Source: Pseudomonadota bacterium
Lineage (GTDB): Bacteria; Pseudomonadota; Gammaproteobacteria; Burkholderiales; Ferrovaceae
DNA: 38,648 bases
Assembly: GCA_021850135.1 (NCBI GenBank)
Contig: JAJZRV010000012.1
Coordinates: forward strand, 1 to 38,648
Reading direction: 5' to 3'
The position numbers were made by a program, and so were the translations under genes. The notes below the pieces were generated by a model. It was not told the origin of the DNA. It did no database searches and saw only the letters and a program-made list of their open reading frames with translations. Of the stretch, positions 1-38,648 are shown one piece after another. Position 1 is the stretch's first letter; every line of letters begins with the position of its first letter.

Positions 1-594
1 GTAATTTCTGCACAGAGGAATATGTCCAAGCAACCATTCAGTCATTGGGCGATTCACAGGGCTGACATGATTGGCTATAAAAGTGACCAGCCACACGATT
101 TTGTTTATTCCATTGGGGTGTTGCACCATTTAAAAAATCCAAAGGAAGGGCTCGACTCTGTCATCGCAAATACAAGACGCGGTGGGAGATTCCATTGCTG
201 GGTATATGCGAAGGAGGGTAATGGTCTGGTGAGGCTCATTGTCGATCCCATTCGGATGATTGCTTCCCGGCTTCCCTGGTGGATAACAAAATATTGCGTG
301 GCAACGCCGCTGGTCATTCCTTATTTCCTATATGCGAAGGCCATTGGTTCAATTGGAAAGATTTCCCTTATGAAAAATTTTCCACTCTATGAATACAGCC
401 TGTGGATCAGCCGCAGGAATTTTGGGTTCTTCAGGCACGTGGCTTTCGATCAACTGGTCACGCCGCAGACGGCGTACATCAGCGAATCTACCATCAGGCA
501 TTGGTTGTCCAGCTATGACAATGTCGATCGAGACAGCATCTATGTGATCATGAGGAACGGAAATTCCTGGAAGTTTGGTGGGGTGGTGAAATGA
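1..594 (+). CDS. Class I SAM-dependent methyltransferase, C-terminal part (5' end outside window)
   Basis: The frame is open from base 1, so the gene very probably starts upstream. The ATG at 22 has no convincing ribosome site and would leave out the SAM-binding half. What is visible is the post-SAM part of a Rossmann methyltransferase: an acidic ADM turn, then DFVYSIGVLHHLKNPKEGL, the usual motif IV/V region of the Methyltransf_11/25 families, then a GGRF loop equivalent to the family's KPGG. The rest (from about residue 75 of the visible part) is hydrophobic and aromatic, with tryptophan and tyrosine clusters, and may contact a lipid-linked or membrane substrate. It lies at the head of glycan genes on the same strand, so methylation of a sugar or sugar-lipid is likely. 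The exact substrate cannot be read. Confidence 0.85.
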   Translation, partial: VISAQRNMSKQPFSHWAIHRADMIGYKSDQPHDFVYSIGVLHHLKNPKEGLDSVIANTRRGGRFHCWVYAKEGNGLVRLIVDPIRMIASRLPWWITKYCVATPLVIPYFLYAKAIGSIGKISLMKNFPLYEYSLWISRRNFGFFRHVAFDQLVTPQTAYISESTIRHWLSSYDNVDRDSIYVIMRNGNSWKFGGVVK

Positions 595-596
595 AA

Positions 597-620
597 TGCA
601 GGTATTTCCCCTGCGTTTTT
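597..620 (+). terminator. Short hairpin plus T-run after first methyltransferase gene
   Basis: GCAGG at 598-602 pairs with CCTGC at 610-614, extendable by a T-G pair, and is followed by GTTTTT. The stem is short, so this may only attenuate read-through into the next gene of the same cluster. Confidence 0.35.
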
Positions 621-639
621 CCGCTTGTGGAGAGATCTG

Positions 640-1587
640 ATGCCCATTTCTGAATCATTTTTGGAATTGCTTCAATGCCCTGCTACCGGGAAGCCATTGC
701 GAAAAGCCGTGAATGGATTGATCGTAGATGACCCGGAACAATGCTATCCGGTGAGTGCATCCGATATTCCATTGTTTGCCGAGAGGTACTGTTCGGAAGA
801 TGCCGTACGGCAAAGGGAGCACTACGAGCGTATAGCGCTGGACTACCTATCCAATCTTGGATATGCACATACCCGGGAATATATGCGCTACCTCGATGAT
901 GCCTTTACCAACGCATTAGGCGCAAGGGATCTTGGCACTTGTGCAGAAATTTGTTGTGGCAGCGCTGAAGCGTTTCAATTGCTTGAACCAAGAATACGTC
1001 GGGGAATTGGCGTCGATATTTCACTGTCAATGCTTGAATCCGCGAAGCGGAATATCTCATCAGAAAATTTTCTGTTTGTTCAAGGCGATGCCACATCACT
1101 TCCCATTAGAAATTCTGTTCTGGACAGCGTCGTCATTTTTGGCGGAATCCACCACGTCAACGACAGGGAAGGGTTGTTTCGGGAAGTATTCAGGGTATTG
1201 AAGCCTGGTGGATCATTTTACTGGAGAGAACCTGTCAGTGATTTTACGGTATGGCGATTGCTACGAGCCATTATCTACCGCATGTCACCTACTCTGGATC
1301 ATGAAACAGAACAGCCGCTTCGATATCAGGAAACCAGACTACCTCTGGAAAAGGCGGGGCTTGAATTGAAGGACTGGAAGACCTACGGTTTCTTGGGGTA
1401 CTGTTTTCTGATGAACAGTGATGTCCTGGTTTTCAACAGGGTGTTCAGGTTCATTCCAGGAATTTCCGCGCTGACGAGACTTGCTGCAAAAATGGACGAC
1501 CTCATGGTTCGTTTGCCCGGCATGGGGCGCAACGGCCTCATTGTGATAGGCTCTGCAAAAAAACCGGAACAGGAGGCCTTGTTTTGA
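640..1587 (+). CDS. SAM-dependent methyltransferase with Trm112-like N-terminus
   Basis: The ATG at 640 is preferred because GGAGA lies at 629-633, six bases ahead; a TTG at 625 would also be in frame but lies before this site. The product is 315 residues. The N-terminus (LLQCPATGKPL, then YPVSASDIPLF) resembles the small Trm112p-like module fused to many bacterial methyltransferases. Motif I is the unusual EICCGSAEAF (about residues 103-112), followed by GVDIS, a GDATSLPI turn, VIFGGIHHVNDREGL and LKPGGSFYW. The C-terminal third is hydrophobic. It lies 45 bases after one methyltransferase gene and overlaps a small membrane-protein gene, so it probably modifies a glycan or glycolipid made by this cluster. 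Fold and cofactor are confident; the substrate is unknown. Confidence 0.85.
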   Translation: MPISESFLELLQCPATGKPLRKAVNGLIVDDPEQCYPVSASDIPLFAERYCSEDAVRQREHYERIALDYLSNLGYAHTREYMRYLDDAFTNALGARDLGTCAEICCGSAEAFQLLEPRIRRGIGVDISLSMLESAKRNISSENFLFVQGDATSLPIRNSVLDSVVIFGGIHHVNDREGLFREVFRVLKPGGSFYWREPVSDFTVWRLLRAIIYRMSPTLDHETEQPLRYQETRLPLEKAGLELKDWKTYGFLGYCFLMNSDVLVFNRVFRFIPGISALTRLAAKMDDLMVRLPGMGRNGLIVIGSAKKPEQEALF

Positions 1588-1931
1588 AGCTGCTTGCCGC
1601 ATTTTCCTGCATGATTTTTTTCACTGTCACGGCAAATCTTCTCCTAAAATCCGGAGTGGCGGAACCTGGCGTTTCCCAGACAGGCCTTTCAGGCTTCATC
1701 AACTGGCGTGTTTTTTCCGGACTTCTGAGTTTTGGGGCGGGTGTGGTGTTCTATATGCTGATCCTGACCCGTTTGCCATTGAATGTTGCCCAGTCTTTTG
1801 CATCGATTCAGTTTGTTGCTGTGATATTGGCTTCATGGCTGATCCTTGGTGAGCCCATAGGCACGATGCGTTGGTTTGGCATAGCCCTGATCAGCCTGGG
1901 TATCGTTCTTGTTGGAATAACAGTGTCCTAG
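1584..1931 (+). CDS. Four-helix EmrE/ArnE-like small membrane protein (putative lipid-sugar flippase subunit)
   Basis: This starts at TTG (1584), overlapping the previous stop by four bases, with a perfect AGGAGG at 1571-1576. The product is 115 residues with four hydrophobic segments (about 3-22, 38-62, 68-90 and 95-114), the size and layout of the small multidrug resistance/DMT superfamily. The closing LGEPIGTMRWFGIALISLG motif is typical of that superfamily. The first helix contains no Asp or Glu, whereas proton-coupled SMR drug pumps need a glutamate there (E14 in EmrE). ArnE/ArnF, which move undecaprenyl-phosphate-aminoarabinose, also lack it. The next gene is a DPM1/ArnC-like transferase. 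The inference is a flippase or accessory subunit for a polyprenyl-phosphate-linked sugar; the protein could alternatively work as a heterodimer partner. Confidence 0.75.
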   Translation: MKLLAAFSCMIFFTVTANLLLKSGVAEPGVSQTGLSGFINWRVFSGLLSFGAGVVFYMLILTRLPLNVAQSFASIQFVAVILASWLILGEPIGTMRWFGIALISLGIVLVGITVS

Positions 1932-1943
1932 AATAGGCAACCG

Positions 1944-2897
1944 ATGATATCAGTCATTATTCCTGTCTATAACGAAGAAGCCAACCTTCAGCCGCTATAC
2001 GACCAGGTCAGCGGGATTTTGAGAAGTCTTGGGCGCCCTTGGGAGCTTATCCTGGTGGATGACGGAAGTACCGATCGTAGTCGCACTCGGATGAACGAAT
2101 TGGCCGACAAGGATGAATTGGTCAAGGTTGTTTTTTTGCGCAGAAACTTTGGTCAAACAGCGGCGATGATGGCCGGACTGGATTTCTCGAGGGGGGAAAT
2201 CATCATTTCCATGGATGGTGACCTGCAGAACGACGCGCGCGACATTCCAAAACTGGTTGAAAAGCTGGAAGAAGGGTTTGATGTGGTGTCCGGGTGGCGA
2301 AAATTCAGGAAGGACCATCCGGTGAAGAGAAATCTTCCAAGCCACATGGCAAACTGGATCATCTCCAGGATCTCTGGAATCAAACTGCACGATTATGGCT
2401 GCTCACTCAAGGCCTATCGCAAGGAAGTGGTCAAGGACATCAAACTGTATGGAGAGATGCATCGCTTCATTCCAATTTACGCCAGTTGGTTTGGAGCACG
2501 CATTGCAGAAATCCCGGTGGCCCACCATGTTCGCGTGCACGGAAAGTCGAACTACGGGTTGGAGCGGACAGCCAAAGTCATTTTTGACCTCATGGTCGTC
2601 AAGTTTCTCTCAAAGTACTCCCAAAAACCCATGTATGTCTTCGGAATGGTTGGACTGGCCAGCCTTTCTGTCAGTTTCCTTTCGGGTCTATGGGCGCTCT
2701 ACCTCAAGTTTTTTGAGCACACCTCTTTTATTTCAACTCCCTTGCCACTTCTTGTGGTCATGACGGGTATCACGGGGTTCATGTGCATTCTAATGGGCCT
2801 GCTTGCCGAACTCGTCATCCGAACCTATTACGAATCACAGCACAAGGCGGTCTATCTGGTCGGACAAACTCGTAACATCACTCAAGAATCCGCCTGA
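1944..2897 (+). CDS. GT2 polyprenyl-phosphate glycosyltransferase (DPM1/ArnC/GtrB-like), membrane anchored
   Basis: The 317-residue product has a GT-A fold: SVIIPVYNEE at the start, LVDDGSTD (38-44) for nucleotide-sugar binding, SMDGDLQND (89-97) as the metal-binding acidic motif, and DYGCSLKAYR (150-159), a hallmark of DPM1-type enzymes that load a sugar onto undecaprenyl or dolichyl phosphate. Two long hydrophobic helices follow (about 228-255 and 265-292), as in GtrB/ArnC, anchoring it to the inner membrane. It begins 12 bases after the EmrE-like gene, and its TGA shares an A with the ATG of the AsnB-like gene (TGATG). Together with the four-helix protein this suggests sugar loading and flipping. 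The transferred sugar is not predictable. Confidence 0.88.
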   Translation: MISVIIPVYNEEANLQPLYDQVSGILRSLGRPWELILVDDGSTDRSRTRMNELADKDELVKVVFLRRNFGQTAAMMAGLDFSRGEIIISMDGDLQNDARDIPKLVEKLEEGFDVVSGWRKFRKDHPVKRNLPSHMANWIISRISGIKLHDYGCSLKAYRKEVVKDIKLYGEMHRFIPIYASWFGARIAEIPVAHHVRVHGKSNYGLERTAKVIFDLMVVKFLSKYSQKPMYVFGMVGLASLSVSFLSGLWALYLKFFEHTSFISTPLPLLVVMTGITGFMCILMGLLAELVIRTYYESQHKAVYLVGQTRNITQESA

Positions 2898-4756
2898 TGT
2901 GTGGCATTGCCGGTTTTGCTGGCCGCGGTTCAGCCCACGATCTCAAGCTCATGACAGATGCCCTGCAGCACAGGGGGCCAGATGGTGAGGGGTTCTGGAT
3001 GGATTCCGCAAAGGGAATTCATCTGGGGCACCGTCGTCTTGCCGTAATTGATATTGCAGGCGGCAGGCAGCCCATGTGGACGCGTGACCAGCGTCTGGGG
3101 ATTGTATTTAACGGTGAAATATACAACCATGCCGCACTGAGAGTTGAACTGGAAGGTCTGGGTCATGTGTTTTCATCAGACCATTCCGATACCGAAGTGC
3201 TGCTCTACGGCTATCTTCAATGGGGAAGGGATCTCACGAAACGCCTTAATGGCATGTGGTCCTTCGCCTTATACGACAGATTGAAGGAAGTTATATTTTG
3301 CAGTCGCGATCGGGTAGGGAAAAAGCCCTTTTACTACACCCTTCAGAAAGATACATTTGCCTTCGCATCGGAACTGACGGCTTTGACAAGGCATCGTGAA
3401 GTTCAGGCCACGGTTTCAGCGCTTGCATTGAAAAAATATTTTGGGTACGGCTATATTCCCGCACCTTTATCGCTTTATGGAGAGATCAGCAAGCTTCCTG
3501 CAGGGTGTTCTCTCCTGTTCTCGTTGTCTGATCGTTCCATCAAGGTGGAGCGCTACTGGCAGTTTTCACTTGAACCAACGGATGAGCGCCCAGCCGGGTT
3601 TGAGGAGCGATGGACTGAAGAGCTTCGTCATTTGCTGGATGGCGCCGTGGCGCGAAGATTGGTTTCTGACGTTCCTCTCGGAGTGTTTCTGAGCGGAGGA
3701 ATAGATTCTTCAGCCATCGCCGCAAGTGCTTCGCGCCTGAAATCGGAGAGGCCCGGCCAATTAGCTACTTTCAGCATCGGGTTTGACGAAGATGAGTTCG
3801 ACGAATCACAGTATGCGCGCATGGTCGCGAAACATCTTGGAACGCAACATCATCCGGAACTGCTTTCTTTGGAGAAGGCAAGGGCGCTTATCCCTGAAAT
3901 TTTGGAGAAACTGGATGAGCCCATGTCTGACAGCTCCATTCTTCCCACGTTCCTTCTTTGCAAACACGCGCGAGAAAAAGTCACGGTCGCGTTGAGTGGC
4001 GACGGTGCCGATGAGCTTTTTGCCGGCTACGCGCCATTTCGGGCGCTGCGATGGGCCGAACGCTATCGAAAGATCGTTCCGTCGAAAATTCACACCGCCA
4101 TCAGGTTTCTGGTTGCGGCGATGCCCGTGCGTCACGGTTATATGAATCTCGATTTCAGGATCAAAAGAACGCTGCGGGGGCTGAGCTATCCAGAAAAACT
4201 CTGGAACCCCATGTGGATGAGCCCGTTGGATCGTCCGGAATTGGAACAGTTGTTTCAAGGACACGTTGATCTGGATGAGGTGTTCTCTGAAGCCGTAACA
4301 CTATGGAACACTTGTTCTGGCCTCAGCATTGAAGACCAGACCCTGCAGTTTTTTACGCGACTGTACCTTGAAAACGACATACTGACGAAAGTCGATCGCG
4401 CGAGCATGCTCAACTCCCTGGAGGTGCGCTCTCCATTTCTTGATATCGACCTCATCGATTTTGCGAGAAAAATTCCCTCTGAGTTCAAGATCCGAAACGG
4501 TGAAACAAAATACCTGCTGAAAAAGGCTGTTGCGCCAATGTTGCCCGCAGAAATATTGAGACGATCAAAGCAAGGCTTTGCCGTTCCCATGGCCAAGTGG
4601 TTTAAGGAAGCCTATTTGTCCGTGAGTACGGTGCCTAGACTTCCCGGGTTGTCCGTGAATTTTGTCCGTCATGTGCAATCCCTGCACCGTGATGGCAAAG
4701 CTAATTACCACGATTTCCTTTGGGGTTATCGTGTTTTGCAAGCCCATAACGGGTGA
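2897..4756 (+). CDS. asnB: Asparagine synthase (glutamine-hydrolysing)-like amidotransferase
   Basis: The 619-residue product has two domains. The N-terminal class II glutaminase begins MCGIAGFAG, so Cys2 becomes the N-terminal nucleophile; RGPDGEG, HRRLAVID and FNGEIYN follow. The synthetase domain has the ATP pyrophosphatase loop SGGIDSS at 266-272 and SGDGADELFAGY further on. It is longer than E. coli AsnB (about 554), in the range of AsnB paralogues found in capsule and O-antigen clusters, where WbpS-like members are thought to amidate sugar acids. Start and stop are coupled (TGATG) to the glycosyltransferase. Both active sites look intact. Whether it makes asparagine or amidates a glycan is open; the context favours the second. 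Confidence 0.88.
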   Translation: MCGIAGFAGRGSAHDLKLMTDALQHRGPDGEGFWMDSAKGIHLGHRRLAVIDIAGGRQPMWTRDQRLGIVFNGEIYNHAALRVELEGLGHVFSSDHSDTEVLLYGYLQWGRDLTKRLNGMWSFALYDRLKEVIFCSRDRVGKKPFYYTLQKDTFAFASELTALTRHREVQATVSALALKKYFGYGYIPAPLSLYGEISKLPAGCSLLFSLSDRSIKVERYWQFSLEPTDERPAGFEERWTEELRHLLDGAVARRLVSDVPLGVFLSGGIDSSAIAASASRLKSERPGQLATFSIGFDEDEFDESQYARMVAKHLGTQHHPELLSLEKARALIPEILEKLDEPMSDSSILPTFLLCKHAREKVTVALSGDGADELFAGYAPFRALRWAERYRKIVPSKIHTAIRFLVAAMPVRHGYMNLDFRIKRTLRGLSYPEKLWNPMWMSPLDRPELEQLFQGHVDLDEVFSEAVTLWNTCSGLSIEDQTLQFFTRLYLENDILTKVDRASMLNSLEVRSPFLDIDLIDFARKIPSEFKIRNGETKYLLKKAVAPMLPAEILRRSKQGFAVPMAKWFKEAYLSVSTVPRLPGLSVNFVRHVQSLHRDGKANYHDFLWGYRVLQAHNG

Positions 4757-4859
4757 TATCGTCAGCCGCCCCCAAAAAATGGCAGTTTTATTTCACGAGT
4801 ACCCACGCTATACGCCGAATTGATGGCCTATTTCCCCTTGTATTCCTGCTTTTGATTCG

Positions 4860-4888
4860 TTGACCACCGAAACGCCACACTATACATT
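4860..4888 (+). promoter_or_regulatory. Candidate sigma70 promoter for the higA-like gene
   Basis: TTGACC at 4860-4865, a 17-base spacer, and TACATT at 4883-4888. The -10 hexamer lies inside the left arm of the inverted repeat at 4882-4910, a typical arrangement for an autorepressed antitoxin gene. Confidence 0.6.
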
Positions 4889-4910
4889 CGATTCCAAGAA
4901 ATCGATGTAT
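4882..4910. promoter_or_regulatory. Inverted repeat, probable HigA operator
   Basis: ATACAT (4882-4887) and ATGTAT (4905-4910) are perfect mirror arms. Inside them CGATT (4889-4893) mirrors AATCG (4900-4904), shifted by one base. The element covers the -10 box and ends 26 bases before the start codon, where HigA-family repressors usually bind. Confidence 0.55.
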
Positions 4911-4935
4911 TAACCACTGGCTGGAGGTGCCGCGC

Positions 4936-5247
4936 ATGATCAAGTTAATCAGCCCGCAACATCCCGGAGAAACGCTCCGTGACCATGTACTCCCCGCCTT
5001 GGGACTCAATGTTACCCAAGCCGCAAATCAACTGGGTGTTACACGTGCAGCCTTGTCACGCGTTTTGAACGGGCGTGCTGCCATTTCTCCTGAAATGGCA
5101 CTACGCCTGGAGAAATGGCTTGAAAATGTACGCGGTGCCCGGGCTGATCTGTGGATTGCCGAACAGGCTTCTTATGATCTCTGGCAGGCACGTCGCAGGT
5201 TCAAACCCAAGGTGAAAGTCGCAAATGGACTGAAGTTGGCAGCATGA
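4936..5247 (+). CDS. higA: HigA-family (XRE) antitoxin-like regulator without HigB partner
   Basis: The ATG at 4936 is chosen because GGAGG (4923-4927) sits eight bases ahead; the in-frame GTG at 4927 overlaps that site. The protein is 103 residues. It opens with HPGETLRDHVLPALGL, the HigA/VapI signature, followed by a helix-turn-helix (TQAANQLGVTRAALSRVLNG) and ISPEMALRLEKW. The basic C-terminus (ARRRFKPKVKV) could contact DNA. HigA normally follows or precedes higB; here neither flank encodes a toxin. It is a solo antitoxin or a recruited transcription factor. The downstream gene is the DSF synthase, 79 bases away on the same strand, so co-transcription or regulation of rpfF is plausible but unproven. 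Confidence 0.85.
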   Translation: MIKLISPQHPGETLRDHVLPALGLNVTQAANQLGVTRAALSRVLNGRAAISPEMALRLEKWLENVRGARADLWIAEQASYDLWQARRRFKPKVKVANGLKLAA

Positions 5248-5251
5248 ATCC

Positions 5252-5313
5252 GAAACAGTTTCAGAAGTAGACAGATATCAATATTCAATCATCTAAATTA
5301 ATGCATCTGAAAC
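5252..5313. promoter_or_regulatory. Inverted repeats in the rpfF leader
   Basis: GAAAC-A-GTTTC (5252-5262) is a small perfect palindrome. GTTTCAG (5258-5264) also pairs perfectly with CTGAAAC (5307-5313), which directly abuts the rpfF ribosome site AAGGAGAGG (5314-5322). These could be protein sites or a long-range RNA stem next to the ribosome site. No clear -35/-10 pair was found here. Confidence 0.35.
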
Positions 5314-5326
5314 AAGGAGAGGAAGA

Positions 5327-6223
5327 ATGGAACTCATTTCAGACACGAAAACTTTGCTTGATGCCAATTACTCACAAATGCGTACGCGTTTTGATTCCGA
5401 ATCTGGAATTCTTTGGACATTATTGGACCAGGATGCCGTACCTTGCGTTACACCTGATCTTCTGAGCGAGTTGCAGCATCATCATGAGGCCATTGAAACC
5501 AGTGGCGGACAGCTTTGGATTGGGGAGCAGCCATGTAATGTGCGTTACTCAGTCATGGCTTCCCTGACGCCTGGTGTATTCAACCTCGGCGGGCAGCTGT
5601 CGCTTTTTCGCGAGCTTATTAGGGCAAAAAATCGGGACGCATTGCTGCATTACGGCGTCGAGTGCATCAAGGTGCTTTTTCCAAGAATTAACCATTTTTA
5701 CCTTCCATTGACGACAATCGCGCTCGTACAGGGCGATGCTCTCGGGGGAGGACTTGAAGGTGTCTTGGTGAGCGATGTGGTGATTGCCGAACGCGGCGCC
5801 CAAATGGGTTTTCCAGAAATTCTGTTTAATTTGTTCCCTGGGATGGGTGCCTATAGCCTGCTCGCCAGAAAAGTCGGCACGGCAGTTGCAGAAAAAATGA
5901 TGCTGAGCGGGAAGATTTACGCGGCAGAGGAGCTGCATGCCATGGGTGTAGTGGACGTGCTTGCCGAACCCGGCGCTGGTGTACAGGCCGTTTATGACTA
6001 TGTCAAAAAGCAGGAACGGCGTGCCAATGGCTTCATGGCGGTGCAACAGGTTCGTCAGCGCTTCAATCCGGTAACCTACGAAGAGATGATGGACGTGGTC
6101 CGCATCTGGGTCGACGCGGCGCTGCGGTTGACTGAAAAGGACCTCAAGGTCATGGACAGATTTGTACGATCCCAGGAGAAGGCTTTTCTACACCAGAAAG
6201 AACAAGAATACCTTATTGCGTAG
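5327..6223 (+). CDS. rpfF: RpfF, DSF (cis-2-unsaturated fatty acid) synthase, crotonase superfamily
   Basis: The start is fixed by AAGGAGAGG four bases upstream. The 298-residue protein matches the RpfF branch of the enoyl-CoA hydratase superfamily: VQGDALGGGLEG forms the oxyanion hole and AQMGFPEILFNLFPGMGAYS follows. Glu144 and Glu164 stand where Xanthomonas RpfF has its catalytic Glu141 and Glu161. Known family members dehydrate and hydrolyse 3-hydroxyacyl-ACP to release DSF-type signals. The gene converges on rpfC, its stop lying 11 bases inside the rpfC coding end, the orientation known from Xanthomonas. RpfC is known to bind and restrain RpfF, so a protein-level brake is expected. No rpfB was seen. 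The signal's chain length and branching cannot be predicted. Confidence 0.93.
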   Translation: MELISDTKTLLDANYSQMRTRFDSESGILWTLLDQDAVPCVTPDLLSELQHHHEAIETSGGQLWIGEQPCNVRYSVMASLTPGVFNLGGQLSLFRELIRAKNRDALLHYGVECIKVLFPRINHFYLPLTTIALVQGDALGGGLEGVLVSDVVIAERGAQMGFPEILFNLFPGMGAYSLLARKVGTAVAEKMMLSGKIYAAEELHAMGVVDVLAEPGAGVQAVYDYVKKQERRANGFMAVQQVRQRFNPVTYEEMMDVVRIWVDAALRLTEKDLKVMDRFVRSQEKAFLHQKEQEYLIA

Positions 6224-8756
6224 AAGAGGGGAGCAGCGAATCGCTCTCAGGCTTGCTCAGGTAGCGAGTTAAAGCTTCCTGGGTGGTCTTGAAAGTGTGC
6301 TGTGCTTCAGAAAGCATGGCCTCCGCATTGGCCGCGATACCGCTTGCGCCTATCTGCATGATATTGCCGCAGATAAGGTGTAGTGCCTCCGCGCCAATGT
6401 TTCCGGCACTTCCCTTTATGGTATGCGCCAGTTCAAGGAATGCATCGTGGTCATGATGGGCTAACGCATGCCGCATGGCCTCGAGCAGCTTTTCTGTTTC
6501 AGAAATGAACCCATGAATCACTATGGGCATGAAGTCATCCTGCCCTTCGCCAAGAAGCTCCAGATGCCGCAAAGTCGCTTCTCTGATCAAGGGCTGTTGT
6601 TCAGAAATGTCGGGGTTATTGTGAGGCCCATCAAATTCAGCAGGGTCTTTGCGCGTTTCAGTCGAAGTCAGGTTACTGATTTTTTCAAGAAGAGAAACAG
6701 CATCGACAGGTTTGCTCATGTAGGCATCTGCCCCGGCCTCCTCACATTCCTGCATGGCTTCAGTGGTTGCATTTGCGGTCAGGACGATGACCGGGGTCGG
6801 AGGTTTTTGGCGTGAGGTTGCACGGTGAATTTTTAGGACATCCAATCCGCCCATGAGTGGCATATTCATGTCCAGAATGATCAACCCATAATGACCGTTT
6901 TCGAGTTTATCAAGCGCTTCTTCGCCATTTTCGGCAAGATCAACCCTGTGTCCACCGTACTCCAGAATCTTGGAAATGATCTTTCTGCTGGTTCCATTAT
7001 CTTCTGCAAGTAAAATAGACGTGCCCGTTTTCTCCAGTGTGCTACGTTGGTAATGCTCTTTGAATGAAATGACACCCTGCTGTGGTTGAGGGGCCATAAT
7101 GCCATGCAGCGCGTTGAAAAGGAGCGTCTTGTCCACTGGCGATCGTAGCAGGCAAGAGTAACCCATTTCCAGAAGGTCTTTTTCATCCAGTCCCTGAAGG
7201 TCTGCGGTAAGCCAGATCAGCGATATCTCCCTGGACGGGCATGCTTCTACAACACGGCTCGCAAATTCGCCAGCATTTATTCCAAGATGCTGTGGGCTGC
7301 ACAAAACGATAGTCGCCTTATGCTGGCTGGCTGGTAACCGTTCGAGGTGAGAAAAAAAATGTGGAAGCGCAATCTCGTGCTGAAATTGGACACCCCAACC
7401 ATTCAAATATTCGCCAAGGGTTTCTCTTTCACTGGATCGCATACCCAGGGTAATAACGCGAAGTTGCCCCAATGCACGAGGTGCATCTGAAAGTTTTGAG
7501 GCAGGTTGCTTGTCAAAAGGGAGTTCAAACCAGAAGACGCTGCCAACGCCGGGTTCGCTTTGGAGCCCCATCTCGCCCCCCATGAGACCCGCAAGTTGTC
7601 GTGAGATGGTCGTTCCCAATCCACTACCACCGTACTGACGCGAGATATCAGTGCTTGCCTGGGTAAAACTGTCAAAAATTGATTTTTGCGCCTCGGGTGA
7701 AATCCCTATGCCTGTATCGATGACTTCAAATCGGATTCGAGTGCTTGTTCCGTCTTGTTGCGACGTGCTAACGCGTAATTCCACGCTGCCTTTATTGGTG
7801 AATTTAATGGCATTCCCGACCAGGTTGATGATGATCTGACGCAAGTGAAGCGAGTCTCCCCGCAGCAAGAAGCATGTCTCAGAGCTAAAGCGTACGTCGA
7901 GTCGTAATCCCTTAAGGCGCGCCTGGGATTTGAACATCTCAAGCGTACCTCTTACTAACTGGTGCAAATCAAAGTCTACCTTTTCACTGGCCAGCTTACC
8001 GCTTTCAATCTTCGCAAAGTCAAGGACGTTTTCAATCAGCTGTAGCAGCGTCTGCGCTGATGTCTTCAGGGTATTGACCAGATCAAATTGTTCGCCATTG
8101 AGCGGTGTAGTTGTCAGTAGGTCGCTCGTTCCAATGACCCCATTGAGTGGCGTACGCATCTCATGGCTCATATGGGCGAGAAAGCGGCTTTTTGCCTGAT
8201 TTGCCTCCTGAGCCGCACGTACCGCATGATTCAGCTGGTTGAGAAGCTTCAGGAGGTAGGGTGGAATGAGCGTAAGCGTAAGCAGCAATCCAAAGGCTAG
8301 CCTGGGTTGTGATAACCAGAATGGGTTTTGCGTAACAACGAGGGAGAAGCCCAGCAAGCTAAAAATATACGATCCAATGAGGGAGGGGACACCGTATCTA
8401 ATCCCATTGCCGACAATGACCCACAGATAAATCCCATAAAACAAATAGCCTGCTTCCTGCAAATTCAGCATGACGTAGGTGACTGCACCAATATCCAAAA
8501 CCATGGCCAGCCATTGCCGTTTTCTCGAGCTGATTCTGTTGATCAAAACAATAAGCAGCAAACCTATGGACAACAAAAGCCAAAATTCTGAAAACGTATA
8601 AACCTTTTTCGGAATGACCTGCTGCGGGTCTAGAAGATTTTCTACAGTCAGGTAAAGCAGAATGAAAAATGAGAATGTGACTCTGAGCACGACTTGCTCA
8701 TGCTCACCTTCGCGCTCTCTCACTCTTTGAATGAAATAGCGAATTTTTTCATTCAT
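6213..8756 (-). CDS. rpfC: RpfC-like membrane hybrid sensor kinase with HPt, plus a degenerate receiver
   Basis: The 847-residue order is: five or six membrane helices (about 22-175) as DSF input module; HisKA with FLAHMSHEMRTPLNG and phospho-acceptor His198; HATPase with NLVGNAIKFT (N box), DTGIGIS (347-353) and GGSGLG; a degenerate receiver (about 430-556); a true receiver ending its third strand at LIILDMNMP (Asp629) with Lys682; and an HPt domain with AHTIKGSAGN (His778). Xanthomonas RpfC is about 726 residues with one receiver, so the difference matches the extra domain. The start overlaps the rpfG stop (ATGA), giving translational coupling. The expected relay is His198 to Asp629 to His778 to RpfG Asp68. 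Base composition is clearly more AT-rich than in rpfG. Confidence 0.92.
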   Translation of the reverse strand: MNEKIRYFIQRVREREGEHEQVVLRVTFSFFILLYLTVENLLDPQQVIPKKVYTFSEFWLLLSIGLLLIVLINRISSRKRQWLAMVLDIGAVTYVMLNLQEAGYLFYGIYLWVIVGNGIRYGVPSLIGSYIFSLLGFSLVVTQNPFWLSQPRLAFGLLLTLTLIPPYLLKLLNQLNHAVRAAQEANQAKSRFLAHMSHEMRTPLNGVIGTSDLLTTTPLNGEQFDLVNTLKTSAQTLLQLIENVLDFAKIESGKLASEKVDFDLHQLVRGTLEMFKSQARLKGLRLDVRFSSETCFLLRGDSLHLRQIIINLVGNAIKFTNKGSVELRVSTSQQDGTSTRIRFEVIDTGIGISPEAQKSIFDSFTQASTDISRQYGGSGLGTTISRQLAGLMGGEMGLQSEPGVGSVFWFELPFDKQPASKLSDAPRALGQLRVITLGMRSSERETLGEYLNGWGVQFQHEIALPHFFSHLERLPASQHKATIVLCSPQHLGINAGEFASRVVEACPSREISLIWLTADLQGLDEKDLLEMGYSCLLRSPVDKTLLFNALHGIMAPQPQQGVISFKEHYQRSTLEKTGTSILLAEDNGTSRKIISKILEYGGHRVDLAENGEEALDKLENGHYGLIILDMNMPLMGGLDVLKIHRATSRQKPPTPVIVLTANATTEAMQECEEAGADAYMSKPVDAVSLLEKISNLTSTETRKDPAEFDGPHNNPDISEQQPLIREATLRHLELLGEGQDDFMPIVIHGFISETEKLLEAMRHALAHHDHDAFLELAHTIKGSAGNIGAEALHLICGNIMQIGASGIAANAEAMLSEAQHTFKTTQEALTRYLSKPESDSLLPSSTQ

Positions 8757-9865
8757 TGAATCACCTTGATCGAAGGCGTCGTCATCGTGTCCCGAAGTTG
8801 TTGCTGCACCAGGCTGATCTTGCTGAACTGGGCAATGAAGGCGTCCACGCAGGCCGGGTCGAAATGCTTGTTGCGGTTGGCCGAAAGGTAGGCCAAGGCA
8901 TCATCGTTGGACCACGCTTTTTTATAGGGCCGCACCGAGGTCAAGGCGTCAAAGACGTCGGCCACCGCGACAATGCGGGCTTCAAGCGCGATGTCATTGC
9001 CCTTCAACCCCTGGGGATAGCCGCTGCCATCGTATTTTTCGTGGTGTCCCAGGGCGATTTGCGCGCCCTGGATGAGAATGTTGGAGGGACTTTCCTTGAG
9101 AATCTTGTAACCGATCATGGGATGGTTCTTCATCACTTCGAACTCTTCAGAAGTCAGGCGGCCCGGCTTGAGCAGGATCTGGTCAGGGATGCCGATCTTG
9201 CCGATATCGTGCATGGGGGCGGCCATCTCGATGAGCTCGCAGCGTGTCTGGTTAAGGCCGATCCCCTCTGCAATCAGGCGGGAATAACGCGCCATTCTCA
9301 GAATATGATTGCCCGTTTCTGCGTCCCGAAATTCGCCCGCCTTGGCAAGGCAGTACAGGGTTTCCTGTTCCCGCTCGCGGATTTGTTGGGTTGCCTTGTA
9401 GACGGCATGTTCGAGGTCCTGCGAATGCGCCTGCAGGTTCTTTTCATGCTGGCGCAGCACCAGCAGATTGCGGCAACGCACGCGACATTCGTAAGGGTCG
9501 ATGGGCTTGGTCATGAAATCCGTTGCCCCGGCATCCAGGGCACCGTAGCGGATGCCCAGCTCGTCGTGCGATGTGATGACGATGATTGGAATCGTTTCCA
9601 GGGAGGGGATCTGGCGAATCGCGATGATCACATCCAACCCGGACATTTCCTTCATCCTGTAGTCCACCAGGATCAGGTCGGGCTGATTCCACTGGATCCA
9701 TTCCAATGACTGCAGCGGGGAGGGGAAAGTATGCGTGACGATGTCGCTTTGAATGCTGCGAACGATCTTGTCGAGAATGACTCGACTGGTGAATTCGTCG
9801 TCAATGATGGCGACCACCGGCGGGGCCTGATGGACGGCACTAGGCGCGGATTGCTGGAATGACAT
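8753..9865 (-). CDS. rpfG: RpfG-like response regulator with HD-GYP c-di-GMP phosphodiesterase
   Basis: The 370-residue product has a receiver domain (about 17-135: acidic IIDDE at 20-24, phospho-acceptor Asp68 in LILVDYR, Lys120 in MTKP), a coiled linker (140-170), and an HD-GYP domain with MHDIGKIGIP (His219-Asp220) and HHEKYDGSGYPQGLKG (GYP at 282-284). All known metal and substrate residues appear present, so it should hydrolyse c-di-GMP when phosphorylated. Ribosome site GAGGGGA precedes the ATG. It is the first gene of rpfG-rpfC, read from the promoter at 9909-9937. The pair converges on rpfF, as in the rpfGHC/rpfF layout of Xanthomonas but without rpfH. Confidence 0.93.
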   Translation of the reverse strand: MSFQQSAPSAVHQAPPVVAIIDDEFTSRVILDKIVRSIQSDIVTHTFPSPLQSLEWIQWNQPDLILVDYRMKEMSGLDVIIAIRQIPSLETIPIIVITSHDELGIRYGALDAGATDFMTKPIDPYECRVRCRNLLVLRQHEKNLQAHSQDLEHAVYKATQQIREREQETLYCLAKAGEFRDAETGNHILRMARYSRLIAEGIGLNQTRCELIEMAAPMHDIGKIGIPDQILLKPGRLTSEEFEVMKNHPMIGYKILKESPSNILIQGAQIALGHHEKYDGSGYPQGLKGNDIALEARIVAVADVFDALTSVRPYKKAWSNDDALAYLSANRNKHFDPACVDAFIAQFSKISLVQQQLRDTMTTPSIKVIQ

Positions 9866-9908
9866 GAGAATCCCCTCTCACTGACACGAAATGATCAGTT
9901 TAGCGCGT

Positions 9909-9937
9909 ACTTTATCCTTAAATCCGGTTGTCCACAA
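9909..9937 (-). promoter_or_regulatory. Candidate promoter for rpfG-rpfC
   Basis: On the minus strand TTGTGG (9937-9932), a 17-base spacer, then TAAAGT (9914-9909). A start about seven bases further gives a leader of about 35 bases before the rpfG ATG at 9865. Confidence 0.5.
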
Positions 9938-9999
9938 TTCAGGCCATCTTCCTGTTAATTCTGGAAAACTTTGCAGGTCTGAAGTGGGGGGAGGGCAAA

Positions 10000-10035
10000 G
10001 AAAAAGGGCTAGCGACACGACGTGCGCTAGCCCTT
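10000..10035 (-). terminator. Intrinsic terminator of tRNA-Asn
   Basis: AAGGGCTAGCG (10004-10014) and CGCTAGCCCTT (10025-10035) form an 11-bp perfect stem that can be extended inward by CAC/GTG. Read on the minus strand it is followed by TTTTTCTTT. It lies seven bases beyond the tRNA 3' end. Confidence 0.85.
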
Positions 10036-10041
10036 GAATTT

Positions 10042-10117
10042 TGGCTCCTCGACCTGGGCTCGAACCAGGGACCTGCGGATTAACAGTCCGTCGCTCTACC
10101 GACTGAGCTATCGAGGA
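10042..10117 (-). tRNA. tRNA-Asn (anticodon GUU), CCA encoded
   Basis: A 76-base minus-strand cloverleaf: acceptor TCCTCGA pairs with TCGAGGA, the D-arm is TAGCTCAGTCGGTAGAGC, the anticodon loop CTGTTAA carries GTT, the T-arm contains GGTTCGAGCC, and GCCA ends the gene. A strong promoter lies just upstream and a terminator downstream, so it is an independent unit. No integrase or duplicated 3' end was found nearby, so it is not an obvious attachment site. Confidence 0.97.
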
Positions 10118-10132
10118 ATCGGTAAACCGTAG

Positions 10133-10161
10133 ATTTTAAATGCTTAGAGAGGGGGGGTCAA
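10133..10161 (-). promoter_or_regulatory. Promoter of tRNA-Asn
   Basis: On the minus strand TTGACC (10161-10156), exactly 17 bases, then TAAAAT (10138-10133), about 15 bases before the mature tRNA 5' end. The -35 box lies within the stem-loop that follows the aminotransferase gene. Confidence 0.75.
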
Positions 10162-10172
10162 GAGAGACCCCC
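10153..10172 (-). terminator. Terminator-like hairpin after the aminotransferase gene
   Basis: GGGGGTC (10153-10159) pairs with GACCCCC (10166-10172) around a six-base loop, seven bases past the TAA at 10180. The following T-run is poor (TCTCTAAG), so termination may be partial. Confidence 0.5.
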
Positions 10173-10179
10173 GCCTAAT

Positions 10180-11385
10180 TTAGCCCAATACCTGCGCAAT
10201 GGCTTCCACGACCGTGTCGATATTGCGGGTATTGAGTGCAGCGACACAGATCCGCCCCGAGTCCACGGCATAAACTGAAAACTCGGTCTTGAGGCGGGCC
10301 ACCTGGGCCTGACTGAGTCCGGAAAACGAAAACATGCCGTTCTGGTGCGCGACGAAACTGAAATCCTGCGCGGGCAGGCGCGCCTTCAGTTTGGTGACGA
10401 AGCTCTGGCGCATGGCTTTGATGCGGTCACGCATGCCTGCCAGCTCCTGCTCCCAGAGGGCCCTCAACTCCGGCGTGCCCAGCACGGTCGCCACAATCTG
10501 GGCGCCGTGGGTGGGCGGATTGGAATAGTTGGTGCGGACCACGCGCTTGATCTGTGACAGGACACGCTGGGCCTCTTCACGGCTGGTTGCCACCAGATTG
10601 AAGGCCCCGATGCGCTCACCGTACAGCGAGAAAGACTTGGAGAATGAATTGGAAACCAGCAGGGCCCGGCCCGTGGCTGCAAAGCGGCGCACCACAGCGC
10701 CATCTTCGGCGATCGAGCGCGAAAATCCCTGATAGGCCAGATCGAGGAAAGGAACGAGTTCGCGCCGTCCGATGACTTCAATCACCTGATCCCATTGACT
10801 GTCGGTCAGGTCGACCCCGCTGGGATTGTGGCAACAGGCGTGGAGCACGATGACGGTACCGGCCTTGGCGCCTTCGAGTGCCTTCAGCATCCCCGGGAAA
10901 TTCACGCCGTGGCTGGCCGCGTCATAGTAGGGGTAGGTCTTGACCGGAAAACCGGCGGACTCGAACAGGGCGCGGTGGTTTTCCCAACTGGGGTCGGAAA
11001 TCCACACTTCGGCATCCGGGTTGAAACGCTTGAGGAAGTCGGCGCCGATTTTCAGCCCCCCGGTGCCGCCCAGGGATTGCACAGTGATGGCGCGGCCTTC
11101 GGTGACGGCGGGAGCGTCTGTACCAAACACCAGGGCCTGAACGAGCTTGTCGTAGCTCGCCAACCCGTCGATGGGCAGGTAGCTCCGCGGCGCGGCAGCA
11201 GCGGTCAGTTGGGCTTCGGCGCGCTTGACGCACTCCAGCAACGGCACCTTGCCGTTGTCGTCGGTATAGACGCCGACCCCCAGATTGACTTTGGCGGGGT
11301 TGGTGTCCGCGTTGTAAGCTTCAGTAATCCCCAGAATCGGGTCACGGGGGGCCATTTCGATGGAACTGAACAGGGATCCGGTCAT
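10180..11385 (-). CDS. Aspartate/aromatic amino acid aminotransferase (class I, PLP)
   Basis: The 401-residue product has the AspC/TyrB form of fold-type I aminotransferases. It starts with MAPRDPILGITEAYNAD and VNLGVGVY. Further on are LHACCHNPSGVD (Asn187-Pro188), DLAYQGF, and SNSFSKSFSLYGERIGA, in which Lys250 should form the Schiff base with pyridoxal phosphate. It transfers amino groups between aspartate or aromatic amino acids and 2-oxoglutarate in the cytoplasm. AspC and TyrB are too close to separate by eye, so no symbol is given. The gene is divergent from uvrB over a 59-base gap and is followed by a hairpin and tRNA-Asn. All key residues are present and its length is normal for the family. 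Confidence 0.93.
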   Translation of the reverse strand: MTGSLFSSIEMAPRDPILGITEAYNADTNPAKVNLGVGVYTDDNGKVPLLECVKRAEAQLTAAAAPRSYLPIDGLASYDKLVQALVFGTDAPAVTEGRAITVQSLGGTGGLKIGADFLKRFNPDAEVWISDPSWENHRALFESAGFPVKTYPYYDAASHGVNFPGMLKALEGAKAGTVIVLHACCHNPSGVDLTDSQWDQVIEVIGRRELVPFLDLAYQGFSRSIAEDGAVVRRFAATGRALLVSNSFSKSFSLYGERIGAFNLVATSREEAQRVLSQIKRVVRTNYSNPPTHGAQIVATVLGTPELRALWEQELAGMRDRIKAMRQSFVTKLKARLPAQDFSFVAHQNGMFSFSGLSQAQVARLKTEFSVYAVDSGRICVAALNTRNIDTVVEAIAQVLG

Positions 11386-11399
11386 GATACGCTCTGAAT

Positions 11400-11428
11400 G
11401 TTAAAATCGTGGTCCAATAACTCGTCAA
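11400..11428 (-). promoter_or_regulatory. Candidate promoter for the aminotransferase gene
   Basis: Minus strand TTGACG (11428-11423), 17 bases, TTTAAC (11405-11400), in the 59-base divergent gap shared with uvrB. The short distance to the ATG at 11385 leaves a very short leader. Confidence 0.4.
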
Positions 11429-11444
11429 ACGCCCCATTCTAGCA

Positions 11445-13460
11445 GTGATCGCCACTTTCCCCAACAGCCCCTACCGCCTGCACCAGCCGTTTGAACCTGC
11501 AGGGGATCAACCCCAGGCCATCACCCAGCTGGTGGAGGGGCTTGCCGACGGCCTGCAATACCAGACCCTGCTTGGCGTGACGGGGTCCGGCAAGACGTTT
11601 ACCATGGCCAACGTCATCGCCCGGCTGGGGCGCCCGGCCATCGTGATGGCGCCCAATAAAACGCTCGCTGCCCAGCTGTACGCGGAATTGCGCGAATTCC
11701 TTCCGGAAAACGCGGTGGAGTATTTCGTGTCCTATTACGATTACTACCAGCCCGAAGCCTACGTGCCGGCGCGCGACCTGTACATCGAGAAGGACTCCAG
11801 CATCAACGAGCACATCGAGCAGATGCGCCTGTCCGCCACAAAGTCGCTGCTGGAACGGCCGGATTGCGTGATCGTGGCCACCGTCTCGGCCATCTACGGG
11901 ATTGGCGAGCTCGCCGAATACCACAGCATGATCCTGCATCTGCGCGATCAGGAAAAAATTGACCAGCGCGCCATCGTCTCCCGGCTGGTGGCCATGCAAT
12001 ACACCCGCAACGAAATGGAGTTTCGACGGGGCGTCTTTCGCGTCCGGGGCGACGTCATCGACATCTTTCCTGCGGAAAACAGCGAGGCCGCGTTGCGTGT
12101 GACGCTGTTTGACGACGAGGTGGAAAGCCTGATGCTGTTCGACCCGCTGACAGGTCGGACATTGCAGCGCCTGGGCCGCTTTACCGTGTTTCCTTCCAGC
12201 CATTACGTCACGCCACGCGACACCGTGCTGCGCGCCATCGACGCCATCAAGGCCGAGCTGCATGACCGCATCGAATTTTTTGCCCGCGAGCACAAACTGG
12301 TGGAGATGCAGCGCATCGAGCAGCGCACCCGCTACGATCTTGAAATGCTCAATGAAATCGGCTTCTGCAAGGGCATTGAAAACTACTCGCGACACCTGTC
12401 CCGGCGCGCCCCGGGCGAACCCCCGCCGACCTTGATCGAATATCTGCCCAAGAACGCCCTCATGTTCGTGGACGAATCCCATGTCACCATTCCCCAAATT
12501 GGTGGCATGTACAAGGGAGATCGGGCGCGCAAGGAAAATCTCGTCAATTACGGTTTCCGCCTGCCGTCGGCGCTGGACAACAGGCCCCTGCGTTTTGATG
12601 AATTCGAACGGTTGATGCCCCAGTGCATTTTCATTTCTGCCACTCCCGCAAGCTACGAAGCCAGCCACGCCGGGCAGGTGGTGGAGCAACTGGTCCGACC
12701 CACGGGATTGATCGATCCTGTGCTGGAAGTGCGACCGGCCCGCACGCAGGTGGACGACCTGTTGTCCGAAGCCACAGCGCGGGTTGCTGCCGGAGAACGC
12801 GTCCTGGTGACCACGCTGACCAAGCGCATGGCCGAGGATTTGACGGAGTATCTGGACGAGCATGGCATCAAGGTACGCTATCTCCATTCCGACATCGATA
12901 CCGTGGAACGGGTGGAAATCATCCGCGACCTGCGCATGGGCGTGTTCGACGTCCTGGTGGGAATCAATCTGCTGCGCGAAGGGCTGGACATTCCGGAGGT
13001 CTCACTGGTGGCGATCCTCGATGCGGACAAGGAGGGCTTCCTGCGCTCCGAACGCTCGCTGATCCAGACCATCGGACGGGCCGCGCGGCACATCCACGGA
13101 AAGGCCATCCTGTATGGCGATGCCATCACGGATTCCATGCGCGCAGCCATGGGTGAAACCGAACGTCGGCGTGCCTATCAGATCGCCTACAACGAGGCGC
13201 ATCACATCACGCCGCGCGGGGTGAGCAAGCGCATCAAGGACATCATCGAAGGGATCTATGACCCGGAATTCGCCTCGCAGGAACTGTCCAAAATCTCGGC
13301 GACAGAGCACCTCGACGAGCTGTCTGAAAAGCAGTTGACGGCCCTGCTCAAGCGATTGGAGAAGGAAATGCTTGAAGCGGCGCGAAACCTTGAATTCGAA
13401 CTGGCTGCGCAAAAACGAGATGAGTTGAAAAGCGTACGGGACTTCCTGTTGTTGTCGTGA
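11445..13460 (+). CDS. uvrB: UvrB, excinuclease ABC subunit B
   Basis: The 671-residue product is the damage-verification helicase of nucleotide excision repair, working with UvrA and UvrC. Walker A GVTGSGKT is at 44-51; the beta-hairpin [12 protein letters not shown] is at 97-108; the DEAD-like [14 protein letters not shown], the motif V/VI helicase blocks ([22 protein letters not shown]) and a C-terminal UVR motif for UvrC binding (about 630-665) all follow in order. The GTG at 11445 is the only sensible start: a stop lies just upstream in frame and the next ATG is past the Walker motif. No clear ribosome site precedes it, so the mRNA may have a weak or very short leader. Confidence 0.97.
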
Positions 13461-13482
13461 ATTTCAAGCAAGGATGGTATTG

Positions 13483-15516
13483 ATGAAATGGATGCTCTGG
13501 GGGGGGACCCTGATGTTGATGGTTGCAGGTTGTGCAGAATTGCCACCCCCGCCCGTTCAATCCGGGGTGGAATCGCAGTGGATGGATGCCGCAGTCCGGC
13601 CACAGGACGACCTGTACCGGCACGTCACTGGCAAATGGCTGGAAACGGCGACCATTCCACCGGATCGTGCGCGCTTTGGGGCGTTTGACCAGCTGCGGGA
13701 TCAGTCCGAGGCGCATCTGCGCACCCTTATCGAGAAGCAGACGGCGCAGCCGGATCTGGACCCGGCATCGGAGGCTGGAAAAATGGCTGTTCTCTACCGC
13801 GATTTCATGGATGAACCTGCACTTGAAACCGCAGGCCTCGCCCCCCTTGCCGGCGAGCTCGCGCAGATCGATGCCGTGAAATCCCACGAAGAACTGGTTG
13901 GCCTGATGGCGCACTTCGCGGCGCAGGACGTTGCCGTGCCGATGGAACCCTCGGTGGCGCCGGACGCGCGCGAAGCCACCCGCTACGCCGTGTACGTGAG
14001 CCAGGGGGGGTTGGGTATGCCGGACCGCGATTATTATCTGAACACGGCCGATCCACGCCTGGGCCACGTGCGCGAAGCCTACCAGCGTTACCTCGAAACG
14101 CTGTTCACGCTGGCGCACGATGCGGATCCCGCGCGGTCGGCACAACAGACGCTTGCCCTGGAGACGGCGCTGGCGCAGGGTCAATGGACCAAGGTGGAAA
14201 ATCGCGACAGCATCAAGACGTACAACAGGATTGCGACGGACGATCTTGACGCGCAGATCTCGCCCGATTTTGCCTGGACCGCCTGGCGCAAGGCCCTGGG
14301 CATCGAAGGTCGCGTCGAGGCCCTGATCGTGCGCCAGCCCAGCTACTTCAAATCCCTGGCCGCCCTGAGCAGGACGGTCCCCCTGGAAGAATGGAAGTCC
14401 TATTTCAGGGCGCGCCTCCTGGATGCGTACGCGCCTTATCTCGATGCCGCCTTTGTCAATGCGCAATTCCAGTTTCACGGCAGGACGGTTCGCGACATCC
14501 CTGAAAACCGTCCGCGCTGGAAACGCGGCGTTGCCATCGTGGAAAGCAGCATGGGTGAAGCCCTGGGGCACCTGTACGTGGATGCGTACTTTCCGGAATC
14601 AAGCAAACAGCGGATGCAAACCCTGGTGGACCACCTGCTTGAAGCCTATCGGCAGAGCATCGAGACCCTGCCCTGGATGGGGCAGAGCACGCGCGAAGAG
14701 GCCCTGCGCAAGCTGGCAGCCCTCAACACCAAAATCGGGTATCCCGAGCGCTGGCGGGATTACAGCGATCTGGTCATCCGGCCTGGAGACCTGCTGGGCA
14801 ACCTGATACGCGCAAGCCAGTTCGAAACCCGTCGCCAGCTCAACAAGCTGGGCCAACCCATTGATCGTGAGGAGTGGGGCATGACGCCACAGACGGTCAA
14901 TGCCTACTACAGCGCCCGTCTCAACGAGATCGTATTCCCTGCGGCCATTCTCCAGCCGCCGTTTTTCAATCCCGATGCGGACGATGCCGTCAATTACGGG
15001 GCCATTGGTGCCGTTATCGGTCACGAGATCAGCCATGCTTTTGATGATCAGGGCAGCCAGTCCGATGGCCAGGGTAATTTGCGCAACTGGTGGACGGATG
15101 CAGACCGCCAGCAGTTTTCGCAACGCACCCACGCCCTGGTGGCGCAATACAACGCCTACAGCCCCTTGCCGGGCTATTTTGTGAATGGCGAACTGACCCT
15201 GGGCGAAAACATTGCGGACAATTCGGGACTCGCCATCGCCTTCAAGGCCTATCATCTCGCCCTGGAGGGGGAATCCTCGCCCATCATTGACGGCTTGAGC
15301 GGAGATCAGCGTTTTTATTGCGGATGGGTACAGGTGTGGCGCAGCAAGGTCAGGGAGGCCGAAGCCATACGGCTGCTCAAGGTGGACCCGCATGCCCCCG
15401 CCGCAGTCCGGGCCAACGGCGCCCTGGTCAATCAGCCGGGGTATCAGGCCGCCTTCGGCACGAAACCGGGGGACCGGCTTTATCGTGCCCCCGATCAGCA
15501 GGTCATTCTTTGGTAG
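13483..15516 (+). CDS. M13-family zinc metallopeptidase (PepO/neprilysin-like), predicted lipoprotein
   Basis: The ATG at 13483 is preferred over the ATG at 13474 because AAGGA then lies eight bases ahead. The 677-residue product has a lipoprotein signal ending VAGC (Cys17), then the M13 N-terminal helical domain. The catalytic half contains NAYYSARLNEIVFPAAIL, the zinc motif HEISH (His514, Glu515, His518) and ENIAD with the third ligand Glu575. It ends in a tryptophan as other M13 enzymes do. It would cleave oligopeptides in the periplasm or at the membrane. It starts 22 bases after uvrB on the same strand. Its 3' end overlaps the opposing FAD dehydrogenase gene by 14 bases. Domains and metal ligands look complete. 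Confidence 0.93.
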   Translation: MKWMLWGGTLMLMVAGCAELPPPPVQSGVESQWMDAAVRPQDDLYRHVTGKWLETATIPPDRARFGAFDQLRDQSEAHLRTLIEKQTAQPDLDPASEAGKMAVLYRDFMDEPALETAGLAPLAGELAQIDAVKSHEELVGLMAHFAAQDVAVPMEPSVAPDAREATRYAVYVSQGGLGMPDRDYYLNTADPRLGHVREAYQRYLETLFTLAHDADPARSAQQTLALETALAQGQWTKVENRDSIKTYNRIATDDLDAQISPDFAWTAWRKALGIEGRVEALIVRQPSYFKSLAALSRTVPLEEWKSYFRARLLDAYAPYLDAAFVNAQFQFHGRTVRDIPENRPRWKRGVAIVESSMGEALGHLYVDAYFPESSKQRMQTLVDHLLEAYRQSIETLPWMGQSTREEALRKLAALNTKIGYPERWRDYSDLVIRPGDLLGNLIRASQFETRRQLNKLGQPIDREEWGMTPQTVNAYYSARLNEIVFPAAILQPPFFNPDADDAVNYGAIGAVIGHEISHAFDDQGSQSDGQGNLRNWWTDADRQQFSQRTHALVAQYNAYSPLPGYFVNGELTLGENIADNSGLAIAFKAYHLALEGESSPIIDGLSGDQRFYCGWVQVWRSKVREAEAIRLLKVDPHAPAAVRANGALVNQPGYQAAFGTKPGDRLYRAPDQQVILW

Positions 15517-16921
15517 GGCGGAAAATCTTGCCGGGATTCATCAGGCCCAGGGGATCCAGCGTCTGCTTGATGCTTCGCATCAAATCGAGCTCCACGGGAT
15601 TTTTATAACGCACCAGTTCGTCCACCTTCAGCTGGCCTATTCCGTGTTCGGCGCTGATACTGCCGCCCAGGCGGTCCACGGTGTCGTGCACGATGCGGTT
15701 GACGGCAGGCGTCTGCGCGATGAATGCGGTGTTTTCCACCAGATCGGGTTTGGACAGGTTGTAGTGCAGGTTGCCGTCTCCCACGTGGCCAAAGCACAGC
15801 AGGCGGATTCCGGGAAACTGTGCCTCCAGCCGTGCGGTGGCGTCTTCGATCAAATCCGGAATGCGGCTGACAGGAACGCTGATGTCGTGCTTGATGCTGA
15901 TGCCTTCCAGCCGTTGCGCTTCTGAAATCTGCTCGCGCAACGCCCAAAGCGTGTCCGCCTGGGCTTCGCTCTGGGCCAGCGCAGCATCGGTGATCATTCC
16001 GTCGCGCAAAGCCTCGTCGAGGCTGCCCTCGAGCACGGCATGGGGGTTCGAGCCCGGGTCCGTGTCGTCCATCTCCACCAGGACATACCAGGGGGAGGGC
16101 TGTTGCAAGGGATCCTGGCTGCCTGGAATATGGTCGAGAACCATCTGCAGGGCGGATCGCGAAACCAGCTCAAAACCGGTGACACGGTCGCCGCTGCGGG
16201 TCTTGAGAAATCCCAGCAACGCGACAGCGGCGCGGGGGGTTTTGAGGGCCACCCAGGCCGTGGTGCGCACGTGCGGTAGCGAAAACAGGCGCAGCACAGC
16301 GGCAGTGATGATGCCCAGGGTCCCCTCGGCGCCGATAAACCACTGCTTGAGGTCATAGCCGCTATTGTCCTTGCGCAGACCGCGCAAACCATTCCAGACT
16401 CGGCCATCCGGAAGGACGACCTCGAGCCCCAACACCAGGTTGCGCATGTTGCCGTAACGCAGGACGGCGGTACCGCCGGCATTGGTGGAAATGATGCCGC
16501 CCACTTCTGCGCTGCCCTCTGAAGCGATGCTGAGCGGAAAGAGGTGCCCCCCGCTGCGGGCGGTATTTTGTACGGTGGCCAGCACGGTGCCAGCCTCGCA
16601 GGTCAACGTATCGTTGTCCCAGTCCGTGGACAGGATGCGGTTCATGCGCGACAGATTGAGGATGATTTCGCCCTGGCCGGGTCGTGGAATGGAGGCGCCA
16701 CATTGGCTGGTGTTGCCGCCTTGCGGCACGATGGCAATCCTGTTCTCGTGGCAGGCGCGAACGATGGCTGCAACCTCGGCGGTGCTGGCCGGCTTGACGA
16801 CCACAGCCGCATCACCATGATAGCGCCCGCGCCAATCCGTGTTGTAAGGGGCAAGGTCGCTGGGGTCGGTGATCAGGCCGGAGGGGCCGACGATTCCTGC
16901 AAGGCGTTCAATGAAGGGCAT
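15503..16921 (-). CDS. FAD-linked D-2-hydroxyacid dehydrogenase (GlcD/D-lactate/D-2-hydroxyglutarate type)
   Basis: The 472-residue product has a PCMH-type FAD-binding domain in the first half (VVVKPASTAEVAAIVRAC, VPQGGNTSQCGAS, AEVGGIISTNAGGTAVLRYG, GAEGTLGIITAAVL) and a FAD-oxidase C-terminal domain with the metal-binding CFGHVGDGNLHYN near residues 375-388. This architecture oxidises D-lactate, D-2-hydroxyglutarate or glycolate-like acids and feeds electrons to the respiratory chain. No iron-sulfur domain is fused. VPQGGNTSQ is common in the D-2-hydroxyglutarate branch, which is the more likely specificity. The start overlaps the end of nudC by 14 bases, making it the last gene of a long minus-strand series. 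Confidence 0.9.
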   Translation of the reverse strand: MPFIERLAGIVGPSGLITDPSDLAPYNTDWRGRYHGDAAVVVKPASTAEVAAIVRACHENRIAIVPQGGNTSQCGASIPRPGQGEIILNLSRMNRILSTDWDNDTLTCEAGTVLATVQNTARSGGHLFPLSIASEGSAEVGGIISTNAGGTAVLRYGNMRNLVLGLEVVLPDGRVWNGLRGLRKDNSGYDLKQWFIGAEGTLGIITAAVLRLFSLPHVRTTAWVALKTPRAAVALLGFLKTRSGDRVTGFELVSRSALQMVLDHIPGSQDPLQQPSPWYVLVEMDDTDPGSNPHAVLEGSLDEALRDGMITDAALAQSEAQADTLWALREQISEAQRLEGISIKHDISVPVSRIPDLIEDATARLEAQFPGIRLLCFGHVGDGNLHYNLSKPDLVENTAFIAQTPAVNRIVHDTVDRLGGSISAEHGIGQLKVDELVRYKNPVELDLMRSIKQTLDPLGLMNPGKIFRPTKE

Positions 16922-17744
16922 GGTAGCGGGATTTCATGAGGGAGAGGGTGGCCTCGATGAGTTGACGGGCGATGCTGACCGGATGGGGAAGCAGGGGCAG
17001 TGCGTCGGGCGTAAACCACCGCGCGTCCTCGATTTCACCAGGTTGGGGCACCACGATGCCGGATTGGTAGTGGCAAGTGAAAGCCACCATCAGGGAATGG
17101 GGAAAGGGCCAGGACTGGCTTTTGAAATACTGCAGGTCCCGGACTTCCAGCCCGACTTCCTCGCTAATCTCGCGCTTCAAGGCCATCTCCAGACTTTCCC
17201 CGGGCTCGCAATAGCCGGCGATGGCGCTGTAGACTCCGGGCGCGAAGTGCGGGCTGCGTGCCAGCAGCAGTTCGTGGTCGCGCAGGATGAGCCCCATCAC
17301 CACCGGGGCGATGCGTGGGTAGACCACCAACTGGCAGGAGGGGCAGGTGCGGGCGCGTTCATGTGTGCGCAGCTGGGTGGGGGCGCCGCAACGTCCGCAG
17401 TACAAATGGGTGCGATCCCAATCAATGATCTGCAGCGCGCGTCCTGCCAGGGCCAGGAGCACATCGTCGGCGCGCCCGAAGAGCGCGCGCAGGCCGGCGA
17501 ACGCATAGCCTGGGGGGGGAGCGCTGTGGGCTGCAACCTCGATGCCGTGGCAGACGCGGCCTTCCAGTTGTCCGATGACGTGGCGACGCACGATGACGTC
17601 GCCCAGATGGGAGGCCGCCGCGTCATCCGGAAGCGCGACGGGGCCCTCGGAATGGGTGACCAGCAGGTGGGAACCCTGAAAAATGAACCAGAGCGGTTCG
17701 CCTGCCGACTGCTCAGGAGCTTGCAGGAGCGGTTGGAAATCCAT
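16908..17744 (-). CDS. nudC: NudC, NAD(H) pyrophosphatase / NAD-cap hydrolase
   Basis: The 278-residue product has a zinc ribbon with Cys116, Cys119, Cys134 and Cys137, followed by a Nudix box (177-199, GYCEPGESLEMALKREISEE) and the SQSWPFPHSLM motif that defines NudC-type Nudix enzymes; most have SQPWPFP, so one proline is a serine here. The family splits NADH into NMNH and AMP and removes NAD caps from RNA. The ATG shares an A with the TGA of nadE (TGATG), so NAD synthesis and NAD turnover are translationally coupled. It also overlaps the FAD dehydrogenase gene downstream. All catalytic glutamates of the Nudix box are present. Confidence 0.94.
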   Translation of the reverse strand: MDFQPLLQAPEQSAGEPLWFIFQGSHLLVTHSEGPVALPDDAAASHLGDVIVRRHVIGQLEGRVCHGIEVAAHSAPPPGYAFAGLRALFGRADDVLLALAGRALQIIDWDRTHLYCGRCGAPTQLRTHERARTCPSCQLVVYPRIAPVVMGLILRDHELLLARSPHFAPGVYSAIAGYCEPGESLEMALKREISEEVGLEVRDLQYFKSQSWPFPHSLMVAFTCHYQSGIVVPQPGEIEDARWFTPDALPLLPHPVSIARQLIEATLSLMKSRYHALH

Positions 17745-19822
17745 CAGGAGTCCTTTCTGCGCGGTTCCTGATCGGGGACGCTTTCCAGCGACTGCAACCA
17801 GACCGTGGCCACGGCATCGCTGGGAGCGCGCCAGTCGCCGCGCGGGGAGAGGGAGCCCCCCGACCCCACCTTGGGCGCATTGGCGATGCAGGAACGCTTG
17901 AATTGACTATCCTGGAAAAAGCGCTTTACAAAGACCTGCAGCCAGCGCCGGATATCGCCAATGGGGTATTCGGCGCGCTTGTCCTTGGGGATGTGCGGCC
18001 ATTCGCCGCGCTTCACGTCGCTCCAGGCGCACCATGCCATGAAGGCGACGCGGGAGGGGGTGAATCCAAAACGCAGGATATGGTACAGGCTGAAGTCCTG
18101 AAGCGCGTAAGGCCCAACGGTGTCTTCCGTGCGCTGCACGCCTTCCGGCTGGTCGGCGGGAATCAGCTCGGGCGAGATGTCGCTAGCCAGCACGGCGGCA
18201 AGCACTCCGGACACTTCCTGCCCCATCCTGCCGCTGTCCATGACCCAGTGGATGAGGTACTGGATCAGGGTTTTGGGGACGCTTGCGTTGACGTGGTAAT
18301 GCGCCATGTGGTCGCCCACGCCGTAGGTGGACCATCCCAGGGCCAACTCGCTCAGGTCGCTCGTGCCCACCACCAGCCCGGCATGCTGGTTGGCGAGGCG
18401 GAACAGATGGCTCGTGCGCTCGCCCGCCTGCACGTTCTCGAAGGTGATGTCATAGACCGGATGGCCGTGATGGAACGGGTGACCGATGTCCTTCAACATC
18501 TGAAGACAGCTGGGGCGAATGTCGATTTCCGATGCGGTGACGCCCAGCGCCTGCATCAACCGATGCGCCAGGCCCAGGGATTTGTCCGAGGTGGCAAATC
18601 CGGGCATCGTATAGGCATGCAGGTTTTTGCGCGGCAGCGCCAGCCCATCCAGTACGGCAATGGCCACCAGCAGGGCATGTGTGGAATCCAGACCGCCGGA
18701 TATCCCGATGATGAGTTTCTTCAAGCCTGTGGCGCGTAGCCGCGTGGTCAGCCCCTGGACCTGGATATTGAACACATCGCGACAACGCTCATCGCGCTGC
18801 AGCGGATCGTTGGGCACGTAGGGGTAGCGCAGCGGCGGAACCAGCAGCGGCAAATGGCGATCCCGTGAAAGGGGCAACTCGAACGGAATGGTCACCCACT
18901 GGGCGACGTCATCCTGGTAACGGCGCACAGTTTCGGTAAAGGTATTCTGGCGCATGCGCTCCTGGTGCAGGCGCACCAGATCCACGTCGGCCAGAATGAG
19001 CTGGTCCTTGTCTTCAAAGCGGACGCTCTCCGCCTTGATTTCGCCGTAGTCCGCGATCAGCCCGTGCCCATCCCAGGCCAGGTCGGTGGAGGATTCGCCA
19101 CGGCCCGAAGCGCTGTAGAGATAGGCCGCAAGGCAGCGGGCCGACTGGTTGGAAACCAGTTGCCGGCGGTAGACTTCCTTGCCGATGGTGGCATTGGAGG
19201 CTGACGGATTGACGATGAGGGTGGCCCCGGCCAACGCCGCCACGCTGGAAGGCGGGATGGGCACCCACAGGTCTTCGCAGATTTCTGCTGCCAGCGTCAA
19301 CAGGGGCTGGTTGCTGGCCTGGAACAGCAGGCGGGTCCCGAAGGGAACGTCGGGAAAGCCCGGCAAATCCAGTGTCCGTGCCTCGATCAGGTCGCCTGCG
19401 GCAAAATGGCGCGCCTCGTAAAATTCCCGGTAGTTGGGCAGATAGGTCTTGGGAACGATGCCCAAAACCTCCCCGCCGGAAATGAAGGCTGCGCAATTGA
19501 ACAACTGGCCGCGGTGACGTATCGGCAGTCCGACAACGGCCACAACCGGAATTTCGCTGCTCTCCCGGACCAGGTGGGCCAGCGCCTGCAGTGCGGCCTC
19601 CAGGAGGGCGTCCTGATGGAACAGGTCCTCGCAGGAATAGGCGGTCAACCCCAGTTCCGGGAAAACCACGAGGCAAGCCTGACGATCGGCAGCCTGTCGG
19701 ATCAGGCCGAGGGTGCGCGCCGCATTCCAGTCAGGATCGGCCACGCGCACTTCCGGGATGGCCACGGCAACCCGGACAAACCCATGGCTGTAGAGATTAA
19801 AAAAAGGGCGGTCGGGGTTCAT
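17744..19822 (-). CDS. nadE: Glutamine-dependent NAD+ synthetase
   Basis: The 692-residue product has two parts. The N-terminal nitrilase-like glutaminase (about 15-300) has triad Glu56 (FPELGL), Lys125 (VPKTYLP) and Cys182 (AEICEDLW). The C-terminal synthetase has the ATP pyrophosphatase loop SGGLDS at 375-380 and GTSDLSELALGW. It amidates nicotinic acid adenine dinucleotide to NAD with ammonia channelled from glutamine. The length matches the long two-domain NadE form (about 680) rather than the short ammonia-dependent E. coli type. It begins 33 bases after the outer-membrane channel gene on the same strand, with only a weak ribosome site; either read-through from the efflux operon or a weak local promoter could drive it. 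Confidence 0.95.
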   Translation of the reverse strand: MNPDRPFFNLYSHGFVRVAVAIPEVRVADPDWNAARTLGLIRQAADRQACLVVFPELGLTAYSCEDLFHQDALLEAALQALAHLVRESSEIPVVAVVGLPIRHRGQLFNCAAFISGGEVLGIVPKTYLPNYREFYEARHFAAGDLIEARTLDLPGFPDVPFGTRLLFQASNQPLLTLAAEICEDLWVPIPPSSVAALAGATLIVNPSASNATIGKEVYRRQLVSNQSARCLAAYLYSASGRGESSTDLAWDGHGLIADYGEIKAESVRFEDKDQLILADVDLVRLHQERMRQNTFTETVRRYQDDVAQWVTIPFELPLSRDRHLPLLVPPLRYPYVPNDPLQRDERCRDVFNIQVQGLTTRLRATGLKKLIIGISGGLDSTHALLVAIAVLDGLALPRKNLHAYTMPGFATSDKSLGLAHRLMQALGVTASEIDIRPSCLQMLKDIGHPFHHGHPVYDITFENVQAGERTSHLFRLANQHAGLVVGTSDLSELALGWSTYGVGDHMAHYHVNASVPKTLIQYLIHWVMDSGRMGQEVSGVLAAVLASDISPELIPADQPEGVQRTEDTVGPYALQDFSLYHILRFGFTPSRVAFMAWCAWSDVKRGEWPHIPKDKRAEYPIGDIRRWLQVFVKRFFQDSQFKRSCIANAPKVGSGGSLSPRGDWRAPSDAVATVWLQSLESVPDQEPRRKDS

Positions 19823-19855
19823 GCGCTCAGTTTAATCCAAAAATCGTTGCGCCCT

Positions 19856-21274
19856 TCATTCGGCGTGGGTCCAGCCCCCACCCAGCGCCACGACCAGTTG
19901 CACGCCAGCCACGTATTCGCGGCTGCGCAGGCTGATTTCGGTGATCTCGTTCGTCAAAAGGGTGGTCTGAGCCGTGATGACGTTGAGATAGCCGACGATG
20001 CCCTCGCGGTACTGGCTGTCGGTCAGGGAGAGCGTCTGGCGTGCCGCCTCCACGGCCTGTTGCTGGACCTGGATTTCATGGGACAGGATGGCTGCGGCAG
20101 CGAGATTGTCCTCGACATTCTGGAAGGCTTCCAGGACGACCTCGCGGTAATTGGCCACCGCGAGATCGTAACCGGCCACGGCCTGGTCCACTGCAGCGGC
20201 GCGCAATCCGCCATCAAACAGGGGTTGCAGTACCTGCGGGCTGAAGGCCCACATGCTGTTGGGCTGGGTGACGAGATTGCTGTAAGCGCGATTTTGATAC
20301 CCGGCAGAACCATTCAGGGTCACGGTGGGAAAAAATGCGGCTTTGGCCACGCCGATCTGGGCACTTGCCGCAGCGGCACTGCGCTCGGCGGCCGCAATGT
20401 CCGGACGGCGTTCCAGCAGCACCGAAGGCACCGTCAGGGGCAGTTGGGGCATGCCCGAGCCCAGCGGGTTTTCCGCAATGTGAAAGACTGAGGGCGGACT
20501 GCCGGTCAGAACGGCAATGGCGTGTTCCAGCTGCGCGCGCTGCACACCCACATCCAGCAGTTGCGCCTCGGCGGTGCGCAGTTGGCCTTCGGCCTGCAGG
20601 ACGTCGGTTCGGGCAGCGATGCCCGCCTCAAACCGGCTTTGGGTCAGATCAAGGAACTGTTTGTAGGCCGCCACGGTGTCCGTCAAAAGCCGTTTCTGGG
20701 CATCGTCGGCGCGCAACTGGAAATAATCCACAGCCAGCTGGCTTTGCAGGCTGAGGCGCGAAGCGGCCAATTGTCCTGCGCTGGCCTGCATGGAAGCGGT
20801 GTTGGCTTCGACCGAGCGGCGGATGCTGCCCCACAGGTCAGGCTCCCAGCTCGCCTGAGCCGCGAACAGGTAGTTGTCGTAGATCATCCCCTGGGCCAGG
20901 CCGATGGCACCGGCAGAAGCCTTGTTTCGCGTGCTGTTGGCGCTGGCGTTGAGCGTCGGGAAGAAGCCTGCTTCGGCGCTCTGGACCAGGGCGCGCGCCT
21001 GCCGCAGCGCTGCCTCCTTCTGTGCCAGCGTCTGGTTGGAGGTGGCGACTTTTCCTTCCAGCTCGGCCAGCAGGGGGTCGTCGAAGAGCTTCCACCAGTC
21101 CGAAGGAATCTCGGCATCGTGGGCTTCGGCGGGCTTCCAGCCCTGCGGCACCGTAAAGGAGGCCGGAGTCTCGACATTGGGGCGGACATAATCGGGCCCG
21201 ACGGCGCAGCCTCCCAGCAGGGCAGTGAGCGCCCCCGCAACGATGGACCTGTACACAAAATTAGCTGTTTTCAT
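19856..21274 (-). CDS. NodT/OprM-family outer membrane efflux channel lipoprotein
   Basis: The 472-residue product has a lipoprotein signal ending LLGGC (Cys23), then [10 protein letters not shown], the hallmark opening of the NodT family, and two outer-membrane efflux (OEP) repeats with long alpha-helical, Ala/Gln-rich segments ([27 protein letters not shown]-like stretches in the second half). As a trimer it would form the TolC-like exit duct for the RND pump encoded just upstream. Its start lies 14 bases inside the end of the mdtC-like gene. Full length and apparently intact. The cargo of the pump cannot be told. Confidence 0.93.
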
Positions 21275-24200
21275 GATGGGGCAGGGCAGGTGAAATATGG
21301 AAACGGGCCAGCATGGCGGTCCGGAAGCGGTCCAGGTAAATGTAGACCACCGGGGTCGTGTAGAGCGTCAGGGCCTGACTGACCAGCAGTCCGCCCACGA
21401 TCGAAATCCCGAGCGGTTGGCGCAATTCGGAACCCACGCCAAAACCGATGGCCAGCGGTACGGCACCCAGCATGGCTGCCAGCGTGGTCATCATGATCGG
21501 CCGGAAACGGAGCAGGCAGGCCTGCGTTATGGCAGCCTCGGGGGTCAGTCCGGCGTTGCGCTCGGCCTCCAGAGCGAAATCAATCATCATGATGGCGTTC
21601 TTCTTGACGATCCCGATCAACAATATAACGCCGATCAGGGCCATCAGGCTGAATTCCACCTTCATGATCATGAGCGCCAGCAGGGCGCCCACGCCTGCGG
21701 AGGGCAGGGTGGAAAGGATGGTCAGGGGGTGGATCAGGCTTTCGTACAGAATGCCCAGCACGATATAAACCACCAGCAAGGCCGCCAGGATCAGAAGCGG
21801 TTGGTTGGCAAGCGACGCCTGGAACACCTTGGCCGTGCCCTGGAATCCTCCCTGGATGGACGCGGGGACGCCCAATCGGATGAAGGTGTCGTTGATGGCG
21901 CGTGTGGCTTCTCCCAGGGACACGCCAATGGGGAGGTTGAAGGTCAGGGTGCTCGCAGGAAACTGCCCCTGGTGATTGACGGCCAGGGCGGAGTTGCCTG
22001 GGGTAAAGCGGGCCACGGCAGAGAGGGGAACGATCGCGCCATTGGCACCCGACACATAGGTTTGCTCCAGCATCGCAGGGGATTGCCAGTAGGGCGGGGC
22101 GGCCTCCATGACCACGTGATACTGGTTGAGCGGGTGGTAGATGTTGGAGATCTGGCGCTGCCCGTACAGATCGTTCAGGGCCAGGTCGATGGTTTTGGGG
22201 GTGACGCCCAGGCGGGCCGCACTGTCCCGGTCCACCGTCACCCAGATGTCAAGGCCCTTGTCCTGCTGGTCGGTGTTGACGTCGGCCAGTTGCGGAAGCC
22301 TGGACAATGCCGCGCGTATCCGTGGTTCCCACTGGCGCAACTCCTCCAGATCGTTTCCCTGCAGGGTGTACTGGTACTGGGCGTTGCCCATGCGGCCGCC
22401 AAAACGCAGATCCTGGACGGACTGGAAATACAGGCTCGCGCCGGGAACCTGGGCGAGCTTTTTGCGCAGGCGTGCGATCACCTGCTCCGACGAGACCTTT
22501 CTCTCGTTCTGGGGTTTCAACACCACGAACACGTTCGCCGCATTGCGCGCTTCCCCTCCCGTAAACCCGATCACTTCCTGGGCGGCTGGATCCGCTTTGC
22601 AAATGGCGATGAATTCAGTCAGCTTGTCGCGCATGGCCTGAAAGGAAATGCTCTGGTCCGCCTGGACACGTCCGATCAGGCGCCCCGTGTCCTGCTGCGG
22701 GAAAAATCCCTTGGGAACGATGACATAGAGATAGACGTTGAGGGCAATGGTGGCCAGCAGGATCAGCATCACCCAGCGCCGATGATTGATCGCCCAAACG
22801 AGGGAACGTCCGTAGTGCACGTGCAGGGTGTCAAAATGATCGCGCACCCAGCGCACCGGCAGCGCCAGGCGTTGCGCCCAGCGGCGACCGGCGGAAGGCG
22901 CTTGCGGTCCGTGGGGCGGCGGCGCGGCCTTATTGCGCAGCAGTCTTGCGCACATCATGGGCGTGGCGGTCAGGGAGACCAGCAGGGAGACCAGGACGGC
23001 AACGGACAGCACCACGGCAAACTCCCGGAACATTCGTCCCACGAGCCCCCCCATCAGCAACAGCGGCACGAACACGGCGACAAGCGACAGGCTGATCGAG
23101 ATGATCGTGAAGCTGACCTCACGTGCCCCCTTGATGGCGGCTTCCATCGGGGAACTCCCCGCTTCGATATGACGGGAAATATTCTCCAGCATCACGATCG
23201 CATCATCCACCACAAACCCGGTGGCTACGGTCAGCGCCATGAGCGATAGGTTGTCCAGGCTGTAATTGAGCAGGTACATCACGCCAAAGGTGCCGATCAG
23301 GGAAACCGGCACGACGATACTGGGAATGATCGCTGCATGCGCTTCGCGCAGAAAGAGAAAGACCACCAGGATGACGAGCGCCGTGGCGATCACGAGCGTG
23401 CGTTCCACGTCGTGCAGCGAATCGCGGATGGAAGGCGTGCGGTCCATGACCACGTTGAGGTCTATGGCCCGGGGAATGGATGCGCGCAAGTGCGGAAGCA
23501 GGGCGTTGACGCGGTCCACTGTTTCGATGATGTTGGCGTTGGGCTGGCGACTCACGATCAGCAGCACGGCGCGCCGATCATTGGAGATGCCCAGGTTGCG
23601 CAGGTCCTGGATGGAGTCCTCAACTTCGGCGACGTCGGACAGCCGCACCGGCGCGCCATTGCGCCAGGCCAGCACCAGTGAACGGTAATCGGCGGCGCGC
23701 ATGGCCTGGTCGTTATCCTGGATTTGCCAGCGTTGTCCCGCATCCTCGAAAAAACCCTTGGGGCGATTGGTGTTGGTGCTGGCAATGGCGATACGCACAT
23801 CCTCGATGCCAATGCCATACCGGTTGAGCGACGGCGGGCTCAATTCCACGCGAACTGCTGGCAGCGAACTGCCGCCCACCGTGACCTGGCCCACGCCATC
23901 CACCTGGGACAGGCGCTGCGCCACCACCGTCGAGGCGGCGTCGTAGATCTCACCCGGTGTCAGCGTCGCAGACGTCAGCGCCATGATCATGATCGGGGCA
24001 TCGGCGGGGTTGATCTTGCGGTAGATGGGGTTGGTGGGCAATCCGGTAGGCAGGAGCGTGCGTGCGGCGTTGATGGCGGCCATGACGTCACGCGCCGCGC
24101 CGTCGATATTGCGGTCCAGGTTGAACACGAGGCTCAGACGGGTTTGGCCCGAGGCACTGCTGGAAGTGACTTCCTCGACGCCGGCGATGCGGCCGACCGC

Positions 24201-24407
24201 CCGCTCCAGCGGGGTGGCGACCGTGGCGGCCATGGTTTCCGGGCTGGCCCCCGGCAGGCTGACCTGGATGTTGACGGCGGGAAAGTCCACCTGGGGCAGC
24301 GGGGCCACCGGAAGCAGGCTGAAACCGACCAGACCGGACAGGGTGATGGCCGCGGTCAGCAGCGTGGTCGCGACGGGCCGTTGAATGAATATGCCGGTCA
24401 GGCTCAT
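21261..24407 (-). CDS. mdtC: RND efflux permease, MdtC-like
   Basis: The start is the ATG at 24407, overlapping the mdtB-like stop as ATGA; the frame is open further upstream but that 72-residue extension is out-of-frame mdtB sequence with no family resemblance. The 1048-residue protein begins [17 protein letters not shown], has twelve membrane helices in the HAE1 pattern, two large periplasmic loops, the proton-relay [15 protein letters not shown] (near residue 400) and [19 protein letters not shown] near the C-terminus. MdtB and MdtC act as a heterotrimer in E. coli, exporting bile salts, novobiocin and other amphiphiles. Calling this copy MdtC rests on gene order and is the less certain part. 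Confidence 0.9.
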
Positions 24408-27400
24408 GCCGGTTTGAAACGGGTGGCGAGCCGGTCCATGGCAAGATAAATGACCGGGGTCGTAAACAGCGTCAGCAACTGGCTGACCAGCAGGCCGCCG
24501 ACCATGGCGAGCCCCAGGGGCTGGCGCAATTCGGACCCGATGCCCGAACCCAGCATCAGGGGCAGGGCGGCAAAGAGTGCAGACAGGGTGGTCATCAGAA
24601 TCGGGCGAAAACGCAGCAGGCAAGCCTGGCGGATGGCCTCCAGGGGGGCAAGCCCCTGGTTGCGCTGCGCGTCCAGTGCGAAGTCGATCATCATGATGGC
24701 GTTCTTCTTGACGATGCCGATCAGCAGGATGATGCCGATGATTCCCAGCACCCCCAGATCGGTGCCGGACACGGCAAGCGCCAGCAGGGCGCCTACGCCG
24801 GCCGAGGGCAGGGTGGAGAGGATCGTGATCGGATGGATGTAGCTTTCGTACAGCACGCCCAACACGATATACATGGTGACGATGGCCGCCAGGATCAGCA
24901 GCAGCGTGGAGGACAGGGATTTCTGGTAGGCCCGGGCAGCACCCTGGAAACGGGTTTCGATGCTGAGCGGCAGGTCGAGGCTCTGCTGGACCTTATGGAT
25001 GGCATCCACGGCCTGACCCAGCGAAGCCCCGGCGCCCAGGTTGAAGGAAATGGTGGCTGAGGGAAACTGGCCCAGATGGTTGATCGCAAGCGGCCCGCTG
25101 CGTTCGGAGAAATGCGCCACCGCGCTCAGGGGAACCTGCGTGTTACTGGTGCCAGAAACGTAGATGTTCTGGAGCTGTTGGGGATTCTGGCGAAAGTCGG
25201 GCTGGACTTCCAGGACGACGCGATATTGGTTGGATTGGGTGAAAATCGTGGAGACCAGGCGCTGGCCGAACGCGTCGTACAGGACATTGTCTATGGCTGC
25301 GACGGTCACCCCCAGGCGGGAAGCATTATCCCGATCAATATCCACGTAAACCCGTCGGCCCTTGTCCTGCAGGTCGCTGGCCACATCCTTGAGTTCGGGC
25401 AACGTGCGAAGCTTCTCCACGAGGCGCGGCGTCCAGTCCTGGATTTCCTGGATTTTCGGGCTTTCCAGCGTCATCTGGAACTGGGTGCGGCTCAGGGTGT
25501 CCTCGATGGTCAGATCCTGCACGGGCTGCAGGTAGACCGCCATGCCTTCCACGGTTTGCAGGGCCCGCTGCAGGCGCGTGATGACGCTGGAAATGTCGCC
25601 ATCGGGGCCGCGTGCCTCGAGCGGCTTCAGATTGATCAGCATGCGGCCGCTGTTGATCGTGGTATTGACGCCATCCACCCCGATAAACGAGGAGAGGCTC
25701 TCCACCGCAGGGTCCTTCAGGATGACCGCTGCCACGGCCTGCTGGTTCCGGGCCATGCCCTGAAAGGAAATCGTCTGGGGTGCGTCGGTAATGGCCTGCA
25801 GGATGCCGCTGTCCTGGACCGGAAAGAATCCCTTGGGGATGAACAGATAGAGCACGACGGTCAGCGCCAGCGTCCCCAGCGCCACCCACAGGGTCGCCGT
25901 TTGGCGCTGCAGCACCCAATCCAGTGCCCGGCCGTAGCGGGCGATCAATTGATCCAGCCCCACCTTGATGCGCCCGGTGCTACCAGGGCTTTCCTCGGGA
26001 CGGTGCTTGAGGATGCGGGCACACATCATGGGCGTAAGCGTGAGCGACACGATGGCAGAAATCAGGATGGATACCGCGAGCGTGATGGCAAATTCGCGGA
26101 ACAGGCGGCCGATGACGTCGGACATGAACAACAGGGGAATCAGGACGGCGATCAGCGAGAAGGTCAGCGAAATGATGGTGAAGCCGATCTGGCGCGCTCC
26201 CTTGAGCGCCGCCTGCATGGGCGACTCGCCTTGTTCCAGGTAGCGCGCGATGTTTTCGATCATCACGATGGCGTCATCCACCACAAATCCGGTAGCGATG
26301 GTCAGGGCCATCAGGGTGAGATTGTTGATGCTGAAATTGGCGAGGTACATCACGCCCAGGGTGCCGATCAGGGAGACTGGAACCGCCACGCTCGGGATGA
26401 TGGTGGCGGGCAGGTTTCGCAGGAACAGGAAGATCACCATCACGACCAGGGCCACGGCCAGCAGGAGCTCGAACTGGATTTCCCTGACGGAGGCGCGGAT
26501 GGTGGTGGTGCGGTCCGTCAACAGCGCAATTTCGACGGATTCCGGCAGGGATTGCCTGAGTTGCGGCAGGAGCGCCTTGACCCGGTCGGAGACCTCGATC
26601 ACGTTGGCACCGGGCTGGCGCTGGATGTTGACGATGACCGCCGGGGTCCGATCCTTCCAGGCCGCAAGGTGCACATCCTCTGCGCTCTCCGTGACTTCTG
26701 CCACGTCACCCAGGCGCACCGGCGCACCGTTGAGGTAGGCCACCACCATCTGGCGATAGTCGTCGGCGGAGCGGATCTGGTCATTGGCGTCCACGACAGC
26801 GGCCCGCTCGGGCCCGTCAAAACTCCCTTTCGCCATGTTGACGTTGTTGTTGGCGATGGCCGTGCGAATGTCCTCAAACCCCAGCTTGCGAACGGCAAGC
26901 GCCCCTGGATTGAGCTGGACGCGCACTGCAGGACGCAGCCCGCCCCCCAGGCTGACCATGCCGACGCCGGGCAGCTGGGAAATCTTCTGCACGAGGCGGG
27001 TGTCCACCCAGTCCTGCAGGCGCGGCAACGTCATGGTCGAAGCCGTCACCGCCAAAGTCAGGATGGGCGCGTCTGCCGGGTTGACCTTGTTGTAGAGCGG
27101 GGGCATGGGCAGGTCGGTTGGCAGGAAGGTTCCTGCCGCATTGATGGCGGCCTGGACCTGTTGTTCGGCCACGTCCAGCGAAAGGTTGAGCGAAAACTGG
27201 AGCGTGATCACCGAAGCGCCGCCCGAGCTGCTGGAGGTCATCTGATTGAGCCCGGGCATTTGCCCGAACTGCCGCTCCAGCGGAGCGGTCACGGCGGAAG
27301 TCATGACTTCGGGGCCCGCCCCGGGATACAGGGTAACCACCTGGATCGTGGGATAGTCCACTTCGGGCAGGGCGGACAGGGGCAGGAATCGCCAGGCAAT

Positions 27401-27478
27401 CAGCCCCGACAATAAAATCGCGACCATCAATAATGAGGTCGCGACCGGGCGTTCGATAAAGATCCTGGAAATGTTCAA
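24404..27478 (-). CDS. mdtB: RND efflux permease, MdtB-like
   Basis: The 1024-residue protein begins [17 protein letters not shown]. It shows the HAE1 plan: one helix, periplasmic porter loop, helices with [15 protein letters not shown] carrying the proton-relay aspartates (near residue 400), a second porter loop, and [19 protein letters not shown] in a late helix. It overlaps both neighbours by ATGA (27475-27478 with mdtA, 24404-24407 with mdtC), so the three proteins are translationally coupled. Two different permeases in tandem with one adaptor is the MdtABC arrangement. The catalytic residues look intact. Confidence 0.92.
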
Positions 27479-28674
27479 GGTTTGGTCGTGCCCTTGCTGC
27501 GGCTCGAAATCTCGACGGTCACGCCTTCGCGCAGGTTGTCCACACCATCGGTGACCACCTGGTCCCCGGCGGCAAGCCCCTCCAGAATGGCCACCCGATC
27601 GCCATCGGTAGGACCGAGCCTGAGTTTGCGCACGGACACCACATGCTGGTCATTGACCACGTAGGCGTAGGGGCCCTGGCTGCCTTGCTGGACGCCGGAG
27701 GCCGGAATGACCACGGCATTTTTCAGGGTGTCCACGCGCACGCGTGCGTTGACAAACTGGTTGGGGAACAGGCTGTCATCCGCGTTGGAAAACAGGGCAC
27801 GCAGCTTGACCATGCCGGTGGTGGTGTCCACCTGATTGTCCACCGTCATGAGATGCCCTTCGCTGATGCGCGTGCTGTTGGTCCGGTCCCAGGCCTCGAC
27901 GCTCATCTTTCCAGGTTGCTTCATGCCCTTGAGGATGGCGGGGAGCACGTCCTGGGGCAGGGGGAAGATTACCGTGATGGGGGAGAGCTGGGTGAGGACG
28001 ACCATGCCTGTGGTATCGCTGGCGTGGATGATGTTGCCCTGGTCCACCAGGCGCAGGCCCAGCCGCCCGGACACCGGCGCCGTGATTTTGCAGTACACGA
28101 GCTGCAGTTTTGCATTGTCGACCTGGGCCTGGTCCGACAGGATCGACGCCTGGTACTGGGCCACCAGGGCCACCTGCGTGTCCAGTTGCTGCTGGGGAAC
28201 GGCGCCCTTGACCACCAGTGCCCGGTAGCGCTCCAGATCCAGTTTTGCATTCTGCAGCAGGGCCTCGTCGTGGGCGAGCACGCCCTGGGCCTGCTCCAGC
28301 TGCACCTGGTACGGACGGGGGTCGATTTCAGCCAGCAGATCGCCTGCTTTGACTAGCTGGCCTTCCGTGAAATTGACTTTCATGAGCTCGCCATCCACCC
28401 GGGATTTGAGCGTGACCGTGTAGATCGGGGTCACGGTGCCCAGACCGGTCATCCAGACGGGGAAATCGGTAATGCGCGCTGTTTCGACGACCACGGGCGC
28501 AAGGGGGCGTCCGCCGCCGGGCGCCCCGGCGCGTCGGGCCTCTGGTGAAGACGGGGTGGTGCCGGGCCGGAATTTGACAAATGCCACAGTGGCCGCGATC
28601 AGGACGAGGATCAGGAAGCCGGCGAGGAGCCGCTTGCGCCCTGGTTTCTGGAGCCAGGAGGTCAATGGGTTCAT
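27475..28674 (-). CDS. mdtA: RND periplasmic adaptor (membrane fusion protein), MdtA-like
   Basis: The 399-residue product has an N-terminal membrane anchor (about 13-34), a proline-rich linker, a biotinyl-lipoyl half ([20 protein letters not shown]), an alpha-hairpin ([20 protein letters not shown]), the second lipoyl half ([20 protein letters not shown]) and a beta-barrel/membrane-proximal domain ending in a basic tail. It would connect the MdtB/MdtC-like permeases to the outer-membrane channel. The ATG overlaps the stop of the MlaF-like ATPase gene (ATGA at 28671-28674), an unusual partner for an RND adaptor. Confidence 0.92.
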
Positions 28675-29489
28675 ACGGTACTCGTGTGGGAAGACTTAAA
28701 CCGGAAATCGCTGGCCAGCGTCGGGGCCGGCACCTGGAATGGAACCGGGCCATCCGGTTCGGCGTGGATGAACTGATGGGCGTAGGCATCGCTGGAGCTG
28801 CTCAGCGTCGCTGGATCGCCGTGGCTCACGATGACCCCTTCGGAGAGCAGAAAAATTTCATCGACCACTTTCAGGGATTCGCTGACGTCATAGGTGACAA
28901 CGATGGATGTGATGCCGATCGAGTCATTAAGTTCACGGATCAGCTTCGCCACGGCATTGAGGGAAATGGGGTCCAGCCCGGCAAAGGGTTCGTCGTAAAT
29001 GGTCAGGGTCGGGTCCATGGCGATGGCGCGCGCCAGGCAAACCCGGCGGTTCATCCCCCCGGAAAGCTCGGCCGGGAACAGATCCCGGGCCCCGCGCAAC
29101 CCCACCGCCTGGAGCTTCATCAGGACGAGATCCCGAATCAGGCGTTCGGGCAGTCGGGTATGTTCCCTGAGCGGAAAGGCCACGTTGTCGAATACGGTCA
29201 GGTCACTGAAAAGCCCGCCCTGCTGGAACATCATGCCCATTTCACGGCGCATTTCGTACAGCTGGCGGTCGTTCATTTCGTGGACGACCCGGCCCCTGAA
29301 CCGCACCGCACCCCGGTCAGGGCGCAACTGGCCGCCCACCAGCCGCAACAACGTCGTCTTGCCGCAACCGCTGGTCCCCAGGATCGCCGTGATCTTGCCT
29401 TCGGCGAGCGTCATGTTGACGCCTCGCAGAACCTGTCGCGAACCGTAGCTGAAATGCAGATCTTCAAGCTCAATCAAGGGAATGCTCAT
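28671..29489 (-). CDS. mlaF: MlaF-like ABC ATPase (phospholipid/MCE transport family) heading an RND operon
   Basis: The start is the ATG at 29489 (MSIPLIELEDLHFSYG); the frame is open to 29648 but that extension crosses the promoter and is not conserved-looking. The 272-residue product has Walker A GTSGCGKTT (38-46), the Q-loop, ELSGGMNRRV signature (141-150), Walker B TIYDEP (Asp166, Glu167), and the MlaF-typical REHTRLPE and C-terminal DGPVPF. The H-loop reads VVTYDVSE, with Tyr200 where E. coli MlaF has histidine. MlaF normally powers MlaE/D in moving phospholipids between the membranes; no mlaE, D, C or B follows here. Instead the stop overlaps mdtA. The family is confident; the working partner is unknown. 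Confidence 0.87.
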   Translation of the reverse strand: MSIPLIELEDLHFSYGSRQVLRGVNMTLAEGKITAILGTSGCGKTTLLRLVGGQLRPDRGAVRFRGRVVHEMNDRQLYEMRREMGMMFQQGGLFSDLTVFDNVAFPLREHTRLPERLIRDLVLMKLQAVGLRGARDLFPAELSGGMNRRVCLARAIAMDPTLTIYDEPFAGLDPISLNAVAKLIRELNDSIGITSIVVTYDVSESLKVVDEIFLLSEGVIVSHGDPATLSSSSDAYAHQFIHAEPDGPVPFQVPAPTLASDFRFKSSHTSTV

Positions 29490-29523
29490 GCCGGTCTCAA
29501 AGAGGTGGGAGGGTGAACTCGCA

Positions 29524-29552
29524 ATCCTAGCGGGGGAGCCGGCCCAAGGCAA
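29524..29552 (-). promoter_or_regulatory. Candidate promoter of the mlaF-mdtABC series
   Basis: Minus strand TTGCCT (29552-29547), a 17-base spacer, TAGGAT (29529-29524). This leaves a leader of about 28 bases before the ATG at 29489 and lies back-to-back with the helicase promoter. Confidence 0.55.
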
Positions 29553-29597
29553 GGAAAACAGCCGCCGGATGGGAAAACCTGGCAAAAAATCAGGGCC

Positions 29598-29637
29598 TTG
29601 GCATATGGCTATCGAAGCCGTAGAATCTTTAGCTTCG
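29598..29637 (+). promoter_or_regulatory. Candidate promoter of the SNF2-family gene, with an inverted repeat around the -10
   Basis: TTGGCA (29598-29603), 17 bases, TAGAAT (29621-29626). CGAAGC (29613-29618) and GCTTCG (29632-29637) form a perfect 6-bp inverted repeat flanking the -10 box, a possible repressor site. Confidence 0.55.
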
Positions 29638-29675
29638 TCTGTACCCATATTTTTTCAATAAGTATCGGACACTGA

Positions 29676-32600
29676 ATGGTGATGACACCTGTGGCACGAA
29701 GTACCCTGGCTGAAGTGGATCATGACAAACCGGCTTTTGCGCCCCACCTGTTGGAATTGCTGCAACTGGTGTCGCTGGCCTATGTCCCGATCACCAAAGG
29801 CCAATTACTCCAGTGCCTTGAAGCAGCACAGTGCCGCGATGCCGAAGGCCAGCCCTGGACGCTGACCACACTCTCGCCGGTACTGGAATCCCTCACTGTC
29901 GAAGGCGCCCTGATTGCCCAGGGGCCGCGGATCGGCTGCGAGCCCACCCTGTCGGAACAGCTCGCGCGCCTTCTTGCGCCCACAGCCCGTTGCGCGCCGA
30001 TGGTGGAAGCCATCCGCACCGTATTCAAGATCGCCGACTATCGCTACGGTTACTTCGTGCGCCAGTTTGGCGAAGGCGTCCGCGATCTGCGCCTTGCCCT
30101 GTATGCCGGCCGGTTCGACGATTTCACCCGCCTTGCTCAAACCATCCAGAGCTATTTTTCAGCGGAATGGCGCAGCAAGAACCCCTATGTGGCGATTTTC
30201 GACAATCCCTTCCAGCCAGACCAGTTTGACAGTCTGCCCCCTGAAATCAGCCTGCCGGTTGCCGCCACGCTGTTGATGGTCCGCCTCAACCGGATGGAGT
30301 CCTGTTCGGGGCCCATGTCCTGGCTGCGGGACCGCGCCAAGACGGCGCGGGACGAGCAGAAGGGCTGGTTTGCCACCGTGCTGTGCGAACCCATGGTCAT
30401 GCGCGGCCACATTGACGATGCCGTGCTGCTGTCGCGCGGCAAGAGCGGCAATGCCACCACGCCCGTGGCCGGACTGGCCTGCGTGTTGCGCGGCCAGATG
30501 GAAGAGGGACTGAAAATTTTCGAGGCCGTCCTCAAGGACAGCAAGAAAACACAGGACCTGCGCAAGGCAGGCATGGCTGGCCTGAGCGGCGTGGCCTATG
30601 TCGTCGCCCTGATTTCCACCGGGGACCCCAAGCGCCTGGAAAAGGCCTCCAGCCACATCGCTGCCGTCATCAAGGGCGGCTCTCCCATGCTTTCGGTCTT
30701 TGCCTGCCTGGGTCACGTGGCGCGCGCCACCCAGTCGGTGGACGTGCTTTCATCCGAGGACCGTACCGAAGTTTCGGAACGCGACCCGCTGGGCACCCTG
30801 TTCCGTGCCCTCGCGAGCTGGTGGGTGGACGGCGCCGGCGAGCGCATCGACCGGGACCGCTTGCGCGAGCTTGCCGCCAAGGCGGAATCCCAGGGTTACC
30901 GGTGGATTGCGGCGGAAGCCCTGGGATTGCTGGGGCGCATGGATAACGCCACCTCCGGTGAGCGCGCGGAAAAACTGCATTACGAATTGGGCACCGTCAC
31001 GCTGGCCGACGCGATTCGACGCCAACCCCTGTGGGAACGCGCCCTGGGCGCGCTGGATCGGCTGGGCAACGAGTTCTCCAGCACGACACCGCCTCCCAGA
31101 AACGTGCGTTTTGCCTGGTATCTCACCTACATGCCGGAAACCGGCCAATGCCTTCTGGAGGCGCGTGAACAACGCCGCACCCCGGGCAGCACATGGAGCC
31201 AGGGAAAGGCCGTCACCATCAACCGCATGCTGACCGCGCAGCAGGATCTGGAAGGGCTGACCGACCAGGACCGCGCCGTGATCGCCATGCTGCGGCACGC
31301 AGATATTGCCAAGAAGGGCAGCGAAAAGCGGATTGACAGCCTGCCCGCGCTGGCCCTGCTGGCCCATCACCCGCTGCTGTTCTGGGCGCAGAACCCGGAC
31401 CAGCCGGTGCAACTGGTGCGCGGCCAGCCCGAAATCGTGGTCCAGCGCGAACGCAACCAGCTGCGCCTTGCCATGACGCCCACCCTGCCGGAGGGCTCGC
31501 GCTTTTACCTGATGCGTGAAACGCGCAATCGCCTGCGCATGATCGAAGTGTCTCCCGATCAGGAGCGTGCCCTGGGCGTGATCGGACGCGAAGGCCTGGT
31601 GCTGCCAAAATCCGCCGAGGAGCGACTCGTCAAGACCATCGAGGGGCTGACCCTGCGCTTTCGGGTCCGCTCCGATGTGGGCGGGGGCAATACGGAAATC
31701 GTCCCGGCCGATCCGCAAATCTACGCCCTGTTGTCTCCCTCGCCCTCCGGGCTGCAGGTGGAGCTGATGGTCTATCCCGAGGGCGATCGCGGCGAACCCT
31801 ACACCCCGGGCGCTGGGCAGGAATGCGTGGGCTATGCCGCGGCCGACGAGCCGTTGCAGCGCGAAGTCCTGCGCCAGCTGCGCCAGGAGCGCAGCGCAGC
31901 GGACCGTGTGTTCGAGATCTGTCGTCCCTGGATCAAGCCTTCCGACTACGACTACCATGGCCACAGCCTCAATCCCGCCACAGCCTGCGAATTGCTGCTT
32001 GCGCTGCGCGAACTGGGCGACGAGGTCAAGCTGCGCTGGCCCGAAGGCGAAACCCTGAAGATTCGGGGGGAGGTGGACGCGAGCCAGCTGAGCCTGCAAG
32101 TTTCCTCACAAGGGGACTGGCTGGGCGTTTCAGGCAGCGTGGCGGTAGACAGCAACACCGTGGTGGAACTCAAGGCGCTGCTGGAAGCCGCCTCCACGCC
32201 AGGGACCCGGTTTGTGGCGCTCAAGGACGGGCAGTATCTGGCGTTGAGCGAGCAGTTGCTGAAGCGGGTGCGCGAACTGGGCGGGTTGTCCGAGCAGCAC
32301 GCCGACCTGCTGCGCATCCATGCGCTGGCAGCCTCGCAACTGTCCAGCGTCGTGGACGAAGTCACCGAAACCCACAGCGATCCGGGCTGGCGTGCCCTGC
32401 TGGAACGTCGCGAAGCCCTGTCCGTCTGGCAGCCCGAGTTGCCCAAGGGCCTGAATGCCGAATTGCGCGATTACCAGAAAGTGGGATTCGAATGGCTGGC
32501 ACGCCATGCGCATTCGGGGGCAGGGGCCTGCCTTGCCGACGACATGGGCTTGGGAAAAACCCTGCAAACCCTGGCGCTGCTGCTGCATCGGGCCGATCAG

Positions 32601-33881
32601 GGCCCGGCCCTGGTGGTGGCACCTACCTCGGTGTGCGGCAACTGGGACAGCGAAGCGCGCCGATTCGCGCCTTCGCTCAAGATCCGCTGGCTGGGCAACG
32701 GACCGCGCGACCGCAACTTTGCCGATGCTGGTCCGGGCGATCTGATCATCATGAGCTACACCCTGTTCCAGCAGGAAACCGAAGCCCTGGCCACCAAGGA
32801 ATGGGCCACGGTGGTGCTGGACGAGGCGCAGGCCATCAAAAACTCCGGCACCAAGCGTTCGCAGGCTGCCATGAAGCTCAAGTCCCAGTTTCGGCTCATC
32901 ACCACAGGGACGCCCATCGAAAACCACCTGGGCGAGCTGTGGAACCTTTTCCGGTTCATCAATCCGGGATTGCTGGGCTCCCTGGATTCCTTCACCGATC
33001 GTTTTGCAGTGCCCATCGAAAAGAACAACGACGTGGAAGCGCGCGAGCGCTTGCGTCGCCTGATCCAGCCCTTCGTGCTGCGGCGGACCAAGTCCCAGGT
33101 GCTGTCCGAGCTGCCGCCGCGCACCGAAGTGACCCTGACGCTCGACCTCAGTCCGGACGAACGGGCCATGTACGAGGCGGTCCGGCAGCAGGCTCTGGAG
33201 AGCGTCACCGTCGAAGGCGAGGATCAGCCCAACCGGATCCGGGTCCTGGCAGGCATCATGAAGTTGCGCCGCGCCTGCTGCCATGGCTCCCTCGTCATTC
33301 CTGACCGGGAATGGGCTTCAGGAAAAGTGGCTGCCCTCATGGAAATCGTTGAGGAACTGCGCGAAAGCGGCCACCGCGCATTGATCTTCAGCCAGTTTGT
33401 GGATTACCTGGAAATCATTCGCGAGGCCGTCAGCGAGCGCGGCGTCTCGTTCCACTATCTGGATGGCTCGACGCCCTCCCTCGAGCGCGTTCGCCGGGTC
33501 AAGGCCTTCCAGGAAGGCGAGGGTGATCTGTTCCTGATCAGCCTCAAAGCCGGCGGGGTGGGGCTCAACCTGACGGGCGCGGACTACGTCATTCACATGG
33601 ATCCGTGGTGGAACCCTGCCGTGGAAGACCAGGCGTCGGATCGCGCGCACCGCATCGGGCAGACGCGCCCCGTGACGGTTTACCGGCTGATCTCGAGGGA
33701 TACCATCGAGGAGAAGATCGTGGCGTTGCATGAACGCAAGCGCCACCTGGCAGACAGCCTGCTGGAAGGGGCAGGGGAGACCAGCACCATTTCCACCGAG
33801 GAGCTGATCGGGTTGCTGCAGGAGGAGACCGGGCGCCCCAGTCCCTCCGCCAGCAGTACGGCTAAGCCCGCAGTGGCTTGA
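29676..33881 (+). CDS. Large SNF2-family DNA-dependent ATPase / helicase-like protein
   Basis: The 1401-residue product has its SNF2 core in the last third: LNAELRDYQKVGFEWL (about 925-940), Walker A DDMGLGKT (955-962), DEAQ (1049-1052), TTGTPIENHLGELWNL, the C-terminal helicase lobe with ILEVEE-like spacer, FSQFVDYLEI, SLKAGGVGLNLTGAD and DRAHRIGQTRPV (about 1322-1333). The first 920 residues show no motif I can name; an Ala/Leu-rich helical part (about 100-450) has a repeat-like feel, and 450-900 looks mixed alpha/beta. SNF2 proteins translocate on DNA and remodel protein-DNA complexes. It is transcribed alone, divergent from mlaF, and converges on ettA with a 20-base overlap. The ATG at 29682 is an alternative start. 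Confidence 0.9.
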   Translation: MVMTPVARSTLAEVDHDKPAFAPHLLELLQLVSLAYVPITKGQLLQCLEAAQCRDAEGQPWTLTTLSPVLESLTVEGALIAQGPRIGCEPTLSEQLARLLAPTARCAPMVEAIRTVFKIADYRYGYFVRQFGEGVRDLRLALYAGRFDDFTRLAQTIQSYFSAEWRSKNPYVAIFDNPFQPDQFDSLPPEISLPVAATLLMVRLNRMESCSGPMSWLRDRAKTARDEQKGWFATVLCEPMVMRGHIDDAVLLSRGKSGNATTPVAGLACVLRGQMEEGLKIFEAVLKDSKKTQDLRKAGMAGLSGVAYVVALISTGDPKRLEKASSHIAAVIKGGSPMLSVFACLGHVARATQSVDVLSSEDRTEVSERDPLGTLFRALASWWVDGAGERIDRDRLRELAAKAESQGYRWIAAEALGLLGRMDNATSGERAEKLHYELGTVTLADAIRRQPLWERALGALDRLGNEFSSTTPPPRNVRFAWYLTYMPETGQCLLEAREQRRTPGSTWSQGKAVTINRMLTAQQDLEGLTDQDRAVIAMLRHADIAKKGSEKRIDSLPALALLAHHPLLFWAQNPDQPVQLVRGQPEIVVQRERNQLRLAMTPTLPEGSRFYLMRETRNRLRMIEVSPDQERALGVIGREGLVLPKSAEERLVKTIEGLTLRFRVRSDVGGGNTEIVPADPQIYALLSPSPSGLQVELMVYPEGDRGEPYTPGAGQECVGYAAADEPLQREVLRQLRQERSAADRVFEICRPWIKPSDYDYHGHSLNPATACELLLALRELGDEVKLRWPEGETLKIRGEVDASQLSLQVSSQGDWLGVSGSVAVDSNTVVELKALLEAASTPGTRFVALKDGQYLALSEQLLKRVRELGGLSEQHADLLRIHALAASQLSSVVDEVTETHSDPGWRALLERREALSVWQPELPKGLNAELRDYQKVGFEWLARHAHSGAGACLADDMGLGKTLQTLALLLHRADQGPALVVAPTSVCGNWDSEARRFAPSLKIRWLGNGPRDRNFADAGPGDLIIMSYTLFQQETEALATKEWATVVLDEAQAIKNSGTKRSQAAMKLKSQFRLITTGTPIENHLGELWNLFRFINPGLLGSLDSFTDRFAVPIEKNNDVEARERLRRLIQPFVLRRTKSQVLSELPPRTEVTLTLDLSPDERAMYEAVRQQALESVTVEGEDQPNRIRVLAGIMKLRRACCHGSLVIPDREWASGKVAALMEIVEELRESGHRALIFSQFVDYLEIIREAVSERGVSFHYLDGSTPSLERVRRVKAFQEGEGDLFLISLKAGGVGLNLTGADYVIHMDPWWNPAVEDQASDRAHRIGQTRPVTVYRLISRDTIEEKIVALHERKRHLADSLLEGAGETSTISTEELIGLLQEETGRPSPSASSTAKPAVA

Positions 33882-35529
33882 AACGGATGCGCTTGGGTCG
33901 CGCCCCTTCGTCGCCCAGGCGTTTCTTTTTGTCTGCTTCGTATTCCTGGTAGTTTCCTGCAAAGAAGACCACCTGAGACTCGCCCTCAAACGCCATGATG
34001 TGGGTGGCGATGCGGTCCAGGAACCAGCGGTCGTGGGATATGACCATCACGCAGCCAGCAAATTCCAGAAGGGCATCTTCCAGGGCACGCAGGGTTTCCA
34101 CGTCCAGATCATTGGAGGGTTCATCCAGCAGCAGCACGTTGCCGCCCTGGATCAGGGTCTTTGCAAGGTGCAACCGTCCACGCTCGCCACCCGACAGGTT
34201 TCCGACGATCTTCTGCTGGTCGGCGCCCTTGAAGTTGAAACGGCCGATGTAGGCGCGTGAAGGCGTCTCGAATTTGCCCACGGTCAGGATGTCTGCGCCA
34301 CCGGAAATTTCTTCCCACACGGTTTTCTTGTTGTCCAGGGCATCGCGGGACTGATCCACGAAAGACAGCTTGACGGTGGGACCGATCTTGATGCTGCCCG
34401 AGTCGGGTTTGTCCTGGCCCGTGATCATGCGAAACAGGGTGGATTTACCGGCACCGTTGGGGCCGATGATGCCCACGATGGCGCCCGGAGGGATGGCAAA
34501 ACTGGTGTGATCCAGCAACAGGCGGTCGCCAAAGCCCTTGCTGACGTCATTGAATTCAATCACGGTATCGCCCAGCCGGTCGCCCACGGGGATGAAGATT
34601 TCCTGGGTTTCGTTGCGTTTCTGGTATTCCTGCGAGCTCAATTCCTCGAATCGCGCCAGGCGGGACTTGGATTTGGCCTGTCGCCCCTTGGGGTTCTGGC
34701 GCACCCACTCCAGTTCCTTCTGGATGGCCTTCTGGCGGGCGGATTCCTGGGATTCCTCCTGTTTGAGGCGGGCCTCCTTCTGTTCCAGCCAGGAAGTGTA
34801 GTTGCCCTTCCAGGGAATGCCATGCCCACGGTCCAGTTCGAGGATCCATTCGGCGGCGTTGTCGAGGAAATACCGGTCATGGGTGACGGCCACCACCGTA
34901 CCTGGAAAACGCTGCAGAAACTGCTCGAGCCAGTCCACGCTTTCCGCGTCAAGGTGGTTGGTCGGCTCGTCGAGCAGCAACATGTCCGGTCTGGAGATCA
35001 GGAGGCGGCACAGGGCCACGCGGCGCTTCTCACCCCCGGACAGCTGTCCGATGCGGGCATCCCAGGGGGGCAGGCGCAAGGCGTCGGCAGCCACTTCCAT
35101 CTGGAGTTCGGCGGTATGGCCATCCGATGCATTGATGATGGCCTCCAGGCGTGCCTGCTCGGCAGCGAGGGCATCGAAATCGGCATCGGGTTCGGCATAG
35201 GCGGCGTACACGGCTTCCAGGGCCTTCTGGGCCGAAAGCACTTCGCCCAGTCCCTGCTCCACAGCCTGGCGCACGGTGATATCCGGGTCGATCTGCGGTT
35301 CCTGCGACAGGTAACCGATGCTCAGATTGGGCATGGGCGTGGCTTCGCCCTCGATTTCCTTGTCAATCCCTGCCATGATGCGAAGCAGGGTGGATTTGCC
35401 CGAACCATTGAGCCCGAGCACCCCGATCTTGGCGCCAGGAAAGAAACTCAGGGAAATGTCCTTGAGGATCTGCCGTTTCGGGGGGACAATCTTGCTGACC
35501 CTGTTCATCGTGAATACGTACTGTGCCAT
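33862..35529 (-). CDS. ettA: EttA, ribosome-associated ABC-F ATPase (translational throttle)
   Basis: The start is the ATG at 35529 (MAQYVFTMNRVSKIVPPKRQ), which gives 555 residues, the same as E. coli EttA; the frame is open 28 codons further up without family resemblance. There are two ABC domains: Walker A GLNGSGKST (39-47) with LSGGEKRRVALC and LLLDEPTNHLD, and GPNGAGKST in the second with LSGGERGRLHLAKTL and LLLDEPSNDLD. The charged linker between them (LEQKEARLKQEESQESARQK region) is the P-site tRNA interaction segment. EttA binds the E site and gates the first peptide bond according to ATP/ADP ratio. The gene is monocistronic, converging with the SNF2 gene. Confidence 0.96.
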   Translation of the reverse strand: MAQYVFTMNRVSKIVPPKRQILKDISLSFFPGAKIGVLGLNGSGKSTLLRIMAGIDKEIEGEATPMPNLSIGYLSQEPQIDPDITVRQAVEQGLGEVLSAQKALEAVYAAYAEPDADFDALAAEQARLEAIINASDGHTAELQMEVAADALRLPPWDARIGQLSGGEKRRVALCRLLISRPDMLLLDEPTNHLDAESVDWLEQFLQRFPGTVVAVTHDRYFLDNAAEWILELDRGHGIPWKGNYTSWLEQKEARLKQEESQESARQKAIQKELEWVRQNPKGRQAKSKSRLARFEELSSQEYQKRNETQEIFIPVGDRLGDTVIEFNDVSKGFGDRLLLDHTSFAIPPGAIVGIIGPNGAGKSTLFRMITGQDKPDSGSIKIGPTVKLSFVDQSRDALDNKKTVWEEISGGADILTVGKFETPSRAYIGRFNFKGADQQKIVGNLSGGERGRLHLAKTLIQGGNVLLLDEPSNDLDVETLRALEDALLEFAGCVMVISHDRWFLDRIATHIMAFEGESQVVFFAGNYQEYEADKKKRLGDEGARPKRIRFKPLRA

Positions 35530-35762
35530 CGTGCCTACTTCCGCAAGTCTGAAAACAGCGAGGTTACCAGAGCCGCCACATGGCAGCGAATGATTTTGCT
35601 CGAAATGGTCCACGGGAACCGGCGCGCTGCGTTAGACTCAAACGATCTGTAGTACAGCCTGACGCCAACCCGCTGGTGATGCTACAAATCTTCACAAAAT
35701 CTTTGCGATTTAAAAAGAGCTATTGATTTACAATGCGTTATGTAATCATTTTGGAGATTTAC
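35530..35762. other. Divergent intergenic region between ettA and the glycine-zipper lipoprotein gene
   Basis: This 233-base gap must hold promoters for both flanking genes. The right third is AT-rich and contains a good -10-like TACAAT at 35729-35734, but I see no well-spaced -35 for it. No open frame or RNA gene was recognised. Confidence 0.4.
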
Positions 35763-36443
35763 ATGAAAATAAGATCCCTTGCAGCACTGACCTTGACCGC
35801 CCTTGCTGCCGTCGCGCTCTCCGGCTGCACCACACCGGGTGTCGGCGGCTCCGACTACACTTATGGCCAAGTCCGCGGTGAGCAGTCCGTACGACTGGGC
35901 ACCATCGAAAGCATTCGCAAAGTGAAGATCCAGCCGGGTGAACCCGGCGCCGTAGGCCTGCTCTCGGGCGCGGTTGCAGGTGCCGCACTCGGCCATACCG
36001 TGGGGCAGGGCACGGGCAATGCGGCATCCACCATCTTGGGAACGATTGCCGGTGCCGCTGCGGGAGAAGCCATCGAAAGTTCAGCATCCACCAAGGAAGG
36101 CCTTGAAATCACGGTGCGCCTGGATAGCGGGTATGTCATCGCCGTCACCCAGGGCGCCGATGAAGACTTCCGCGTCGGCGATCGCGTCCAGATCCTGGGT
36201 GGTGGCGGAGCCACGCGGGTGACGCGCCTGGATCCCGCATCCACCCTGAATAACGCCCGCCCGATGGCCCCGCCGCCCACCAACGGCAGCATGCCACCCC
36301 GTAACGCACCGCCGCCTGCGCCTCCTGCCAACAGTGCACCGAGTAACCTTTCCGAACAGATCCTTTATTTCTGCCCGGACAGCAATGCGTACTATCCTGC
36401 GGTGCCCACCTGCAAGTCGCCCTGGATGAAGGTCGTCAAGTAA
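35763..36443 (+). CDS. Glycine-zipper outer-membrane lipoprotein (SlyB / 17-kDa antigen-like)
   Basis: The ATG at 35763 is preferred over an in-frame ATG ten codons earlier, because GGAG (35753-35756) is six bases ahead and the signal peptide then starts MKIRS. The 226-residue product has a lipobox LSGC (Cys22) and a glycine zipper (GLLSGAVAGAALGHTVGQ and ILGTIAGAAAGEAIE, about 66-105) like the Rick_17kDa_Anti family. A small beta domain (LEITVRLDSGYVIAV, DFRVGDRVQIL) follows, then a proline-rich stretch (about 165-195) and a Cys-containing tail (YFCPDSNAYYPAVPTC). SlyB-like proteins help outer-membrane integrity. The tail after the proline linker is not part of SlyB and may bind wall or fold independently. 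Monocistronic. Confidence 0.85.
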   Translation: MKIRSLAALTLTALAAVALSGCTTPGVGGSDYTYGQVRGEQSVRLGTIESIRKVKIQPGEPGAVGLLSGAVAGAALGHTVGQGTGNAASTILGTIAGAAAGEAIESSASTKEGLEITVRLDSGYVIAVTQGADEDFRVGDRVQILGGGGATRVTRLDPASTLNNARPMAPPPTNGSMPPRNAPPPAPPANSAPSNLSEQILYFCPDSNAYYPAVPTCKSPWMKVVK

Positions 36444-36470
36444 GAAAAGAGGGCAGGCGCCTGGTTTTGA

Positions 36471-36497
36471 CGGAGCCCCGCTTTTGCGGGGTTTCTG
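36471..36497 (+). terminator. Hairpin terminator after the lipoprotein gene
   Basis: CCCCGC (36476-36481), TTTT loop, GCGGGG (36486-36491), then TTTCTG. The stem is GC-rich and strong; the T-run is modest. Confidence 0.65.
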
Positions 36498-36522
36498 TCG
36501 CGCATATTATTTAACATAATAT
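36492..36522 (+). promoter_or_regulatory. AT-rich perfect inverted repeat, possible operator/promoter ahead of rfbB
   Basis: ATATTAT (36504-36510) and ATAATAT (36516-36522) mirror each other around TTAAC. TTTCTG (36492-36497), 17 bases, CATAAT (36515-36520) could be a promoter overlapping the repeat. Confidence 0.4.
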
Positions 36523-36539
36523 ACATTATACGCAGCTTC

Positions 36540-36585
36540 AGTGCCGGCACCCCGTTGTCCCCGGGGGCACTTCCGGCGTCGCCGG
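36540..36585 (+). other. GC-rich stem-loops in the rfbB leader
   Basis: AGTGCC (36540-36545) pairs with GGCACT (36566-36571) with further inner CCCG/CGGG pairing, and CCGGC-GTC-GCCGG (36573-36585) forms a second hairpin. They lie between the AT-rich repeat and a possible extended -10 (TGCTAAGAT, 36599-36607). Their role is unknown. Confidence 0.35.
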
Positions 36586-36649
36586 CCACCTTCCAACCTG
36601 CTAAGATGCGGGACTTTCATTCTGTTCTGGCGCTGACGCCTAGAAGACC

Positions 36650-37720
36650 ATGATTATTGTGACTGGTGGTGCTGGATTCATCGGATCCAACTTCGTTCTC
36701 GACTGGGTTCAGTCTACTAATGAGCCGGTGATCACGCTCGACAAGCTGACCTACGCCGGCAACCCCGACAACCTGGCCACCATTGACCATGGTCGCCAGC
36801 ATCATCTCGTCAAAGGCGACATCGGCGACCCGGCGCTGGTGCGAAGCCTGCTGCGCACCCACAAGCCGCGCGCCATCATCAACTTTGCCGCCGAAAGCCA
36901 TGTGGACCGTTCGATTCACGGGCCCTCCGATTTTATCGAAACCAATGTAGTGGGGACGTTTCGCCTGCTGGAAACGGTCAGGGCCTACTGGAGCGAGCTC
37001 GATGGCGCAGCCCGGGCGGCATTCCGCTTCCTTCATGTGTCCACGGACGAAGTCTACGGCTCGCTCAGCGCAACGGAACCGGCCTTTTCCGAAACGACGC
37101 CTTATGCGCCCAACAGCCCTTATTCCGCATCCAAGGCCGCTTCGGACCACCTGGTGCGCGCCTGGCACCATACTTACGGATTGCCGGTGCTGACCACCAA
37201 CTGCTCCAATAATTACGGCCCCTACCAGTTTCCCGAAAAGCTGATTCCGCTCATGATTCTCAATGCGCTGCATGGCAAGCCGCTGCCGGTTTACGGCGAT
37301 GGCCAGAACGTGCGCGACTGGTTGTACGTGACGGATCATTGCAGCGCCATCCGGCGCGTCCTCGAAGCCGGACGCCTTGGCGAAACCTACAACATCGGCG
37401 GCAACAGCGAACGGACCAACCTGCAGGTGGTCCACGCACTCTGCGCGATCCTGGACCGGCTGCGCCCCAATCCCGCCTTGGGCAGCCACGACGCGCTGAT
37501 CCAGTTCGTGAAGGATCGCCCCGGGCATGACCGGCGCTATGCCATCGATGCCCGGAAAATCCGCAAGGAACTGGGCTGGACGCCTGCGGAAACCTTTGAA
37601 TCGGGCCTGGAAAAAACCATCCAGTGGTACCTGGACCACAGCGAATGGACGCAACGCATCACGAGCGGCGCCTATCGCGAGTGGATCGAAAAAAATTACG
37701 CGGAACGGACGCCCTCATGA
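36650..37720 (+). CDS. rfbB: dTDP-glucose 4,6-dehydratase
   Basis: The 356-residue extended short-chain dehydrogenase has the NAD-binding GGAGFIG (6-12), LDKLTYAGN (30-38) as in RmlB, STDEVYG (131-137) with the catalytic Thr132-Asp133-Glu134, and YSASK (Tyr158, Lys162). [15 protein letters not shown] and [10 protein letters not shown] complete the family pattern. It turns dTDP-glucose into dTDP-4-keto-6-deoxyglucose, the second step towards dTDP-L-rhamnose and other deoxysugars of LPS or glycans. The stop overlaps the rfbA start by ATGA. The ATG at 36650 lacks a clear ribosome site. Length and residues are normal. Confidence 0.96.
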
Positions 37721-38595
37721 GAAAAGGCATCATTCTGGCCGGAGGCTCCGGCACACGTCTCTACCCGGTCACCCAGGTCATCTCCAAGCAGCTGCTGCCG
37801 GTGTATGACAAGCCCATGATCTATTACCCGCTCAGCACCCTCCTCCTGGCCGGAATCCGGGACATCCTCGTCATTTCAACGCCCCAGGATACGCCGCGCT
37901 TCGAGCAATTGCTGGGCGACGGCGCGCAGTGGGGCATTTCGATCCAGTACGCGGTGCAGCCCAATCCGGAAGGGCTGGCCCAGGCCTTCCTGATCGGCAA
38001 ATCCTTCATCGGCAATGACCCCAGCGCACTGGTCCTCGGCGACAACATTTTCTATGGACACGACTTCTCCGGCATGCTGGACCGCGCATTGCAGCAGCAG
38101 GAAGGCGCCACCATTTTTGCCTATGCCGTCACCGATCCGGAGCGCTACGGGGTGGCCGAATTCGATGCCACGGGACGCGTCATCAGCCTGGAAGAAAAGC
38201 CGGCGCATCCACGCTCGCGCTACGCCGTGACGGGACTCTACTTCTACGACAACCAGGTCTGCGATCTTGCTGCGAGCCTCAAGCCCTCCCCGCGCGGCGA
38301 GCTTGAAATCACCGACCTCAACCGCTGCTACCTGGAACAGCGCCAGTTGCATGTGGAACTGATGGGACGCGGCTTTGCCTGGCTCGATACCGGAACCCAC
38401 GAATCGCTTCTGGAGGCTGCGCAGTACATCCAGACCGTCGAAAAACGTCAGGGGCTGAAGATTGCCTGCCCTGAGGAAATCGCCTATCGCAAGGGAATGA
38501 TCACGGCAGCCGAGCTGGAAGCGCTGGCCGCGCGCATGAAGAACAACGGCTACGGCCAGTACCTCTACCGTATCCTGAACGAGCAGCTTTTCTAG
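37717..38595 (+). CDS. rfbA: Glucose-1-phosphate thymidylyltransferase
   Basis: The start is the ATG at 37717, which overlaps the rfbB stop; the frame is open to 37624 but that part is shifted rfbB sequence. The 292-residue product has the nucleotidyltransferase signature [11 protein letters not shown] (9-19) with [31 protein letters not shown] and EEKP, typical of RmlA. It makes dTDP-glucose from glucose-1-phosphate and dTTP, the first and feedback-controlled step of dTDP-rhamnose synthesis. Order rfbB-rfbA is common in proteobacterial LPS clusters. rfbC and rfbD, if present, must lie beyond the right edge or elsewhere. Confidence 0.96.
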
Positions 38596-38648
38596 GCGCG
38601 GTGCGCGCCGAACAGCGGCTCCACCAGGGGTCATGCCGGGATAGATCG
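38596..38648. other. Right-edge sequence after rfbA
   Basis: Fifty-three bases with a short GC stem (38595-38600 with 38604-38609) but no T-run. No start of a further gene is recognisable before the window ends. Confidence 0.4.

Follow-up and report, generated by a model that had tools for sequence, protein, structure and literature searches.

The higA-rpfF Locus

The window, by which is meant the whole 38,648-nucleotide stretch of DNA that was analyzed, carries a gene for a HigA-family repressor and, next on the same strand, a homologue of rpfF, the gene for the synthase of diffusible signal factor (DSF) (Table 1). This arrangement had been proposed in an earlier, sequence-only reading of the same DNA, and it holds: the rpfF homologue starts at an ATG 79 bases past the end of the repressor gene. 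An asparagine synthase gene and a GT2 glycosyltransferase gene lie upstream of higA. On the other side, genes for an rpfC-like kinase and an rpfG-like response regulator run toward rpfF. The 3′ ends of rpfF and the rpfC-like gene overlap by 11 bases on opposite strands (6213-6223), and the rpfG-like gene in turn shares four bases with the rpfC-like gene (8753-8756).

Table 1. Coordinates of genes and candidate control elements around higA and rpfF in the window.
Feature	Position	Strand	Description
O2, candidate second HigA-type site	4797-4816	+	GAGTACCCACGCTATACGCC; 72 bp upstream of O1; motif score 15.7 bits
Promoter TTGACC-17-TACATT	4860-4888	+	From consensus scan; -35 TTGACC, 17-base spacer, -10 TACATT
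O1, probable HigA operator	4869-4888	+	GAAACGCCACACTATACATT; 17-bp palindromic core 4869-4885; covers spacer and -10
Inverted repeat	4882-4910	+	ATACATTCGATT / AATCGATGTAT; one bulged base; over -10 and probable start site
higA	4936-5247	+	103 aa; ATG 4936, stop to 5247; HigA-family XRE repressor without toxin; C-terminal end LKLAA
higA-rpfF gap	5248-5326	+	79 bases; ribosome-binding AAGGAG 5314-5319
rpfF-like DSF synthase	5327-6223	+	298 aa; crotonase family; ATG 5327
rpfC-like hybrid histidine kinase	6213-8756	-	HisKA-HATPase-REC-Hpt; convergent with rpfF
rpfG-like response regulator	8753-9865	-	HD domain (HD_5); from family search

The higA product scores 89.2 bits against TIGR02607 (antidote_HigA; curated cut-off 47.7), which places it in the HigA family, and 31.8 bits against PF01381 (cut-off 23), the XRE-type helix-turn-helix. 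By homology, the gene that follows encodes an RpfF-type DSF synthase. A ten-sequence profile, made of the window protein plus nine relatives, matches RpfF of Xanthomonas (3m6m) at E 1.4e-66, and Glu144 and Glu164, which stand 20 residues apart, are invariant in ten aligned relatives and align with glutamates of 3m6m. Xanthomonas RpfF has a catalytic glutamate pair with this spacing, E141/E161, to which E144/E164 would correspond. The window protein lies above the PRK08788 crotonase cut-off (372.7 vs 177 bits) and below the NCBIfam RpfF equivalog cut-off NF053515 (223 vs 550 bits). The gene order rpfF, then rpfC and rpfG on the opposite strand, recurs in eight of the nine related loci analyzed, the ninth (G021) ending after rpfF; three loci of one genus, g3, have an extra reverse-strand ORF between rpfF and rpfC.

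Distribution and Descent of the Gene Pair

A search of 120 relatives (G000-G119, G000 being the window genome) returned an RpfF match at E ≤ 1e-30 in 28 genomes. The window's family, f1, accounts for 32 of the genomes searched, and nine of these carry a close rpfF (at least 68% identity); a tenth, G022, has a distant one (48%). The sequence-only reading had proposed looking for the adjacency in related genomes, and it extends well past the window: higA stands directly ahead of rpfF in six of the nine f1 genomes with a close rpfF, spread over three genera (G000 and G004 in g1, G009 in g6, and G011, G016 and G021 in g8). These six genomes are 85-99% complete, and the intergenic gap measures 46-79 bases. 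The other three, G006, G013 and G018, all of genus g3, have no higA before rpfF. Among named RpfF loci, judged on the best 80 of at least 573 confirmed, HigA lies ahead of rpfF in two, and both contigs are those of G016 and G021; in four of the other 78 (L089, L090, L097, L101) fewer than 350 bases lie upstream, too short to judge. In a sample of 399 genomes from the order, no HigA match outside f1 (E ≤ 1e-34) exceeds 75% identity or belongs to the rpfF-linked clade.

The genes upstream of the pair vary. A GT87 gene lies ahead of higA in G021, a 431-aa ORF separates GT87 from higA in G011, and in G006 a GT87 gene is followed after 124 bases by rpfF itself. One to several GT87 glycosyltransferases are seen upstream in relatives (L052 and L055 in the family search; L050, L051, L053 and L057 by BLAST), and L052 and L055 also have T2SSF-type (tad-like) genes upstream of rpfF or higA.

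The six rpfF-linked proteins form one clade (support 100/99.8) in a tree built from 36 HigAs, 24 of them encoded beside HigB. All six loci go back to a single event and hence are not independent. Of the 15 genome pairs, 12 show a higher identity for HigA than for RpfF; in the other three, all involving G009, HigA identity is slightly the lower of the two. The RpfF tree, in which the neighbors are Gallionellaceae, nests g3 among the genomes with higA and rejects a single clade of the six (AU p 0.032). A tree of RpfC plus RpfG does not reject the six as one clade (p 0.17; G021 left out, since its contig ends). The g3 genomes may have lost higA or may be an outgroup.

A Conserved Antitoxin With No HigB Found

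All six rpfF-linked HigAs are exactly 103 aa long. Their genes differ by a dN of 0.08-0.29, and dS is 1.19-4.1 in the eight of 15 genome pairs for which it could be computed (seven could not); the rpfF-linked higA is kept under purifying selection. This bears on the idea that higA is a functionless, degenerating higBA remnant that sits beside rpfF by accident. The absence of the toxin, the restriction of the pair to one family in the searches made, and its loss or absence in g3 would all suit such a remnant. Constant length in all six, a dN far below dS where both are available, and the conserved operator and promoter spacing described below speak against it, and this explanation is already disfavored as very improbable.

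The sequence-only reading had described the gene as a HigA without a HigB partner, and the genome searches, which covered the single toxin family PF05015 (E ≤ 0.001), agree. In the window, the interval that separates higA from the gene upstream contains no higB, so the locus lacks the adjacent PF05015 HigB that marks a type II HigBA module. No HigB was found in the window genome (1.78 Mb, 87.5% complete), in its 99%-complete congener G004 or in G021. The remaining higA-rpfF genomes yielded four matches, two in G016, one in G011 and one, below the cut-off, in G009, and each of the four adjoins its own, different HigA. A hidden HigB partner was considered and set aside: this search found none in the window's own genome, and those in the other higA-rpfF genomes pair with other HigAs.

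The protein itself has changed where toxin would bind. In GraA, the antitoxin of Pseudomonas putida GraTA, residues R7, E13, E18, D64, T66 and N72 touch the toxin GraT, with further contacts through I9, I14, F19, M23, L63, F69 and L73 (PMC6393540). The first set aligns with window positions 6, 12, 17, 63, 69 and 75 and the second with 8, 13, 18, 22, 62, 72 and 76; GraA is a distant homologue, and the contact map is hence indirect. The comparison used the 53 positions at which at least 80% of the HigB-linked HigAs, 24 in all, agree, and a position was called lost when at most one of the six rpfF-linked proteins keeps it, a rule chosen after the alignment had been seen. Six positions are lost (6, 8, 13, 17, 63 and 68), none of them in the recognition helix. 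They comprise five of seven conserved toxin contacts (6, 8, 13, 17 and 63) and one of the 46 remaining conserved positions (Fisher p 4e-5 at the 80% threshold; with thresholds of 70, 75 and 90%, p is 0.0008, 0.0002 and 0.023), with the reservation that these p values count positions and not independent events, since the six HigAs share one stem branch. Position 17 is D in 22 of the 24 HigB-linked proteins and H, R or K in all six rpfF-linked ones. In the window HigA, four contacts are replaced (6, 8, 17 and 63), as is position 68, and T13 is kept; judged through the GraA alignment, the protein no longer appears to carry the toxin-binding surface. Four of the 17 most divergent positions are contacts, and many of the others lie in the variable tail. 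The DNA-recognition region (36-46) is identical in five of the six proteins; the single change, A38V in G009, falls at a position whose GraA counterpart touches DNA. At the level of sequence, the predicted toxin-contact residues are mostly lost and the DNA-contact helix is kept.

Loss of contacts was also scored in HigAs that are not beside rpfF and for which no adjacent HigB was found: L036, L043 and L152 lose none and L157 loses one, while L046 and L049 were excluded for divergent or cut N-termini. Some toxin-linked proteins deviate as well, namely L156 at contacts 13 and 17 (also H17), L141 at four contacts, and L038, L048 and L151 at two each. L036 (1501-1800, G073) and L152 (1501-1800, G285), which are nearly identical to each other, keep all conserved contacts although no neighboring HigB was found for either, and the gene ahead of each resembles, by eye, a tyrosine recombinase of the integron-integrase kind. 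Perhaps these are recently separated antitoxins, or their toxins lie elsewhere.

These observations bear on two explanations in which HigA still serves as an antitoxin. One is anti-addiction, a role suggested for orphan antitoxins in general (PMC7354431), in which HigA would neutralize HigBs from other loci or from incoming elements. HigB matches do occur in three of the six genomes, one of them under the cut-off, and single contact changes also occur in toxin-linked HigAs such as L156. Each HigB found has its own HigA, though, none was found in the other three genomes, and most of the conserved residues aligned to GraT contacts are lost together, including the change of D17 to H, R or K, all of which makes this role quite improbable. 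The second explanation is a working toxin-antitoxin pair whose toxin, of an unrecognized family, lies elsewhere in the genome; the search covered PF05015 only, and the window genome is 87.5% complete. With no PF05015 protein in the nearly complete G004, no higB next to the window higA and an altered toxin face, such a pair is scarcely credible.

The tail of the protein has a character of its own. The window HigA ends (5224-5244) in N97, K100 and then L/I-A-A, a tail common to all six rpfF-linked HigAs and, as a whole, not found in the toxin-linked ones. A C-terminal LAA or IAA occurs in six of six rpfF-linked and in six of 24 HigB-linked proteins. Two C-terminal alanines are described as a preference of ClpXP (PMC4963847), and the ends of the six HigAs are, speculatively, a plausible protease signal.

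Promoter and Candidate Operators

The promoter with a 17-base spacer that had been claimed ahead of higA is present. It is the sole consensus match in 4700-5400, a region whose shuffles average 1.0 match, so that the window promoter alone does not rise above chance; the call is supported by its recurrence, as TTGACC-17-TACANT, at the same place in all six higA-rpfF loci, 75-76 bases before the higA ATG.

A motif for HigA binding was learned by expectation-maximization from DNA ahead of higB in toxin-linked loci only. Of 29 loci examined, 18 had a usable higB start and one, L038, was added by hand, for a total of 19; the ten omitted were those in which HigB was not found or its start was not aligned. 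The resulting motif is 20 bases long (GTATCGCTACGCTATACACT) and lies 4-10 bases ahead of higB in 17 of the 19 loci; its first 17 columns are palindromic (correlation 0.82, 18 sites). When both strands of the window were scanned (77,258 positions), O1 came first with 21.3 bits and O2 second, and the next site reached 12.7 bits. Leaving out each of the 18 sites in turn kept O1 first in 18 of 18 runs and O2 second in 17, third in the other, and removal of six similar training sites together made the two swap rank. Of 2000 motifs with permuted columns, a single one had its two best sites in this intergenic region, and 38 had one or both of them there. The motif contains the -10, so promoter descent alone would also score. 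With the left ten columns, which lie outside the -10, O1 ranks 4th and O2 171st of the 77,258 positions, and O2 is thus mostly supported by the right half of the motif.

O1 is conserved with the gene pair. In each of the six loci it scores highest over the 10-20 kb that were scanned and starts 66-67 bases before the HigA ATG; it is weakest in G009 (9.5 bits). A counterpart of O2 lies 71-72 bases above O1 in G000 (15.7 bits), G016 (10.9), G021 (21.4) and G011 (8.2); the motif scan of the six loci found none in G004 and G009. No motif site was found within 300 bases of the three g3 rpfF genes or that of G055, where the best score is at most 0.2 bits.

The sequence-only reading had placed the operator elsewhere, in the inverted repeat at 4882-4910 that encloses the -10. 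The repeat is real in the window (z -3.4 as a single strand; 0 of 200 shuffles as good), and an ungapped repeat finder misses it on account of its bulged base. The five homologous leaders, folded as DNA, give z -0.2 to -1.4. With a significant stem in the window genome only, of the six leaders, the repeat was rejected as a conserved operator or RNA hairpin, and among the six higA-rpfF loci it is private to this genome. The conserved palindrome at 4869-4885, whose end overlaps the margin of the repeat, is the better operator candidate.

Pattern scans, with both patterns written with O1 in view, were used to see how far such sites extend. At up to two mismatches over nine genomes, O1 is the sole match in G000, G004, G016, G021 and G011; G009 and G006 have one unrelated two-mismatch site each, and the weak O1 of G009 is unmatched. 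A control pattern gave two matches over the nine genomes. A wide HigA regulon was rejected, as at up to three mismatches the window genome holds one site against two for the control pattern. With O1 alone genome-wide in five of six genomes, HigA, if it binds, would act mainly on its own promoter. Direct action on rpfF from a HigA site within the gap was likewise rejected: the highest score there is -6.9 bits in the window, and none of the other five loci exceeds 5.3. Since the probable operator is not repeated in the gap, any effect of HigA on rpfF would go through the promoter upstream of both genes.

That route presupposes co-transcription, and the main competing account is that HigA autoregulates only itself while rpfF uses its own, unrecognized promoter within the gap or higA, the two being neighbors by linkage. 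A separate rpfF promoter unaffected by HigA had been named beforehand as one of three findings that would undo the proposal; the other two, an adjacency confined to this genome and a HigB elsewhere that pairs with this HigA, did not turn up in the genome and PF05015 searches above. Scanning the coding strand of the six loci gave no consensus promoter within higA or the gap in any of them, and in the window locus no terminator was found there. The promoter result is weak evidence for co-transcription, because the four rpfF genes without higA (three in g3 and that of G055) have no consensus promoter within 200 bp either, so that unrecognized promoters or read-through must exist in such genes; the gap of 79 bases, with no overlap of the genes, also leaves room for a promoter of its own. 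Against this account stands the retention of the pair across three genera while the upstream genes differ, and taken together it is unlikely.

A Probable Domesticated Repressor of DSF Synthesis

The best reading of the locus is that a higBA module lost its toxin and that what remains of it, the autorepressor with its operator, now controls higA and rpfF as one operon. We put the probability that this is a toxin-less, domesticated HigA forming an autorepressed two-gene operon with the DSF synthase at roughly 70%, and infer from the arrangement of sites and genes that HigA represses rpfF. HigA dimers would bind O1, and also O2 where it is present, and the bound protein would block polymerase at the shared promoter, capping transcription of both higA and rpfF. 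With the toxin gone, the only remaining input would be the level of HigA, that is, the balance of its synthesis and turnover. DSF synthase output would then be set by negative feedback, a loop that might open when HigA is degraded, although confidence in this last step is low.

A more far-reaching version of the domesticated-repressor reading is tentative at best. It holds that the antitoxin has been fully domesticated as a dedicated rheostat of the quorum-signal synthase, its toxin face re-purposed (the clade has new residues in common at positions 17, 63, 97 and 100), with regulated proteolysis through the LAA tail setting DSF output. If true, stress or growth state would feed into DSF output, and protein turnover would act instead of, or atop, control by RpfC.

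The history of this orphan antitoxin would be traceable, beginning with toxin-linked relatives, passing through the loss of the toxin and of most conserved contacts, and ending in a conserved pair of operator and target. It would offer a testable path for the recruitment of new regulators from toxin-antitoxin modules into bacterial networks, here into the control of DSF signaling, and the locus provides a clean test of how HigA acts when no toxin is left to relieve repression.

Comparison With Known Systems

In literature on rpfF or diffusible signal factor together with antitoxin, mostly non-subscription papers, no title describes a HigA-rpfF link; in one paper rpfF and HigA appear solely in the reference list (PMC7650669). 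Orphan antitoxins are commonly seen as remnants or anti-addiction devices (PMC7354431).

The same set of DSF genes is found in other rpfF-rpfC-rpfG clusters, among them those of Xanthomonas (RpfF 3m6m), G055, which shares the convergent rpfF/rpfC order, and the Gallionellaceae loci L065, L066 and L071, where RpfC and RpfG homologues were found. These clusters differ from the window in the repressor: no HigA was found in 78 of the best 80 named loci (of at least 573), four of which have too short an upstream stretch to judge.

Toxin-linked higBA modules of related families (L156 in G301, L041 and L158) have a closely similar promoter and operator, the L156 promoter being the closest; its site reads GAAACGCTACACTATACATT, against GAAACGCCACACTATACATT for O1 in the window. 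The spacing is different: in the toxin-linked modules the site lies 6-9 bases before higB, whereas in the window the higA start codon follows the first base of O1 by 67 bases.

Solved homologues that repress their own promoters are GraA and P. aeruginosa HigA (PMC6393540; PMC6987408). In P. putida GraTA (6f8s, 6f8h), repression by two antitoxin dimers, bound cooperatively to the operator, is lifted by the GraT toxin (PMC6393540). The likeness is that of a HigA-family antitoxin repressing its own promoter. The window system, by contrast, would have no toxin input, and most of the conserved residues aligned to those that hold GraT are replaced.

Two systems are precedents for the wiring. In Caulobacter crescentus, higBA was inserted before higX, so that the higBA promoter landed ahead of a resident gene and now drives it; there, the toxin is retained, LexA dominates and the target is a transcription factor (PMC13384398), whereas in the window the toxin has been lost and a signal synthase is the predicted target. 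In P. aeruginosa, HigA is reported to repress not only higBA but also mvfR, a gene of quorum sensing that carries a copy of the palindromic HigA operator (TTAAC GTTAA); that HigA comes from an intact higBA and acts in trans (PMC6987408). In the window, no toxin was found, the predicted target is the next gene in the same direction, and the candidate operator has the form GTA..GC-N3-GC.TAC.
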